From: Azospirillum fermentarium
GTDB lineage: Bacteria; Pseudomonadota; Alphaproteobacteria; Azospirillales; Azospirillaceae
Direction: 5' to 3'
DNA: 64,000 bases
Assembly (NCBI RefSeq): GCF_025961205.1
Contig: NZ_JAOQNH010000003.1
Location: 640,501-704,500 of the forward strand
The notes beneath the pieces are model-generated. The model was not told where the DNA came from. It did no database searches and saw only the letters and a list, made by a program, of their open reading frames with translations. Each line of letters starts with the position of its first letter. Position 1 is the stretch's first letter. This document shows positions 1 to 64,000 of this stretch, piece after piece. A program made the position numbers and the translations under genes.

Positions 1-705
1 CCCGACGGGCTGAGCGACGAACAGGTGCTGTTCCTGGGCGATATCCTTCCCACCGGCTGGCAGGCGGCGGCCCAGTGCGACATCCAGCCGTCCGACACGG
101 TGGCGGTGTGGGGCTGCGGGCCGGTGGGGCAGATGACCATCCGCAGCGCCGTCCTGCTGGGCGCCCGGCAGGTCATCGCCATCGACCGGGTGCCCGAACG
201 GCTGGCCATGGCCAGGGCCGGCGGCGCCATCACCCTCAATTTCGCGGACGAAAACGTCGTCGAGCGGCTGAACGAGCTGACCGGCGGCAAGGGGCCGGAG
301 AAATGCATCGACGCGGTGGGCATGGAGGCGCACGCCACCGCCACGCTGGATTCCCTCTACGACCGGGCCAAGCAGGCGCTGATGCTGCAATCGGACCGGG
401 CGCACGTTCTGCGCGAGATGATGTACGTCTGCCGGCCCGCCGGCACCCTGTCGATCCCCGGCGTCTACGGCGGGCTGATCGACAAGGTGCCCCTGGGCAT
501 GGCGATGAACAAGGGGCTGACGTGGCGCATGGGCCAGACCCACGTCAACCGCTGGACCGGCGATCTTCTGCGCCGCATCCAGGAAGGCCAGATCGACCCC
601 TCCTTCGTCATCACCCACACCGCGGGGCTGGACAAGGGGCCGGACATGTACAAGACCTTCCGCGACAAGCTGGACGGCTGCATCAAGGTCGTGCTGAAGC
701 CGTGA
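1..705 (+). CDS. Zinc-dependent alcohol dehydrogenase family protein (3' part, start outside window)
   Basis: The reading frame is open from base 1, so the N-terminus lies outside the window; about 234 C-terminal residues remain. They contain the Rossmann nucleotide-binding motif WGCGPVGQM and a long medium-chain dehydrogenase tail (CIDAVGME, then SIPGVYGG). The insertion around [16 protein letters not shown] resembles the glutathione-independent formaldehyde dehydrogenase-like branch of zinc alcohol dehydrogenases. The catalytic zinc ligands would lie in the missing part, so the substrate cannot be judged. It converges on tatE with a 15-base gap and is probably unrelated to the nos operon. 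Confidence 0.85.
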
Positions 706-720
706 ACGGCCGGCGGCCCG

Positions 721-885
721 TCAGGGCAGGGCCTTGGGCGTGCCGTCCCCGTCCTTCAGGCCGGCCTTGAAGGCCCTCACGCCCTTGGCGAGGTCGCCCA
801 TCACGGCGGGCAGCTTGCCGGCGCCGAACAGCAGCAGAACCAGCACCAGAACCACCATCCAGTGCATCAGGCTGAAGCTTCCCAT
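721..885 (-). CDS. tatE: TatA/TatE-like twin-arginine translocase subunit at the end of the nos operon
   Basis: This 54-residue protein has one N-terminal membrane segment ([20 protein letters not shown]) followed by an amphipathic helix ([15 protein letters not shown]) and a short charged tail. That is the TatA/B/E layout, including the FGAGKLP hinge. GGAGAGA six bases upstream supports the ATG at 885; two other in-frame ATGs lie just upstream. It is the last gene of the nos operon, as tatE is in the nosRZDFYLtatE order known from Pseudomonas stutzeri. A local Tat component fits, because NosZ and NosX here both carry twin-arginine signals. TatA versus TatE cannot be distinguished by sequence alone. 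Confidence 0.85.
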
Positions 886-918
886 CATTCTCTCCATCGC
901 ATCGAAAAGCCGTGCCGG

Positions 919-1929
919 TCAGGCGGGCAGCCGCACCACCCCGCCGTCCGGGCGGGTGAAGCGGGCGGCCACGCCGGGAAAACCCGCCACAACCGCCGCC
1001 GCCCGCTCGAACGGCAGGACCGACAGGGCGGTGGACAGGGCGTCGGCGGTGGTGGCGTCGGGGGCGGTCACCGTCACCGCCGCCCACTGCCGGGCGCTGT
1101 GGCCGGTGGCGGGGTCGAACAGGTGGGTGAAGCGCCCGGCGGCGTCGAAGCCGGTGCCGTACCCGCCCGAGGTGGCCATGGCCCGGTCGGCGATCTCCAC
1201 CGTTTCCGACAGCCGCGACCCGTCGAAGGGATCCTTCACCCCCACCCGCCAGGGCCGCCCGTCCGGGTGGAGCCCGAGCGCGCGGATCTCCCCCAGATCG
1301 ACCATCACCCGGTCCATCCCCTGCCCGCGCAGCAGGTCGCTCACCCGGTCGGTGACATAGCCCTGGGCAATGCCGTTCAGGGTCGCCGCCATCCCGCGGC
1401 GGGCAAAGGCGATCCGGCCCGTCCCCACCGCCAGGGCGCGGTAATCCACCAGCCCGCGCGCCGCCGCCACCGCGGTTTCCGGCGGCCCCAGGGGATCGGC
1501 GCCGGGGCGGGCGAAATGGCCGGCGTAAAGCTGCCACAACGGTTGGACCGTCACGTCGAAGGCCCCGTCCGTCCGCCGCCCGAAGGCCACCGCGTCCGAC
1601 AGCAGCCGCAGCATCTCGCCGGGCGGGTCGTCCAGAACCCCCCTGCGGTTCAGCCGGTTGAGCGCGGAGTCCGGGCGGTAGAGGCTGAACAGCCGCTCCA
1701 GCCGCTCCACCTCGTCCAGGCACAGGCGGATCAGCCGGTCCGCCTCATCCGGGTCGGGGTGGGCCAGCCGGATGCTGGCATCGGCCCCCAACGCCACGCC
1801 GCGCCATGTGCGCAGGCCGGCGGCGCTCCCCGCCGCCCGGCCCGGCGACGGCAGCAGGGCCATGCCGGCGAACGCCGCGCCGATGGCGAGGAAGCGGCGG
1901 CGGGTGAGCGGGACAAAAGCCGGTTTCAC
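919..1929 (-). CDS. nosX: NosX, ApbE-type FAD:protein FMN transferase
   Basis: A 336-residue periplasmic protein with a Tat signal (RRRFLAIG at residues 10-17, then a hydrophobic stretch to about residue 33). The ApbE family attaches FMN covalently to a Thr in a target protein. Visible family marks are VDLGEIRALG, TSGGYGTGF, HLFDPATGH and the metal-site loop TTADALSTAL. In nos clusters this protein is NosX, which flavinylates NosR; the NosR encoded upstream has the matching acceptor motif SGATVT. The start overlaps the nosL stop (ATGA), so the two are translationally coupled. Function is well supported by context and motifs; NosX rather than a general ApbE is inferred from position. Confidence 0.92.
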   Translation of the reverse strand: MKPAFVPLTRRRFLAIGAAFAGMALLPSPGRAAGSAAGLRTWRGVALGADASIRLAHPDPDEADRLIRLCLDEVERLERLFSLYRPDSALNRLNRRGVLDDPPGEMLRLLSDAVAFGRRTDGAFDVTVQPLWQLYAGHFARPGADPLGPPETAVAAARGLVDYRALAVGTGRIAFARRGMAATLNGIAQGYVTDRVSDLLRGQGMDRVMVDLGEIRALGLHPDGRPWRVGVKDPFDGSRLSETVEIADRAMATSGGYGTGFDAAGRFTHLFDPATGHSARQWAAVTVTAPDATTADALSTALSVLPFERAAAVVAGFPGVAARFTRPDGGVVRLPA

Positions 1930-2525
1930 AGCGCCCCCTTGGGGCCGTGCCCGCCGGAATGAGGGTCGGCGGAATGGCCGGCGCCGTGCCCGTCATCCTC
2001 GGAGACGGCGGATTCCGGCTGGCCGGGCATCAGGATCTCCTCCACGGTCAGGTCGGTGAAGCGCTTGACGGTGCCGCCATGGGCGGCGGCGAAGCGGCGG
2101 GCCGCCCCTTCGTCGGCAAACGGCAGGGTTTCCGCCTCCCCCATGCCGCCGGTCTGGCCGCTGTTCAGCACGAACCACGCCTGCCGCGCCTCGACCCAGG
2201 CCGACAGGTCGGGGTTGCGCGGATCGGCGGCACGGGCAAGATCGGTGACATAGACCGCGCGGTAATCCTTCGGCTCCTCCGGCAGGGCGGTGAAGGCCAG
2301 GGCGTCGCGCACCGACGACAGCCACACCGGCTTGTCGGTGCCCTTCAGGATCACCTGGCCCTTGGGACCGGGGTGGTCCATCAGGTTCATGCCGCAATAG
2401 CGGCCCACCGCGTCGGCGGCGATGGCCTGGGGCGGGGGCGGTGCCTCCGCGGTCTTCTGCTGGCAGGCGGCCAGCGGCAGCAGCACCGCCGCGGCCAGCA
2501 GCGTGGCTTTGAGCAAGGTTCGCAT
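1926..2525 (-). CDS. nosL: NosL, copper-binding lipoprotein chaperone for N2O reductase
   Basis: A 199-residue predicted lipoprotein: the signal ends in a lipobox, LAAC, with Cys21 as lipidation site. The mature part holds the NosL signature YCGMNLMDH, whose Cys/Met residues bind Cu(I) in the family. NosL supplies copper to the NosDFY complex for building the CuZ site of NosZ. The C-terminus (about residues 178-199) is a low-complexity tail with four His residues among Gly and Asp, possibly a second copper-binding element. The start codon overlaps the nosY stop by one base and the stop overlaps nosX by four, placing it inside one coupled operon. Confidence 0.95.
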   Translation of the reverse strand: MRTLLKATLLAAAVLLPLAACQQKTAEAPPPPQAIAADAVGRYCGMNLMDHPGPKGQVILKGTDKPVWLSSVRDALAFTALPEEPKDYRAVYVTDLARAADPRNPDLSAWVEARQAWFVLNSGQTGGMGEAETLPFADEGAARRFAAAHGGTVKRFTDLTVEEILMPGQPESAVSEDDGHGAGHSADPHSGGHGPKGAL

Positions 2526-3355
2526 CAGATCTGCCTTTTCGAAAAGAGCAGGACGGCCAGCCCCAGCGGGGCGGCCACCCAGGCGGCCAGCGCGCCCAGC
2601 AGCACGGCCCCCGAAAACTGCACCTGCGCCGCCAGCCCGGCGGTGCCGGCCAGTAGGCTGACGTTCCCGAAGCCGGTCAGGTTGAACAGGCGGTAGGCGT
2701 CCGCCGGGTTGGCCAGCAGCAGCGCGTTCAGCAGGCCGGCGTTGACCGTCTTGCCGCCATCGGCGACCAGCAGCCCCAGCAAGGCTATGTCGTACAGCAG
2801 CACCAGCCCCAGCCACAGCGCCACCGCGATGCCCGCCGCCGTGCCGCGGTCGCGCACCAGGGTGGAGGCGAGATAGCCGAGCGCGGTGAACGCCGTCCCC
2901 AGCAGCACGCTGGACCCGATCATGGCGGCGAAGGCCCGCCAGCTGTCATGCCCGATGGCCGCCCCGTTCAGCGCCAGCGCCGCCCCCGCCGAGCCGTAGC
3001 CGAGCACGGTGGCAAAGGCGATGATGGCCGCATGGCCGAGGAACTTGCCGATCAGCACCTGCCACCGCGCCACCGGGTACGACAGCAGCAGCGTCATGGT
3101 GCCCCGGTCGATCTCCCCCACCACCGCGTCGAACGACAGCAGCAGCGCAATCAGCGGCAGCAGGAAGATGGTCAGGCTCGACAGGCTGACGATGGTGACC
3201 TCCACCGGCCCCACCCCCACCGTGCCGGTGGGGGCCGCACCCAGGAAGCTCAGCGCCAGGGCCAGCGAAGCCATCAGCAAGGTGGTGGCGACGACCCAGC
3301 GGTTGCGCAGGCCGTCGCGGATCTCCTTGCCGGCGATGATCAGCAGCGTGTTCAT
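2525..3355 (-). CDS. nosY: NosY, membrane permease of the NosDFY copper-site assembly transporter
   Basis: A 276-residue ABC-2 type membrane protein with about six hydrophobic segments. The N-terminus (IAGKEIRDGLRNRW) and the DRGT..LLLSYPVAR loop are typical of NosY. It forms the membrane dimer that couples the ATPase NosF to periplasmic NosD for maturation of the CuZ centre of NosZ. The ATG at 3355 overlaps the nosF stop (ATGA). The stop overlaps the nosL start by one base. A much longer in-frame upstream extension exists but runs through nosF in another frame and is not coding. Confidence 0.96.
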   Translation of the reverse strand: MNTLLIIAGKEIRDGLRNRWVVATTLLMASLALALSFLGAAPTGTVGVGPVEVTIVSLSSLTIFLLPLIALLLSFDAVVGEIDRGTMTLLLSYPVARWQVLIGKFLGHAAIIAFATVLGYGSAGAALALNGAAIGHDSWRAFAAMIGSSVLLGTAFTALGYLASTLVRDRGTAAGIAVALWLGLVLLYDIALLGLLVADGGKTVNAGLLNALLLANPADAYRLFNLTGFGNVSLLAGTAGLAAQVQFSGAVLLGALAAWVAAPLGLAVLLFSKRQI

Positions 3356-4296
3356 TCCGCGGCCTCCCTCTGCGCATCGGTCCGGCGCAGGAAATGGGCG
3401 TACATCTCGTCCAGGCTGGGCTGGACGATCTCGATGTCGGTGATGGCGGTGTCGTTGGCGACGAGGCGGCGGACGGCGGCCACCTTGTCGCCGTCGGCGC
3501 AGGCCAGTTCGACCATGCCGCCGGCCAGCCGGGTCAGGGCCGTCCCCTCGCCCATCCGCCGGGCCAGGGTCTCGGCATCGCCATCGGCCAGGGTCAGGCG
3601 GATGCGCACCGGCAGCCGGGCCAGCCCGCGCAAGGTGGACAGCGAGCCGTCGGCCACCTTGCTGCCCCGGCTCATCACCACCACGCGGTCGGCCTGCCCC
3701 TCCAGCTCGGTCAGCGCGTGGCTGCACAGCAGGACGGTGGTGCCGGCATCGCGCAAGGTGGCGACGATCTCGTAGAAGCTCTGGCGCAGCGCCGGGTCCA
3801 GGCCGGTGGTGGGTTCGTCCAGGAACAGAATTTTCGGATCGCCCAGCAGCGCCTGGGCCAGCGCCAGCCGCTGCCGCATCCCCTTGGAATAGGTGCCCAC
3901 CCGCCGCGCCACCGCCGGGGCTTCCAGCCCGACGCGCTCGAACAGGGCCGCGTTGCCGCGGCACGGCACGCCCTTCAGCCGGGCGTAGAAATCCAGCGTC
4001 TCCCGCCCGGTCATGCTGGGGTGGAAGGCGACGTTTTCGGGCAGGAACCCCACCTGCCGGCGGATATGGGGGGCGGCGGCCCCCGCCGGATCGCCGCCCA
4101 GCACGCTCAGGTGTCCGGCGTCCGGCGTGGTCAGGCCCAGCATCAGCTTGATGAGCGAGCTTTTGCCCGCACCGTTGTGCCCGACCATCGCCACGCATTC
4201 GCCCGGCATCAGCGCCAGATCCACCGCCCGCACGGCGGTATGGCTGCCATAGCGCTTGGTGACGCCCACGGCCCGGATGGTTGGTTCCTGTGTCAT
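3352..4296 (-). CDS. nosF: NosF, ABC ATPase for N2O reductase copper-site maturation
   Basis: A 314-residue ABC ATPase: Walker A GHNGAGKSS near residue 40, signature YSKGMRQRLALAQAL near 135, Walker B ILFLDEPTTGLDP near 155 and the H-loop LLCSHAL. The C-terminal third is the regulatory domain usual for NosF. It powers the NosDFY complex in the cytoplasm. The ATG at 4296 was chosen because it forms an ATGA overlap with the nosD stop; the upstream open frame lies inside nosD. Its own stop overlaps the nosY start. Confidence 0.96.
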   Translation of the reverse strand: MTQEPTIRAVGVTKRYGSHTAVRAVDLALMPGECVAMVGHNGAGKSSLIKLMLGLTTPDAGHLSVLGGDPAGAAAPHIRRQVGFLPENVAFHPSMTGRETLDFYARLKGVPCRGNAALFERVGLEAPAVARRVGTYSKGMRQRLALAQALLGDPKILFLDEPTTGLDPALRQSFYEIVATLRDAGTTVLLCSHALTELEGQADRVVVMSRGSKVADGSLSTLRGLARLPVRIRLTLADGDAETLARRMGEGTALTRLAGGMVELACADGDKVAAVRRLVANDTAITDIEIVQPSLDEMYAHFLRRTDAQREAAE

Positions 4297-5672
4297 CGCG
4301 CGGTCCTTTCGGCCAGTTGCGGCCCGGTGGGGCGCAGCCCGGCGGGGGGTTCCATCAGCGGTGCGGAATCGACCACGCCGCCGGGATGGAGGGCGGGAAA
4401 CTGTTTCTGCGCCCAGCGGATCACCTGCATGCCGGGGCTGTTCATCAGCAGCTTGGCCGCCGGATAGGCCCACATCACCCGGTCAACCACGTCGTTGGGG
4501 CGGTAGGCTTCGTCGGCGATGCCGTCGCCGTTCAGGTCGAAGGCGGCGTTGTCGCTCCAGTAATTGCCGCGCCCCTTGTCCGACCAGTCGAGCGAGCGGG
4601 TGCCGACGTACTTCACCTGGGTCCGGTTGCCGATGAAGGCGTTGCCGGTCATGGCGTTGCGCTCCGACCCGGCGGTGAAGTGGACGCCGATCTCGCAGCC
4701 TTCGAACCGGTTGGCCGAGAAGCGGTTCTTGTTGGCGTTGTAGATGAAGACGCATTTCCAGGTGCCGCTGCGCAACCGCCCGTCCATCGCCTCGCTGTCG
4801 TGGGGAATGTCGTTGTCGGGCAGCGTCTCGCCGGTGTCGGACAGCGCGCCGGCGAAACGGCCCTCGACGCTGTTGCCCTCGATCACCGATCCGTTGGCGG
4901 CGTTCAGCAGCATCCCGTGCTCGCGGTCGGCCACCGAGCGGTTGTTCCGGATCGTCAGGTTGTTGGAATACATGATGGCGTAGCCGACGCTGTTGCCCAG
5001 CGAGACGTTGCCCGACACCTCGGAGTCGTTGGTGTACATGTAATGGACGGCGAAGCGGACCCGCTCGAAACGGTTCCCGGCGAAGACATTCTTGCGCGAG
5101 GTGGTGGTGAAGATGCCGTCGCGCCCGTCGCGCACGCTGTTGTCCAGCACCCGCGTGCCCGGCGCGTTCCAGATCTGGATGCCGTTGCCCCGTTCCGACA
5201 CCCGGAGGTCGGTGCGCCCGATGATGTCGTTGCCGCGGACCAGGCTGTCGTCGGCGCCCCAGACATAGACGCCGATCAGATTGTCCCGCAGCCGGTTGCC
5301 CTCGATCACCGCCCCCTTGGCCGTCTTGCCCAGGAAGATGCCGGCGTTCTGCTCGAACAGGCTGAGGCCGGAGTTGCGGACCTCCACCCCCCGCACGGTG
5401 ACGCCCGGCGCCGACACGATCAGCACGCTGCCCTGTCCGCCGCCGTCGATCACCGCCCCCGGTTCGCCTTCCAGCGTCACGGGCGTGGCCACCGTCACCG
5501 GGCCGGGATGCACGCCCGGCGCCAGCCGCAGCGTGTCCCCCGCGGCGGCGGCGGCCAGGGCATCGGCCAGCCCGCCCGGCGGCACCGCCACCGTGGCGGC
5601 CGGCGCCGGGCCGCCGGCAAGAGCGGCGGCAAGGGCGGCGGCGGTGAACAGAAAGACACGGTTCAGCGGCAT
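4293..5672 (-). CDS. nosD: NosD, periplasmic beta-helix protein for CuZ assembly
   Basis: A 459-residue secreted protein with an N-terminal signal (FLFTAAALAAALAGGPAPA). A right-handed beta-helix follows, visible as repeating G-N-x-(I/V/F) rungs such as IEGNRLRDN, VRGNDIIG, FAGNRFERV and VSGNVSLGN (CASH repeats). NosD receives copper from NosL and delivers it to apo-NosZ together with NosFY. GGTGGA upstream of the ATG at 5672 supports this start; a longer upstream reading lacks a signal peptide. Its stop overlaps nosF. About 90 bases separate it from nosZ. Confidence 0.96.
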   Translation of the reverse strand: MPLNRVFLFTAAALAAALAGGPAPAATVAVPPGGLADALAAAAAGDTLRLAPGVHPGPVTVATPVTLEGEPGAVIDGGGQGSVLIVSAPGVTVRGVEVRNSGLSLFEQNAGIFLGKTAKGAVIEGNRLRDNLIGVYVWGADDSLVRGNDIIGRTDLRVSERGNGIQIWNAPGTRVLDNSVRDGRDGIFTTTSRKNVFAGNRFERVRFAVHYMYTNDSEVSGNVSLGNSVGYAIMYSNNLTIRNNRSVADREHGMLLNAANGSVIEGNSVEGRFAGALSDTGETLPDNDIPHDSEAMDGRLRSGTWKCVFIYNANKNRFSANRFEGCEIGVHFTAGSERNAMTGNAFIGNRTQVKYVGTRSLDWSDKGRGNYWSDNAAFDLNGDGIADEAYRPNDVVDRVMWAYPAAKLLMNSPGMQVIRWAQKQFPALHPGGVVDSAPLMEPPAGLRPTGPQLAERTAR

Positions 5673-5764
5673 GGTTCCACCCGATGGTTGACGGAAGGGG
5701 ACTGCCCCCACCCCCACGAGACAGGGGGAGCGGGGATGGGGGCGCCCGGGCCGTCAGCGCCCGG

Positions 5765-7705
5765 TCAGGCGCTGCGCGGCTCGACCAGCATCCGGCCGCC
5801 CATTTCCATGTGCAGCGCGTGGCAGAACCACTGGCAGTAATACCAATGGACGCCCGGACGGTCGGCGGTGAAGATGACGGAGGCGGTCATCTGCGGCCCG
5901 ATCTCCATGCACACGCCGTGGTTGGTCATGGTGAAGCCGTGGGTCAGGTCGTCCACATCGTCCATGTTGGTGATGGTGACCGTCACCTCGTCGCCTTCCT
6001 TCACCCGGAATTCCTCCAGGCCGAAGGCCGGTGCACGGCTCCACATGTAGACGCGGACCTTGTTGCCGTCGCGGATGACCTTGGCGTCGTTCTCCAGATC
6101 CACCCCGTCCTTCTTCGCCTGCTGGCGGGCGTCTTCCCACATGGGGTCGTCGCGGGTGTAGACGCTCTTGGGGTTCACCTTGGAACGGTGGACGATCAGG
6201 GTGTCGTGCGGCTCGGCGAAGGTGGGGCCGTCGTGGACCAGACGCATCTCGTCACCCGAGATGTCGATGAGCTGGTCGTTCTCCGGCTTCAGCGGGCCGA
6301 CGTTGAGGAAGCGGTCCTTGGAGAACTTGTTCAGCACGATCAGCCATTTGCCGTCCGCCTCCTTGGTCTGGCCCATGGAGGAATGCAGGTGGCCCGGCTG
6401 GTAGTGCACGTCAAGCTTCTGGACGATGGGATCGACCTTTTCGCCCTTGAAGGCGCGCACGGCCTTGTCGATGTTCCACTTCACCACCTGGCTGTCGAGG
6501 AACAGGGTGGTGTAGGCGTTGCCGCGCCCGTCATAGGCGGTGTGCAGCGGGCCGAGGCCCAGCGTGGGTTCGGCGACCACCACGTCGCGCGGCTTGATCT
6601 TGTCGTCGAACAGATCGTCCAGCTTGCGCACGTCCAGCACCGACACGGTGGGCGACAGCTTGCCGTTGACCGTGACGTGGATGCCGTCGGGGGCGGTGTT
6701 GATGCCGTGCGGGCTGTTGGGGATGGGGATGTAGCGGGTGTAGGGGGTGCCGTGGCGGCCGTCCACCACCGGGACGCCGTGGATCATCTCCACCTTGCCG
6801 GCCTTCACCGCCTCTTCGATGCGCTTGATGTTGAAGACGACCACCCAATCCTGCTCGTTGCCGGTCATCTCGGCGGTGGTGACGCCCTCTTCGGAGTTGT
6901 AGCAGGTGGAGAAGACGTACTTGCCCTGATAGTCGGCGTCGGTGTTGTCCAGGTTGCCGTCCACCCACACCTGCCACGCGATCTTCATGGCGTCGCCGTC
7001 GATGGCGGTGAAGTGCGAGCGGTAGCGCTTCGGCTCGTCCAGGATCTTGCCGTCGTTGGGGGTCGGCACCCGCTGTTCGCCGTTGCAGAAGACATAGCCG
7101 GTGCGCGGGTACTTCTGCAGCCGCAGCCCGTGGATGGCCGAGGCGTTGGGAACCTCGATGATGACGTCGGGCTTCATGATGTCGCAGCGGATGCGGGCGA
7201 CGCGGGTGTTCGCCTTGTCGTTGGCGAAGATGTAGCGCCCGTCATAGGTGCCGTCGGTGAACGACATGTGCGGGTGGTGCAGGTCGCCGTTGAGGTACTC
7301 GCCCCCGCGCTTTTCCAGAAACTTCCTGGTTTCCGGCGTCTGGTTGGCCAGCAGGATCTTGCGGCTTTCGTTGGTCAGGCCCCAGCCGGTGGCCGAGCAG
7401 CGGTTGAACACCGGAATGCGCATCAGTTCGCGCATGGAGGGCGCGCCCATGATGCGCACCTCGCCCGAATGGCCGCCGGAATGGAACACATAGTATTCGT
7501 CGAGATCGCCCGGCTTCACCTCGTACACCTGCTTGCCGGGCGCCCCGGTGGTGGCCGCCTGCGCCGCGGGCGTGCCGAACAGCGAGCCGCCGGCCACGGT
7601 GCCGCCGGCCGCACCGGCCAGCCCCGCCAGCGCCACGGCCTTGGCCGTGCCGCCCAGAAGATCGCGGCGGTTCACACCTGCTGCCTTGGACTTTTCGTCA
7701 GACAT
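5765..7705 (-). CDS. nosZ: NosZ, nitrous oxide reductase (clade I, Tat-exported)
   Basis: The catalytic enzyme of the last denitrification step, N2O to N2, in the periplasm. The 646-residue product begins with a Tat signal (NRRDLLGG at residues 12-19, cleavage near AAQA at 47-50), which marks the Tat-dependent clade I type. Candidate CuZ histidines are in HSGGH (75-79) and DLHHPH (141-146). The C-terminal cupredoxin domain has the binuclear CuA motif C624-x3-C628-x3-H632-x2-M635 with Trp626. GGAGAAGAGC precedes the ATG at 7705. The length and all key residues look intact, so an active enzyme is expected. Confidence 0.98.
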
Positions 7706-7785
7706 GCTCTTCTCCATTCGTGGCCCCGGCTTCGGGGGCTTGCCCGGCCGGATGCCGGGACCGGGTTGGGTAAGGTCGGTTTGCG

Positions 7786-10023
7786 TCAGGGCCGCCCGGC
7801 CGGGGCGTCGCCGGCCGGAACGGGGGTGCGGGCCGGGGCCGCCTCGCGGCGTTCCCGCTTCAGGCGCTTCTGGATCATCACCGGACATTTCCGGTCATGA
7901 TGGTAGAGCACCTGGCAATGAAGGCATTGGATGCATTCGTTGGGGTTGATCGACCCGTCCGGGTGAATCGCCTGCACCGGGCATTCGTTGGCACAGCGCC
8001 GGCAGGGATGCCCGCATTCGCTGTAGCGCTTCAGCCAGTCGAACATCCGCATCCGTCCGGGGATGGCCAGCGCCGCCCCCAGCGGGCAGAGGTAGCGGCA
8101 GAAGAAGCGCTCGATGAACAGGCCGGCGGCGACCAGCGCCACGGCGAACAGCACGAACCACCAGTCGCGGATGAAATGCAGGATGATGGCGGTCTTGAAC
8201 GGCTCCACCTCGGCCATCCGCTCCGCCGAGGCCAGCGAATAGAAGGACAGGCCGAACAGCCCCAGGAACAGGATGTACTTGATGGGCCACAGCCGCTGGT
8301 GCAGGCCGAACGGAACGGTGACCTGACGGATGCCGGCCTTCTTCGCCGCCATGGACGCCAGCTCCTGAAGCGCGCCGAACGGACACAGCCAGCCGCAGAA
8401 GGCGCCCCGCCCCCAGAACAGCAGCGACGCCGCCACCGAGCACCACAGGATGAACACCAGCGGGTCCATCAGAAAATAATCCCAGCGGAAATCGGTGCGC
8501 AGCGCGTTGAAGAAGGTCAGCACGTTGACGACCGACAATTGCGCGTGCGCAGCCCAGCCCAGCCAGACCAGCGTGAACACCAGGAACCCCAGCCGCACCC
8601 GCCCGTACAGCACCGGGCGCTTCACGATCTGGTCCTGGAAGAAGAAGATGCCGGTCAGCAGCAGGAGAGCCACGCCCGTCACCGCGACGTCGGCGAGCCG
8701 GTTCTGCCAGACGCGCTGCCACAGCGGCGTTTCGGCGGCGGCGTCCGGCTCCACCGGATCGGGTGCCGCGGCGGCGGCGGGAGCGGCCGGGGCGGGGGCG
8801 GGAGCCGCGGTGCGCTCGGTGATCAGATACTTGTCCGGCGGCTGGTAGCCCAGGTCGAAGGTGACGAACGCCTTGTCCAGCGCCGCGGTTGCCCGCTGCA
8901 CCAGAAGCTGCAGCCGCCAGGGTTCCGCCGGGTCGAATTCGGTGCCTTCGGGCAGCAGGAACAGGCCGATCTCGGGGAAATCGGGGGCACCCGCCGCCGC
9001 CACGCTGCCCAGCCGCTTGTGAAGCCGGTCGCGGAAGCGGACCGCCCCCTCGTGCTGGATCAGCTCGAACCGGTCGAAGATGCCGCCGCGGACATAACCC
9101 GACCCCTTGAAGGAATAGCGCCCCTGCCCCGCCACCACGATGGCCTGCTGGCCGGGTTTCAGCCGCTGCATCAGCCCATCGTATTCGGCATCGCCCAGCA
9201 GCGACCGCCCGATCACCGGAATGGTGGCAAGGCCGGCGTAGAGGTCGATGAAGGTTTCGTCGGCGGCACCGGGTTCGGCCCGCGCGATGGCCTCGGCCTT
9301 GCCGGTGCGCTCGAAGGCGGCATTGACCTCGCCCACCGTCAGGGTCAGGCGGCGGACCGAGCCGTCGCCCACCAGGGTGGCCCAGTCCTCGGTGCCGGTT
9401 TTCGACAGGTCCACGCGCTTGACCACGGCGGGGGCCGCCGCCGTGGCGCTCTCCTTGCCCAGGGCCTGCATCACCTTGCGGCCCGACCGGACGATGGAAT
9501 CGCCGATGACCATCACCGTCACCGTCGCCCCCGACACGATGTCCACCGGCGGGGTGGAGGCGTCCTGCCGCGCCAGCTCCAGCACGTTGCGCCCGACGTA
9601 GCCGTTGATGAAGGCGTTGATGCGGGCGGGCGGGATGCCGATCAGCACGATGGGTTCGTGGTGATCGACCAGCTTGGCCCCCGTCACCACCCCGTCCGGG
9701 GTCAGCCCGACCAGCACATGGATCGGGCGCCCGGAATAGCCGGTGGTATTGACGAAATCAGACGTGAGATAGGCGTGGCCCAGCAGCGCCGCACCTTTGT
9801 AGACCGGGAAAACCGGGGTGCCCGCCGCCATCGGGCCGAAACGGTCGGCGCCGGGGATCAGGTCCGCCGGCTGCACCTGAGCGATGAAGCGTTCGACCGC
9901 CGCCGGGGTGCCGCGCGCGTCCGCCGCCTGCGCCCCGGCGAACGCGGCGGAGCACAGCAGCAGGCCGGCAACGCAGCCCGCGCGCAGCCTGTTCCAGAAA
10001 CCATCGATCGAGTCCGTCAGCAT
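7786..10023 (-). CDS. nosR: NosR, membrane flavo-iron-sulfur protein supporting N2O reduction
   Basis: A 745-residue polytopic protein required for nosZ expression and electron supply. After the signal (residues 1-34) comes a periplasmic FMN-binding domain. It holds the covalent flavin motif SGATVT at 164-169, with Thr169 the expected attachment site. Membrane helices follow, with NapH-like CGWLCP and CRYLCP motifs. The C-terminus is a cytoplasmic 2x[4Fe-4S] ferredoxin domain ([13 protein letters not shown], then [12 protein letters not shown]). The flavin is presumably installed by NosX from the same operon. The ATG at 10023 was chosen because the signal peptide begins right after it. An Fnr-type box lies 98 bases upstream. 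Confidence 0.96.
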
Positions 10024-10114
10024 GGGAATGCGCCGTTCTGCGTCTGTGTATCGGCGGCCAGGGTCTCGAACCCGTGGCACGCCCGCAGTAAGCCCCCGCC
10101 CGGCGCCCCTCTCC

Positions 10115-10128
10115 TTGACGAAGGTCAA
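10115..10128. promoter_or_regulatory. Fnr/Dnr box shared by nosR and the ferritin-like gene
   Basis: TTGACGAAGGTCAA is a perfect inverted repeat of TTGAC around four bases. Placed at -41.5 for nosR (minus strand) it predicts a start near 10080. Read for the plus strand it predicts a start near 10163, and TACTAT at 10151-10156 sits where the -10 element should be. One site may therefore drive both divergent genes. Confidence 0.8.
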
Positions 10129-10149
10129 GTCGCCGAAGAGTTTATTCCT

Positions 10150-10175
10150 CTACTATTTTTTAAACTTTATAGTAG
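10150..10175. repeat. Inverted repeat over the -10 region of the ferritin-like gene
   Basis: CTACTAT (10150-10156) and ATAGTAG (10169-10175) are perfect inverted arms separated by a 12-base AT-rich spacer. The left arm overlaps the predicted -10 element, so a bound protein would block transcription. The arms match no operator I can name. Confidence 0.45.
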
Positions 10176-10201
10176 TTTTGCCGATCAAGGAGGTTGTGCC
10201 C

Positions 10202-11116
10202 ATGCCGCTGCTCCGTCAGGAACCGCCCGCCCGGATCGACTCCCTCGACGATCTCCTCGGCATCGCCATGGCGCTGGAGACGGAGGCGGTGCGCCGCTAC
10301 GCCCAGTTGGCCGAGGTGATGGACCGGCGCGGGGATGCCGCCACCGCCGCCACTTTCCGAACCCTGATGGCCGAAGAGGGCGCGCACGTCACCGCCGTGG
10401 ACCGCTGGGCCGCGGATCTGGGATGCACGCTTCCCGGCGGCACCCCCTTTGACTGGCTGCTGCCGCCGGACATCGCGGAATCGTGGGACGATCTGCTGGA
10501 CCGCACGCGGCTGACCCCCTATCAGGCGCTGTCGCTGGCGGTGGTGAACGAACAGCGCGCCTTCGCCTTCTACAGCCACATCGCGGCGGCCACCGCCGAC
10601 CCCGCGGTCCGCCGCCATGCGGAGGCCCTGGCGCAGGAGGAGTTGAACCATGCCGCCCTGCTGCGGCGTGAACGGCGCCGGGCCTATCACCGCGGCGCCA
10701 CCGGCACGCAAAAGCCGGAACGGATCGCCAGCCCCGCCGCCCTGGACCATCTGGCCCGCACCCTGTTCGCCGCCGCCGCCGCCGGGCACGCGGCCCTGGC
10801 CCGCCAGCTTGCCGCGGCGGGTGATGCGGAAGGAGCGGCGGTGCTGGCCGCCATCGCCGCCGCCGAGGCCGCCGAAGCCGGAACCGTCCCGCCGGCCCCC
10901 CCCGCGGACGGTAGCCGCACGGACGGCGGCGCCGCAGACCCCTGGATGGCCGCGGCGGCCGCCGTGGAGACCCTGGCCGAACGTTTCGCCGACATCGCGG
11001 CGGCGGCCACCGACGAGGCCGTGCTCACCCGCGCTCTTGCGCTTCAGGAAAGCGCGACCCGCCATCTGGTGCGCCTGTCCGGCGCCCATTCCCCACCGCG
11101 GCCTTCCACTCCATAA
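10202..11116 (+). CDS. Ferritin-like/rubrerythrin-type diiron protein, divergent from nosR
   Basis: A 304-residue cytoplasmic protein with no signal. Residues 15-155 form a four-helix ferritin-like domain with two ExxH motifs, E59-G-A-H62 and E147-L-N-H150. Further Glu ligands are likely at E26 or E28 (ALETEAVRRY) and E117 (NEQRAFAFY). This is the diiron ligand pattern of rubrerythrin and ferritin-like proteins. The C-terminal half is Ala-rich and helical, with no rubredoxin cysteines. AAGGAGG lies ten bases upstream of the ATG. It shares an Fnr box with nosR, so co-expression with denitrification is predicted; a role in iron handling or in removing peroxide or NO-derived species is only inference. 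Confidence 0.8.
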   Translation: MPLLRQEPPARIDSLDDLLGIAMALETEAVRRYAQLAEVMDRRGDAATAATFRTLMAEEGAHVTAVDRWAADLGCTLPGGTPFDWLLPPDIAESWDDLLDRTRLTPYQALSLAVVNEQRAFAFYSHIAAATADPAVRRHAEALAQEELNHAALLRRERRRAYHRGATGTQKPERIASPAALDHLARTLFAAAAAGHAALARQLAAAGDAEGAAVLAAIAAAEAAEAGTVPPAPPADGSRTDGGAADPWMAAAAAVETLAERFADIAAAATDEAVLTRALALQESATRHLVRLSGAHSPPRPSTP

Positions 11117-11125
11117 TGGAAAATG

Positions 11126-11154
11126 TGTAAGCTTACAGGAGCGGCAGTACTGCC
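11126..11154. repeat. Two adjacent 12-bp perfect palindromes upstream of the hybrid kinase
   Basis: TGTAAGCTTACA (11126-11137) and GGCAGTACTGCC (11143-11154) are both perfect 12-bp palindromes, five bases apart, in the 120-base gap before the kinase. They differ in sequence, so two dimeric regulators or tandem RNA hairpins are possible. No matching family is recognised. Confidence 0.4.
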
Positions 11155-11236
11155 ACGGCCGTGCAGAGAAGTTTGATTTGTGACAATGGCGTCCCCAGAT
11201 ACCCTTTACAGGGGAGGACGGGGAAAGAGGTCGCGC

Positions 11237-14059
11237 ATGGAATCCTTCTTTCGCCGGCTTTTCGAGGCGAGCCCACACCCTTACATGGTTCTCCGCCCCG
11301 ACAAAGCCTTCACCATCGAGGCGGTGAACGACCGCTATGTGGCCGCGACCGGGACGAAGCGGGAAGAGATCGTCGGCCGCGGGCTGTTCGAGGTCTTCCC
11401 CGATGATCCCGGCGACCCGGGGGCCACCAGCGTCAACGATCTGCGGCTGTCGTTGCAGCGGGTGCTGGCCGACGGCGTGCAGGACGTCATGGGCGTGCAG
11501 AAGTACGATATCCCCCGGCTCGACGGCAGCGGCTTCGAGGTGCGTTACTGGAGCCCCGTCAACATCCCGGTCACGGACGCGGCGGGCCACATCGGCTACA
11601 TCCTCCACTATGCCGAAGACGTCACCGAGTTCATCCTGTCCAAAAGCCGCGCCTCGGCGGAAAACACGCAGACCATCGAACGGGTGCAGGCCCACGCCGA
11701 CCGGATGCAGGCCGACGTCCTGCGCCGGGCCAGCGAGGTCAAGGAGGCGAACCGCGAGCTGATGGCCACCAGGAACGAGCTGGCCCGCCTCAACGACCAG
11801 CTCACCGCGCTGGATCATGCCAAGACGGCGTTCTTCTCCAACATCAGCCACGAATTCCGCACCCCCCTGACCCTGATGCTGGGGCCGCTGGGGGATCTTC
11901 TCGACGACGCGGCGGGGGGGCTGACCGGGCCCCAGCGCGAACAGCTCGAAACCGCCCACCGCAACGCCCTGCGCCTGCTCAAGCTGGTCAATTCCCTGCT
12001 CGGCTTCGCCCGTGCCGAAGCGGGACGCGCCCATCTTTCCTTCGAACCCCTCGACCTTGCGCTGACGACCCGGGAGTTGGCGGGACACTTCCAGTCGGCG
12101 TGCGACAAGGCGGGACTGACCCTGGTGGTCGATTGCCCGCCGCTGCCGGAGGCGGTCTTCGCCGACCGCAACGCGTGGGAAACCATCGTCCTCAACCTTC
12201 TGTCCAACGCCTTCAAGTTCACCCACGGGGGCGCGATCGCCGTCCGCCTGCGCGCGGGGGACGGTGTGGTGACGCTGACGGTGAGCGACACCGGCAGCGG
12301 CATCCCGGAGTCGGAGATGCCGCACCTGTTCGAACGCTTTCACCGGGTGGAGGGAGCGCCGGGGCGCTCCTTCGAGGGCTCCGGCATCGGTTTGGCCCTG
12401 GTGCAGGAACTGGCCAGGATGCACGGGGGCAGTGTCCGGGCGGACAGCACGCCCGGCGTGGGCAGCCATTTCCACGTGACGCTTCCGCTGGGCCACGCGC
12501 ACCTGCCCGCCGCCCGCCTGCGCCCGGCGGCATCCGCGGCACCGGCTTTTTCCCAGGCCGGCGCCTTCGCCGCCGAAGCCGAACGCTGGCTGGCGGACCT
12601 GCCCGAGCCGGTGGAGGCCGAAGGCCCGCCGGCCGGTCTGCATGGCCCCGAACAGCCGCTGGTCCTTCTGGCCGACGACAACGCGGACATGCGGGGATAC
12701 GTCCAGCGCATCCTGGCCGCCGCCGGCTGCCGCGTCACGGTGACCGGCAACGGCGCGGAAGCCCTGGATACCGCCCGGTCCAATCCCCCCGATCTCGTTC
12801 TCAGCGACGTGATGATGCCGACGCTGGACGGGTTCGGCCTGTTGCAGGCGCTGCGCGCCGACCCGCAGACCAGCGACATTCCGGTAATCCTGCTGTCGGC
12901 CCGTGCGGGCGAGGATGCGCGGGTGGAGGGGCTGTCGGCGGGAGCCGACGATTATCTGGTCAAGCCCTTCGGCGCCCGCGAACTGGTGGCCCGCGTCCGG
13001 GGCACGCTGCGGTTGGCCCGGATGCGGCAGGAAACGGCGGCGGCGGAACGGCGCGTGGTCGAAAAGGCCCTCGGCCTCAGCGAGGACCGCCTGCATCTGG
13101 CGCTCGACAGCGCCGGGATGGGCATGTGGGATTGGGACATCGCCGCCGACTGCCTCACGTGGTCGGCGACGTGCAAGGCCATCTTCGGCAAGCCCGCCGA
13201 CGTGGCGATGTCCTATCCGGTCTTTCTGGACAGCCTTCATCCCGACGACCGTGCCGCCGTCGATGATCTGTGCCGCCGCTGTCTCGACCCCGCCATCCGC
13301 GCGCCCTACGACGCGCAGTACCGTGTCGTGTGGCCCGACGGCAGCCAGCATTGGGTGCTGGCCCGCGGCAAGGCTTGGTTCGACGGCGCACGCCCCGTCC
13401 GCTTCACCGGCACCGCCTTGGACGTGACCGCGCAGAAGGAGGCGGAACGCCATCTGCGGATACTGGTGGATGAGTTGAGCCACCGGGTCAAGAACACCCT
13501 GGCGGTCATCCAGTCGCTCACCGAACAGACGTTCCGCACGGGGGACGGGGTGGACGGCATCCGGCAGGCGCTGACCGGGCGTCTGCAGACGCTGGCCGAC
13601 GCCCATACCCTGCTCACCCTGTCGAAATGGGAAAGCGTCGATCTCGGCACCCTGGCCGAGCGCGTGGCCGGGCATCTGGCCGTTCCCGGCGACGGCCGTT
13701 TCCACGTGGCCGGCCCGCCGGCCCGGCTGACCGCCAAGGCCTCGCTCGCGTTCGCCCTGGTGCTGCACGAATTGTGCACCAACGCCGCCAAGCATGGCGC
13801 CTGGGCCGCAGCCGGCGGCACCGTGGCGGTGGAATGGCGCATCACCGCGGACGATGTGGTGCTGGAATGGACGGAGACGGCGGCCACGGCGGTGAGCCCG
13901 CCCACCCGGTTCGGGTTCGGCACCCGGCTGATCGCGCAGGCGGTGGACTATGATCTGGACGGCACGGTGACGCGGGAATTCCCGCCGGCGGGCCTGCGCT
14001 GCACCGTGACCGTTCCGGCTTACCGGGCCCTGGCCGCTCCGGGCCGGTCCAACAACTGA
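11237..14059 (+). CDS. Hybrid sensor kinase with both a HisKA core and an HWE core
   Basis: A 940-residue protein without membrane segments. Order of domains: PAS (about 5-125); coiled linker; HisKA with H205 in SNISHEFRTPL; HATPase (NLLSNAFKFT, GSGIGLAL); receiver with D524 in VLSDVMMP and KPF; a second PAS (MGMWDWDI). Last comes an HWE-type kinase with H749 in LSHRVKNTLAVIQ, the HELCTNAAKHG N-box and the LEWTE (W-x-E) motif. Having two complete kinase cores of different families is unusual. AGAGG before the ATG at 11237 supports this start, though ATGs at 11180 and 11186 are in frame. It overlaps the convergent response regulator gene by 40 bases. Ligand and output are unknown. Confidence 0.85.
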   Translation: MESFFRRLFEASPHPYMVLRPDKAFTIEAVNDRYVAATGTKREEIVGRGLFEVFPDDPGDPGATSVNDLRLSLQRVLADGVQDVMGVQKYDIPRLDGSGFEVRYWSPVNIPVTDAAGHIGYILHYAEDVTEFILSKSRASAENTQTIERVQAHADRMQADVLRRASEVKEANRELMATRNELARLNDQLTALDHAKTAFFSNISHEFRTPLTLMLGPLGDLLDDAAGGLTGPQREQLETAHRNALRLLKLVNSLLGFARAEAGRAHLSFEPLDLALTTRELAGHFQSACDKAGLTLVVDCPPLPEAVFADRNAWETIVLNLLSNAFKFTHGGAIAVRLRAGDGVVTLTVSDTGSGIPESEMPHLFERFHRVEGAPGRSFEGSGIGLALVQELARMHGGSVRADSTPGVGSHFHVTLPLGHAHLPAARLRPAASAAPAFSQAGAFAAEAERWLADLPEPVEAEGPPAGLHGPEQPLVLLADDNADMRGYVQRILAAAGCRVTVTGNGAEALDTARSNPPDLVLSDVMMPTLDGFGLLQALRADPQTSDIPVILLSARAGEDARVEGLSAGADDYLVKPFGARELVARVRGTLRLARMRQETAAAERRVVEKALGLSEDRLHLALDSAGMGMWDWDIAADCLTWSATCKAIFGKPADVAMSYPVFLDSLHPDDRAAVDDLCRRCLDPAIRAPYDAQYRVVWPDGSQHWVLARGKAWFDGARPVRFTGTALDVTAQKEAERHLRILVDELSHRVKNTLAVIQSLTEQTFRTGDGVDGIRQALTGRLQTLADAHTLLTLSKWESVDLGTLAERVAGHLAVPGDGRFHVAGPPARLTAKASLAFALVLHELCTNAAKHGAWAAAGGTVAVEWRITADDVVLEWTETAATAVSPPTRFGFGTRLIAQAVDYDLDGTVTREFPPAGLRCTVTVPAYRALAAPGRSNN

Positions 14060-14406
14060 ACCAGCGCCTGCCGCAGCCGCTCGGGCGGGTAGGGTTTGTT
14101 GAGGACCGGACGGTCGCGGAAGGCGGGGGGAAGTGCCGCGGGGCCGGTGTAGGCGGTGGCGAACAGAAACGGGATGGAGGCCGCCGCCAGCGCCTCGGCC
14201 ACCGGATCGACGCGCTCGTCACCCAGATTGACGTCGAGCAGGGCGCCCTCGATACCCGTTTCCCCGGCCAGCAGCATGAGGGCCTTGCGCGTGCTGGGCG
14301 CCGGCCCGACAACATCGTAGCCGAAGGAGACGAGCAGTTGCTGCAGCGCCATAGCCACCAACCCCTCGTCCTCCACCACCAGGATCTTCGCCGGATTCTC
14401 GGTCAT
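14020..14406 (-). CDS. Single-domain response regulator (FAT GUY-like)
   Basis: A 128-residue receiver domain with no output domain. The acidic pocket is VVEDE near residue 10, the phospho-acceptor Asp is in ALLDVNLGD near residue 59 and the conserved Lys is in VLNKPYPPE. The stretch PFLFATAYTG followed by PVLNKPY matches the FAT GUY style of alphaproteobacterial receivers that usually work with HWE or HisKA_2 kinases. The neighbouring convergent gene encodes exactly such an HWE core, so they are a likely pair. The 3' ends overlap (14020-14059), so the two transcripts would be antisense to each other there. Phosphate-sink or relay function is inferred. Confidence 0.85.
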   Translation of the reverse strand: MTENPAKILVVEDEGLVAMALQQLLVSFGYDVVGPAPSTRKALMLLAGETGIEGALLDVNLGDERVDPVAEALAAASIPFLFATAYTGPAALPPAFRDRPVLNKPYPPERLRQALVQLLDRPGAARAR

Positions 14407-14449
14407 GGCCCCCTCCCTTCACGTCAGGGTATCATACACCGCCATCTCT

Positions 14450-15169
14450 TCATTTCAGAACGCAAAGCTCCTTCTCGTCCCCGTCGATCAGGATGTCGGG
14501 ATGGCAGAACATCCGCAGCTTTCCGGCATCCTCCACCACGATCTGCCGCCCCCGGACATGGACCCCGTGCTCGCTCAGCGCGGCGAAGGCACGCGACAGG
14601 CTTTCCGGCGACATGCCCAAGCGCCCGGCCAGCACCTGTTTGCTGACCCGCAGGTCGAATTCGCCGTTTTCCTGGGTCTCGGGCACCTGATGCAGCAGCC
14701 AGGCCCCCAGGCGCTGGGTCGATGTGCGCAGCTTCAGATCCTTGACCTGCCGCACCATGCGGCGGAAATGCCCGGCCAGCGATGCCATCATCGTCAGGGC
14801 CAGCTTGGGCTGCTGCATGATCTGCTGGCGCAGCCGGTGAGCCGACAGCATCAGGATCTGGGCCGGTTCCAGCACCTTGGACGACATGAGATAAGGCGTG
14901 TCGGTCAGCACCGCCGCCAGAATGAAGCTGTCCACCGGGGTCACCAGCTCGATGACCGTTTCGCGGCCGTCGGCGGAACTGGCGTACAACTCGACCGTCC
15001 CGTCGATCAGGATGTGAAGGAAATCGGGCCTGTCCCCCTGTTCGAAAAGCTGCGTTTCCTTGGGAAAGCGCTGCAGCAACGCGCCGCGGGTCAGTTCGGC
15101 AAGCTGGTCGTCCTCAAGGCCGTTGAAAAAAGGCAGGCTGCGCACAAGGTTCTGATCCTTCACACGCAT
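14450..15169 (-). CDS. Crp/Fnr family regulator of the Dnr type
   Basis: A 239-residue regulator: cyclic-nucleotide-binding-like beta-barrel (about 15-120), dimerisation helix (QQIMQQPKLALTMMASL), and winged helix with recognition helix SPESLSRAFAAL near residue 190. Only two Cys are present, both near the C-terminus, so it lacks the N-terminal [4Fe-4S] cysteines of Fnr. It resembles NO-sensing Dnr in overall pattern. The conserved E-x-x-S-R of the recognition helix fits a TTGAC/TTGAT target. GGAGG six bases upstream supports the ATG at 15169 over a GTG one codon earlier. It has its own box at 15270-15283, so it may autoregulate and control nos, nor, nar and ubi in this window. NO sensing is inferred. 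Confidence 0.88.
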   Translation of the reverse strand: MRVKDQNLVRSLPFFNGLEDDQLAELTRGALLQRFPKETQLFEQGDRPDFLHILIDGTVELYASSADGRETVIELVTPVDSFILAAVLTDTPYLMSSKVLEPAQILMLSAHRLRQQIMQQPKLALTMMASLAGHFRRMVRQVKDLKLRTSTQRLGAWLLHQVPETQENGEFDLRVSKQVLAGRLGMSPESLSRAFAALSEHGVHVRGRQIVVEDAGKLRMFCHPDILIDGDEKELCVLK

Positions 15170-15269
15170 CACTCACCTCCGCTTCCAACCGCGCCCGCCG
15201 TCAGGAAACCCGCCGCCCCGGCCGGATTCCCATGCACCGTTTTTTTTAACAGAGTCCACCTCCCGATTC

Positions 15270-15283
15270 TTGATGAATATCAA
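15270..15283. promoter_or_regulatory. Fnr box for the Crp/Fnr regulator gene
   Basis: TTGATGAATATCAA is a perfect Fnr consensus palindrome centred about 107 bases before the regulator ATG. At -41.5 it places the minus-strand start near 15235, with an AT-rich GTTAAA-like -10 just upstream of that. The unit would respond to anaerobiosis or autoregulate. Confidence 0.85.
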
Positions 15284-15381
15284 GGATCCAATTGACTTAA
15301 GTAAAAAATTATCATGACTAATGTTATTAAAGAAATACTATGAAATCAACAGTGCGGCATATTGTAACTGCATTCTCAAGC
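15284..15381. other. AT-rich spacer between two divergent Fnr promoters
   Basis: Ninety-eight bases of markedly AT-rich sequence between the two boxes, unlike the surrounding GC-rich DNA. It contains runs such as GTAAAAAATTATC and GTTATTAAAG. No convincing gene or hairpin is visible. Its position suits UP-element or IHF/nucleoid-protein binding upstream of both promoters. Confidence 0.5.
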
Positions 15382-15395
15382 TTGACCTTAATCAA
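15382..15395. promoter_or_regulatory. Fnr box for the narK1K2GHJI operon
   Basis: TTGACCTTAATCAA, centred about 99 bases before the narK1 ATG. At -41.5 it predicts a start near 15430, and CATTAA at 15415-15420 is a plausible -10. This is class II promoter geometry for anaerobic induction of nitrate respiration. Confidence 0.85.
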
Positions 15396-15487
15396 GTGTA
15401 TGACCTTGAACAGACATTAATGTCCCCACAAAGAATGCGGTGGCTGGCCGGTGGGCACAGTCACACGGCCAGTCTGAGGGGACTGTG

Positions 15488-16849
15488 ATGAACCATCTTG
15501 ACGACATATCACCGGGACAGCGGACACGGGCGCTGACCATGAGCACGGTGGCGTTCACCGTCTGCTTCGCGGTCTGGACCATCTTCGCCATCATCGGCGT
15601 GCAGATCAAAAACGAGCTGGGGCTGACCGACACGCAGTTCGGGCTGCTGGCCGGCACGCCGATCCTGACCGGATCGCTGTCGCGCCTGTTTCTCGGCATC
15701 TGGACCGACCAGTACGGCGGGCGCATCGTCTATGTTGCGGTGATGGCGTCGGCGGCGGTTGCCACCTTTCTGCTGACCTACGCCGACAGCTACCCGCTGT
15801 TCCTCCTGGCGGCGCTGGCGATGGGGATTGCCGGCGGCGCCTTCGCCGTGGGGGTGGCCTATGTCTCGCGCTGGTATCCCAAGGAACGGCAAGGCACGGC
15901 GCTGGGCATCTTCGGCATGGGCAACGTCGGCGCGGCGGTGACCAAGTTCGTGGCCCCGTTCGTGATGGTCGCCTACGGCTGGGAAATGGTGGCGCAGGTG
16001 TGGGCCGCCGCAATCCTGGTCATGGCCGCGATCTTCTGGGTCTCGACCGAGGATGATCCGGTCCTGGTCCGGCGGCGGGCCGCCGGGTCGCCCCCGGAAT
16101 CGACGGCGATGCATCTGTCACCGCTGAAGAACATCCAGGTCTGGCGTTTCGCGCTCTATTACTTCTTCGTCTTCGGCGCCTTCGTCGCACTCGCCCTGTG
16201 GCTGCCGCGCTATTACGTCGGCGTCTACGGGCTGGACATCAAGACCGCCGGCATGCTGGGGGCCGCCTACTCCATCCCCGCGTCGGTGTTCCGCGCCTTC
16301 GGCGGCGTGCTGTCGGACCGGATCGGCGCGCGGCGGGTGCTGTACTGGACCTTCGGCGTGTCGGCTCTGTGCAGCTTCCTGCTGGCCTACCCGGCGACCG
16401 ACTATGTGGTGCAGGGGATCAAGGGGCCCATCGCCTTTTCCTTCGCCATCGGGCTGGTGCCCTTCACCATCCTGACCTTCGTTCTGGGCTTCTTCATGAG
16501 CCTGGGCAAGGCCGCGGTCTACAAGCACATCCCCGTCTATTACCCCGACAACGTCGGTTCGGTGGGCGGCATCGTCGGGCTGATCGGGGGCCTGGGCGGT
16601 TTCATCCTGCCCATCGTGTTCGGTGCCCTCAACGACCTGACCGGCATCTGGACGAGTTGCTTCATGCTGCTGTTCCTGATCGTCGCCACCGCCTTCGTGT
16701 GGATGCATCTGGCGGTCGGGCGCATGGAGCGCCGCCACCTGCCCAGCCTGAAGAATCTGCCGGAACTGCCGGAACTGGACGGCGCCGGACAAGCCCCCCC
16801 GTCCCCCACGCCCGCCGTTCCGGCCAAGGCCGTGCCCCAGCGCACCTGA
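15488..16849 (+). CDS. narK: NarK1-type MFS nitrate/nitrite transporter
   Basis: A 453-residue major facilitator with twelve predicted membrane helices. The first loop carries LGIWTDQYGGR, the DRxGGR-like MFS motif. Two Gly-rich nitrate-signature helices are visible: AALAMGIAGGAFAVGVAYVS in the N half and GIVGLIGGLGGFILPIVFG in the C half. Sequence style suits the NarK1 subtype (proton-driven nitrate uptake), as opposed to the exchanger encoded next. GAGGGG seven bases upstream supports the ATG at 15488; a longer upstream reading is unlikely. It is the first gene after the Fnr box. The C-terminal tail is Pro-rich and cytoplasmic. Confidence 0.92.
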   Translation: MNHLDDISPGQRTRALTMSTVAFTVCFAVWTIFAIIGVQIKNELGLTDTQFGLLAGTPILTGSLSRLFLGIWTDQYGGRIVYVAVMASAAVATFLLTYADSYPLFLLAALAMGIAGGAFAVGVAYVSRWYPKERQGTALGIFGMGNVGAAVTKFVAPFVMVAYGWEMVAQVWAAAILVMAAIFWVSTEDDPVLVRRRAAGSPPESTAMHLSPLKNIQVWRFALYYFFVFGAFVALALWLPRYYVGVYGLDIKTAGMLGAAYSIPASVFRAFGGVLSDRIGARRVLYWTFGVSALCSFLLAYPATDYVVQGIKGPIAFSFAIGLVPFTILTFVLGFFMSLGKAAVYKHIPVYYPDNVGSVGGIVGLIGGLGGFILPIVFGALNDLTGIWTSCFMLLFLIVATAFVWMHLAVGRMERRHLPSLKNLPELPELDGAGQAPPSPTPAVPAKAVPQRT

Positions 16850-16888
16850 CGCCGCCGCACGAAAAAATACGAACAGAGGACACACACC

Positions 16889-18238
16889 ATGAGCATCGCG
16901 AGCGCCGGCACCGCCGGTTCCGCCGTCGCCGACTGGCGGCCCGAGGACACAACTTTTTGGGAAATAACCGGAAAGAAAATCGCGTGGAAGACGCTGTGGA
17001 TCACCACGGCCAACCTGACCATGGCGTTCGCCGCCTGGTTCCTGGTGTCGGCGCTGGTGGTGCGGCTGCCCGGCATCGGCTTCGCCTTCACCCCCGAACA
17101 GCTTTTCTGGCTGACGGCGATGCCGGGGCTGGCCGGCGGCACCCTGCGGATCATCCACACCTTCCTCGTGCCGCTGTACGGCACCCGCCGGGTGGTGGGC
17201 TGGTCCACGCTCAGCCTGCTGATCCCGCTGATCGGCTGGTACTACGCCGTGCAGGATCCGACGACGCCGTTCTGGGTGCTGATGGTGCTGTCGTTCCTGG
17301 CGGGCCTGGGGGGCGGCAATTTCTCGTCCTTCATGCCGTCCACCAGCCTGTATTTCCCCAAGCGCCTGCAGGGCACGGCGCTGGCGATCCAGGCGGGCAT
17401 CGGCAATTTCGGCGTCAGCGTGGTGCAGTTCGTCACGCCGTGGATCATCGGCTTCGCCCTGACCGGGGCCACCTTCCTGGGCGGGCCGCAGACCTTCACC
17501 AAGGGCGGCGGCACTTCGATGATCTGGCTGCAGAACGCGACCGCCGTCTACATCCCCTTCGTGCTGGTGTTCGGGCTGTCGGCTCTGGCGTTCCTGAAAA
17601 GCGTGCCGGTCAAGGCCAACATCCGTGAACAGCTCGATATCTTCGGCAACAAGCATACCTGGCTGATGACGTCGCTGTACGTCATGACCTTCGGCTCCTT
17701 CTCCGGTTTCGCCGCCACCTTCCCGCTGCTCATCAAGCAGGTGTACGGCGGGCTCCCCGGCGCGCCCGATCCGCTGGCCTATGCCTTTCTCGGGCCGCTG
17801 GTGGGATCGGCCATGCGCGTGGTCGCCGGCCCGCTGTCGGACAAGTTCGGCGGCGCGCGGGTGACCCACCTCGCCGGCATCGGTCTGGTGGTGTGCGCCA
17901 TCGCCGTCACCTTCTTCACCGCACCCACGTCGATGGACAGCTTCCCCCTGTTCGTCGGCTGCATGCTGGGGCTGTTCTTCTTCTCCGGCATCGGCAACGC
18001 CTCCACCTTCAAGCAGATTCCCATGATCCTGCCGCCGCGCCAGGCGGGGGGCGTCATCGGCTGGACCGCGGCGGTGGCCGCCTATGGCCCCTTCGTGTTC
18101 GGCATGGCGTTCGGCGCCGCCTTCGCCGCCACCGGCTCGCCCAACATCTTCTTCCAGGCCGTTGCCGTCTTCTTCGCCATCAACATCGCGATCAACTGGT
18201 GGTTCTACGCCCGCAAGGGTGCGGAAGCCCCGTGCTGA
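16889..18238 (+). CDS. narK: NarK2-type MFS nitrate/nitrite antiporter
   Basis: A 449-residue major facilitator with an N-terminal cytoplasmic segment containing DWRPEDTTFWE, which is typical of NarK2 exchangers. The nitrate signatures are SFLAGLGGGNFSSFMPSTSL in the first half and MLGLFFFSGIGNASTFKQIP in the second. The predicted role is nitrate import coupled to nitrite export, which spares cells nitrite build-up during respiration. AGAGGA lies upstream of the ATG. The gap to narK1 is 39 bases. In Paracoccus the NarK1 and NarK2 domains are fused in one protein; here they are separate adjacent genes. Confidence 0.93.
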   Translation: MSIASAGTAGSAVADWRPEDTTFWEITGKKIAWKTLWITTANLTMAFAAWFLVSALVVRLPGIGFAFTPEQLFWLTAMPGLAGGTLRIIHTFLVPLYGTRRVVGWSTLSLLIPLIGWYYAVQDPTTPFWVLMVLSFLAGLGGGNFSSFMPSTSLYFPKRLQGTALAIQAGIGNFGVSVVQFVTPWIIGFALTGATFLGGPQTFTKGGGTSMIWLQNATAVYIPFVLVFGLSALAFLKSVPVKANIREQLDIFGNKHTWLMTSLYVMTFGSFSGFAATFPLLIKQVYGGLPGAPDPLAYAFLGPLVGSAMRVVAGPLSDKFGGARVTHLAGIGLVVCAIAVTFFTAPTSMDSFPLFVGCMLGLFFFSGIGNASTFKQIPMILPPRQAGGVIGWTAAVAAYGPFVFGMAFGAAFAATGSPNIFFQAVAVFFAINIAINWWFYARKGAEAPC

Positions 18239-18279
18239 CCCGTCCCACGCCCCCGGAAGGCTTATAAGGAACGTGCATC

Positions 18280-21200
18280 ATGAGTCATTTCCTCGACCGC
18301 CTGATGTTCTTCAAGAAGAATGTCGGCACCTTCTCCAACGGCCACGGCGTGGTGACCCGCGAGGACCGAAGCTGGGAAGAGGCGTACCGCAACCGCTGGC
18401 GCCACGACAAGATCGTGCGCTCCACCCACGGGGTGAACTGCACCGGCTCGTGCTCGTGGAAGATCTACGTCAAGGGCGGCATCGTCACCTGGGAAACCCA
18501 GCAGACCGACTATCCCCGCACCCGCCCCGACCTGCCCAACCATGAGCCGCGCGGCTGCCAGCGCGGGGCCAGCTATTCCTGGTATCTGTATTCCGCCAAC
18601 CGGGTGAAATACCCGCTGATCCGCTCGCGGTTGATGAAGCTGTGGCGGGCGGCGCGGCGGACGCAGGATCCGGTGAACGCCTGGGCCTCCATCGTCGAAG
18701 ATCCGCAGCAGGCCCAATCCTACAAGTCGATCCGCGGCCAGGGCGGCTTCGTCCGCGCCACCTGGGACGAGGTGACGGAGATCATCGCCGCCGCCAACGC
18801 CTACACCGCCAAGACCTACGGCCCCGACCGTGTGGCCGGCTTCTCGCCGATCCCGGCCATGTCCATGGTGTCGTACGCCGCCGGAGCGCGCTATCTGTCG
18901 CTGATCGGCGGCACCTGTCTGTCGTTCTACGACTGGTATTGCGACCTGCCGCCGGCCAGCCCGCAGACCTGGGGCGAGCAGACCGACGTGCCGGAATCGG
19001 CGGACTGGTACAACTCCACCTTCCTGATGGTCTGGGGTTCCAACGTGCCGCAGACCCGCACGCCGGACGCCCATTTCTACACCGAGGTCCGCTACCGCGG
19101 CACCAAGAGCGTGGTGGTCACGCCCGACTATTCCGAAGCGTCCAAGTTCGCCGACCTGTGGCTGAACCCCAAGCAGGGCACCGACGCCGCCCTGGCCATG
19201 GCCATGGGCCATGTGGTGCTGAAGGAATTCCATCTGTCGGGCAAATCGGCATACTTCCGCGACTATTGCCGCCAGTACACCGACATGCCGTTCCTGGTGA
19301 AGCTGAAGCGGCAGGGCAACACTCTGGTGCCCGACCGTTTCGTGCGCACCTCCGACTTCGCCGACAAGCTGGGCCAGGACAACAACCCCGACTGGAAGAC
19401 GGTCGCCATCGACGAGACGACCGGCAAGGTGGTCGTGCCCGCCGGCTCCGTCGGCTTCCGCTGGGGTGAACAGGGCAAATGGAACCTGGAGGAAAAGGAT
19501 CACGCCGGCAACGGCACCGATCTGGCCCTGTCGCTGATCGACATCCGCGATGATGTGGCCGGCGTCGCCTTCCCCTATTTCGGCAACCGCAAGCACGACC
19601 ACTTCACCGGCACCGACCATGACTCGGTGCTGGTGCGCAACGTGCCGGTCAAGCGGCTGGACGCCGCCGAGGGCGAGATGCTGGTGGCCAGCGTCTACGA
19701 CCTGTTCATGGCCAACTACGGCATCGACCGCGGCCTGGGCGGCGGCAACGTCGCCGCGTCCTATGACGACGACCAGCCCTATACGCCCGCGTGGCAGGAA
19801 CGGATCACCGGCGTCAAGCGGGATCTGGTCATCACCACCGCCCGCGAGTTCGCCGACAACGCCGACAAGACCCGCGGCAAGTCCATGGTGATTTTGGGGG
19901 CCGCCCTCAATCACTGGTACCACATGGATATGAACTACCGCGGCATCATCAATCTGCTGGTGATGTGCGGCTGCATCGGCCAGTCGGGCGGCGGCTGGTC
20001 CCATTACGTGGGCCAGGAAAAGCTGCGCCCGCAATCGGGGTGGACGCCGCTGGCCTTCGGGCTGGACTGGGTGCGCCCGTCGCGGCAGATGAACGGCACC
20101 TCCTATTTCTACGCCCACACCGACCAGTGGCGGTACGAGAAGCTGTCGGTGGCCGAGATCCTGTCGCCGCTGGCCGACGCCAACGAATACGGCGGCAGCC
20201 TGATCGACTACAACGTGCGGGCCGAGCGCATGGGCTGGCTGCCCTCCTCGCCGCAGATGGAGACCAACCCGCTCCAGATCACCCGCGATGCCGCCAAGGC
20301 CGGCGCCGAGGTGAAGGACTACATGGTCAAGGGCCTGAAGGACGGCGGCCTGCGCCTGTCGTGCGAAGACCCGGACAACCCCAGGAACTACCCGCGCAAC
20401 CTGTTCGTCTGGCGTTCCAACCTGCTGGGGTCGTCGGGCAAGGGGCACGAGTATTTCCTCAAGCACCTGCTGGGCACCCACAACGGCGTGATGGGCAAGG
20501 ATCTGGGCCAGGAGGGCGAGGCCAAACCCACCGAAGTGGTGTGGCGCGACGACGCCCCGGCCGGAAAGCTGGACCTGCTGGTCACCATCGACTTCCGCAT
20601 GTCCACCACCTGCGTCTATTCCGACATCGTTCTGCCGACGGCCACGTGGTACGAGAAGAACGACCTCAACACCTCCGACATGCACCCCTTCATCCACCCG
20701 CTGACCGCCGCCGTCGATCCGGCGTGGGAAGCGCGGTCGGACTGGGAGATCTTCAAGGGCATCGCCAAGACGTTCTCCGACGTCGTGCCCGGCCATCTGG
20801 GCGTGGAAAAGGATGTGGTGCTGGTGCCGCTGATGCACGACACGCCGGGCGAACTGGGCCAGGCGCTGGACGTGAAGGACTGGAAGAAGGGCGAGACCGA
20901 TCCCATCCCCGGCAAGACCATGCCCGGCATGGTGGTGGTCGAACGCGACTATCCCAACACCTACAAGCGGTTCACCTCGCTCGGACCACTGATGTCCACG
21001 CTCGGCAACGGCGGCAAGGGCATGGGGTGGAAGACCGATGACGAAATCGAATTCCTGAAGGAGTTGAACGGGGTCGTCACCGAGGAAGGTCCGAGCCAGG
21101 GCCTGCCCCGCATCGACACCGACATCCACGCCGCGGAAGTCATCCTGACCCTGGCGCCGGAAACCAACGGCCACGTGGCGGTCAAGGCGTGGGAATCGCT

Positions 21201-22017
21201 GGGCAAGGCCACCGGCCTCGACCACACCCATCTGGCCATCCCGCGCGAGGACGACAAGATCCGCTTCCGCGACGTGGTGGCCCAGCCGCGCAAGATCATC
21301 TCCTCCCCCATCTGGTCGGGGCTGGAAAGCGAGAAGGTCAGCTACAACGCCTGCTACACCAACGTCCATGAACTGATCCCGTGGCGCACCCTGACCGGCC
21401 GCCAGCAGCTTTATCAGGATCACCCGTGGATGCGGGCGTTCGGCGAAGGCTTCTGCGTCTACCGCCCGCCGGTCGATCTGAAGACCGTCAAGCCGGTCAT
21501 CAACGTCAAGGACGACGGCCAGCCGCAACTGGTGCTGAACTGGATCACCCCGCACCAGAAATGGGGCATCCATTCCACCTACACCGACAACCTGCTGATG
21601 CTCACCCTGTCGCGCGGCGGCCCCATCGTGTGGATCGCCGAGGTGGATGCCAAGAAGGCCGGCATCGCCGACAACGACTGGATCGAGGTCTACAACGTCA
21701 ACGGCGCCATCGCCTGCCGCGCCGTGGTGTCCCAGCGCGTGCCGTCGGGCATGTGCATGATGTACCACGCCCAGGAAAAGATCGTGAACACCCCCGGTTC
21801 CAAGGTCACCGGGCACCGCGGCGGCATCCACAACTCGGTCACCCGCACGGTGACCAAGCCGACGCACATGATCGGCGGCTATGCCCAGCAATCCTACGGC
21901 TTCAACTATTACGGCACCGTCGGGGCCAACCGCGACGAATTCGTGATCGTCCGCAAGATGACCCAGGTGGACTGGATGGACGGATCCCCGGTCCAGCCCA
22001 TCCAGGCAGCGGAATAA
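18280..22017 (+). CDS. narG: NarG, respiratory nitrate reductase alpha (molybdenum) subunit
   Basis: A 1245-residue catalytic subunit reducing nitrate to nitrite on the cytoplasmic face of the membrane. The N-terminal FS0 cluster motif has the His ligand typical of NarG (H50, C54, C58 in THGVNCTGSC). The Mo-coordinating Asp is D222 in SFYDWYCDLP, at the same number as in the E. coli enzyme. The surrounding WGEQTDVPESADWYN and GSNVPQTRTPDAHF stretches are family hallmarks. Length is normal and the frame unbroken. It follows narK2 by about 40 bases and precedes narH by 34, with a good ribosome site before each. Confidence 0.98.
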   Translation: MSHFLDRLMFFKKNVGTFSNGHGVVTREDRSWEEAYRNRWRHDKIVRSTHGVNCTGSCSWKIYVKGGIVTWETQQTDYPRTRPDLPNHEPRGCQRGASYSWYLYSANRVKYPLIRSRLMKLWRAARRTQDPVNAWASIVEDPQQAQSYKSIRGQGGFVRATWDEVTEIIAAANAYTAKTYGPDRVAGFSPIPAMSMVSYAAGARYLSLIGGTCLSFYDWYCDLPPASPQTWGEQTDVPESADWYNSTFLMVWGSNVPQTRTPDAHFYTEVRYRGTKSVVVTPDYSEASKFADLWLNPKQGTDAALAMAMGHVVLKEFHLSGKSAYFRDYCRQYTDMPFLVKLKRQGNTLVPDRFVRTSDFADKLGQDNNPDWKTVAIDETTGKVVVPAGSVGFRWGEQGKWNLEEKDHAGNGTDLALSLIDIRDDVAGVAFPYFGNRKHDHFTGTDHDSVLVRNVPVKRLDAAEGEMLVASVYDLFMANYGIDRGLGGGNVAASYDDDQPYTPAWQERITGVKRDLVITTAREFADNADKTRGKSMVILGAALNHWYHMDMNYRGIINLLVMCGCIGQSGGGWSHYVGQEKLRPQSGWTPLAFGLDWVRPSRQMNGTSYFYAHTDQWRYEKLSVAEILSPLADANEYGGSLIDYNVRAERMGWLPSSPQMETNPLQITRDAAKAGAEVKDYMVKGLKDGGLRLSCEDPDNPRNYPRNLFVWRSNLLGSSGKGHEYFLKHLLGTHNGVMGKDLGQEGEAKPTEVVWRDDAPAGKLDLLVTIDFRMSTTCVYSDIVLPTATWYEKNDLNTSDMHPFIHPLTAAVDPAWEARSDWEIFKGIAKTFSDVVPGHLGVEKDVVLVPLMHDTPGELGQALDVKDWKKGETDPIPGKTMPGMVVVERDYPNTYKRFTSLGPLMSTLGNGGKGMGWKTDDEIEFLKELNGVVTEEGPSQGLPRIDTDIHAAEVILTLAPETNGHVAVKAWESLGKATGLDHTHLAIPREDDKIRFRDVVAQPRKIISSPIWSGLESEKVSYNACYTNVHELIPWRTLTGRQQLYQDHPWMRAFGEGFCVYRPPVDLKTVKPVINVKDDGQPQLVLNWITPHQKWGIHSTYTDNLLMLTLSRGGPIVWIAEVDAKKAGIADNDWIEVYNVNGAIACRAVVSQRVPSGMCMMYHAQEKIVNTPGSKVTGHRGGIHNSVTRTVTKPTHMIGGYAQQSYGFNYYGTVGANRDEFVIVRKMTQVDWMDGSPVQPIQAAE

Positions 22018-22051
22018 CAGCGGCCACCGCGAGACCAAGGAGCACATTCTC

Positions 22052-23569
22052 ATGAAGATCCGCGCGCAAATCGCGATGGTCCTGAACCTGGACAAATGCA
22101 TCGGCTGCCACACCTGCTCGGTGACCTGCAAGAACGTCTGGACCTCACGCGAGGGCGTCGAATACGCCTGGTTCAACAACGTCGAAACCAAGCCCGGCGT
22201 CGGCTATCCCAAGGAATGGGAGAATCAGGACAAATGGAAGGGCGGCTGGGTCCGTAACGCCGACGGTAAGCTGGAGCCGCGCATCGGCGGCAAGTGGCGG
22301 GTGCTGGCGAACATCTTCGCCAACCCCGACCTGCCGGAAATCGACGACTATTACGAACCCTTCACCTTCGACTACCAGAACCTCCAGACCGCACCGGAAG
22401 GCAAGACCATGCCCACGGCGCGCCCCGTCTCGCTGATCACCGGCGAGAAAATGGACAAGATCAACTGGGGGCCGAACTGGGAAGAAATCCTGGGCGGCGA
22501 GTTCGAAAAACGGTCCAAGGACAAGAATTTCGACGGCATCCAGAAGGAAATCTACGGCCAGTTCGAAAACACCTTCATGATGTACCTGCCGCGCCTGTGC
22601 GAGCATTGCCTCAATCCGGCGTGCGTGGCCTCCTGCCCCTCCGGCTCCATCTACAAGCGCGAGGAGGACGGCATCGTCCTGGTCGATCAGGACAAGTGCC
22701 GCGGCTGGCGCATGTGCGTGTCCGGCTGCCCCTATAAGAAGATCTATTACAACTGGCAGTCGGGCAAGGCGGAGAAGTGCACCTTCTGCTTCCCGCGCAT
22801 CGAGGTGGGCCAGCCCACCGTGTGCTCGGAAACCTGCGTCGGGCGCATCCGCTATCTGGGGGTGGTGCTGTACGACGCCGACCGCATCGAGACGGCGGCC
22901 AGCGTCACCGACGAGCGCAACCTTTACAAATCGCAGCTCGACATCTTCCTGGATCCCAAGGATCCCGGCGTCATCGAGCAGGCCCGCAAGGACGGCGTGC
23001 CGGACGCGTGGCTGGAGGCCGCCCGCCAGTCGCCCATCTGGAAGATGGCCATGGAATGGAAGGTGGCGCTGCCGCTCCACCCCGAATACCGCACGCTGCC
23101 GATGGTCTGGTACATCCCGCCGCTGTCACCGATCCAGGGTGCCGCCGAACAGGGGCACATCGGCTTCAAGGACGGGCTGCCCGACCTCGACTCCCTGCGC
23201 ATCCCGGTCAAGTACCTCGCCAACCTGCTGACGGCGGGCGACGAGCAGCCGGTGCGCGACGCGCTGACCCGCATGTTCGCCATGCGCGTCTACCAGCGCG
23301 GCCGCCACGTGGACGGCACCTTGAACAAGGACGTGCTGCGCGCCGCCAATCTCACCGCCCATCAGGTGGAGGAAATGTACAGCCTGATGGCCATCGCCAA
23401 TTACGAGGACCGCTTCGTCATCCCGACGACGCACCGCGAATACGCCGAAAACACCTTCGACCTGCGCGGCACCTGCGGCTTCAGCTTCGGCAACGGCTGC
23501 GCCGACGGCGTGACGCCGGCCGGGCTGTTCGGGGCGAAGAAGACCAAGGCACCGGAGGGCGTGAAATGA
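22052..23569 (+). CDS. narH: NarH, respiratory nitrate reductase beta (iron-sulfur) subunit
   Basis: A 505-residue electron-transfer subunit with four Cys clusters: CIGCHTCSVTCKNVW, CEHCLNPACVASCPSG, CRGWRMCVSGCPYKK and CTFCFPRIEVGQPTVCSETC. The Trp replacing one Cys in CRGWRMC is the normal [3Fe-4S] variation of NarH. It links NarI haem to NarG molybdenum. The stop is overlapped by the narJ start (ATGA). The last codons lie in the first copy of a 24-bp tandem duplication that spans the junction. Confidence 0.98.
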   Translation: MKIRAQIAMVLNLDKCIGCHTCSVTCKNVWTSREGVEYAWFNNVETKPGVGYPKEWENQDKWKGGWVRNADGKLEPRIGGKWRVLANIFANPDLPEIDDYYEPFTFDYQNLQTAPEGKTMPTARPVSLITGEKMDKINWGPNWEEILGGEFEKRSKDKNFDGIQKEIYGQFENTFMMYLPRLCEHCLNPACVASCPSGSIYKREEDGIVLVDQDKCRGWRMCVSGCPYKKIYYNWQSGKAEKCTFCFPRIEVGQPTVCSETCVGRIRYLGVVLYDADRIETAASVTDERNLYKSQLDIFLDPKDPGVIEQARKDGVPDAWLEAARQSPIWKMAMEWKVALPLHPEYRTLPMVWYIPPLSPIQGAAEQGHIGFKDGLPDLDSLRIPVKYLANLLTAGDEQPVRDALTRMFAMRVYQRGRHVDGTLNKDVLRAANLTAHQVEEMYSLMAIANYEDRFVIPTTHREYAENTFDLRGTCGFSFGNGCADGVTPAGLFGAKKTKAPEGVK

Positions 23570-23595
23570 ACGGCACCGGAGAGCGTGACATGAAA
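23548..23595 (+). repeat. 24-bp tandem duplication carrying ribosome site and start codon at the narH-narJ junction
   Basis: Bases 23548-23571 and 23572-23595 are consecutive direct repeats differing at 3 of 24 positions. Each copy holds a Shine-Dalgarno element (GGAGGG or GGAGAG) and an ATG in the same frame. The duplication therefore gives narJ two in-frame initiation sites eight codons apart. Confidence 0.9.
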
Positions 23596-24267
23596 CGCTG
23601 CGACACCGTCAAGGCGTTGGGGATGCTGCTGACCTATCCCAGCGAGGATCTGGTGGCCGCCCGCACCGACATCCAGCAGGTCATCACCGGGGAGGGGCTG
23701 CTCAGCCGCCCCGTCCTGGCCCAGGTGGGGGCGCTGGTCCGCGCCCTGGGCGACACCGACCTGTACGACCTGCAGGAACGCTACATCCAGCTTTTCGACC
23801 GCAGCCGCACCCTGTCGCTGCATCTCTACGAGCATGTCCACGGCGAATCCCGCGAGCGCGGCCCCGCCATGGTCAATCTCCGCGAGATCTACCGCAGCTA
23901 CGGCTTCGAGATCGACAGCCGCGAGCTGCCCGACTTCCTGCCCATGCTGTGCGAGTTCCTGTCGCAGGTGCCGGAAGCCACGGCGCGGGAGATCCTGGGC
24001 GAGGCGCGGGTGGTGCTGGACGCCCTGTGCGTCCGGCTGGAGGAGCGCGCCAGCCCGTATGCCGGCGTGCTGGCCGCCCTGGCCGAGTTGACCGGCGCCC
24101 CCGCCGACGCCACCGCGGTGGCCGCCCACATCAAGGCCGAGGGCGAGGACGACGACGCCGGCGACCTGGACGCCATGGACCGCATCTGGGAGGAAGCGTC
24201 GGTCGCCTTCGGCGCCGGCGACGCCATGGCGGGGGCCTGCCCCCTGGTTCAATCCCCGCAGGCCTGA
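23566..24267 (+). CDS. narJ: NarJ, assembly chaperone of nitrate reductase
   Basis: A 233-residue acidic helical protein of the TorD/DmsD/NarJ chaperone family. It binds apo-NarG for molybdenum cofactor insertion and membrane attachment. Family marks are KALGMLLTYPSED, LYDLQERYIQLFDRSR and SLHLYEHVHGESRERG. The ATG at 23566 overlaps the narH stop. A second in-frame ATG at 23590 has an equally good ribosome site because both lie in a tandem duplication; starting there gives 225 residues and an N-terminus (MKRCDTVKALG) more like other NarJ proteins. The C-terminal 40 residues are very acidic. Confidence 0.95.
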   Translation: MNGTGERDMKRCDTVKALGMLLTYPSEDLVAARTDIQQVITGEGLLSRPVLAQVGALVRALGDTDLYDLQERYIQLFDRSRTLSLHLYEHVHGESRERGPAMVNLREIYRSYGFEIDSRELPDFLPMLCEFLSQVPEATAREILGEARVVLDALCVRLEERASPYAGVLAALAELTGAPADATAVAAHIKAEGEDDDAGDLDAMDRIWEEASVAFGAGDAMAGACPLVQSPQA

Positions 24268-24294
24268 CGCCGCGGCACACGGAAGACGTTCCCC

Positions 24295-24984
24295 ATGTCC
24301 TATCTTCACACCCTTCTGTTCGGTTACGCCCCCTATGTGGCGCTGACCGTGTTCCTGGCGGGCAGCCTGATCCGTTTCGACCGCGAGCAGTACACATGGC
24401 GGTCCGGCTCCAGCCAGATGCTGCGCAAGCAGTCGCTGCAGCTCGGGTCCAACCTGTTCCATGTCGGCATCCTGCTGCTGTTCATGGGCCATTTCTTCGG
24501 CCTGCTGACCCCGCCGGAGGTCTATCACGCCTTCGGCCTGTCGGTGGGGGCCAAGCAGTGGCTGGCGATCATCGCCGGCTCGGTGTTCGGCACCGTCTGC
24601 TTCATCGGGCTGACGCTGCTGCTGCACCGCCGCCTGACCGACGCGCGCATCCGCAAGACCTCAAGCCCGATGGATCTGGTGATCCTGGGCGTGCTGTGGG
24701 TGCAGCTCGTGCTGGGGCTGGCCACCATCCCGGCATCCATCGCCCATTCCGACGGCGGCACCATGCTGGCCCTGGCCGACTGGGCGCAGCGGATCGTCAC
24801 CTTCCGCGCCGGTGCGGCGGAGGCCGTGGCCGACGTGGGCCTGGTCTACAAGCTGCATCTGGTGCTGGGCATGGTGATGGTCCTGCTCTTCCCCTTCTCG
24901 CGGCTGGTGCACATCTGGTCCGCCCCGGTCTGGTATCTGGGCCGGCGCTATCAGGTGGTGCGCACCCGCTTCCGCCACGGCTGA
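24295..24984 (+). CDS. narI: NarI, respiratory nitrate reductase gamma (cytochrome b) subunit
   Basis: A 229-residue membrane protein with five predicted helices that oxidises ubiquinol and passes electrons to NarH through two b haems. Candidate haem ligands are the His residues in HVGILLLFMGH (helix 2) and in HLVLGMVMVLLFPFSRLVH (helix 5), arranged as in the family. The N-terminal LFGYAPYVALTVFLAG and the YTWRSGSSQ loop are typical. It lies 27 bases after narJ and closes the core nar operon. Confidence 0.97.
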   Translation: MSYLHTLLFGYAPYVALTVFLAGSLIRFDREQYTWRSGSSQMLRKQSLQLGSNLFHVGILLLFMGHFFGLLTPPEVYHAFGLSVGAKQWLAIIAGSVFGTVCFIGLTLLLHRRLTDARIRKTSSPMDLVILGVLWVQLVLGLATIPASIAHSDGGTMLALADWAQRIVTFRAGAAEAVADVGLVYKLHLVLGMVMVLLFPFSRLVHIWSAPVWYLGRRYQVVRTRFRHG

Positions 24985-25021
24985 GCCGTACTACCCAACG
25001 TCGGTCATTCAGGAGCGTGTC

Positions 25022-25795
25022 ATGACGATCAGCGTGAACGGTGCGGCCATCAGCAGCGGCGCCATCGACCGGGAGGTCCAGTATCACCCGGCCCCCACCC
25101 TGGAGGAGGCCCGGTTCGCGGCGGCCCGTGCGCTGGTCGTCCGGCACCTGCTGCTGGCCGAAGCCGGACGGGCGGAGGCGGCAGACAACGCCGCGGATGA
25201 CGCGGAGGAGGAGGCCGCCATCCAGGCCGTCCTAAGCCGGGCCATCACCCTGCCCGACCCGGACGAGGACACCTGCCGCCGCTATTACGCCAACAACCCG
25301 GACCGTTTCCGCAGCCCGGACATCTTCGAGGCGTGCCACATCCTCTTCCCCGCCCGCCCCGGCGACGAGGCCGCCCGGACCGCCGCCCGGCAAAAGGCGC
25401 TGGACACCATCCGCATCCTGACCGCCGAGCCGGAACGCTTCGCCGAACTGGCCCTCACCCTGTCCGCCTGCCCGTCCGGGGCGGTGGGCGGCAGCCTGGG
25501 GCAGGTCAGCCGGGGGCAGACCACGCCGGAACTGGAGACGTTCTTCTACAACCTGATGCCGGGCACCCTGTGCCCGGTGCCGGTGCCGACCCCCTACGGC
25601 TATCACGTGCTGCGGCTCGACCGCCGCGCGTTCGGACGCCCCCTGCCCTTCGAGGTGGTCCACGCCACCATCGCCGCCCACTTGCGGCAGGCGTCGTGGC
25701 AGCGGGCGGTCCACCAGTACGTTTCCCTGCTGGTGGGACAGGCCCGGATCGACGGCATCGACCTCGGCGGTGCCACGTCGCCGCTGGTGCAGTGA
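25022..25795 (+). CDS. Parvulin-type peptidyl-prolyl isomerase linked to the nar operon
   Basis: A 257-residue protein. The N-terminal 80 residues are a helical SurA/NifM-like segment (ALVVRHLLLAEAGR). Residues 95-205 are a PpiC rotamase domain: EACHILFPAR, then LALTLSACPSGAVGGSLGQV, and GYHVLRLDRR. No signal peptide is seen, so it is probably cytoplasmic. Parvulins of this layout recur after narGHJI in proteobacteria, suggesting help in folding Nar subunits, in analogy to NifM for nitrogenase. The ATG has AGGAG eight bases upstream. It sits 37 bases after narI and is probably cotranscribed. Confidence 0.85.
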   Translation: MTISVNGAAISSGAIDREVQYHPAPTLEEARFAAARALVVRHLLLAEAGRAEAADNAADDAEEEAAIQAVLSRAITLPDPDEDTCRRYYANNPDRFRSPDIFEACHILFPARPGDEAARTAARQKALDTIRILTAEPERFAELALTLSACPSGAVGGSLGQVSRGQTTPELETFFYNLMPGTLCPVPVPTPYGYHVLRLDRRAFGRPLPFEVVHATIAAHLRQASWQRAVHQYVSLLVGQARIDGIDLGGATSPLVQ

Positions 25796-25826
25796 CGGCG
25801 CGCCGGGAAAGGAAGGAAACTCGGCC

Positions 25827-26657
25827 ATGGCCACCCGTGACGGCGATCCCCTGCTCCACCTGCTGGAAGGCTTCGAGGAATTCCGGCTGTCCAGCCTGCG
25901 GAGCAACCCCGGCCTGTTCCGCCGGCTGGCGCAGGAGGGGCAGTCGCCCAAGGTGCTGGTCATCGGCTGCTCCGATTCCCGCGTCGATCCGGCGATCCTG
26001 ACCCACTGCCAGCCGGGCGACCTGTTCGTCGTGCGCAACGTGGCGGCCATCGTGCCGCCCTATGAGCGGGACGGGCGTCACCACGGCACCAGTTCGGCGC
26101 TGGAATTCGGCGTCCGCTCGTTGCGGGTCGAGCACGTCATCGTGCTGGGCCACGCCGCGTGCGGCGGCGTGCGGGCGCTGGCGGAAGGAACCGGCGCCGG
26201 CCCCGGCGCGGGTTTCGAATTCCTCGCCGATTGGGTGGGCATCGCCGCCGAGGCGCGGGCGGCGGTGGAAACCGCCCTGCACGCCGCCCCGGACGGGCGG
26301 CGGCGGCGGGTTCTGGAACAGGCCACCGTGCTGCTGTCCCTGCGCAACCTGCTGGGCTATCCCTGGGTGCGGGAACGGGTGGAGTCGGGGCTGCTGACGC
26401 TGCACGGCTGGTATTTCGACATCCACGACGGCGAACTGATGGCCTTCGACGCCGAAGCCCTGCGGTTCCTGGCGGTGCGGGGGCGGCTGGAAGGCATGCC
26501 CCTGGGCCTGCGCCCCTGCGTCCGGGGGTGCGGGTGCGGCACCGGGGTGGATCTGCACGCCTTCACCAGCGCCGAAGCGCTGCGCGAGGTGCCGTGGGCG
26601 AAGCCTTCCACCACAGCAAAAAAGAATCCATCCGCGGGAAAAATTGCTGAAGCTTGA
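25827..26657 (+). CDS. Beta-class carbonic anhydrase
   Basis: A 276-residue enzyme hydrating CO2 to bicarbonate. Zinc ligands and the catalytic dyad are clear: C48-x-D50-x-R52 in GCSDSRVD, and H109-x2-C112 in GHAACGGV. A region after the core has three clustered Cys (C231, C235 and C237 in CVRGCGCG), which are not part of the known active site. GGAAGGAAA precedes the ATG at 25827. It follows the PPIase by 31 bases, so it probably belongs to the nar transcript. Its stop codon TGA lies inside the Fnr half-site TTGAC of the next promoter. The family role is firm; why it travels with nitrate respiration is unknown, with CO2/bicarbonate or pH balance as possibilities. Confidence 0.93.
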   Translation: MATRDGDPLLHLLEGFEEFRLSSLRSNPGLFRRLAQEGQSPKVLVIGCSDSRVDPAILTHCQPGDLFVVRNVAAIVPPYERDGRHHGTSSALEFGVRSLRVEHVIVLGHAACGGVRALAEGTGAGPGAGFEFLADWVGIAAEARAAVETALHAAPDGRRRRVLEQATVLLSLRNLLGYPWVRERVESGLLTLHGWYFDIHDGELMAFDAEALRFLAVRGRLEGMPLGLRPCVRGCGCGTGVDLHAFTSAEALREVPWAKPSTTAKKNPSAGKIAEA

Positions 26658-26695
26658 CCACAATCAAGTGACCGCAGGAAATAAGACCATATAAT
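26654..26695 (+). promoter_or_regulatory. Class II Fnr promoter for the leader RNA and ubiTUV
   Basis: The Fnr box TTGACCACAATCAA (26654-26667) is followed by a perfect -10 hexamer TATAAT at 26690-26695. With the box at -41.5 the start falls at about 26702, seven bases after the -10, which is ideal class II spacing. It is the clearest promoter in the window. Confidence 0.88.
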
Positions 26696-26701
26696 CATGG
26701 A

Positions 26702-26800
26702 CGAAAGACGCCCTCTCTCACGTCTTTCTCTCCACGAGGATAGCAGACTTACGTCACGAAAACTCCCTTCCGGCGCCACGCCGGAAGGGCTTTCTTTCTG
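26702..26800 (+). ncRNA. Candidate Fnr-dependent small RNA or attenuator leader
   Basis: From the predicted start near 26702, about 99 bases run to a strong terminator. The 5' end folds into a perfect 8-bp hairpin (GAAAGACG 26703-26710 with CGTCTTTC 26721-26728) with a CU-rich loop CCCTCTCTCA. TCTCTCC (26727-26733) follows, overlapping the stem by two bases; it is complementary to GGAGAGA-type ribosome sites. A central unpaired stretch and a terminator hairpin complete the usual layout of a regulatory sRNA. No start codon with a ribosome site is seen inside. It may be a free sRNA, a ubiT attenuator, or both. Confidence 0.5.
26765..26799 (+). terminator. Strong intrinsic terminator before ubiT
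   Basis: CCCTTCCGGCG (26765-26775) and CGCCGGAAGGG (26779-26789) pair perfectly over 11 bp with a three-base loop. CTTTCTTTCT follows as a T-rich tail. It lies downstream of the Fnr promoter and 44 bases upstream of the ubiT ATG, so it would end a short leader transcript. Confidence 0.75.
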
Positions 26801-26842
26801 ACTGCCACCTTGTGGCGATTTTCATTCCGAAAGGCCCCGCTC

Positions 26843-27430
26843 ATGACCTCCACCTTCGTCCCTCCTCCGCGGGCGGCGGAAACGCTGATGGCGCGCGCGG
26901 CCCTGACGCTGGGACGCGGCATCATCAGCCGCCCGTTCGGCGGCCCGCCGGTCCAGGCCGTGCTCGACCTGGGCATGGCGCTGCTCCGCCGCCGCCACCC
27001 CGGCCTGTGCGGGCGGCTGGCGGATCTGGACGGTGCCGAGGTGCTGATCGACCCCACCGACATGCCGGCGTGCCTGACGCTGCGGCTGGGACCGGCCCCA
27101 CGGCTGCGGCTGGTGCGGCGCGACGGCGCCCCGCCGTGCACCGCCGCCGTCCGCGGCCGCTTCGCCGTGCTGCTGGACCTGCTGGAGGGCCGCATCGACG
27201 GCGACGCCCTGTTCTTTTCCCGTGACCTGACCGTGGAGGGCGACACCGAAACCGTGGTGGCCCTGCGCAACGCCGTCGATGGCGAGGACATGAACCTGTC
27301 CGCCGCCCTGGCCGCGCTGCCGGGACCGCTCGGGCGGCTGGCGCCGCCGGCCCACGCCGTGCTGACGCGGGTGCTGACCGTGGCCGGTTCCCGCTTTTCC
27401 CACCGGACCGAAAGACCCTCCCAGCCATGA
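26843..27430 (+). CDS. ubiT: UbiT, SCP2-domain lipid carrier for anaerobic ubiquinone synthesis
   Basis: A 195-residue protein with an SCP2 sterol-carrier fold in residues 55-150 (VLIDPTDMPACLTLRLGPAP; GRIDGDALFFSRDLTVEGDTE). This is the YhbT/UbiT family, which binds ubiquinone precursors for the oxygen-independent hydroxylation pathway. Adjacent ubiU and ubiV make the assignment strong. The ATG at 26843 is preceded by only a weak GAAAGG element. The stop overlaps the ubiU start (ATGA). Expression is expected from the Fnr promoter upstream, with an intrinsic terminator in between. Confidence 0.92.
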   Translation: MTSTFVPPPRAAETLMARAALTLGRGIISRPFGGPPVQAVLDLGMALLRRRHPGLCGRLADLDGAEVLIDPTDMPACLTLRLGPAPRLRLVRRDGAPPCTAAVRGRFAVLLDLLEGRIDGDALFFSRDLTVEGDTETVVALRNAVDGEDMNLSAALAALPGPLGRLAPPAHAVLTRVLTVAGSRFSHRTERPSQP

Positions 27431-28413
27431 GCCGTTTCGAGCTGATCTGCCCCGCCGGCACCCCGGCGGCGCTGCGCGCGGCGGTGGATGCCGGGGCGGA
27501 CGCCGTCTATTGCGGTTTCCGCGACGACACCAACGCCCGCAACTTCCCCGGCCTCAACTTCTCCCGGCCCGAGTTGAAGGAGGGCATCGCCTATGCCCAC
27601 GCCCGTGGCCGGCAGGTGTTCGTCGCTATCAACACCTATCCCGCCGCCGGCAACCCCCATCCCTGGCACGCGGCCGTGGATGACGCCGCCCGGCTGGGCG
27701 CCGACGCGGTGATCCTGGCCGACCTGGGGCTGCTGGATTACGCCGCCCGCCGCCACCCGGCCCTGCGGCTGCACCTGTCGGTGCAGGCGTCCGCCGCCAA
27801 CGCCGACGCCATCCGCATGGTTCAGGCGGAATTCGGCGTGCGGCGGGTGGTGCTGCCGCGGGTGCTGACCGTCGCCGACATCGCCCGGCTGAACCGGGAC
27901 ATCGCCATCGAGACCGAGGTGTTCGTGTTCGGCGGCATGTGCCCGATGGCCGAGGGGCGGTGCTCGCTGTCGTCCTATGCCACCGGGCGCTCGCCCAACC
28001 GCAACGGCGTGTGCTCCCCCGCCAGCCATGTGCGCTACGAGGAGCGGCGCGAGGGGCTGGTCTCGCGGTTGGGGGATTTCACCATCAACGTCTTCCCCCA
28101 CGGTGAGCCCGCCGGCTATCCCACCTTGTGCAAGGGCCGGTTCTCCGCGGGCGGCGCGCCGTCGTACCTGTTCGAGGAACCGACCAGCCTCAACGCCATC
28201 GGCCTGCTGCCCGAGCTGCAGGCCGCCGGGGTCACGGCGCTGAAGATCGAGGGCCGCCAGCGCGGCAAGGCCTACATCGCCCAGGTGGTCGCCACCTACC
28301 GCCAGGCGCTCGATGCGTTCGCCGCCGGCCAGCCCCTGCCCGCCGCAGCGCTCGCCGGTCTGACCGAGGGCGGGCGGGACACCACCGGGGCCTATGGGAG
28401 AGCATGGCGATGA
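27427..28413 (+). CDS. ubiU: UbiU, U32-family Fe-S subunit of the O2-independent ubiquinone hydroxylase
   Basis: A 328-residue member of peptidase family U32 (YhbU). It opens with ELICPAGTPAALRAAVDAGA and has the four Cys expected for its [4Fe-4S] cluster: C172, C179, C196 and C235 (MCPMAEGRC, NGVCSPASH, TLCKGRF). With UbiV it hydroxylates the ubiquinone ring without oxygen, using prephenate as oxygen donor in the E. coli system. Starts by ATGA overlap with ubiT and ends overlapping ubiV, so the three are coupled. It would supply ubiquinone to NarI when oxygen is absent. Confidence 0.95.
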   Translation: MSRFELICPAGTPAALRAAVDAGADAVYCGFRDDTNARNFPGLNFSRPELKEGIAYAHARGRQVFVAINTYPAAGNPHPWHAAVDDAARLGADAVILADLGLLDYAARRHPALRLHLSVQASAANADAIRMVQAEFGVRRVVLPRVLTVADIARLNRDIAIETEVFVFGGMCPMAEGRCSLSSYATGRSPNRNGVCSPASHVRYEERREGLVSRLGDFTINVFPHGEPAGYPTLCKGRFSAGGAPSYLFEEPTSLNAIGLLPELQAAGVTALKIEGRQRGKAYIAQVVATYRQALDAFAAGQPLPAAALAGLTEGGRDTTGAYGRAWR

Positions 28414-29315
28414 CGAAAGCCGAACTGTCGCTGGGTCCGGTGCTGTTCAACTGGGCGCCGGAGGTCTGGCGCGACTTCTACGTCCGCATCGCCGACGAAG
28501 CCCCCGTCGAAACGGTGTTCCTGGGCGAGGTGGTGTGCGCCAAGCGGGCGCCGTTCATCGCCGCCCACCTGCCCGCGGTGCTGGAGCGGCTGGCCGCCGC
28601 CGGCAAGCGGGTGGTGCTGTCCACGCCCATCCTCGTCACCACCGAACGGGAACGGCAGGCGGTGCGCGATCTGGCCGCCACCGACGCAGCCCTGGTCGAG
28701 GCCAACGACCTGGGAAGCCTGCCGCTGCTGGCCGGGCGGCCGCACGCCGTCGGCCCCTTCGTCAACGTCTACAACGAAGGCACCCTGGCGTGGCTGGCCC
28801 GGCGCGGCGCCGTCATGGTCAGCCTGCCGGGCGAACTGACCCGCCCGGCGGTCGCGGCCCTGGCCAAGGCCGCCGCCCCGCTGGGGGTGGAACTGGAGGT
28901 TCAGGTGTCCGGGCGGCTGCCGCTGGCGATCTCCGCCCGCTGCTACCACGCCCGCGCCCACGGGCTGCACAAGGACGGCTGCCAGTTCGTCTGCGCCAAC
29001 GATCCCGACGGGCTGGACGTCACCACCCTGGACGGCACGCCCTTCCTGGCGGTCAACGGCACGCAGACCCTGTCTCACACCCACACGGCGCTGGTGGCGG
29101 AACTGGACGATCTGCAGACCCTGGGCATCCGCCGCTTCCGGCTGTCGCCGCAGTCGGGCGACATGGTGGCGGTGGCCCGGCTGTTCCGCGGCCTGCTGGA
29201 CGGCCACATCGCCACCGCGGAGGCGCTGGCGCGGCTCAAGAGCCTGCTGGGCGCGGAGGCCGCCCTGTCCAACGGCTTCTACCACGACCGCGCGGGCGTG
29301 GCGTTCGCGGGATAG
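28410..29315 (+). CDS. ubiV: UbiV, partner Fe-S subunit of the O2-independent ubiquinone hydroxylase
   Basis: A 301-residue U32-family protein (YhbV) with the four UbiV cluster cysteines: C43 in GEVVCAKR, C178 in SARCYHARAHG, C191 and C195 in DGCQFVC. ELSLGPVLFNWAPE opens the TIM-barrel as in the family. GGGAG lies nine bases before the ATG at 28410, which overlaps the ubiU stop; an ATG at 28404 is also in frame but too near the ribosome site. It forms a heterodimer with UbiU. The gene converges on the norF unit, with seven bases between stops. Confidence 0.94.
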   Translation: MTKAELSLGPVLFNWAPEVWRDFYVRIADEAPVETVFLGEVVCAKRAPFIAAHLPAVLERLAAAGKRVVLSTPILVTTERERQAVRDLAATDAALVEANDLGSLPLLAGRPHAVGPFVNVYNEGTLAWLARRGAVMVSLPGELTRPAVAALAKAAAPLGVELEVQVSGRLPLAISARCYHARAHGLHKDGCQFVCANDPDGLDVTTLDGTPFLAVNGTQTLSHTHTALVAELDDLQTLGIRRFRLSPQSGDMVAVARLFRGLLDGHIATAEALARLKSLLGAEAALSNGFYHDRAGVAFAG

Positions 29316-29322
29316 AACGGGC

Positions 29323-29478
29323 CTATTGCGACAGGAACAGCACCGCCGTTGCCGCCAGCACAGCGGCGATGACGGTCCCCAGCCCGGCGCGCCCCAGGGC
29401 GCGCCGGCGGTGGAGGGCCACGGCCAGACCGATCACCGCGGCGGCGGTCAGCAGCAACCCGAACTTGGCGTCGGTCAT
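29323..29478 (-). CDS. Small two-helix membrane protein in the norEF unit
   Basis: A 51-residue hydrophobic protein with two predicted membrane helices (FGLLLTAAAVIGLAVAL and LGTVIAAVLAATAVLFL) separated by a basic turn (HRRRALGR). Not recognised as a named family. Its start overlaps the norF stop (ATGA), so it is almost certainly translated with norEF. It may be an additional small subunit or stability factor of the NO reductase; this is inference from position only. Confidence 0.75.
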   Translation of the reverse strand: MTDAKFGLLLTAAAVIGLAVALHRRRALGRAGLGTVIAAVLAATAVLFLSQ

Positions 29479-29774
29479 CGTCCCCCTCCCACCCACCCCA
29501 GCGCGCCGGCGGCGGTGATCAGCAGGATGGCGCCGCACAGAACGGCGAGATAGCCCGACAGGAGCCTCCGCCACCCCGCCCCGGCGCGGTCCAGTTCCAG
29601 ATAGCGCAGCAGGATTTCCCGCCCCTTCGCCACCGCCAGCCCCAGCAGGACGGCGGCCCCGGCGACACCCTCGGCGGCTCCCGGACCATTCCCGCCGTGG
29701 CTGGCCAGCAGCAGCGTCGCCGCCGACAGGCCCAGCAGGATCAGCCACGATACCGTCAGCCGGTCTGGTTTCAT
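29475..29774 (-). CDS. norF: NorF, small membrane accessory protein of NO reductase
   Basis: A 99-residue protein with three predicted helices (WLILLGLSAATLLLASH; AGAAVLLGLAVAKGREILL; LLSGYLAVLCGAILLITAAG). It resembles cytochrome oxidase subunit IV-like NorF by layout (KGREILLRYLELD). In Paracoccus norEF affect NO reductase activity or stability. It follows norE by 14 bases and overlaps the next small gene by four. Confidence 0.82.
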   Translation of the reverse strand: MKPDRLTVSWLILLGLSAATLLLASHGGNGPGAAEGVAGAAVLLGLAVAKGREILLRYLELDRAGAGWRRLLSGYLAVLCGAILLITAAGALGWVGGGR

Positions 29775-29788
29775 CGCTCCGTCCCCTT

Positions 29789-30370
29789 TCATCGAATGAG
29801 ATAGATCAGCGGATAGAGGATCACCCAGATCAGATCGACCATGTGCCAGAAGGCCGCCCCGGTCTCCAGGTTCTCCACGCTGGGCCAGCGGGCGACGATG
29901 CCCAGCACCACGATGCCCATGACCACGTGCAGCGCGTGGAACCCGGTCAGCAGGAAATAGAGGGCGAAGAAACCGTCGCTGTCGATGGACAGCCCGGCCC
30001 CCAGCGTGGCCGCGTACTCCACCCCCTTGACCGCCAGGAACACCGCCCCGCCCGCGGCGGCGGCCAGCATTCCCGCCCGCGCGCGCGCCGTCCGGCCCCG
30101 CCGCCCCGCCTCCACGCCGCGGGCGGCGAAGAAGCCGCTGGTCACCAGAACCATGGTGTTGACGGCCCCCAGCGTGCCGTCCAGATGCGCCTGCCCCGCC
30201 GCGAAGGTGACGGGATCGAGCGTGCGCGCCACGGCGAAGCCGAGAAAGGCCGCACCGAACACCGCCAGTTCCCCCAGAATCAGGATCCACATCATCAGAT
30301 TGCCGGGAAGGCTGGCGAAACCGCCGTCCCGGCGGTCCGAAACCGTGCCGTCCACCATGCTGCCGTCCAT
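29789..30370 (-). CDS. norE: NorE, cytochrome c oxidase subunit III-like NO reductase accessory protein
   Basis: A 193-residue membrane protein with five helices and the subunit III pattern MMWILILGELAVFGAAFLGF, then GFHALHVVMGIVVLG and AAFWHMVDLIWVILYPLIY. In nor clusters this is NorE, required for full NorCB activity. The ATG at 30370 with GGAGGA upstream is preferred over a GTG at 30412, because the Fnr box predicts transcription starting near 30404, downstream of that GTG. It is divergent from norCBQD. Confidence 0.9.
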   Translation of the reverse strand: MDGSMVDGTVSDRRDGGFASLPGNLMMWILILGELAVFGAAFLGFAVARTLDPVTFAAGQAHLDGTLGAVNTMVLVTSGFFAARGVEAGRRGRTARARAGMLAAAAGGAVFLAVKGVEYAATLGAGLSIDSDGFFALYFLLTGFHALHVVMGIVVLGIVARWPSVENLETGAAFWHMVDLIWVILYPLIYLIR

Positions 30371-30438
30371 GCCGCCGCATCCTCCGGGACCGTTGGAATA
30401 TCTGATCGGCACAGTAGGACGATGCCCGTGCGGGCGGC

Positions 30439-30452
30439 TTGACCGCGGTCAA
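30439..30452. promoter_or_regulatory. Fnr/Dnr box between norE and norC
   Basis: TTGACCGCGGTCAA is a fully symmetric 14-bp palindrome. For norC it predicts a start near 30487 with TAAACT (30473-30478) as -10. For norE it predicts a start near 30404 with TACTGT (30411-30416, minus strand) as -10. Both directions fit class II geometry, so one site can serve both arms. Confidence 0.82.
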
Positions 30453-30579
30453 GGAATGACCGCCTAAAACGCTAAACTATTGCGGCACCCGCGGCGGACG
30501 GCACCACGGCACAGATTTTCCGGCGCCGTGCATCGCACCACCCGCACCGACCTTCGCTGACTTTCAGAAAGCCCGAGCG

Positions 30580-31032
30580 ATGACCGAACGCTTCACCAAA
30601 GCGGCCGCGCGCAACATCTTTTACGGCGGATCGCTGTTTTTCTTCGCTGCCTTCGTGGGGCTGACCGGCCTCAGCCACTCCTACATCGTCAACACCAGCA
30701 CGGACAAGGCCGGCCTGACCGACGCCGTGGCCCGCGGCAAGCACGTCTGGGAAAAGAACGCCTGCATCAACTGCCACACCCTGCTGGGCGAAGGCGCCTA
30801 TTTCGCACCGGAGCTGGGCAATGTCTGGCTACGCTACGGCGGCGACAAGGACCATGACGGGGCGGTGGCCGCCCTGAAGGCGTGGATGGCCGCCCAGCCG
30901 TCCGGCATCGAAGGGCGCCGCCAGATGCCGCAATTCAACCTGACCGAAAAAGAGGTGGAGGATCTGGCCGCGTTCCTGGAATGGACCAGCCGGATCAACA
31001 CCCAGAGCTGGCCGCCCAAGCTGTCCGGCTGA
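30580..31032 (+). CDS. norC: NorC, cytochrome c subunit of nitric oxide reductase
   Basis: A 150-residue membrane-anchored cytochrome c: one N-terminal helix (FYGGSLFFFAAFVGLTG) and one haem site C62-I-N-C65-H66, with Met116 in RRQMPQFNL as likely axial ligand. It receives electrons from periplasmic donors and passes them to NorB. The ribosome site is weak. About 95 bases of untranslated leader follow the predicted start. Confidence 0.97.
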   Translation: MTERFTKAAARNIFYGGSLFFFAAFVGLTGLSHSYIVNTSTDKAGLTDAVARGKHVWEKNACINCHTLLGEGAYFAPELGNVWLRYGGDKDHDGAVAALKAWMAAQPSGIEGRRQMPQFNLTEKEVEDLAAFLEWTSRINTQSWPPKLSG

Positions 31033-31046
31033 GGAGACTTCTTCCC

Positions 31047-32396
31047 ATGAAATACGAATCGCAAAAGGTCGCCCTCTGGTACTTCGCGGCGGCGATGGCG
31101 TTGTTCGGGGTGCAGATCCTGGTCGGCCTGCTGGCCGGCGCGGTCTATGTGCTGCCGAACCTGTTGTCGGAACTGCTTCCCTTCAACATCGTCCGCATGA
31201 TCCACACCAACGCGCTGATCGTCTGGCTGCTGATCGGCTTCTTCGGTGCCGCCTATTACCTGATCCCGGAAGAGGCGGAAACCGAACTGCACAGTCCGAA
31301 GCTGGCGCTGGTCCAGCTCGGCCTGTTCGTGTTCGGCGCGCTGGCCGCCGTGGTGGGCTATCTCTTCCGCATCCACGAGGGGCGGGAGTTCCTGGAACAG
31401 CCGACCTGGATCAAGGCGGCGATCGTCGTCGTCGCGCTGATGTTCCTCTACAACGTGACGATGACCGTCCTCAAGGGGCGCCGCACCGTCATCACCAACA
31501 TCCTGCTGGTGGGCATGTGGGGCATCGCGGTCTTCTTCCTGTTCTCGTTCTACAACCCGTCCAACCTGTCGCTGGACAAGATGTACTGGTGGTACATCGT
31601 CCATCTGTGGGTGGAGGGCGTGTGGGAACTGGTGCTGGCCTCCATCCTCGCCTTCCTGATGATCAAGATGACCGGCGTTGACCGCGAGATCGTCGAGAAG
31701 TGGCTGTACGCCATCGTCGGGCTGGCGCTGTTCAGCGGCATCCTGGGCACCGGCCACCATTACTACTGGATCGGCACGCCGGGGTACTGGCAGTGGATCG
31801 GCTCGATCTTCTCCGCGCTGGAAGTGGCCCCGTTCTTCACCATGGTCGTCTTCGCCTTCATGATGGTGTGGAAGAGCGGACGGCGGCATCCCAACAAGGC
31901 GGCGATGCTGTGGTCGCTGGGCTGCTCGGTCTTCGCCTTCTTCGGCGCCGGGGTCTGGGGCTTCCTGCACACGCTGGCCCCGATCAACTACTACACCCAC
32001 GGCACCCAGGTGACGGCGGCGCACGGGCATCTGGCCTTCTTCGGCGCCTACGCCATGATCAATTTCGCCATCATCACCTACGCCATGCCCTACCTGCGCG
32101 GCCACCGGCCGTACAACCAGGTGCTCAACATGTGGAGTTTCTGGCTGATGTGCGGCGGCATGGCCTTCATGACCTTCGTGCTGACCGTGGCCGGTGTGGT
32201 GCAGACCCATCTGCAGCGCGTGCTGGGCATGGACTACATGGAGGTGCAGTCGCAGATCGCCCTGTTCTACTGGATGCGTCTGGGGGCGGGCGCCATCGTG
32301 GCGCTGGGCACCGTGCTGTTCCTCTACTCCATCTTCGGCCCGGCGCGGGAGGAGCGGCCCGCCTCCATCCCCGCCGACTACCAGCCCGCCGAGTGA
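31047..32396 (+). CDS. norB: NorB, catalytic subunit of cytochrome c-dependent nitric oxide reductase
   Basis: A 449-residue, twelve-helix haem-copper oxidase relative reducing 2 NO to N2O. Metal-binding His are visible in MIHTNALIVWLL, HLWVEGVWE, GTGHHYYWIG and HGHLAFFGAYAM, and the conserved Glu of HLWVEGVWE marks the non-haem iron site. There is no quinol-oxidase N-terminal extension, so it is the cNor type that pairs with NorC. GAGGAG before the ATG at 31047 supports the start; norC ends 14 bases earlier. Confidence 0.98.
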   Translation: MKYESQKVALWYFAAAMALFGVQILVGLLAGAVYVLPNLLSELLPFNIVRMIHTNALIVWLLIGFFGAAYYLIPEEAETELHSPKLALVQLGLFVFGALAAVVGYLFRIHEGREFLEQPTWIKAAIVVVALMFLYNVTMTVLKGRRTVITNILLVGMWGIAVFFLFSFYNPSNLSLDKMYWWYIVHLWVEGVWELVLASILAFLMIKMTGVDREIVEKWLYAIVGLALFSGILGTGHHYYWIGTPGYWQWIGSIFSALEVAPFFTMVVFAFMMVWKSGRRHPNKAAMLWSLGCSVFAFFGAGVWGFLHTLAPINYYTHGTQVTAAHGHLAFFGAYAMINFAIITYAMPYLRGHRPYNQVLNMWSFWLMCGGMAFMTFVLTVAGVVQTHLQRVLGMDYMEVQSQIALFYWMRLGAGAIVALGTVLFLYSIFGPAREERPASIPADYQPAE

Positions 32397-32404
32397 CGTT
32401 CCCC

Positions 32405-32433
32405 GGCCCCCGTTCCCCATGGGAGCGGGGGCC
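32405..32433. repeat. GC-rich hairpin between norB and norQ
   Basis: GGCCCCCGTTCCC and GGGAGCGGGGGCC form a 13-bp stem (one G-T pair) around a three-base CAT loop. It has no T-run, so it is unlikely to stop all transcription. It is well placed to stabilise or process the norCB message relative to norQD. Confidence 0.6.
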
Positions 32434-32456
32434 GTCCCTTTCCCGGAGTTTCCCCG

Positions 32457-33254
32457 ATGCCTCTCGACGCCGCCTCCCCCGGCCTTCCCTTCTACCAGCC
32501 CACCGGCGACGAGGTGGCGCTGTTCGAGCACGCCTATAACCACCGCCTGCCGCTGCTGCTCAAGGGGCCGACCGGCTGCGGCAAGACGCGGTTCGTCGCC
32601 CATATGGCCGCCCGGCTGGGGCGCCCGCTCTACACCGTGTCGTGCCACGACGACCTGACCGCCGCCGACCTGACCGGGCGCTACCTGCTGAAGGGCGGCG
32701 ACACCGTGTGGGTTGACGGCCCCCTGACCCGCGCCGTGCGCGAGGGCGCCATCTGCTACCTGGACGAGGTGGTGGAGGCGCGCAAGGACGTGACCGTGGT
32801 GCTGCACCCGCTGACCGACGACCGCCGCATCCTGCCGCTGGACCGCACCGGCGAAACGCTGGAGGCGCCGCCCGGCTTCATGCTGGTGGTGTCCTACAAC
32901 CCCGGCTACCAGAACATCCTGAAGACGCTGAAGCCCAGCACCCGCCAGCGCTTCCTGGCCGTCGAGTTCGATTTTCCCAGGCCAGAGCACGAAATTCCCA
33001 TCGTCGCCGCCGAAAGCGGCCTGCCGGAATCCCGCGTCGCCCCGCTGGTCCGCCTTGCCAACGCGCTGCGCGCGCTGAAGGGCCAGGATCTGGAAGAAGG
33101 GGTTTCCACCCGCCTGCTGGTCTATTGCGCCACCCTGATCCGGTCGGGGATGAAGCCGGAGCGCGCCATCCGCGCCGCCCTGATCGAGCCGCTGACCGAC
33201 GACGCCGACGTGCGCGCCGGCCTGCTGCGCGTCGCCGACGTCACGCTGGGGTGA
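32457..33254 (+). CDS. norQ: NorQ, MoxR-type AAA+ ATPase for NO reductase activation
   Basis: A 265-residue AAA+ protein with Walker A GPTGCGKT (37-44), Walker B ICYLDEVVEA near 100, and the MoxR signature SYNPGYQNILKTLKPSTRQRF. NorQ works with the von Willebrand protein NorD to insert the non-haem iron into NorB. GGAG is found upstream of the ATG. norD begins seven bases after the stop. Confidence 0.96.
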   Translation: MPLDAASPGLPFYQPTGDEVALFEHAYNHRLPLLLKGPTGCGKTRFVAHMAARLGRPLYTVSCHDDLTAADLTGRYLLKGGDTVWVDGPLTRAVREGAICYLDEVVEARKDVTVVLHPLTDDRRILPLDRTGETLEAPPGFMLVVSYNPGYQNILKTLKPSTRQRFLAVEFDFPRPEHEIPIVAAESGLPESRVAPLVRLANALRALKGQDLEEGVSTRLLVYCATLIRSGMKPERAIRAALIEPLTDDADVRAGLLRVADVTLG

Positions 33255-33261
33255 TCCTGCC

Positions 33262-35178
33262 ATGCTGGGGCTGTTCGAACCGGAAGAGACCGTGGGCCGC
33301 CTGTGGCACCGCCTGATCGGCGGGCGGTCCAGCTATGCCCATCACCCGGACGCCGCGGTGACGCTGGAATCGGTGCGCCCGCGGCTGTCGGTGTTCTTCC
33401 GCGCGCTGGGGGGCGACCGCGGCGTGCGGCTGACCGCGGGGACCGCCACCGCCTCCGGCCACCGGCTGCCGCTGCTGGACCGCATCGGTCTGGGGACGGA
33501 ACGGGTGGAGCGGGCGGCCCTGGACGGCGATACGCTGCGCCTGCCGGCGGTGATCGCGCTGTTCCCCGACGCCCGGCTGAACGAAGGGCTGTACGAGTGG
33601 CTGGCCGCCTTCTTCGCCCACATCGACCCGGCCCCGGCCCCGGCCGACCCGCTGCAGGCCGATATCCTGCTGCTGCGCACCGCCGCCCTGACCACGACGC
33701 GCACATTGGCCCGCTGGCCGGGGCTGGCCCCGCTGCACGGGACGCTGGCCGCCGCCACCGCCGCCCGGCGGCCGGCCCGCCGCCTGCCGCCCATGGAGGC
33801 GGCGGTGGAACGGGCCGCCCGGATCCTGCTCGGTGACGGTGCGGCAACCGGGGAGGTCTCGCGGATGCTCGATACCACGCTGCCGCTGGGGGCGTTCGCC
33901 GCCCCGTTCGATTACCGCCGGCTGCTGCCCGTCCCCCTGTGGGGCATGGCCGATGCCCCGGCGGGCGCCGCCTCCGCCATGGCCGAGGACTCCGCCGCCG
34001 AAACAGGCGGCGCCCAGGACGGCGACGGGCGCCGCCGCGCGGCCACCCGGCGCGCGTCCGACCAGACCCGGCGCGACGATCCGCTGATCCTCAACCGCTT
34101 CGAAAAGATCCTCGGCCTGGCCGAAATGCTGAACATCCCCCGCGCCGTCGATGACGACGACGCCGAGAACGCCCGCAAGGCCGCCGACGACCTGGACGAA
34201 ATCGCCGTCGGCGCTCACGAGCGCAAAGCGGCGACCACGCTGAAGCTCGACCTGGATCTGGCCCCGCCGGCCCTCGACGCCGCCCCGCTGGCCGCCCCGC
34301 TGACCTACCCCGAATGGGATTACCGCCGCCACGCCCACCACCCGGCCCATTGCCGGGTGGTCACCGAAACCGCCCCGGCGGACGGCGATGTATGGGAACC
34401 CGATGCCGCCGCCCAGCGCCGCATCCGGCAGGTCCGCCGCCAGTTCGAGGCGCTGCGCCCCCGCCGCACGCTGTTCACCGGCCAGAGCGACGGCGACGAG
34501 CTGGACCTTGCCGCGTTGGTGCGCAGCCGCGCCGACCTGCGGGCCGGCGGGGCCGGCAGCGACCGCGTGCACCAGCAGGCGCGCACCGCCGCCCGCGATC
34601 TGGCGGTGGCGGTTCTGGTGGACGGCTCCCTGTCCACCGACGGCTGGATCGGCGGGCGCCGGGTGCTGGACGTGGAAAAGGAAGCGCTGCTGGCGCTGAC
34701 CCACGGGCTGACCGCCTGCGGCGACGATCACGCGCTGTACGGCTTCACCTCCAAACGGCGGGACTGGGTGCGGGTGCAGACGCTGAAGGGCTTCGACGAG
34801 CCGCTGGGCGCCACCGTCACCCGGCGCATCGGCGCGCTGAAGCCCGGCTTCTACACCCGCATGGGGGCCGCCATCCGCCACACCGCCGCCCAGCTCGCCC
34901 AGCGCCCCAACCGCCACCGCCTGCTGATTTTGCTGACGGACGGCAAGCCCAACGACGTGGACCATTATGAGGGCCGCTACGGCATCGAGGACACCCGGCA
35001 GGCGGTCCGCGAGGCGCGCAAGGCCGGGCTGGCCCTGTTCGCCATCACCGTGGACGCCCAGGCCCGCGACTACATCCCCCACCTGTTCGGGCGCGGGGCC
35101 TATGCGATCTTCCCCCAGGTGTCGCACCTGACCAAGGCGCTGCCCGCCCTGTACCGGCAGGTCGCCATCACCGGATGA
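33262..35178 (+). CDS. norD: NorD, von Willebrand factor A-domain partner of NorQ
   Basis: A 638-residue cytoplasmic protein. The long N-terminal region is poorly conserved and Ala/Arg-rich. The C-terminal VWA domain begins near residue 445 with a MIDAS motif, VLVDGSLST (D-x-S-x-S type), followed by LLILLTDGKPND. It forms the chaperone complex that recruits NorQ to NorCB. The frame is unbroken and the length matches NorD. It ends 13 bases from the convergent kdpE stop. Confidence 0.94.
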   Translation: MLGLFEPEETVGRLWHRLIGGRSSYAHHPDAAVTLESVRPRLSVFFRALGGDRGVRLTAGTATASGHRLPLLDRIGLGTERVERAALDGDTLRLPAVIALFPDARLNEGLYEWLAAFFAHIDPAPAPADPLQADILLLRTAALTTTRTLARWPGLAPLHGTLAAATAARRPARRLPPMEAAVERAARILLGDGAATGEVSRMLDTTLPLGAFAAPFDYRRLLPVPLWGMADAPAGAASAMAEDSAAETGGAQDGDGRRRAATRRASDQTRRDDPLILNRFEKILGLAEMLNIPRAVDDDDAENARKAADDLDEIAVGAHERKAATTLKLDLDLAPPALDAAPLAAPLTYPEWDYRRHAHHPAHCRVVTETAPADGDVWEPDAAAQRRIRQVRRQFEALRPRRTLFTGQSDGDELDLAALVRSRADLRAGGAGSDRVHQQARTAARDLAVAVLVDGSLSTDGWIGGRRVLDVEKEALLALTHGLTACGDDHALYGFTSKRRDWVRVQTLKGFDEPLGATVTRRIGALKPGFYTRMGAAIRHTAAQLAQRPNRHRLLILLTDGKPNDVDHYEGRYGIEDTRQAVREARKAGLALFAITVDAQARDYIPHLFGRGAYAIFPQVSHLTKALPALYRQVAITG

Positions 35179-35191
35179 TGACCGGATGAGA

Positions 35192-35890
35192 TCAGTCCGG
35201 CGCGCGCAGGCGGTAGCCGACGCCGGTTTCGGTCCGGATGTAATGGGGGCGCTCCGGGTCGGGCTCGATCTTCTGGCGAAGCTGGCGGATGTAGATGCGC
35301 AGGTACTGCACATCGGTGTCGCCGCCCCACACCTCCTTCAGGATGAAGCGGTGCGTCAGCACCTTGCCGGCGTGGGACACCAGCAGGCGCAGCAGGTCGT
35401 ATTCCCGCGGCGACAGCTTCACCTCCTCCCCCTCCACCGTCACCGTCCGGCGCACCAGATCGACGCCGAGCCCCCCGCAACGGAACACCGGCGCCTCGCC
35501 CTGGCGCTGCAGGCGGTGGCGCAGAGCGGCCCGGATGCGGGCCAGCAACTCTTCCATGCCAAAGGGCTTGGTGACGTAATCGTCGGCGCCGAGGTCCAGC
35601 GCTTCGACCTTCCCCGCTTCGTCCATGCGGCTGGACAGCACGATGATCGGCAGCGTCTCCCCCGCCCCGCGCAGGCGGCGGATGATCTCGGCCCCGTCCA
35701 TATCGGGCAGGCCGAGGTCCAGCACCAGCAGGTCGGGCTTGTGCCGGCGCATCCATTCCTCCGCCGCGGCCCCGTCCGCCGCCTCGTCCACCGCATAGCC
35801 CTGGGCGCTCAGACTGGTGCGCAGGAAGCGCCGGATCGGGGGTTCGTCCTCGACCAGCAGCACCGACAGCGGCATGGCTTCGGATTTCAT
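35192..35890 (-). CDS. kdpE: KdpE, OmpR-type response regulator for K+ transport
   Basis: A 232-residue regulator. The receiver has [10 protein letters not shown], phospho-acceptor Asp in [13 protein letters not shown] near residue 57 and the Lys in VTKPFGMEE. The winged-helix DNA-binding domain carries [22 protein letters not shown] and [14 protein letters not shown]. The ATG at 35890 overlaps the kdpD stop. It activates kdpFABC at low potassium in the family. Confidence 0.96.
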
Positions 35891-38598
35891 GATGCGGCGG
35901 TCTCCAGGGTGGGGGGCAAGGGGGCTTCGGGCAGGGTCAGGGTAAAGACCGCACCGGAACGGTCCGTGCGGTTGCCGGCGGTGATGGTCCCCCCCATCGC
36001 TTCCATGAAACCGCGGCAGATGGCAAGCCCCAGACCGGTGCCCGCGCGCTGGCGGTCCCCCGCCTGGACACGATAGAACTTGTCGAAGATCCGTTCCAGA
36101 TCCTGCGGCGGCAGACCGTCCCCCTCGTCCATTATCTCCAGCCGCACGCACCCGTCCGCCGCCCACGCCCGCACCGTGACCGTCGAGCCGGGGTGGGCGT
36201 ATTTCGCGGCGTTGTCCAGCAGGTTGAACAGCACCTGTTCGAACAGAACCGGGTCGAGACGGGCCATGGGCAGGCCGGGCGCCAATTCGATGCCCACCGT
36301 ATGGCCGGCCAGGATGCGGCGGGTCCGTTCCAGCGCGCTGCCCACCACCTCGCCCAGATCCACCGGATCGCGCCGCGGCTGGAGCGCCCCGGATTCCAGC
36401 CGGGTCATGTCCAGCAGGTTGGCGATGAAACGGTTCAGCCGTTCGGCCTCCTCCTGAATGGTGGCGGCGAGATCGCGGCGCCCCTCCTCGCCCAGCAGCG
36501 GACCATAGCTGGTCAGGCTGGTGGCCGACCCCAGGATGGAGGCCAGCGGCGTGCGCAGGTCGTGGGAGATGGAGGTCAGCAGGGCCGAGCGCAGCCGTTC
36601 GGTTTCCGCCGCCAGCCGGGCGCGGTCCACATCCTCGGCCAGGGTGACGCGCTCGATGGCGAGTGCGGCCTGATCGGTCAGCGCGTCCAGCAGGCGCCGC
36701 TGGTCGGGCGTCAGCAGCGTCCCCGGCCGGCCCGTGTCGATCCCCACCAGCCCCACCGGCCCGCGTCCGGTGCGCATGGGCAGGAACAGCCATTTCGCCC
36801 CCGGCAGCGTCTCGGCCCCGCGGCCCGCCGGGCGGTTGTTCTGCCACGCCCACACCGCGGCGGCGAGATCGGCGGCGTCGATCTCGTCCTCGGGTGGATA
36901 GCCGGCGCGCACGGCCACGCTGCCCCCATCGGGCATCAGCAGCACCACCCGCACCTTCAGCATCGCCGCGATCTGATAGGCGGTCGCCCACAGCAGATCG
37001 TCCATGGTGATCACGCCGGCCAGCTTGCGGCTGAACTGATAGAGATCCTCCGCCGTCTTGGTCCGCTGCCGCGCGGTGACGGCCTGGGCCCGCACGCGGG
37101 CGGTGAGGTTGCTGGCGATCAGCGCCACGACGGCGAAGAAGAACAGGGCGACGATGTTCTCGGGATCGGAAATGGTGAAGGTGTAGAGCGGCGGCAGGAA
37201 GAAGAAGTTGAAGGCCAGCACGCTGATGATGCTGGCATAGAGCGACGGCCCCAGCCCGCCGGTGACGGCGCTGACCAGAACCGCGGTCAAGAACACCAGG
37301 GCTATGTTGTTGAGGTCCAGCCACAGCCGCAGCCCGTGCCCCAGCACCGCCGCCACGGCGACGCAGGCGGTCGCGGCGGCATAGGGCCACCCGGAAAGGC
37401 GCCGGGCGTGGGCCGGGGCGGTGCGCACGGTCTTGGCCGGCACCGGGTCGCTGGGATCGGCGGCGATCACATGGACGCTGATGCCCCCGGCCCGGCGGAT
37501 GAGGTTGTGCGACACCGATCCGTGGAGCAGTTCCGACCAATAGGTCCGCCGCGACTTGGCGATGACGATGTGGGTGACGTTGTTGGCGCGGGCATAATCC
37601 ACCACGCCGTCGGCCACGTCACGGCCGGGGATGGTCACCGCCTCCCCGCCCAGCCGTTCCACCAGACGCAGGGTGTCGGCGATGCGGTCCCGCTCCGCCT
37701 CGCTCAGGCGCAGGCTGCGGCTGGTCTCCACATGCACGGCGCTCCAGCGGGCCCGCAGCCGCTCCGCCTGCCGCCGGGCATAGCGGACCAGGGCGCCGCC
37801 GCTGGGGTCTTCGTTGATGCAGACCAGCAGCCGCTCCCCCGCCGCCCAGGGGCCGGCGATGGCATGGGCCTGCATGTGGGTCAGAAGCTGGTCGTCCACC
37901 CGCTCGGCGGTGCGCCGCAGGGCCAGTTCGCGCAAGGCCGTCAGGTTTCCGGGGGAAAAGTAATGGCGGATGGCCCGTTCCGCCGTGCGGGGCAGATAGA
38001 TCTTGCCGTCCTTCAGCCGCTGGATCAGGTCTTCCGGCGTCAGGTCGATCAGTTCGATGTCGTCGGCCCGGTCGATGATGGAATCGGGCACGGTTTCGCG
38101 CACCCGCACGCGGGTGATCTTCGCCACCACGTCGTTCAGGCTTTCCACATGCTGGATGTTCAGCGTGGTGTAGACGTCGATGCCGGCGGCCAGCAGTTCC
38201 TCCACGTCCAGCCAGCGCTTGGCATGCCGGCTGCCGGGGGCGTTGGTGTGGGCCAGCTCGTCCACCAGGACGATGCGGGGCCGGCGGGCGAGGATGGCGT
38301 CCAGGTCCATCTCGTCCAGCCCGCGGTTGGTGTAATCCGTCCGGCGCCGGGGGATCACCTCCAGCCCGTCCATCAGCGCTTCGGTTTCGCGGCGTCCGTG
38401 GGTTTCCACCACCCCGGCCACGATATCGGTGCCCTCGCGCCGCTTGGCCTGGGCGGTCTGGAGCATTTCGAAGGTCTTGCCCACACCGGGGGCGGCGCCG
38501 AGAAAGATCTTGAGCCGCCCCCGCTCCTCCCGCCCGGCCTGACGCAGCAGGGCATCGGGAGAAGGGCGGGTGGTGTGGTCCATGCGTTCGCCGCTCAT
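35887..38598 (-). CDS. kdpD: KdpD, potassium-responsive sensor histidine kinase
   Basis: A 903-residue kinase. The N-terminal KdpD domain has GAAPGVGKT and [13 protein letters not shown]; a universal-stress-like segment follows ([21 protein letters not shown]). Four closely spaced helices lie around 400-500, then a GAF-like region, HisKA with [15 protein letters not shown], and HATPase ([19 protein letters not shown]). It senses K+ and envelope conditions. The ribosome site before the ATG at 38598 is weak; a second in-frame ATG lies five codons in. It is coupled to kdpE by a four-base overlap. Confidence 0.97.
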
Positions 38599-38634
38599 CG
38601 TTCGCCGTTCATAAGGCCGCCCCCGTCTGCCCGC

Positions 38635-39246
38635 CTATTGTTGCCTGACGGCGGCATCCAGCGCCAGATTGAGGGTGAGGACGTTGACCCCCGGTTCACC
38701 CAGAAAGCCCAGCCCGCGCGGTTCGGTGTGGGCGGCCACCAGCCGGCGCACCTCCGGCTCGGGCAGCCCGCGGGCCTTCGCCACCCGCGCCACCTGGAAA
38801 CCGGCGGCTGCCGGGGACAGATGCGGGTCCAGCCCGCTGCCCGAGGCGGTGACGAGATCCACCGGCACCGGGGTGCCGGGAGCCGTCTCCGCCGCCAGCC
38901 GCCCGGCCTCCTCCGTCACCCGCTCCACCAGCGCCTTGGACGACGGCCCGGCGTTGGACCCCGAAGAGGCGGCGGCGTTGTAGGGCTGCGGCACCGTTCT
39001 GGCCGGGTCGGACGGATCCGGCCCGGTGGTGGCCGAGGGGCGGGGATGGAAATAACCGGGCCCGGCGAACGCCTGCCCGATGAGGGCGGAGCCGACGACG
39101 GTGCCGTTGCGCTCGATCAGGCTGCCGTTGGCCTGGACCGGGAACACCGCCTGGGCGATGCCGGTCACCGCCAGCGGATAGGCCAGCCCGGTCACCACCG
39201 TCAAAGCGGTCACCATGACCAGGGCGGGACGCAGTTCCTTGAGCAT
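38635..39246 (-). CDS. kdpC: KdpC, accessory subunit of the K+-transporting ATPase
   Basis: A 203-residue protein with one N-terminal membrane helix ([21 protein letters not shown]) and a periplasmic domain with the family motifs [18 protein letters not shown] and [16 protein letters not shown]. It stabilises the KdpFABC complex. AAGGAGG directly precedes the ATG at 39246, so this start is favoured over one six codons upstream. It follows kdpB by ten bases. Confidence 0.96.
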
Positions 39247-39256
39247 GAGTTCCTCC

Positions 39257-41365
<2,109 letters not shown>

Positions 41366-41379
41366 GGAATGGCGTCCGA

Positions 41380-43089
41380 TCAGAAGAGGGTGCCGGCGTT
41401 CATCGCCAGATGCTCGGCGATGGGGCCGAGGGCGAGTGCCGGGAAGAAGGTCAGCCCGCCGACGATCAGGATCACCCCGACCAGCAGGCCGACGAACAGC
41501 CCGTCGTGGGTGGGGAAGCTGCCGGCGGAGGCCGGAACCCGCCGCTTGGCCGCCAGCGAACCGGCCATGGCCAGCATGGGCACGATCACGAAGAAGCGCC
41601 CCATCAGCATGGCGGCGGCGATGGTCAGGTTGTACCAGAGCGTGTTGCCGCCAAGCCCGCCGAAGGCGCTGCCGTTGTTGGCCGCCCCGGAGACATAGGC
41701 GTACAGCACCTCCGAAAAGCCGTGCGGGCCGGCGTTGGCGATGGAGGCCACGCCCGTTTCCGTCACCAGGGCCGCGGCGGTCAGCCCCAGCATCGCCAGC
41801 GGCAGGCACAAGATGGCCAGCACGGTCATCTTGACCTCTTTCGCCTCCAGCTTCTTGCCGAGGTATTCGGGCGTGCGGCCCACCATCAGCCCGGCCACGA
41901 ACAGGGCGATGACCGCGAACAGCAGCATGCCGTACAGCCCGGCGCCCACGCCGCCGACGATGATTTCACCCAGCATCATGTTGACCAGCGGCACCATGCC
42001 GCCCAGCGGCATGAAGCTGTCGTGCATGCCGTTCACCGCCCCGCACGACGCGGCGGTGGTGACGGTGGCGAACAGGGCCGACGCGGCGATGCCGAAGCGG
42101 GTTTCCTTGCCTTCCATGTTCCCCGCCGCGGTGTCGATGCCGAAGGCGGTGAAGGCCGGGTTGCCCTGAGCTTCCGCCCAATAGGCCATGGTGACGCCGG
42201 CGACGAACAGCACGCCCATGGCGGCCAGGATCGCCCAGCCCTGGCGCTCGTCGCCGGCCATGCGCCCGAACAGGTTGGTCAGCCCCGCGCCGATGGCGAA
42301 GATCGCCAGCATTTCCAACAGATTGGTGAGTGCGGTCGGGTTTTCGAACGGGTGGGCGGAGTTGGCGTTGAAGAAGCCGCCGCCGTTGGTCCCCAGCATC
42401 TTGATCGCCTCCTGCGAGGCGACGGGGCCGAGGGCGATGGTCTGCCGCGCCCCTTCGAGCGTGGTGGCGTCCACCGCCCCGGCGAGCGTCTGGGGCACGC
42501 CCTGCCACACCAGCACCAGCGCCATCGCGAACGACAGCGGCAGCAGCACATAGAGCGTGGCGCGGGTCAGGTCGGTCCAGAAATTGCCCAGCGTGCGTGC
42601 CGATTCCCGCACAAAGCCGCGGACCAGCGCCACGGCCAGCGCAATGCCGGTGGCCGCCGACACGAAATTCTGCACCGTCAGCCCGGCCATCTGCACCAGA
42701 TGGCCCATGGTGCCCTCGCCGCCGTAATTCTGCCAGTTGGTGTTGGTGGTAAAGCTGGCCGCGGTGTTGAAGGCCAGATCGGCGGGCACCGCCGCCATCC
42801 CCTGGGGGTTGAGCGGCAGAACGCCCTGAAGCCGCTGCAGCCCATAGAGCAGCAGCATGCCGAACAGATTGAACAGCAGCATGGACACCGCATAGGTCAC
42901 CCAATGCTGTTCCGCCTTGGCGTCCACCCCGGCCAGACGGTAGAGGCCCCGCTCCACCGGGGCCAGAACGGGGGACAGCGGGGTGCGTTCCCCGGCGAAC
43001 ACGCGCACCATGAAACCGCCGAGCGGCCGCGCCACCGCGGCCACCAGGGCGATGAAAACCAAAATCTGAATCCAGCCGTTCACGGTCAT
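41380..43089 (-). CDS. kdpA: KdpA, K+-binding and translocating subunit
   Basis: A 569-residue polytopic protein with the selectivity-filter repeats of Kdp[59 protein letters not shown] and [11 protein letters not shown]. It binds K+ with high affinity at the periplasmic side. The GAGGAGA ribosome site overlaps the kdpF stop codon, so the two are translationally coupled. Confidence 0.97.
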
Positions 43090-43101
43090 GGGATTGTCTC
43101 C

Positions 43102-43191
43102 TCAAAACCGTTCGGGGCGGATCAGGGCATACACCAGATACGCCAGGAGCCCGGCGGTCACGGTGCCGGCCAGGAGAAGGTCGAGCGTCAT
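43102..43191 (-). CDS. kdpF: KdpF, 29-residue stabilising peptide of the Kdp pump
   Basis: A 29-residue single-helix peptide ending YALIRPERF, a very typical KdpF C-terminus. It stabilises the KdpABC complex in the membrane. AGGAGG five bases before the ATG is an excellent ribosome site, and its first bases are the stop codon of the preceding small gene. Confidence 0.93.
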   Translation of the reverse strand: MTLDLLLAGTVTAGLLAYLVYALIRPERF

Positions 43192-43200
43192 CGCCACCTC

Positions 43201-43284
43201 CTACAGCCGGTCGCAGGCGTGGACATACGCCACGGCCACGGCAAAGAAGCCTGCGGTGACCGCAAGCATGAGAAGATCGAGCAT
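43201..43284 (-). CDS. 27-residue membrane peptide upstream of kdpF
   Basis: The product MLDLLMLAVTAGFFAVAVAY continues VHACDRL: one membrane helix with a short Cys/Asp/Arg tail. GGAG seven bases upstream of the ATG supports translation. The TAG stop forms part of TAGGAGG, the kdpF ribosome site, so translation of the two is coupled. It is not KdpF, which follows separately. I have seen similar peptides ahead of kdpF in other proteobacteria but know no assigned function. A role as an extra Kdp subunit or leader peptide is inference. Confidence 0.75.
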   Translation of the reverse strand: MLDLLMLAVTAGFFAVAVAYVHACDRL

Positions 43285-43399
43285 TCTTCGTCTCCGCAAG
43301 CGCAACGCCCCGCCGCGTCCGGCGGCCCGGCCCGGTACGGATGGCCGGCGACCGCGCGGAACGCGGGCGGAGGTACGGGGGATCAGGGCGGCCCGGCCG

Positions 43400-43424
43400 G
43401 GCTTTCCGTCTTGGTGGGAAAGCC
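43400..43424. repeat. 8-bp inverted repeat in the kdp upstream region
   Basis: GGCTTTCC (43400-43407) and GGAAAGCC (43417-43424) are perfect inverted arms around a nine-base loop. No T-run follows on either strand. It could be a hairpin at the 3' side of the tetR message or a site in the kdp leader. Confidence 0.35.
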
Positions 43425-43495
43425 GTCGTCCGAACCATCGCCCCGATCATGCGGCCGGGCGGCGTATAAATTCGATGGGGGGCCGCCGGGGCGTT

Positions 43496-43516
43496 TCATA
43501 TACGCGGCGTATATGA
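43496..43516. promoter_or_regulatory. 21-bp perfect palindrome between tetR and the kdp operon
   Basis: TCATATACGC, one central G, then GCGTATATGA: a flawless 21-bp palindrome, AT-rich in its outer arms. A further GCGTATA half-copy occurs at 43462-43468. It lies about 212 bases upstream of the first kdp codon and 60 bases downstream of the tetR stop. This looks like an operator for a dimeric regulator; I cannot assign it to KdpE or another family. The rest of 43285-43576 shows nothing else clear. Confidence 0.6.
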
Positions 43517-43576
43517 ACGCGGTCATGCAATGAACGGAACGGCATAACCGAACCGTAGGGCGGAGAGGGTGCTCCG

Positions 43577-44173
43577 TCAGCCCTGCCCATCCCCCCATGC
43601 GCCGAGCTGGGTGCGGAGCGCGTCCAGGATCTCCAGCGACAGTTCCGGCCCAGTCCGGGCGGTGGCGCGGGCCAGCGCCATGCCGCCCACCAGCGCCGAT
43701 ACGATGGCGATGGCGCGGGCACGGCGGCCGGCATCGCCCGCCCCCCCGTCCGCCGGCAGGCGCGCCGCCACCGCCGCGAAGAAACGTTCGACACCGGCAC
43801 CGAAACGGTCCTGCACCGCCGGGTCCAGCCGCGCCATCTCGCCGGCAAAGGCCGCCATGGGGCAGCCGGCCTCGGGGTGATCGCGGTGCCGTTCGCTCAA
43901 ATACCGGGTCAGAAAGGCCGCCAGCGCCCCCTCCGCCGACGCCTCGTCCGCCGGCAGGCGGTCCAGGCTTTCGGCGAAGGCCGCCTCGCACGCCTCCGCC
44001 GCCAGCGCGTCCTTGGACGCGAAATGGCCGTAGAAGCCGCCGTGGGTCAGGCCGGCGGCCTTGGTGATCTCGGCCACCCCCACCTTGTCGAACCCGCGCT
44101 CGCGGAACAGCCGCCCCGCCGCCGTGACGATGGCGGCGCGGTTCTCCGCCGCCTTCTCCTTGGAAACCTTCAT
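43577..44173 (-). CDS. TetR family repressor
   Basis: A 198-residue regulator with an N-terminal helix-turn-helix: [41 protein letters not shown] and SKDALAAEA. The C-terminal ligand domain contains [15 protein letters not shown], as in the AcrR/QacR-like group carrying CRP..AA. The ATG at 44173 follows GGGTGCGG. It is divergent from an SDR-thiolase-MFS unit, with palindromes between, so it probably represses both. The ligand is unknown. Confidence 0.9.
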
Positions 44174-44224
44174 GACCGCACCCTGCGCATGGCAGCCACG
44201 CCCCAACCGCGGGGACGCTTGCCG

Positions 44225-44272
44225 TTATTCATGATGGACGTCATCAATAACTCCATTCATGATGATCATCAT
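44225..44272. promoter_or_regulatory. Paired palindromic operators between tetR and the SDR gene
   Basis: The first element (44225-44250) is an imperfect 26-bp palindrome bounded by TTATT and AATAA with ATGA/TCAT inner arms. The second, ATGATGATCATCAT (44259-44272), is a perfect 14-bp palindrome. Both share ATTCATGATG at their left arm, 28 bases apart. This is a convincing pair of TetR operators covering both divergent promoters. Confidence 0.7.
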
Positions 44273-44299
44273 CATAAACCACCGGGTACGGAGAGGACA

Positions 44300-45055
44300 A
44301 TGACGGACATGAGCGGCGGCGTGGCCCTGGTCACCGGCGGCACCTCGGGCATCGGGCGGGCGACGGCGCTGGCCTTCGCCCGCGCGGGCGCCACGGTGAT
44401 CGTCACCGGACGGCGGGAGGCCGAGGGACGGGAAACCGTGGAACAGGCGGCACGGGCCGGCGGGCGCGCCGTCTTCGCGGCCGCCGACGTCGCCGACGCG
44501 GCCCAGGTCGCCGCCCTGTTCGCCCGCATCGAACGGGACCATGGCCGGCTCGACTACGCCTTCAACAACGCCGGCATCCATTTCAACCGCTCCGTCGCCG
44601 AAACGGCGGAAGCGGATTTCGACCGCATGGTGGCCGTCAACCTCAAGGGCGTCTGGCTGTGCCTGACGCACGAAATCCCCCTGATGGTCCGGCAGGGCAA
44701 GGGGGCCATCGTGTCCACCGGCTCGGTGCTGGGCCGGATCGGGCTGGCCGGCAACACCGTCTATTCCGCCACCAAGGCGGCGGTGGAGGGCATGACCCGC
44801 AGTGCGGCCATCGAGGTGGCCAAGACCGGCGTGCGCGTCAACGCCGTCTGCCCCGCCATCATCCAGACGCCCATGAGCGCCGGGTCGTTCGGCGGGGAGG
44901 AGGCGGTGAACGCGGCCCTCGGCCCCCTGCACCCCGTGGGCCGTGTCGGCCAGCCGCGCGAGGTCGCCGACACCGTGGTCTGGCTGTGCTCCGACGCCGC
45001 CTCCTTCATCACCGGCCAGTCGATCGTCATCGACGGCGGGCTGACGGTGCAGTGA
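44300..45055 (+). CDS. Short-chain dehydrogenase/reductase
   Basis: A 251-residue classical SDR: cofactor motif TGGTSGIG (residues 12-19), NNAG, catalytic Ser in VSTGSVLG, and Tyr/Lys in YSATK. The sequence after the cofactor loop (TGRREAEG) suggests NADP(H) preference. GGAGAGGACA precedes the ATG. It is the first gene of an SDR-thiolase-MFS unit, so it may oxidise a 3-hydroxyacyl or similar intermediate ahead of the thiolase; the substrate is not evident. Confidence 0.9.
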
Positions 45056-45081
45056 TGTCCACCCCCAGGGAGACCGCGGTC

Positions 45082-46272
45082 ATGGACGCCACCGATCCCG
45101 TCGTCATCGTTTCCGCCGCGCGCACGCCGCTCGGCCGCTTCCAGGGCGACCTGTCCGCCCTGCCCGCCCACGCGCTGGGCGCCCACGCCGTCGGCGCCGC
45201 CGTGACCCGCGCCGGCCTGGCGCCGGAACGCATCGGCGAGGTGCTGCTCGGCTGCGTGCTGCCCGCCGGCCAGGGGCAGGCGCCCGCCCGGCAGGCGGCG
45301 CGCGCCGCCGGGTTGCCCGACGCCACCGGCGCCACCACCGTCAACAAGGTCTGCGGCTCGGGCATGAAGGCCACGATGCTCGCCCACGACCTGATCCGTG
45401 CCGGCTCCGCCGATATCGTGGTGGCCGGCGGCATGGAATCCATGTCCAACGCCCCCTATCTGCTGGCCAAGGCCCGCGGCGGCTACCGCGCCGGCCATGA
45501 CCGCCTCTTCGACCACATGATGCTCGACGGGCTGGAGGACGCCTATGAGGGCGGGCGGCCCATGGGCGATTTCGGCGAGGCGGCGGCCGACCTCTACGGC
45601 TTCTCCCGCGCCGAGCAGGACGCCTACGCCATCGAAACGCTGACGCGCGCCCGCGCCGCCGTCGAAGGCGGGGCCTTCACCGCCGAAATCGTCCCCATCG
45701 CCGTTGCCGGCAAGGGCGGCGAGCGTCTCATCACCCAGGACGAGAACCCGCTGAAGCTGGCGCCGGACAAGATCCCGGCGCTGAAGCCGGCCTTCCGGCC
45801 CGGCGGCACCATTACGGCGGCCAGTTCCTCGGCCAACGCCGACGGGGCGGCGGCGCTGGTGCTCACCCGCCGCTCGCTGGCGGAACGCGAGGGGCTGCCC
45901 GTCCTCGCCACCATCCGCGGCCACGCCACCCACAGCCAGGATCCGGCGTGGTTCACCACAGCGCCGATCCCGGCGATCCGCGCCCTGCTGGACCGCACCG
46001 GCTGGAGCGCCGGCGACGTGGACCTGTTCGAGATCAACGAGGCTTTCGCCGTGGTCGCCATGGCCGCGGCGCGGGATCTGGGCATTCCCCGCGGCGCGCT
46101 GAACGTCAACGGCGGGGCCTGCGCGCTCGGCCATCCCATCGGCGCCACCGGGGCGCGGCTGATCGTGACGCTGCTGCACGCGCTGGCCGCGCGGGGGCTG
46201 CGGCGCGGCGTCGCCGCCCTGTGCATCGGCGGCGGCGAGGCCACCGCCATCGCGGTCGAACGGCCCGCCTGA
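45082..46272 (+). CDS. Thiolase (acetyl-CoA C-acyltransferase)
   Basis: A 396-residue thiolase. The nucleophilic Cys lies in VNKVCGSGMKA, the conserved His in INEAFAVVAM/GHPIGATG, and the second Cys in GGACALGHP. It condenses or cleaves 3-ketoacyl-CoA. AGGGAGA upstream supports the ATG at 45082; an earlier ATG at 45055 overlaps the SDR stop but lacks a ribosome site. Biosynthetic versus degradative role cannot be separated by sequence. Confidence 0.93.
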   Translation: MDATDPVVIVSAARTPLGRFQGDLSALPAHALGAHAVGAAVTRAGLAPERIGEVLLGCVLPAGQGQAPARQAARAAGLPDATGATTVNKVCGSGMKATMLAHDLIRAGSADIVVAGGMESMSNAPYLLAKARGGYRAGHDRLFDHMMLDGLEDAYEGGRPMGDFGEAAADLYGFSRAEQDAYAIETLTRARAAVEGGAFTAEIVPIAVAGKGGERLITQDENPLKLAPDKIPALKPAFRPGGTITAASSSANADGAAALVLTRRSLAEREGLPVLATIRGHATHSQDPAWFTTAPIPAIRALLDRTGWSAGDVDLFEINEAFAVVAMAAARDLGIPRGALNVNGGACALGHPIGATGARLIVTLLHALAARGLRRGVAALCIGGGEATAIAVERPA

Positions 46273-46304
46273 TCCCTGCCTCCGCCAGACCGGAACCCGC
46301 ATCC

Positions 46305-47579
46305 ATGCTGTCATCCCCTGTCGCCGCCGCGCTCGCGCGGCGGAACGTCCACTACGGCTGGGCCGTGGTCGGCGTCACCTTTCTGACCATGCTGGTGTCG
46401 GCGGGGGCCGTCGGCGCCCCCGGCGTGCTTTTGCTGCCGCTCCAGCGCGAATTCGGCTGGTCCACCGCCGAGATCTCGGTGGCCTTGGCCATCCGCCTGC
46501 TGCTGTTCGGCCTGATGGGGCCGTTCGCCGCAGCACTCATCAACCGCTACGGCGTCAAGCGCATGGTGCTGGCATCGCTGACGGTGGTCAGCAGCGGGCT
46601 GCTGCTGTCGCTTGCCATGCGCGAGGTCTGGCACCTGATCCTGCTGTGGGGGTTCGTCGTCGGCTTCGGCACCGGGCTGACCGCCATGGTGCTGGGCGCC
46701 ACCATCGCCACCCGCTGGTTCACCCGGCGGCGCGGCTTGGCCGTCGGGCTGCTGACCGCCAGCTCGGCCACCGGGCAGCTCGTCTTCATGCCGCTCCTGT
46801 CGATGCTGACGCAACAGATGGGCTGGCGTGCCGCCTTGGCGCTGCTGTGCGTGCTGCTGGGGGTGGCGGCCCTGGCCGTGCTCGCCCTGATGCGCGACCG
46901 CCCCGCCGATCTGGGGCTGGCGGCCTATGGCGAGGACGACGCCCCCGCCGCCCCGCCGCCGCCCGCCGGATCGGTGGCCGCCGCCGCCCTGGGCGCCCTG
47001 CGCGATGCGGCGCGCACGCGGGTTTTCTGGATGCTGTTCGCCACCTTCTTCATCTGCGGGGCCAGCACCAACGGGCTGATCCAGACCCATCTGATCCCGC
47101 TGTGCGTCGATTTCGGCGTGCCGGAGGTGCGGGCCGCCGGGCTGCTGGCGCTGATGGGAATCTTCGATTTCGTCGGCACCGTCGCGTCGGGCTGGCTGTC
47201 CGACCGTTACGACAACCGCTGGCTGCTGTTCTGGTATTACGGCCTGCGCGGGCTGTCGCTGCTGTTCCTGCCCTATTCCGACTTCACGTTTTACGGCCTG
47301 TCGCTGTTCGCGGTGTTCTACGGGCTGGACTGGATCGCCACCGTGCCGCCGACGGTCCGGCTGACCGCCGAGCGTTTCGGGCGCGAGCGCGCCAACCTCG
47401 TGTTCGGCTGGGTGTTCGCCGGCCACCAGATCGGGGCGGCCTGCGCCGCCTTCGGGGCCGGCTACGCCCGCAGCACGCTCGACACCTATCTGCCGGCCTT
47501 CTTCATCGCCGGGCTGCTGTGCCTGGGTGCCGCAGCACTGGTGCCGGCGCTGGGCCGCCGGCCCACCCCGGCCGGTTGA
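46305..47579 (+). CDS. MFS transporter, monocarboxylate/oxalate-formate-like
   Basis: A 424-residue major facilitator with twelve predicted helices. It opens with RRNVHYGWAVVGVTFLTML and has ATRWFTRRRGLAVGLLTASSATGQ, resembling the oxalate/formate and monocarboxylate porter group. A central loop rich in Ala and Pro joins the halves. It follows the thiolase by 32 bases and is probably the uptake component of the TetR-controlled unit. The substrate is likely an organic acid, by family only. Confidence 0.85.
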   Translation: MLSSPVAAALARRNVHYGWAVVGVTFLTMLVSAGAVGAPGVLLLPLQREFGWSTAEISVALAIRLLLFGLMGPFAAALINRYGVKRMVLASLTVVSSGLLLSLAMREVWHLILLWGFVVGFGTGLTAMVLGATIATRWFTRRRGLAVGLLTASSATGQLVFMPLLSMLTQQMGWRAALALLCVLLGVAALAVLALMRDRPADLGLAAYGEDDAPAAPPPPAGSVAAAALGALRDAARTRVFWMLFATFFICGASTNGLIQTHLIPLCVDFGVPEVRAAGLLALMGIFDFVGTVASGWLSDRYDNRWLLFWYYGLRGLSLLFLPYSDFTFYGLSLFAVFYGLDWIATVPPTVRLTAERFGRERANLVFGWVFAGHQIGAACAAFGAGYARSTLDTYLPAFFIAGLLCLGAAALVPALGRRPTPAG

Positions 47580-47637
47580 GGTTCCTCACCAAAGTCCCAT
47601 CGACTTCCCTACGGGGCGTGCTTAGATAAGCGCATCC

Positions 47638-47668
47638 GGCCCGCCCCCCCCAAGTACGGGGGTGGGCC
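47638..47668. repeat. GC-rich hairpin between the MFS gene and lysR
   Basis: GGCCCGCCCCC (47638-47648) pairs with GGGGGTGGGCC (47658-47668) over 11 bp with one G-T pair and a nine-base loop. No T-tail is present. It could act as a factor-dependent terminator after the MFS gene or a leader hairpin for lysR. Confidence 0.45.
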
Positions 47669-47693
47669 GCCCCACGGCACCGATGGACAGGCC

Positions 47694-48686
47694 ATGGACA
47701 AACTTCATGCGATGCGCGTCTTCGTCCGCGTGGTCGAGGTCAACAGCTTCTCCAAGGCCGCCGACACGCTGGGCCTGCCCCGCGCCTCGGTGACGGCGGC
47801 GGTCCAGAATCTGGAAGCCGCACTGGGCGTGCGCCTGCTCCAGCGGACCACGCGCAAGCTGAGCCTGACGCTGGACGGGGCCGCGTATCTGGAGGGGGCG
47901 ACCCGCATCCTGGCGGATCTGGAGGAGGTCGAGACCTCGTTCACCAGCGCCCGCAAGACGCCGCGCGGGCGGCTGCGGGTGGACATGCCGGGGTCCGTCG
48001 GGCGGCTGATCATCATCCCCACCATCCACCAGTTCCACGCCCGCTATCCCGACATCGAGGTCATGATCGGCATGAGCGACCGCCCCATCGACCTGATCCA
48101 GGAGGGGGTGGATTGCGTGCTCCGGGTCGGTGACCTGATGGATTCCAGCCTGATCGCCCGCCGGGTCGGGGCCTTCCGCCCGGTGACCGTGGCCAGCCCG
48201 GCCTATCTCGCCCGCCACGGCACCCCCACGACCATCGAGGCGCTGGAGGGGCACACCGCCGTCAACTACTTCGCCCGCACCGGCAAGATGCACCCCATGA
48301 GCTTCGAACGGGACGGTATCGCCCACGAGGTGACGCTGGACGGCCCCGTCTCGGTCAACGACGCCGACGCCTATGTCACCTGCGCGGTGGAAGGGCTGGG
48401 CATCGGGCAGGTGGCGCGGTTCATGGCCCTGCCCCATCTGCGCAGCGGGGCGCTGGTGGAGATTCTGCACGACTGGCGCCCGGCCCTGGTGCCCATCTCC
48501 GCCCTCTACCCCCACAACCGCCACCTGTCGCCCAAGGTCCGCGCCTTCGTCGATTGGGTGGCCGAACTGTTCGAGGGCTGCCCGCTGATGCAGGGGGAGG
48601 AGATCGACGCCTGCCACGAACAGCCGGCGGCGATACCCGCCGCCGCGGGGGTGGAGGCGGACGCTCCCTCCCTGTGCGTCGTGTAA
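47694..48686 (+). CDS. LysR family transcriptional regulator
   Basis: A 330-residue regulator with the N-terminal winged helix-turn-helix AMRVFVRVVEVNSFSKAADT and LPRASVTAAVQNLEAALGVR. A type 2 periplasmic-fold effector domain follows from about residue 90. The C-terminal 25 residues are an Ala/Glu-rich extension. The gene precedes an alpha/beta hydrolase and an RND pump on the same strand and probably controls them. Confidence 0.92.
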   Translation: MDKLHAMRVFVRVVEVNSFSKAADTLGLPRASVTAAVQNLEAALGVRLLQRTTRKLSLTLDGAAYLEGATRILADLEEVETSFTSARKTPRGRLRVDMPGSVGRLIIIPTIHQFHARYPDIEVMIGMSDRPIDLIQEGVDCVLRVGDLMDSSLIARRVGAFRPVTVASPAYLARHGTPTTIEALEGHTAVNYFARTGKMHPMSFERDGIAHEVTLDGPVSVNDADAYVTCAVEGLGIGQVARFMALPHLRSGALVEILHDWRPALVPISALYPHNRHLSPKVRAFVDWVAELFEGCPLMQGEEIDACHEQPAAIPAAAGVEADAPSLCVV

Positions 48687-48806
48687 CCCGGATTGTTCAT
48701 CCGATCCGAATTGTGTTGCCGTTGACCGCGTCTTTATTCCGTTTCCCCAGTCGCCCACACTCACTCCTGTTGCAATGCGGGAGGGGTGCCGAGGCACCAG
48801 GGAACC

Positions 48807-49658
48807 ATGAGCCGCTTATCGGGACAGTCGAGAACACGGAAAACCACCGGGGCCCCCTGCCCGCTGGCGGTCGATGACCGGACCATCGCCGGCCACGCCC
48901 AGGACATCCGGCTGCGGCTGTACCGCCCGCTGATCGGGCTGACGGTGCCGGCGCTGCTGTATCTGCACGGCGGCGGATTCACCTCCGGCTCGCTGGAGGA
49001 GGCGGAGACCGCCGCCGCCACCATCGCCGGGGCCGTGCCGGCGCTGGTGGTGTCGGTGGGCTATTCGCTGGCCCCGGCCCACTGCTTCCCCACCGCCGCC
49101 CACGACGCCCACCATGCTGCCCTGTGGACCGCCGCGTCGGCCCGCGACCTGAACATCGCCGGTGGCGGGCTGGGCGTGGCCGGACACGACGCCGGGGGGC
49201 ATGTGGCCGCCTCCCTCACCTTCCTGGCCCGTGATCTGGGCGACGTGGACATCCGCGCCCAGGCCCTGCTCGGCCCCATGCTCGACCCCAGCCTGACCCG
49301 CGCCGACGGCGCACGGGCGGTGCAGTCGGACGTGCCGGCCACCGCCTATGCCCGCTGCTACCGCGCCTATCTGCCGGACTCGGCGCAGCGGCTGCACCCC
49401 TATGCCGCCCCGCTGGATTCCCGCCGGCTGGCCGGGCTGCCGCCCGCGCTGATCGTCACCGCCCAGAACGACGTGCTGCGCATCGAGGCGGAACAGTACG
49501 CCGCCGGCCTGATCGCCGCCGGGGTGCCGACCGAGGTCACCCGCTTCCCCGCCATCTCCCACGCCGCCCTGCCCGGCCACCGCCCGGCGCTGCTGGCCAC
49601 CGCCGATTTCTTCCGCCGCCGCCTGTCCCCCGCGGACGTGGCCGGCGCCCCCGTCTGA
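48807..49658 (+). CDS. Alpha/beta hydrolase fold protein with Asp at the nucleophile position
   Basis: A 283-residue member of the hormone-sensitive lipase branch. The oxyanion motif HGGG is at 54-57, the acid is probably in QNDVLRIEAEQY, and the His in ISHAALPG. The nucleophile elbow, normally G-D-S-A-G-G, reads G126-H-D128-A-G-G, so the catalytic Ser is replaced by Asp. Ordinary esterase activity is therefore doubtful; a different chemistry or a binding role is possible. The ATG at 48807 is preferred to an in-frame GTG at 48786. It sits between lysR and an RND pump. Confidence 0.82.
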   Translation: MSRLSGQSRTRKTTGAPCPLAVDDRTIAGHAQDIRLRLYRPLIGLTVPALLYLHGGGFTSGSLEEAETAAATIAGAVPALVVSVGYSLAPAHCFPTAAHDAHHAALWTAASARDLNIAGGGLGVAGHDAGGHVAASLTFLARDLGDVDIRAQALLGPMLDPSLTRADGARAVQSDVPATAYARCYRAYLPDSAQRLHPYAAPLDSRRLAGLPPALIVTAQNDVLRIEAEQYAAGLIAAGVPTEVTRFPAISHAALPGHRPALLATADFFRRRLSPADVAGAPV

Positions 49659-49681
49659 CTCCCCGCCCGGAGACCGAACCC

Positions 49682-50860
49682 ATGACGCTGACCCGTTCGA
49701 AACTCGCCCTTCTCCTCGCCGCCGGCACCACCGCCGCCGCCGTCGCCGGTTTTGCCGCCACCCAGGGCCACGCCGACGCCCCCCAGGCTGCCACCGCCGC
49801 CCCGCCGCCGCCCGAGGTGGACGTGGCACCCGTCGTCGCCCGCACCATCACCGACTGGCAGTCCTATTCCGGCCGGCTGGAAGCGGTGGAGCGGGTGGAG
49901 GTGCGCCCGCAGGTGTCGGGCGCCATCACCGCCGTTCATTTCCGCAACGGCGCCCTGGTGAAGCAGGGCGACGTCCTCTTCACCATCGACCCGCGCCCCC
50001 ACGCCGCCGCCGTCGCACGGGCCGAGGCCGAGGTGACCGCCGCCCAGTCGGCGGTGCGCTTCACCGCCGCCGACCTGGACCGCGCCCAGCGGCTGGTGCA
50101 GAGCAGCGCCGTGTCGCGCCAGACCCTGGACGAGAAGGAAAGCGCCGCCCGTCAGGCCGCCGCCAACCTGAAGGCGGCGCAGGCCGCCCTCGACCTCGCC
50201 CGCATCGATCTGGAGCACACCCAGGTGACCGCGCCGATTGCCGGCCGCGTGTCGCGGGCCGAGGTGACGGTGGGCAACGTGGTGGCCGCCGGTGCTGCGG
50301 CGGCCCCGCTGACCACGCTGGTGTCGGTGTCACCGATCTACGCCGCGTTCGACGTGGACGAACAGACCTATCTGCGCCACATCGCCAGCGTGAAGGACGC
50401 CGCCGACGTGCCGGTCCAGCTCGGCCTTGCCAACGAGAGCGGCTATTCGCGCACCGGGACGGTGGAGCATGTGGACAACCGGCTCGACGCCGTGTCGGGC
50501 ACCATCCGCGTGCGCGCCAAATTCGACAACCCCGACGGGATGCTGGTGCCCGGCCTCTACGCCCGCATCAAGGTGGGCGGCAGCACGCCCCACGGCGCGC
50601 TGATGGTGGATGAGCGCGCCATCAACACCGATCAGGACAAGAAATTCGTTCTGGTGGTGGGCGGCGACGACACCGTGCAGTACCGCGCCATCGTCCCCGG
50701 CCCGGCGCAGAGCGGCCTGCGCGTGGTGACCAGCGGGCTTGAGGCCGGCGAGCGCATCGTGGTCAACGGGATCCAGCACGCCCGCCCCGGCGCGCGCATC
50801 AGCCCGAAGACCGTGGCGATGGGCGCCCCCGAACCGATCCAGACCGCTGCGAAACCGTAA
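49682..50860 (+). CDS. RND efflux periplasmic adaptor (AcrA/MexE-like)
   Basis: A 392-residue membrane fusion protein with an N-terminal signal or anchor (LALLLAAGTTAAAVAGFAA). The barrel-sandwich halves are VEVRPQVSGAITAVHFRNGALVKQG and ARIDLEHTQVTAPIAGRVS around an alpha-hairpin rich in Ala and Gln. A beta-barrel and a membrane-proximal domain complete the HlyD/AcrA order. It joins the RND pump, encoded 25 bases on, to an outer-membrane channel. No such channel gene is adjacent. Confidence 0.93.
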   Translation: MTLTRSKLALLLAAGTTAAAVAGFAATQGHADAPQAATAAPPPPEVDVAPVVARTITDWQSYSGRLEAVERVEVRPQVSGAITAVHFRNGALVKQGDVLFTIDPRPHAAAVARAEAEVTAAQSAVRFTAADLDRAQRLVQSSAVSRQTLDEKESAARQAAANLKAAQAALDLARIDLEHTQVTAPIAGRVSRAEVTVGNVVAAGAAAAPLTTLVSVSPIYAAFDVDEQTYLRHIASVKDAADVPVQLGLANESGYSRTGTVEHVDNRLDAVSGTIRVRAKFDNPDGMLVPGLYARIKVGGSTPHGALMVDERAINTDQDKKFVLVVGGDDTVQYRAIVPGPAQSGLRVVTSGLEAGERIVVNGIQHARPGARISPKTVAMGAPEPIQTAAKP

Positions 50861-50885
50861 ACCGGGTTCCGCCGGGAGAGCCATC

Positions 50886-53800
50886 ATGAACATCTCCAAA
50901 TTCTTCATCGACCGCCCGATCTTCGCGGGCGTGCTGTCGGTGGCGCTGTTCCTGGCGGGTGCGATCTCGCTGTTTCAGTTGCCGATTTCCGAATACCCCG
51001 AGGTGGTGCCGCCCTCGGTGGTCGTGCGCGCCCAGTTTCCCGGCGCCAACCCCAAGGTCATCGCCGAAACCGTCGCCTCCCCCCTGGAGGAGCAGATCAA
51101 CGGCGTGGAAAACATGCTGTACATGCAGTCGCAGGCCAACAGCGACGGCAACATGGCGCTGACCGTCACCTTCAAGCTGGGCACCGACCCGGACAAGGCG
51201 CAGCAGCTCGTGCAGAACCGGGTGTCGCAGGCGTTGCCGCGCCTGCCGTCCGACGTGCAGCGGCTGGGGGTGACCACGGTCAAAAGCTCGCCCACCCTGA
51301 CCATGGTCGTGCATCTGCTGTCGCCCAACGGGCGGTACGACATGACCTATCTGCGCAACTACGCCATCCTGAACGTCAAGGACCGGCTGAGCCGGATCAG
51401 CGGCGTCGGCGAGGTGCAGGTGTGGGGGGCCGGCGACTATTCCATGCGCGTCTGGCTCGACCCCAACAAGGTGGCCCAGCGCGGGCTGACCGCGGCGGAC
51501 GTGGTGGCGGCGATCCGCGAACAGAACGTGCAGGTGGCCGCCGGGGTCATCGGCGCCTCGCCGTCGCTGCCCGACACGCCGCTGCAATTGTCCATCAACG
51601 CGCAAGGAAGGCTGAAGACGCCGGACGAATTCGGCGCCATCATCCTGAAAACGGGGGAACAGGGCGGCGTCACCCTGCTGCGCGACGTCGCCCGGGTGGA
51701 GCTGGCGGCGGCGCAGTACGGGCTGCGGTCGCTGCTGGACAACAAGCCGGCGGTGGCGCTGGGCATCAACCAGTCGCCGGGCGCCAACGCGCTCGCCATC
51801 TCCGACGCCATCCGCGCGGCCATGGCCGACCTCAAGGCCGACATGCCGGACGGCGTGGATTACAGCATCGTCTATGACCCGACCCAGTTCGTCCGTTCCA
51901 GCATCGACGCGGTAATCCACACGCTGCTGGAGGCCATCGCGCTGGTGGTGCTGGTGGTCATCGTGTTCTTGCAGACGTGGCGGGCGTCGATCATCCCGCT
52001 GCTGGCGGTGCCGGTGTCCATCGTCGGCACCTTCTCGCTGATGCTGGGGCTGGGCTATTCCATCAACGCGCTGTCGCTGTTCGGCATGGTGCTGGCCATC
52101 GGCATCGTGGTGGACGACGCCATCGTCGTGGTGGAAAACGTCGAACGCAACATCGAGAACGGCCTGTCGGCCAAGGAAGCCACGTACCGCGCCATGCAGG
52201 AGGTGAGCGGCCCGATCATCGCCATCGCCCTGACCCTGGTCGCCGTCTTCGTGCCGCTGGCGGCCATGAGCGGCCTGACCGGCGAGTTCTACAAGCAGTT
52301 CGCAATGACGATTGCGATCTCCACCGTCATCTCCGCCTTCAACTCGCTCACCCTGTCGCCGGCGCTGGCCGCGGTGCTGCTGCGCGGCCACGACCAGCCG
52401 CAGGACTGGCTGACCCGCGCCATGAACCGGGTGTTCGGCGGCTTCTTCCGGCTGTTCAACCGGGTGTTCCACCGGGCGTCCGCCGGCTATGGCCGCGGCG
52501 TCGGCGGGGTGGTGCGGCACAAGGGGCTGATGATGCTGGTCTATGTCGGCCTGCTGGCGGTGACGGTGCTGCTGGGCCGCACCGTGCCCATGGGCTTCGT
52601 CCCGGCCCAGGACAAGGAATACCTGATCAGCTTCGCCCAGCTTCCCAACGGCGCCTCGCTCGACCGGACGGAGGAGGTGATCCGCCGCATGACCGACATC
52701 GCCCTGGCCCGCCCCGGCGTGCAGAGTGCGGTCGCCTTCCCCGGCCTGTCGGTGAACGGCTTCACCAACAGCTCCAGCGCCGGCATCGTCTTCGTCACGC
52801 TGAAGCCCTTTGCCGAGCGCAAGGACCCGTCGCTGTCCGCCGCCGCCATCGCCGGTGACCTGCAAAAGCGCTACGCCGGGCTGAAGGAAGCCTTCGTCGC
52901 CATCTTCCCCCCGCCGCCGGTGATGGGGCTGGGCACACTGGGCGGCTTCAAGATGCAACTGGAAGACCGCGGCGCGCTGGGGTACGAGGCGCTGAACGCG
53001 GCGGTCGGCGCCTTCGTGAAAAAGGCGATACAGACGCCGGAACTGGGGCCGAGCTTCTCCAGCTACCAGATCAACGTGCCGCAGTTGGACGTGAATCTGG
53101 ACCGGGTGAAGGCCAAGCAGCAAGGCGTGTCCATCGGCGACGTGTTCGACACCATGCAGATCTATCTCGGCTCGCTCTACGTCAACGACTTCAACAGCTT
53201 CGGGCGCGTCTATCAGGTGCGTGTCCAGGCCGACGCGCCCTTCCGCGCCGAATCCGCCGACATCGGCCTGTTGAAGACCCGCAACGCCCAGGGCGACATG
53301 GTGCCGCTGTCGTCGCTGGTCACGGTGACCCAGAGCTACGGGCCGGAAATGGTGGTGCGCTACAACGGCTACACCGCCGCCGACATCAACGGCGGGCCGG
53401 CGCCGGGTTACTCCTCGGGCCAGGCGCAGGCGGCGGCCGAGCGCATCGCGCACGAGACCCTGCCCCGCGGCGTGCGCTTCGAATGGACCGACCTGACCTA
53501 TCAGGAGATCCTGGCCGGCAACGCGGCGCTGTGGATCTTCCCCATCAGCATCCTGCTGGTCTTCCTGGTGCTGGCGGCGCAGTACGAAAGCCTGACGCTG
53601 CCGCTGGCGATCCTGCTGATCGTGCCCATGAGCCTGATGTCGGCGCTGGCCGGGGTGTGGCTGACGGGGGGCGACAACAACATCTTCACCCAGATCGGCT
53701 TCATGGTGCTGGTGGGTCTGTCGGCCAAGAACGCCATCCTGATCGTCGAATTCGCCCGCGAACTGGAGCATCAGGGGCGCAGCGTGGTCCAGGCGGCGGT

Positions 53801-54068
53801 GGAGGCCAGCCGGCTGCGGCTGCGGCCCATCCTGATGACCTCCATCGCCTTCATCATGGGGGTGGTGCCGCTGGTGACCTCCACCGGGGCGGGGGCGGAG
53901 ATGCGCCACGCCATGGGGGTGGCGGTGTTCGCCGGCATGATCGGCGTCACCCTGTTCGGTCTGGTGCTGACGCCGGTCTTCTATGTCCTGCTGCGCACGC
54001 TGGTGGGGGCGGGAAAGCCGGCGGCGCTGCCCGCTGGGGCCATCGCCCACGGTCACGGGGATGATTGA
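50886..54068 (+). CDS. RND multidrug efflux pump, HAE1 family (MexF/AcrB-like)
   Basis: A 1060-residue inner-membrane proton-drug antiporter. The N-terminus NISKFFIDRPIFAGVLSVAL is typical of HAE1 pumps. Twelve helices and two large periplasmic loops are present; helix 4 shows GMVLAIGIVVDDAIVVVEN, with the paired Asp of the proton relay. GGGAGAG twelve bases upstream of the ATG at 50886 supports the start. The complete trimeric pump would need a separate outer-membrane factor. Confidence 0.95.
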   Translation: MNISKFFIDRPIFAGVLSVALFLAGAISLFQLPISEYPEVVPPSVVVRAQFPGANPKVIAETVASPLEEQINGVENMLYMQSQANSDGNMALTVTFKLGTDPDKAQQLVQNRVSQALPRLPSDVQRLGVTTVKSSPTLTMVVHLLSPNGRYDMTYLRNYAILNVKDRLSRISGVGEVQVWGAGDYSMRVWLDPNKVAQRGLTAADVVAAIREQNVQVAAGVIGASPSLPDTPLQLSINAQGRLKTPDEFGAIILKTGEQGGVTLLRDVARVELAAAQYGLRSLLDNKPAVALGINQSPGANALAISDAIRAAMADLKADMPDGVDYSIVYDPTQFVRSSIDAVIHTLLEAIALVVLVVIVFLQTWRASIIPLLAVPVSIVGTFSLMLGLGYSINALSLFGMVLAIGIVVDDAIVVVENVERNIENGLSAKEATYRAMQEVSGPIIAIALTLVAVFVPLAAMSGLTGEFYKQFAMTIAISTVISAFNSLTLSPALAAVLLRGHDQPQDWLTRAMNRVFGGFFRLFNRVFHRASAGYGRGVGGVVRHKGLMMLVYVGLLAVTVLLGRTVPMGFVPAQDKEYLISFAQLPNGASLDRTEEVIRRMTDIALARPGVQSAVAFPGLSVNGFTNSSSAGIVFVTLKPFAERKDPSLSAAAIAGDLQKRYAGLKEAFVAIFPPPPVMGLGTLGGFKMQLEDRGALGYEALNAAVGAFVKKAIQTPELGPSFSSYQINVPQLDVNLDRVKAKQQGVSIGDVFDTMQIYLGSLYVNDFNSFGRVYQVRVQADAPFRAESADIGLLKTRNAQGDMVPLSSLVTVTQSYGPEMVVRYNGYTAADINGGPAPGYSSGQAQAAAERIAHETLPRGVRFEWTDLTYQEILAGNAALWIFPISILLVFLVLAAQYESLTLPLAILLIVPMSLMSALAGVWLTGGDNNIFTQIGFMVLVGLSAKNAILIVEFARELEHQGRSVVQAAVEASRLRLRPILMTSIAFIMGVVPLVTSTGAGAEMRHAMGVAVFAGMIGVTLFGLVLTPVFYVLLRTLVGAGKPAALPAGAIAHGHGDD

Positions 54069-54087
54069 GGGGGCTTCGTGCCCCCTC
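54067..54087 (+). terminator. Hairpin at the end of the RND operon
   Basis: GAGGGGGC and GCCCCCTC form a perfect 8-bp stem around TTCGT, overlapping the pump stop codon. There is no strong T-run, so termination here may be weak or factor-dependent. Confidence 0.45.
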
Positions 54088-54191
54088 CACAGCCGCATTG
54101 CCCGGACGGCGGGAGATCGCCATCCGCTCCCCTTGGGCCGGGCGGTGCCGCAGCAACCGCCCGGCCGGTCACGCCACCGGGGACGGTTCCG

Positions 54192-54989
54192 TCACCACGT
54201 GGCGACGTAGGCGCCCTTGAACCGCTGCTGCACGAACTGCTTCACCGGTTCGGAGTGGTAGGCGTCGATCAGTTGCTTGACCCACGGCTTGTCCTTGTCC
54301 TCCTCCCGCACGGCGAGGATGTTGACGTAAGGGGTGTCCAGGGTTTCGCTCAGGATTGCGTCGCGCACCGGGTCCAGGCCGGCCTGGACCGCATAGTTGT
54401 TGTTCACCGCCGCCGCATCCACGTCGGGCAGGGACCGCGCCAACTGGGCGGCGTCCAGTTCCACGAACGTGTAACCCTTGGGGTTTCCGGCGATGTCGGC
54501 GATGCTGGCGCTCAGGCTCTTGGGGTCTTTCAGCGTCACCACCCCGCCGGCGGCCAGCAGGCGCAGGGACCGCGCGCCGTTGCTGGGGTCGTTCTGGATG
54601 GCGACGGTGGCGCCCTTGGGCAGTTGGTCGAAGCTCTTGTACTTCTGCGAATAGAAACCCATGGGGGACGCGATGGTCAGGGCCACCGGCGCCAGCTTCC
54701 ACCCGGTCTTGGCGATCTGGTTGCGCAGATAGGGTTCGTGCTGGAACGAATTGGCCTCCAGCTCCCTGGCGGCCAGGGCCTGGTTGGGGATGACGTAGTC
54801 GGTGAATTCCACCGGCCTGATGTCCACGCCGCGCTCGGCACCGACCTTGCGGACGACGTCGAGGATTTCGGCGTGGGGACCGGCGGTCACCCCCACCCGG
54901 ATGGTGTCGGCGGAAGCCGCGACGGACGCCGCGCCCAGGGCAGTGACGGCGGCGGCGAGCAGAAAGGTGCGGCGAAGCGTGGCCGGCAT
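54192..54989 (-). CDS. metQ: MetQ/NlpA-family substrate-binding protein
   Basis: A 265-residue periplasmic binding protein. The signal (TFLLAAAVTALGAASVAASA) has no lipobox, so it is probably soluble. Family motifs are IRVGVTAGPHAEILDVV, VEFTDYVIPNQAL, NSFQHEPYL and AIQNDPSNGARSLRLL. The family binds D-/L-methionine and related compounds. No metN or metI lies nearby; the ABC genes upstream are of the branched-chain type. A role in capturing a sulfur compound for the linked SfnB unit is possible. Confidence 0.88.
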   Translation of the reverse strand: MPATLRRTFLLAAAVTALGAASVAASADTIRVGVTAGPHAEILDVVRKVGAERGVDIRPVEFTDYVIPNQALAARELEANSFQHEPYLRNQIAKTGWKLAPVALTIASPMGFYSQKYKSFDQLPKGATVAIQNDPSNGARSLRLLAAGGVVTLKDPKSLSASIADIAGNPKGYTFVELDAAQLARSLPDVDAAAVNNNYAVQAGLDPVRDAILSETLDTPYVNILAVREEDKDKPWVKQLIDAYHSEPVKQFVQQRFKGAYVATW

Positions 54990-55035
54990 GGGATCGAACC
55001 TCGTTCTGGTGTGGGATCGGGTCTGAAGGGGACGA

Positions 55036-55806
55036 TCAGTGGGCGTAGCCGCGGTCCTGGCGGTTCAGCTTGCGCACCATCCCCTCGAAGAACTTGTCGG
55101 CGACGGTTCCGTCCTCGCCGAAGTTGTTGGCGTCGAGCACGTTGGTGCGGGCGATGGCGTCGGGGACCGTCACGTCCTCCCCCGCCATGGCGTCGGTCAG
55201 CACCTGAATCTCGCACGCCCGCTGCAGCCGCCACATGTTGAAAAAGGCGATGGCCAGCGTGCGCCCGGTGGTCAGCAGACCATGGTTGCGCAGGATCAGG
55301 CACGGCTTGTCGCCGACGTCGGCCAAGAGCCGCGGCTGTTCGCCCAGCCGGATGCTCAAGCCTTCGTAGTCGTGATAGGCCACCTGCCCGTAAAGCTGCA
55401 CGGCGTAGAAATTGTCGTGGCGCAGCCCGTGGCGCTTGGTGGCGACGGCCACCCCGGCGGTGGTGTGGGTGTGGATGACGGCGTGGGCGTCCTCGCGCGC
55501 CTGATGGATGGCGCTGTGGATGACGAAGCCGGCGGGGTTCACCGGGTACTCGCTCGGCTCCACCTTGTTGCCGTCCACGTCGATCTTGACGAGGTTGCCG
55601 GCGGTCACCTCGTCATAGGTCAGGCCATAGGGGTTGATGAGGAAATGGCGGTCCGGCCCCGGCACCCGCACGGTGATGTGGTTGATGACCAGCTCGCTCC
55701 ACCCCAGCAGATCGACCACGCGGTACAGCGCGGCCAGCTTCACCCGCAGCGCCCATTCGTCGGGGGCGATGTGCGGCGGGCGGTGGTCCAGGGGAAAGGT
55801 CGTCAT
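55036..55806 (-). CDS. Class II aldolase/adducin family protein
   Basis: A 256-residue protein with the metal-binding motif HAVIHTHTTAGVAV and a third His in LRNHGLLTTG, giving the family's zinc site. SELVINHITVRVPG near residue 40 is the usual phosphate or substrate loop. These enzymes act on sugar phosphates or decarboxylate aldonate derivatives; the present sequence does not settle which. It follows the medium-chain reductase by 42 bases. Confidence 0.88.
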   Translation of the reverse strand: MTTFPLDHRPPHIAPDEWALRVKLAALYRVVDLLGWSELVINHITVRVPGPDRHFLINPYGLTYDEVTAGNLVKIDVDGNKVEPSEYPVNPAGFVIHSAIHQAREDAHAVIHTHTTAGVAVATKRHGLRHDNFYAVQLYGQVAYHDYEGLSIRLGEQPRLLADVGDKPCLILRNHGLLTTGRTLAIAFFNMWRLQRACEIQVLTDAMAGEDVTVPDAIARTNVLDANNFGEDGTVADKFFEGMVRKLNRQDRGYAH

Positions 55807-55848
55807 GACGGCTCCGTTGTCTGTCGCATCGGATGGGGAGGATTCAAA

Positions 55849-56877
55849 TCAGGGTGCGACGCGCACCACCTGCTTGCCGGTGTTCTCCCCGGCCAGCAGG
55901 CGCACCAGGGCAGCGGGGGCGGCGGCCAGCCCCTCGGCCACGTCCTCGCGGTGGCGGATCAGCCCGTCCCGGACCCAGGCCGACAGCTCGGCCAGCGCCT
56001 CGGGGAAGCGGTGGAAGTGATCAAGCACCAGAAAGCCTTCCAGCCGGGCGCGCTTGACCAGAATGGTGCGGTTGATCCGCGGGGCCGGGGGTGCGCCGGG
56101 GCCAAGGGCGATGGTGCCGTTCTGCACGATGCGGGCGCCCACATTGATCCGCTCCAGCACCGCGTCGGCCACCGGCCCGGCCACATTGTCGAAATAGACG
56201 TCCACCCCGCGCGGGCACGCGGCGTCCAGGGCCGCCCCCAGGTCACCGCCCGCGCGGTAGTTGACGGCGGCGTCGAAGCCGAATTCCTCCAGGCACTGCC
56301 GCACCTTTTCGTCGGACCCGGCGATGCCCACGGTGCGGCAGCCCTTCAGCCGGGCGATCTGGCCGACGATGCTGCCCACCGCCCCGGCGGCGGTGGACAC
56401 CACCACCGTTTCCCCCGCCCGCGGCTGCCCCACGTCGAGCAGACCCAGATAGGCGGTCAACCCGGTGTGCCCCAGCACCCCCAGGGCCAGCGACGGCGGC
56501 CCCCAGGCGGGGTCCACTTTGTGATGGATGTCGCTGCCGTCGGACAGCGCCCATTCCTGCCACCCCTGGCTGCCGTACACCACATCGCCCACCCCATAGC
56601 CGGGGTGGCGCGAGACCACCACCCGCCCGACGGTGAAGCCGGTCATCACCGCCCCCAGCGGCACCGGCGTGCGGTAATTGGTGGCGTCGGCGATCCAGCC
56701 GCGCATGGCCGGGTCCAGGGACAGGAACAGCACGCGGATCAGCACCTGTCCGTCGCCGGGGGCCTCCACCGGCCCCGGCCCCACCTGGAAAAGACCGGCG
56801 GTGACGCGCCCCTGGCTGGGCCGTCCGATCAGGCGCACCTGGGTTTGAGTGACGGGAAGGGTCGGGGCGTCCGTCAT
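55849..56877 (-). CDS. Medium-chain NADP-dependent oxidoreductase (leukotriene B4 dehydrogenase/CurA-like)
   Basis: A 342-residue zinc-independent MDR enzyme. It has FLSLDPAMRGWI near residue 50, VVVSTAAGAVGSIVGQIA as the AxxGxxG cofactor motif and YFDNVAGPVADAVL, all typical of the YncB/PTGR group that reduces enones. The ATG overlaps the stop of the upstream dehydrogenase, so the pair is coupled. The natural substrate is unknown. Confidence 0.9.
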   Translation of the reverse strand: MTDAPTLPVTQTQVRLIGRPSQGRVTAGLFQVGPGPVEAPGDGQVLIRVLFLSLDPAMRGWIADATNYRTPVPLGAVMTGFTVGRVVVSRHPGYGVGDVVYGSQGWQEWALSDGSDIHHKVDPAWGPPSLALGVLGHTGLTAYLGLLDVGQPRAGETVVVSTAAGAVGSIVGQIARLKGCRTVGIAGSDEKVRQCLEEFGFDAAVNYRAGGDLGAALDAACPRGVDVYFDNVAGPVADAVLERINVGARIVQNGTIALGPGAPPAPRINRTILVKRARLEGFLVLDHFHRFPEALAELSAWVRDGLIRHREDVAEGLAAAPAALVRLLAGENTGKQVVRVAP

Positions 56878-57851
56878 GGCGCCGCCCCCTGCTGTTCGGC
56901 GATGAAGGCGCGGATGATCGGTTCGAACGCGTCGTCGCGGCGGAAGCCCAGGGCCAGCGCCCGCGGGGTGTCGATGGCCCCCGGCCAGCCGGCGGCGATG
57001 CGGGCGACGAAGGGATCGGTCTCCCACCGCACCCGCGCGGCGGCATCCGGGTCCACGCGGGCCAGCGCCTCCACCATGGCGCCAACGGTCTGGGGCAGGC
57101 CGGGCAGCGTGACGATGCGGTTGCCGTCGGCAAAGGCGTCCGCCGGCAATTCATGGGCGTGGATCAGATTGTCCACCACCGTGGCGGGGGACGAGACGAA
57201 CACCCGCGTGTCCGGCGGCACCGGGCAGGTGTAGACCTCCCCCGCCAGCGGTTCGCGGATGACGGCGCTGCCAAACGCGCTGGCCGCGCGGTTGGCCGGG
57301 CCGGGGCGGACCACCACCATGCCGATGCGCACCGACCGGCCATCGACGAAGCTCTTGCGGCTGTAGTCGTTGACCAGCAGTTCGCCAATGGCCTTTTGCG
57401 TGCCGTAGGATGTCTGGGGCGTGGGCGCCCACTCCTCCGGCACCACGGGCGGCAGGGTGGCGCCGAACACCGCGGCGGAACTGGCGAAGACGAAACGCGG
57501 CGTCCGGGCCGCCCGCCGCGCCGCTTCCAGCAGCAGGCGGGTGCCCTCAACGTTCACCCGTGTGCCGAGGTCGAAATCCTGCTCGGCCTGGGCGCTGACG
57601 ACGGCGGCCAGATGAAAGACGGAATCCGCCCCGTCCAGCGCCCCGGCCACGGCATCGGGGTCGGTGACGCCGCCGCCCAGAGCCTCCACCCGCGGATCGT
57701 CGAAACCCGTCACCGGCTCGCGGGCCAGGATGGTCAGGCGGGTGATGGCCCGCTCCTGCCCCGCCCCGCCGGCCAGATGCCCGCGGGCCAGCAGCGCCCG
57801 CACCAGACGCCGGCCCAGGAAGCCGCCGCCCCCGGTCACCACCACCTTCAT
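56874..57851 (-). CDS. denD: DenD-like NAD-dependent epimerase/dehydrogenase (D-erythronate dehydrogenase family)
   Basis: A 325-residue extended SDR: cofactor motif TGGGGFLG, and catalytic SSAAVFG with Y-x3-K in TSYGTQKAIGELLVNDYSRK. The TPQTSYGTQKAIGELL stretch and VVVRPGPANRAASAF resemble DenD. Characterised DenD oxidises D-erythronate to the 2-keto acid, but the kinase (OtnK) and isomerase of that pathway are absent nearby. The ATG at 57851 with GGACAGG upstream is preferred over one fourteen codons earlier. Identity as DenD is moderate. Confidence 0.75.
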   Translation of the reverse strand: MKVVVTGGGGFLGRRLVRALLARGHLAGGAGQERAITRLTILAREPVTGFDDPRVEALGGGVTDPDAVAGALDGADSVFHLAAVVSAQAEQDFDLGTRVNVEGTRLLLEAARRAARTPRFVFASSAAVFGATLPPVVPEEWAPTPQTSYGTQKAIGELLVNDYSRKSFVDGRSVRIGMVVVRPGPANRAASAFGSAVIREPLAGEVYTCPVPPDTRVFVSSPATVVDNLIHAHELPADAFADGNRIVTLPGLPQTVGAMVEALARVDPDAAARVRWETDPFVARIAAGWPGAIDTPRALALGFRRDDAFEPIIRAFIAEQQGAAP

Positions 57852-57894
57852 CGCCTGTCCCTTTCCACAGCCACGCCGTTCCGGGGGCACCGGA

Positions 57895-57934
57895 ATTTCA
57901 CGTGCCGTACGTGTGTGTGCCGATATTTCACATG
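57895..57934. promoter_or_regulatory. Direct repeats upstream of the denD-like gene
   Basis: ATTTCACGTG (57895-57904) and ATTTCACATG (57925-57934) are near-identical direct repeats exactly 30 bp apart, about three helical turns. They lie in the 179-base AT-rich gap separating sfnB from the downstream genes. Beyond them CCTATT and AATAGG form a small inverted repeat. This is a plausible regulator site and secondary promoter. Confidence 0.45.
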
Positions 57935-58030
57935 TTCAGCACATTATTCCTATTTATTTAATAGGTTTTTGCGGTGTGGAAAGGGCAGTCACTTTGGCGG
58001 GCCGGGGCCGAGGCCCCGGCCACGCGCAGA

Positions 58031-59278
58031 TCAGCTCCAGGCGTGCAGCGGCGGGTTGACGCCGTTCAGGGCGTAATTGCCGACGATGGCGTATTTCCAC
58101 CGCACCGGATCGTGGAGCGTGTGGACGCGGGCGTTGCGCCAGTGGCGGTCGAAATTGTTCTCGGCCAGGGTGGAGCGGGTGCCGGCCAGCTCGAACAGGG
58201 TGTTGGTCGCCTCGATGGCGATTTCGGTGCTGAGGATCTTGGCCTCGGCCACCGCGATCTGCGCCTTGGCCACCGACTCCGCCGTGGGCGCGGCAACGGC
58301 AGCGTCCACCGCCAGCCCGGCCTTTTCCTGCAGCGCTTCCGCCGCGTGCAGGCGCAGGTTCAGCCGGCCGACCGCCTGGATGGTGTAGGGATCGTCGGAC
58401 GCGCGGTCGAGATTGCTGTCCACCCACGGGCGGGTGCGGGTGCGCACGAACTCCACCGTGTCGCGGATGGCCGCTTCGGCGATGCCGATGTCAACGGACA
58501 CCTGGATGATCTGGAAAATAGCGCCATCGGCGGTGGGCTTGTCATAGCCCTTGTAGCCGGGGACCAGGTGGGTCTTGGGCACCTTCACATTATCCAGGAT
58601 CACGGTGCCGCTGGCGGTGGTCCGCTGGCCGAACCCGGACCAGTCGTCGATCACCGTCAGGCCGGGGGCGTTGCGGTCGGCAATCGCGTACCACGCACGG
58701 CCTTCGTCATCCACGGCGACGATGGGCACCAGATGGGCCAGCAGCGCGCCGGTGGAATAGAACTTGCGCCCGGTGACGATCACGTGGTCGCCGGCGTCGG
58801 TGAAGCGGGTGGCGAAATCCACCGCCCGCTTGGTGCCGAATTCGGAAAAGGCGTTGCCGAAGCGGATGCCCTTCAGCGCCTCCCCGAACAGCAGCCGCTG
58901 CTGCGCTTCGTCCGACACGGTGCGGATGGCGGCCAGCACGCCCAGATGGTTCTGGGAGATCTGCGCCAGCGCCGGATCGGCGGCGGACAGGATCTGCACC
59001 ACGCGGGTCAGGGTGGCGTAGGACACCTCCGGCCCGCCGAACGCCTTGGGCACGTTGATGGACCACAGCCCGCTTTGGGAAAAGGCGTTCAGTTGCTCGA
59101 TGGGCAGGATCCGGTCGCGGTCGCGCGCCGACGCGCCGGGGGCCACGTCGCGGGCCAATGCCTCGGCGACGGCGATGGCTTCGGCATCGTCCTTGATGAT
59201 GTGGGCCGGCGTGGTGGGACGCGGCAGGCCGGGCGCGCCCTTGGGCGGGGCGTCGGCGTCGAGTACGGCAGCGATCAT
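58031..59278 (-). CDS. sfnB: SfnB-type acyl-CoA dehydrogenase-like sulfur acquisition oxidoreductase
   Basis: A 415-residue flavoprotein of the acyl-CoA dehydrogenase superfamily, in the DszC/SfnB branch. LSAADPALAQISQNHLGVL, FGNAFSEFGTKRAVDFATR and TGRKFYSTGALLAHLVP fit that branch. Such enzymes are reduced-flavin dependent and help to release sulfur from sulfones or related compounds. The ATG at 59278 has AAGGAT upstream. It follows livF by 43 bases and may share its transcript. The acyl-CoA catalytic base is not evident, consistent with an oxygenase-like role. Confidence 0.85.
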   Translation of the reverse strand: MIAAVLDADAPPKGAPGLPRPTTPAHIIKDDAEAIAVAEALARDVAPGASARDRDRILPIEQLNAFSQSGLWSINVPKAFGGPEVSYATLTRVVQILSAADPALAQISQNHLGVLAAIRTVSDEAQQRLLFGEALKGIRFGNAFSEFGTKRAVDFATRFTDAGDHVIVTGRKFYSTGALLAHLVPIVAVDDEGRAWYAIADRNAPGLTVIDDWSGFGQRTTASGTVILDNVKVPKTHLVPGYKGYDKPTADGAIFQIIQVSVDIGIAEAAIRDTVEFVRTRTRPWVDSNLDRASDDPYTIQAVGRLNLRLHAAEALQEKAGLAVDAAVAAPTAESVAKAQIAVAEAKILSTEIAIEATNTLFELAGTRSTLAENNFDRHWRNARVHTLHDPVRWKYAIVGNYALNGVNPPLHAWS

Positions 59279-59321
59279 CTCTCAAATCCTTATGATTGGG
59301 AATGGGTGTTTCGGGTATGGA

Positions 59322-60110
59322 TCAATGAACGGAGGCGGCCGGCTCCCCGGCGTCCCCCTCGACACCCAGGCCGAGGTAGAAGGCCTTCACGTCGTCGCGT
59401 TCCCGCAGGTCCGGGGCGGAGCCTTCCAGCACGGTGCGGCCGTTTTCCAACACCGCCGCCCGATCGGCATGGCGCAGGGCCACGGTGGAGTTCTGTTCCG
59501 CCACCAGAATCGACAGCCCCTCCTCCCGGTTCAGGATCTTCAGGGCGTTGAAGATCCCCTCCACCACCAGGGGTGCCAGCCCCATGGATGGTTCGTCGAG
59601 CACCAGCAGCCGGGGCCGGGCCATCAGCGCCCGCCCGATGGCGGTCATCTGCTGCTCGCCGCCGGACGTCAGCCCGGCCAGCGTGCGCCGCCTGTCGCGC
59701 AGGCGGGGGAACAGGGTGTAGACGCGGGCCAGGTCGTGGCGCACCTCCGCCCGCCCCGCCCCCCGGCCAAGCGCACCTGAGAGCAGGTTTTCCTCCACCG
59801 TCAGGGAGCGGAAGCAGTGCCGCCCCTCCAGCACCTGCACCAGACCGCGGCGGACGAGATCCGCCGGGGAGCGGCGGGCGGCGTCCACGCCGTCATAGGT
59901 GATGGTGCCGGCGGTGATCTGCCCGCGCTCGGCGGACAACAGGCCCGACAGCGCCTTGAGCGCGGTGGTCTTGCCCGCCCCGTTGGCCCCCAGCAGCGCC
60001 ACGATCTCCCCCGTCCGCACCGTCAGGCGCACGCCGGACAGGGCACGGATGGCGTGGTTGTAGGTGGCCTCGACCCCATCGAGCGACAGCAGCACCTCGT
60101 GGATGGACAT
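59322..60110 (-). CDS. livF: LivF-like ABC ATPase of a branched-chain-type transporter
   Basis: A 262-residue ATPase with Walker A GANGAGKTT, signature LTSGGEQQMTAIGRALM and Walker B LLVLDEPSMGLAP. VQVLEGRHCFRSLTVEENLL, after the Q-loop, is typical of LivF. It pairs with LivG on the LivHM membrane subunits. It lies after the binding protein, 34 bases on. The SfnB gene follows on the same strand. Confidence 0.94.
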   Translation of the reverse strand: MSIHEVLLSLDGVEATYNHAIRALSGVRLTVRTGEIVALLGANGAGKTTALKALSGLLSAERGQITAGTITYDGVDAARRSPADLVRRGLVQVLEGRHCFRSLTVEENLLSGALGRGAGRAEVRHDLARVYTLFPRLRDRRRTLAGLTSGGEQQMTAIGRALMARPRLLVLDEPSMGLAPLVVEGIFNALKILNREEGLSILVAEQNSTVALRHADRAAVLENGRTVLEGSAPDLRERDDVKAFYLGLGVEGDAGEPAASVH

Positions 60111-60144
60111 GGGTCGTTCCTCCTGTCCGGCGTGGCGGTTGGCG

Positions 60145-61482
60145 TCAGTTGGTGGCGTCTTCCTTGGCCGGGTCGCGCACGGCGATGCCGTGTTCGGCGG
60201 CGTAGGCCAGAGAGGATTTCTCGATGATCGGGCGCAGCAGCGCCCAGTCGGGGGCGATCCAGCCGGAGACGACCGTCCATTTGGCGCCGTCCCACTGCTG
60301 GAAGGTCACGCGGCCCTCGCCCTCGTGGTTGGCGACCGAGACGTTGATGGAATGGAACAGACCCTTGGCCCCCAACGCCTCAACCCGCGCCGGGTCGAGC
60401 CGCAGATGCTCGAAGCCCCACCGCACCTCGTCGCCGGTCAGGGTGCGCTTGCCGAACTTCTCCTGGGCGATGCGCACGGCTTCCACGTTCAGGATGCCGT
60501 TGACGATGCCCAGATTGTGATAGACGCTGCCGATGCGCTTCTTGTCGTCCAGGTTGCCCTTGCCCGCACCGTAGACGCTCTTCACGATCTCCTGCAGCAC
60601 CGGGTATTCCGCACCCGACGCCTGGGTGGTGATGGCGGTGTAGCCCTTGGCGGCGTCACCGGCGGGGATCACGTCCTCCTCGGAATTGGACCAGACGTTG
60701 CCGATGATGCGCTCGGCGGGGAAGCCCACCTTCTGCGCCGTCTTCAGCGCCACCGGGTTCATCACGCCCCAGCCGCGCAGCACCACGTAATCGGGCTTGG
60801 CCCGGCGGATGGACAGCCATTGCGACTGCTGCTCGTTGCCGGGGTGCGGCACCTCGATCTGTTCGACGCTGAAGCCGTACTTCTCGGCCAGGAGCTGGTA
60901 GACCGGGATGGTTTCCTTGCCGTAGGGGGAGCCGTGGTAGAGCACCACGACCTTCTTGCCCTTCAGCTTTTCAAGCCCGCCCTCCTTGCCGGCGATGTAG
61001 TTCACGATGCCGGAGGTTTCGCTGTACGGGTTCAGCAGCAGCGGGAAGACGTACTTGAACACCCGCCCGTCGGTGGAATCGGTGCGCCCGTGGTTGACGG
61101 TGATCAGCGGAACCTTGTCGCGCCCGATGTCGTCGATCATGGCATAGGCGATGCCCACCGACAGCGGGTTCCAGGCGGCCACACCGGCCTTGCTCTTCTG
61201 CCGCTTGTAGCATTCGACGCCGCGTTCCACCTCGTACTGGGTCTCGCACTCGTCCCAGGTCAGGGTGACGCCGTTGACGCCGCCGTCGCGGGTATTGATG
61301 AGGTTCAGATAGTCGATGAAACCGCCGAAGAACCCGGTTCCCCCCGCGGCGTAGGGGCCGACGCGGTAGCTTTGCAGCGGGAAATACTGCTCGTCGGCCA
61401 CGGCGGACGAGGCCGGCAGCAGGGCCGCAGCCCCCAGAAGGGCGGCGAAAAAGGACGCTTTGAGGGCGTTCGGACGCGACAT
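60145..61482 (-). CDS. Branched-chain-type ABC transporter substrate-binding protein
   Basis: A 445-residue periplasmic protein with signal FFAALLGAAALLPASSAVA. The mature start (YFPLQSYRVGPYAAGGTGFF) and DGGVNGVTLTWDECETQY mark a Leu/Ile/Val-binding-fold subgroup common in alphaproteobacteria. The ligand is unknown; the family takes amino acids, amides, aromatic acids and urea. Context with sfnB and metQ hints at an organosulfur compound, by inference only. Confidence 0.9.
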   Translation of the reverse strand: MSRPNALKASFFAALLGAAALLPASSAVADEQYFPLQSYRVGPYAAGGTGFFGGFIDYLNLINTRDGGVNGVTLTWDECETQYEVERGVECYKRQKSKAGVAAWNPLSVGIAYAMIDDIGRDKVPLITVNHGRTDSTDGRVFKYVFPLLLNPYSETSGIVNYIAGKEGGLEKLKGKKVVVLYHGSPYGKETIPVYQLLAEKYGFSVEQIEVPHPGNEQQSQWLSIRRAKPDYVVLRGWGVMNPVALKTAQKVGFPAERIIGNVWSNSEEDVIPAGDAAKGYTAITTQASGAEYPVLQEIVKSVYGAGKGNLDDKKRIGSVYHNLGIVNGILNVEAVRIAQEKFGKRTLTGDEVRWGFEHLRLDPARVEALGAKGLFHSINVSVANHEGEGRVTFQQWDGAKWTVVSGWIAPDWALLRPIIEKSSLAYAAEHGIAVRDPAKEDATN

Positions 61483-61545
61483 CGGGTGTGTCTCCGTTTC
61501 AGGAAATCAGCGATGAGGGGAACGGGGCCGGGGCGGCCCCAAGGA

Positions 61546-62610
61546 TCAGGGTTCCTGGGTGGGACGGCGGCGCAGCCGGTTCCACCCGCGGTCCAGCAGG
61601 GCCGAAAGCCCCGCCGGCTCGGCGATCAGAAAGGTGATGATCAGCAGGCCCAGCACGATGCGCTGGCTCATTTCCAGGACGCCGCTGTCGAACAGCCCGC
61701 CCAGCAGCGCCCCGCCCACGCGGGCCAGGACCAGGGGGAAGACCACGATCAGCGCCGCCCCCAGAAAGGCCCCGCGCAGGCTGGCCAGCCCGCCGATGAT
61801 GACGATGAACAGGATCTGGAACGAGCGGTCGAGGTTGAAGCCCGCCGGCTCCACCGTGCGCAGATAGGCAAACGCCCACAGCACCCCGGCGACGCCGATG
61901 ATGAAGGACGACACGGCGAACGCCAGCAGCTTGACCCGCAGCACCGGCACGCCGATCACGCGCGCCGCCGTCTCATGGTCGCGCACGGCGGCCAGGGCAC
62001 GGCCCGTGGGGCTGTCGATCAGCCGCCACACCACCAGCGTCACCACGCTCACCACCGTCAGCGCGAAAAGGTAACGGCCCACCGGCCCGTCCAGCGGGAA
62101 TCCTGCCACCGACAGCGGCGGCACGGTGACGATGCCCGACGGGCTGTTGTTGGAAAACCACCCCACCTTGTTGAACACCCACTGCACGAAGAACTGGGCG
62201 GCCAGGGTGGAGACGGCGAGATAGAACCCGCGCAGCCGCAGGCTGGGCAGGCCGAACACCAGCCCCACCGCCGCCGCCACGCCCCCGGCCAGCAGGATAT
62301 CCACCACGAACGGCAGCCCCGGCAGGCGCAGGTTCAGGTTATAGGCAGCGTACGCCCCCACAGCCATGAAGGCGGCGGACCCCAGCGATACCTGCCCGGT
62401 GTAGCCGGTCAGGATGTTCAGCCCCAGCCCGGCCAGCGCCAGCGCCAGGAACGGTGTCAGGATGGCGTCGAACAGGTATTCTCCGCCCACCAGCGGCAGC
62501 ACGCCATAGGCCACCGCCAGCACAAGCCCCACCCCCAACGCCGTGGGTGACAGGCGCACGGCGGGCTTGCCCGTGGATTTTGGGGGGGATTTCAGAACGG
62601 CGTCGGTCAT
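61546..62610 (-). CDS. livM: LivM-like ABC permease
   Basis: A 354-residue permease with about ten hydrophobic segments. It carries the family motifs NILTGYTGQVSLGSAAFMAVGAY, in which the GQ.SLG loop is characteristic, and the cytoplasmic EAA-like DSPTGRALAAVRDHETAA. It forms the translocation path with LivH. Only three bases separate it from livH. A basic C-terminal tail ends the protein. Confidence 0.93.
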   Translation of the reverse strand: MTDAVLKSPPKSTGKPAVRLSPTALGVGLVLAVAYGVLPLVGGEYLFDAILTPFLALALAGLGLNILTGYTGQVSLGSAAFMAVGAYAAYNLNLRLPGLPFVVDILLAGGVAAAVGLVFGLPSLRLRGFYLAVSTLAAQFFVQWVFNKVGWFSNNSPSGIVTVPPLSVAGFPLDGPVGRYLFALTVVSVVTLVVWRLIDSPTGRALAAVRDHETAARVIGVPVLRVKLLAFAVSSFIIGVAGVLWAFAYLRTVEPAGFNLDRSFQILFIVIIGGLASLRGAFLGAALIVVFPLVLARVGGALLGGLFDSGVLEMSQRIVLGLLIITFLIAEPAGLSALLDRGWNRLRRRPTQEP

Positions 62611-62613
62611 GGC

Positions 62614-63501
62614 TCAGACCCTTTCCACCAGCCGGGCGCCGAACAGGCCGGCGGGGCGGATCAGCAGGAAACCCAGGGCGGCGGCATAGGCGATCCAGCC
62701 CTCGATCCCGCCGCCGATGACGGGGCCGAGATAGACCTCGGCCAGCTTTTCCACCGCCCCGACGATCAGCCCGCCGACGATGGCCCCGGCGATGGAATCG
62801 AACCCGCCCAGCACCAGCACCGGCAGCGCCTTCAGCACCACCAGCGACAGCGAGAACTGCACCCCCAGCCGCGCCCCCCACAACAGCCCGGCCACCAGCG
62901 CCACCACCCCGGCGGCGGTCCACACCGCGGTCCAGATGCGGTCCAGGCTCAGCCCCACCGCCAGGGCCGCCAACTGGTCGTCGGCCACGGCGCGGAAGCC
63001 CAGCCCGATGCGGGTGTAGCGGAAGAACAGCGTCAATGCGGCCACCATCGCCCCGGCCACCGCCGCGGCGAACAGGTCGAAGGTGCTGATCAGCACGCCG
63101 GAAATCTCCAGCGGCACGTCGTCGATGCCGAGATCCAGCCCATGGACCTGGGTGCCCCACAAAAGCTGTGCCGCCCCTTCGATGACGTAGGACACGCCCA
63201 GTGTGGCCATGAACAGGGTGATGGGCGGCTGGTTGACCAGCGGGCGCAGCACCGTGCGCTCGATCAGCGCGCCGATGGCGGTCATAGCCGCCAGCGTCAC
63301 CACGATCCCGGCCCAGAACGGCAGCCCCCGCTCCGTCAGGCTGACGAAGGTCAGGGCCGCGAACAGCAGCAGCGCCCCTTGGGCGAAGTTCAAAACGCCG
63401 GAGGTTTTGTAGATCAGCACGAAGCCGATGGCGACCAGGGAGTACATCACCCCCGACAGCAGCCCGCCGGCCAGAACCTCGGTGAAGAATTGCCAGTCCA
63501 T
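62614..63501 (-). CDS. livH: LivH-like ABC permease
   Basis: A 295-residue permease with about eight helices. SGVMYSLVAIGFVLIYKTSG and NFAQGALLLFAA near the N-terminus are classic LivH, and RYTRIGLGFRAVADDQLAA is the coupling loop. It follows livG by four bases. Confidence 0.93.
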   Translation of the reverse strand: MDWQFFTEVLAGGLLSGVMYSLVAIGFVLIYKTSGVLNFAQGALLLFAALTFVSLTERGLPFWAGIVVTLAAMTAIGALIERTVLRPLVNQPPITLFMATLGVSYVIEGAAQLLWGTQVHGLDLGIDDVPLEISGVLISTFDLFAAAVAGAMVAALTLFFRYTRIGLGFRAVADDQLAALAVGLSLDRIWTAVWTAAGVVALVAGLLWGARLGVQFSLSLVVLKALPVLVLGGFDSIAGAIVGGLIVGAVEKLAEVYLGPVIGGGIEGWIAYAAALGFLLIRPAGLFGARLVERV

Positions 63502-63505
63502 GGGT

Positions 63506-64000
63506 TCAGATCCCCTCCCCGCCGTCCAGATCGTGGGCCACGCCCAGATAGGCGTCGATCACCACCGGGCTGTTGCGGATCGCGTCGGGCGTGCCGTCGC
63601 CGATCAGCCGGCCGTAATCCAGCACGGCGATGCGGTCGGACAGCCCCATCACCACGCCGATGTCGTGTTCGATCAGCACGATGGTGGTGCCGAGATCGTC
63701 GCGCGCCGCACGGATGTAGCCGGACAGTTCACGCTTTTCGGTCAGCGTCATCCCCGCCATCGGCTCGTCCAGCAGCAGCAGGCGCGGGCGGGCCACCAGG
63801 GCGCGGGCCAGTTCCACCCGCTTCTGGATACCGTAGGGCAAGGTGCCGGCGGGCCGTCCGCCCACCCCTTCCAGATGCAGGAAGGCCAGCATCCGTTCGG
63901 CCTGTTCGTACGCCGCTGCCCGTTCGCGGCGGGCGGCGGGCAGCCCGGCCACCTGGGCGAACACCCCGGCGCGCAGGCCGTGGGTCAGCCCGGCGGTCAC
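63506..64000 (-). CDS. livG: LivG-like ABC ATPase (C-terminal part, start beyond the right edge)
   Basis: About 164 residues of an ABC ATPase whose 5' end is outside the window, so Walker A is not seen. The signature region LPYGIQKRVELARALV, Walker B LLLLDEPMAGMT, H-loop LIEHDIGVVMGLSDRI and the LivG-type tail VIDAYLGVAHD are present. The tail VxxAYLG is diagnostic of LivG-like subunits. Confidence 0.92.
   Translation of the reverse strand: MTAGLTHGLRAGVFAQVAGLPAARRERAAAYEQAERMLAFLHLEGVGGRPAGTLPYGIQKRVELARALVARPRLLLLDEPMAGMTLTEKRELSGYIRAARDDLGTTIVLIEHDIGVVMGLSDRIAVLDYGRLIGDGTPDAIRNSPVVIDAYLGVAHDLDGGEGI

Follow-up and report, generated by a model that had tools for sequence, protein, structure and literature searches.

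The window analysed here, a stretch of 64,000 nucleotides of Azospirillum fermentarium DNA, comes from an Azospirillum-type genome of 5.89 Mb in four contigs. Its plus strand carries a run of nar genes that ends at 26657 and comprises two NarK-like transporters, narG, narI, a NifM/PpiC-like gene and, last, a carbonic-anhydrase-like gene (25827-26657; PRK10437, E = 2.4e-24, under the curated cut-off, with a start codon of our choosing). narG and narI score over their family cut-offs and the two NarK-like transporters below theirs; narH was named through plasmid matches, and narJ is assumed to be in the run as well. On the same strand follow ubiT (26843-27430; NF047962), ubiU (27427-28413; NF047963) and ubiV (28437-29315; NF047965, its start again our choice), all three over their cut-offs. 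Relatives of ubiU were also looked for in viral contigs, and none were found there. The subject of this analysis is the ubiT leader, which measures 141 nt from a predicted transcription start at 26702 to the ubiT start codon.

Because narG occurs in just 2 of the 45 genus genomes, its own included (the other copy is 64% identical), the nar block (18280-26657) looks to have been either acquired or widely lost. The genome encodes an Fnr-like protein in which the N-terminal cysteines and an ETVSR helix are visible and whose score falls under the Fnr family cut-off. An FtrB-like regulator of the Crp/Fnr family lies divergent from the nar run (14450-15172, minus strand), and other Crp/Fnr proteins such as this one could use the boxes described below instead of the Fnr-like protein.

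An Fnr-type box, TTGACCACAATCAA, occupies 26654-26667, where it overlaps the stop codon of the carbonic-anhydrase-like gene. The hexamer TATAAT at 26690-26695 is the sole exact copy on either strand of the 64-kb window and belongs to the sole sigma-70-like site found between 24 and 30 kb. Arithmetic from box and hexamer places the predicted start at 26702 and the centre of the box (26660.5) at -41.5, the class II arrangement of a TTGAT/C-N4-A/GTCAA box near -41.5 combined with a -10 hexamer. An earlier note on this DNA had proposed a class II Fnr promoter ahead of ubiT, and the position of the box, the uniqueness of the TATAAT and the spacing were all confirmed; this may also be the strongest anaerobic promoter, as the note labelled it. 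Where chance predicts 0.03 copies of the strict pattern TTGAYN4RTCAA, the window has five: one at 10115, two ahead of narK-like genes (15270 and 15382), the one at 26654, and one that precedes a cytochrome-c-like gene (30439). The resemblance between the narK-proximal box and that of ubiT extends into the surrounding bases (AAGC-box-GTG), 15378-15398 and 26650-26670 agreeing at 19 of 21 positions. Fnr control of ubiT has precedents, since ubiTp2 and ubiUVp of E. coli are activated by Fnr (accessible text of PMC10470549) and an Fnr box is reported at -40.5 for ubiT of Sphingopyxis granuli (accessible text of PMC7713065). These promoters resemble the one described here in having an Fnr site close upstream of the ubiT start site, and they differ in that the accessible text of neither source mentions a terminator in the leader (PMC10470549, PMC7713065).

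Within the ubiT leader, an intrinsic terminator stem-loop of 11 bp (9 of them G-C) with a loop of 3 nt spans 26765-26789 on the plus strand and is followed at 26790-26799 by the tail CTTTCTTTCT. Perfect stems of at least 10 bp with loops of 3-8 nt occur at four sites in the window, and in a comparison of plus-strand tails only this one is followed by a T-rich run. The 11-bp terminator with a T-rich tail claimed in the earlier note is thus present as to stem and tail, but its T run is broken by a C. Under the general weighting used for terminator tails, 26790-26799 scores about 2.2, where eight T would score 5.1, which suggests that the terminator is leaky, and the tail may even be too weak to halt polymerase at all. 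Since no sigma-70-like site was found 3' of the terminator in the scan of 24-30 kb, ubiT must be read through from upstream; the operon has a single promoter nearby, and the terminator sits within the leader which that promoter begins, as it does in RNAs of the UpsM kind. Beyond the tail, CCTTGTGG (26808-26815) either forms part of a local hairpin (26803-26817) or pairs with CCACGAGG (26732-26739), an 8-pair helix around the terminator that, by folding, is possible in the read-through RNA only and for which we see no evidence of a role. AAAGG at 26830-26834, 8 nt before the ATG, is the likely ribosome site of ubiT. A 34-codon frame, read by eye from an ATG at 26697 and spanning the entire hairpin-to-terminator element, was set aside because it begins before the predicted transcript.

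The 5' end of the predicted transcript is itself structured. A hairpin of 8 bp at 26703-26728 (arms 26703-26710 and 26721-26728) begins at +2 and encloses the CU-rich loop CCCTCTCTCA, just as the earlier note had described it. The TCTCTCC stretch that the same note singled out is there as well (26727-26733), but not as a separate feature, its first two bases lying inside the hairpin stem. Of 5000 shuffles of the 63-nt leader ahead of the terminator (26702-26764), 59 produced a perfect 8-bp hairpin at any position and 4 produced one that starts in the first 4 nt, the latter position having been picked after the hairpin was seen; the hairpin is modestly improbable. The whole element folds strongly (z = -4.56), mostly because of the terminator, as the 63 nt ahead of it give z = -1.26 and 22 of 200 shuffles fold equally well. 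Among the five strict boxes of the window, only that of ubiT has a hairpin at +1. In the transcript predicted from the 15382 box, 15444-15472 holds a hairpin of 7 bp around a loop of 15 nt.

To place these features among relatives, we used UbiU searches, which yielded 20 named loci from several alphaproteobacterial and two gammaproteobacterial records. Of the 45 genus genomes 34 had a match, and of the 82 order genomes (the same 82 that serve as the family set) 50 did. The 57 UbiU loci taken included 55 with a ubiT match and 2 without one (L051, L052). With 16 loci added from other genera of the family, the set came to 71 ubiT loci, the window (L054) included, and removal of six duplicates left 65 non-redundant loci, near-identical strains being retained. 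Of these 65, 53 have a loose box (TTGN8CAA) no farther than 230 nt from ubiT and 36 have a strict one, the window counted in both. With a box ahead of ubiT in the majority of relatives, the comparison indicates that the Fnr-type promoter of the window is the promoter of ubiT and not that of an orphan sRNA. From the end of the box to the start of ubiT the distance is 57-103 nt in the genus, most commonly 63, and 175 nt in the window, distances that rest on our choice of start codons. A terminator-like structure between box and ubiT was found in the window and in none of the 70 other loci (six duplicates among them), in a scan limited to loops of 3-8 nt that leaves uncounted longer-looped ones, of which L041 and L042 show examples upstream of their boxes; L066 has a terminator-like structure upstream of its box. 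On this evidence the terminator looks like a private addition, and because it is seen in one genome among 71 ubiT loci, selection on it is not demonstrable.

The 5' hairpin has a different distribution. When the start was projected at 35 nt past the box end in every strict-box locus, 21 distinct leaders resulted, nearly all of them Azospirillum-type (L046 is a Thalassospira record), and 9 of the 21, the window among them, have a perfect hairpin of at least 5 bp with a loop of 3-10 nt beginning between +1 and +6. Shuffles expect 1.0 such leaders and reach at most 4, with 0 of 200 reaching 9, and eleven other registers between -29 and +42 give 0 to 2 of 21, in a register test that was conceived after the pattern had been seen. 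Kinship reduces the number of independent cases to about six, since three of the nine hairpin leaders (L056, L058, L069) are close kin, as are two more (L039, L049). The stems differ in sequence, GAAAGACG in the window and among the others CGGCGGGC, GGCGGG, TGGCGG, GGGAGG, AGCGC and CGCCA, and the loop sequence of the window is not common to the other hairpin-bearing leaders. The hairpin is absent from 12 of the 21 distinct strict-box leaders; by length, it is present in 9 of the 11 leaders of at least 43 nt and in 0 of the 10 shorter ones, a division that depends on the start codons chosen. Distinct leaders with a loose box only have it in 1 case of 17 (L050, a Hyphomicrobiales record). Eight more alphaproteobacterial loci, chosen from 170 plasmid records with a ubiU match (Chelatococcus, three Paracoccus, Sinorhizobium, Leisingera, Ensifer and Ruegeria), all proved to be without it, although 4 of them have a strict box. 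In a MAFFT alignment of seven leaders the stem of the window is misplaced, and the consensus of that alignment was kept out of the evidence. Because the +1 position recurs while other registers do not, the hairpin seems to be part of the ubiT leader. It may be an element that protects the 5' end in the longer ubiT leaders of the Azospirillum-type group; its recurrence in ubiT leaders is new here, and it is a simple, testable feature of these longer leaders.

Searches of 82 family and 385 class genomes turned up no homologue of the element, its own genome being counted in each of the sets searched (45 genus, 82 family and 385 class genomes). In the family set blastn returned the element's own locus only (E = 0.02). 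A covariance model (R1) made of the one sequence entered twice was run on the family and class genomes, the class search admitting E up to 5e-4 under strict filters: the family matches examined as loci proved to be terminators or GC palindromes, and the single foreign match in the class a terminator after unrelated sequence. Among the weak matches examined, 25 loci from the genus blastn (for boxes only) and 30 from the R1 searches, just two had a strict box nearby; L120 is the opposite strand of the element itself, and in L111 the box forms part of the stem at the start of the match and is not at promoter distance. A repeat or mobile element was rejected as well, the own-genome matches being pieces of 15-29 nt, of which seven were read, one of them the element's own opposite strand, with no sign of a repeat family. 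Plasmid DNA matches, in the best 10 of 89 records, all begin at query base 403 or later, within ubiT, and none covers the leader. Rfam holds no family that reaches its gathering score on the element, FnrS included (one chance-level match, E = 9.8), and gave no match in nine relative loci. An RNA of a nar-linked 3'UTR was also considered and dropped, the other nar locus (L139) being without a strict plus-strand box in 13 kb and without a terminator after ppiC.

We give a probability of about one half to the reading that this is an UpsM-like terminated ubiT leader, in which a leaky terminator would yield an RNA of about 95-99 nt alongside a read-through mRNA. On loss of oxygen, an Fnr-type regulator at -41.5 would start transcription at about 26702, and the hairpin at the start of the RNA would probably shield its 5' end. 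Most polymerases would then halt at 26790-26799 and release the short RNA, and the remaining ones would continue beyond the interrupted T tail into ubiTUV. The roughly 99-nt RNA that the earlier note derived from the Fnr promoter survives to this extent: a transcript from that promoter meets the terminator before ubiT, which makes a short product of about 95-99 nt likely. The same terminator would also end the upstream nar/carbonic-anhydrase run. It counts against this reading that ubiT could be fed from the nar promoters as well. Such a valve would most likely be passive, fixing the ratio of short RNA to message as does UpsM, an RNA of about 206 nt, before mraZ. UpsM of Rhodobacter sphaeroides is likewise alphaproteobacterial and shares the layout: a single promoter serves the operon, its 5' leader contains an intrinsic terminator, and a short RNA is made alongside operon read-through at about 1 in 100 (accessible text of PMC5089854). 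It differs in being abundant and experimentally shown, with a leader of 268 nt, whereas the ubiT leader is shorter and under Fnr-type control. For UpsM, moreover, the accessible text of PMC5089854 reports that the leader is long and its terminator strong across the Rhodobacteraceae, whereas the terminator of the ubiT leader is unconserved, conservation being something reported for UpsM and not required of every terminated RNA derived from a 5' leader.

A plainer account, which we regard as somewhat unlikely, is that the terminator does no more than close the nar/carbonic-anhydrase transcript, with such leakiness that no discrete short RNA accumulates, so that the Fnr promoter simply reads into ubiTUV through a long leader. 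The interrupted tail and its low score fit this account, as does the adjoining nar run with Fnr boxes at 15270 and 15382; yet a stem of 11 bp with 9 G-C pairs is unusual in the window, and the promoter precedes the terminator, so its transcripts would meet it anyway. Termination that responds to a protein, a ligand or a pairing RNA is a further alternative and one we hold to be improbable. The order promoter, hairpin, terminator, gene would suit it, and so would the helix between 26732-26739 and 26808-26815 that forms only in the read-through RNA, but the attenuator offered in the earlier note finds, as a regulated one, neither an antiterminator fold nor a leader-peptide start codon, there being no ATG, GTG or TTG from 26702 to the terminator with which a ribosome could be coupled; no Rfam family reaches threshold, and the terminator is unseen in relatives.

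It is unlikely, in our estimate, that the element is a trans-acting, Fnr-induced sRNA with an FnrS- or PaiI-like function that pairs mRNAs through its CU-rich loop or linker. A strong promoter of its own, a 5' hairpin, a linker and a terminator would equip it for this role, Hfq is encoded in the genome, and Fnr- and nitrate-linked sRNAs are known elsewhere (accessible text of PMC8139620); against it stand the missing homologue in the 82 family and 385 class genomes, a loop not common to the other hairpin leaders, and the GGAGAGA count and tatE ranking given below. FnrS of E. coli and PaiI of Pseudomonas aeruginosa are short RNAs that are induced in anaerobiosis and tied to Fnr or Anr. NarS of Salmonella, from the narK 3'UTR, likewise sits where a nitrate-respiration transcript under Fnr influence ends; RNase E releases it from narK mRNA, and its target is nirC (accessible text of PMC8139620). 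The ubiT leader differs from NarS in having its own promoter, a different gene and no known target, and from FnrS and PaiI, known sRNAs with targets or a phenotype, in lacking an Rfam match at gathering score. The more specific anti-Shine-Dalgarno sRNA of the earlier note found no support. Such sRNAs, CCUCCUCCC or NfeR1-like, present an unpaired CU motif that matches the ribosome site; 26702-26764 contains no CCTCC, CTCCT or TCCTC. GGAGAGA is rarer than chance (2 in the window against 5.04 expected, one of them the complement of TCTCTCC itself). The exact GGAGAGA reported before tatE is real (889-895, minus strand, a tatA/E gene) but abuts the first ATG, and when the first 40 nt of the RNA were paired with 40-nt stretches on both strands of 1-30000, its own locus included, the tatE ribosome site ranked 289 of 2996 by duplex energy. 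A lineage-specific variant, in which a terminator gained 3' of an older +1 hairpin would have made a trans-acting sRNA of the ubiT leader while read-through metered ubiquinone synthesis, seems to us distinctly unlikely; under it, each Fnr-driven start would give a stable RNA acting in nitrate-respiring cells.

Anaerobic ubiquinone synthesis feeds nitrate respiration, and its control past the Fnr promoter seems to have received little study. Should the terminator function, an Fnr-induced operon would be throttled at once within its own leader, by a device that perhaps arose in a single lineage. We saw no account of a ubiT leader with a terminator in the literature searched, whose scope leaves out most subscription papers; no title on the ubiT leader stands among the matches listed for ubiT attenuation or sRNA, and the accessible text of a survey of Azospirillum brasilense sRNAs (PMC7685610) has no occurrence of Fnr or anaerob-.

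Two further observations concern the ubiT loci of relatives. Several short-leader Azospirillum-type loci (L075-L078, L080, L081, L083 and L087-L089) have an inverted repeat of 8-10 bp, for example CATGGGCGGC N22 GCCGCCCATG, that spans the -10 region and the start codon of ubiT, its two arms flanking the ribosome site; because the first arm would be mostly untranscribed given the predicted start, this repeat would be a DNA palindrome. In Ensifer canadensis (L149), a tatA/E gene lies just 3' of ubiTUV, at 3657-3842.
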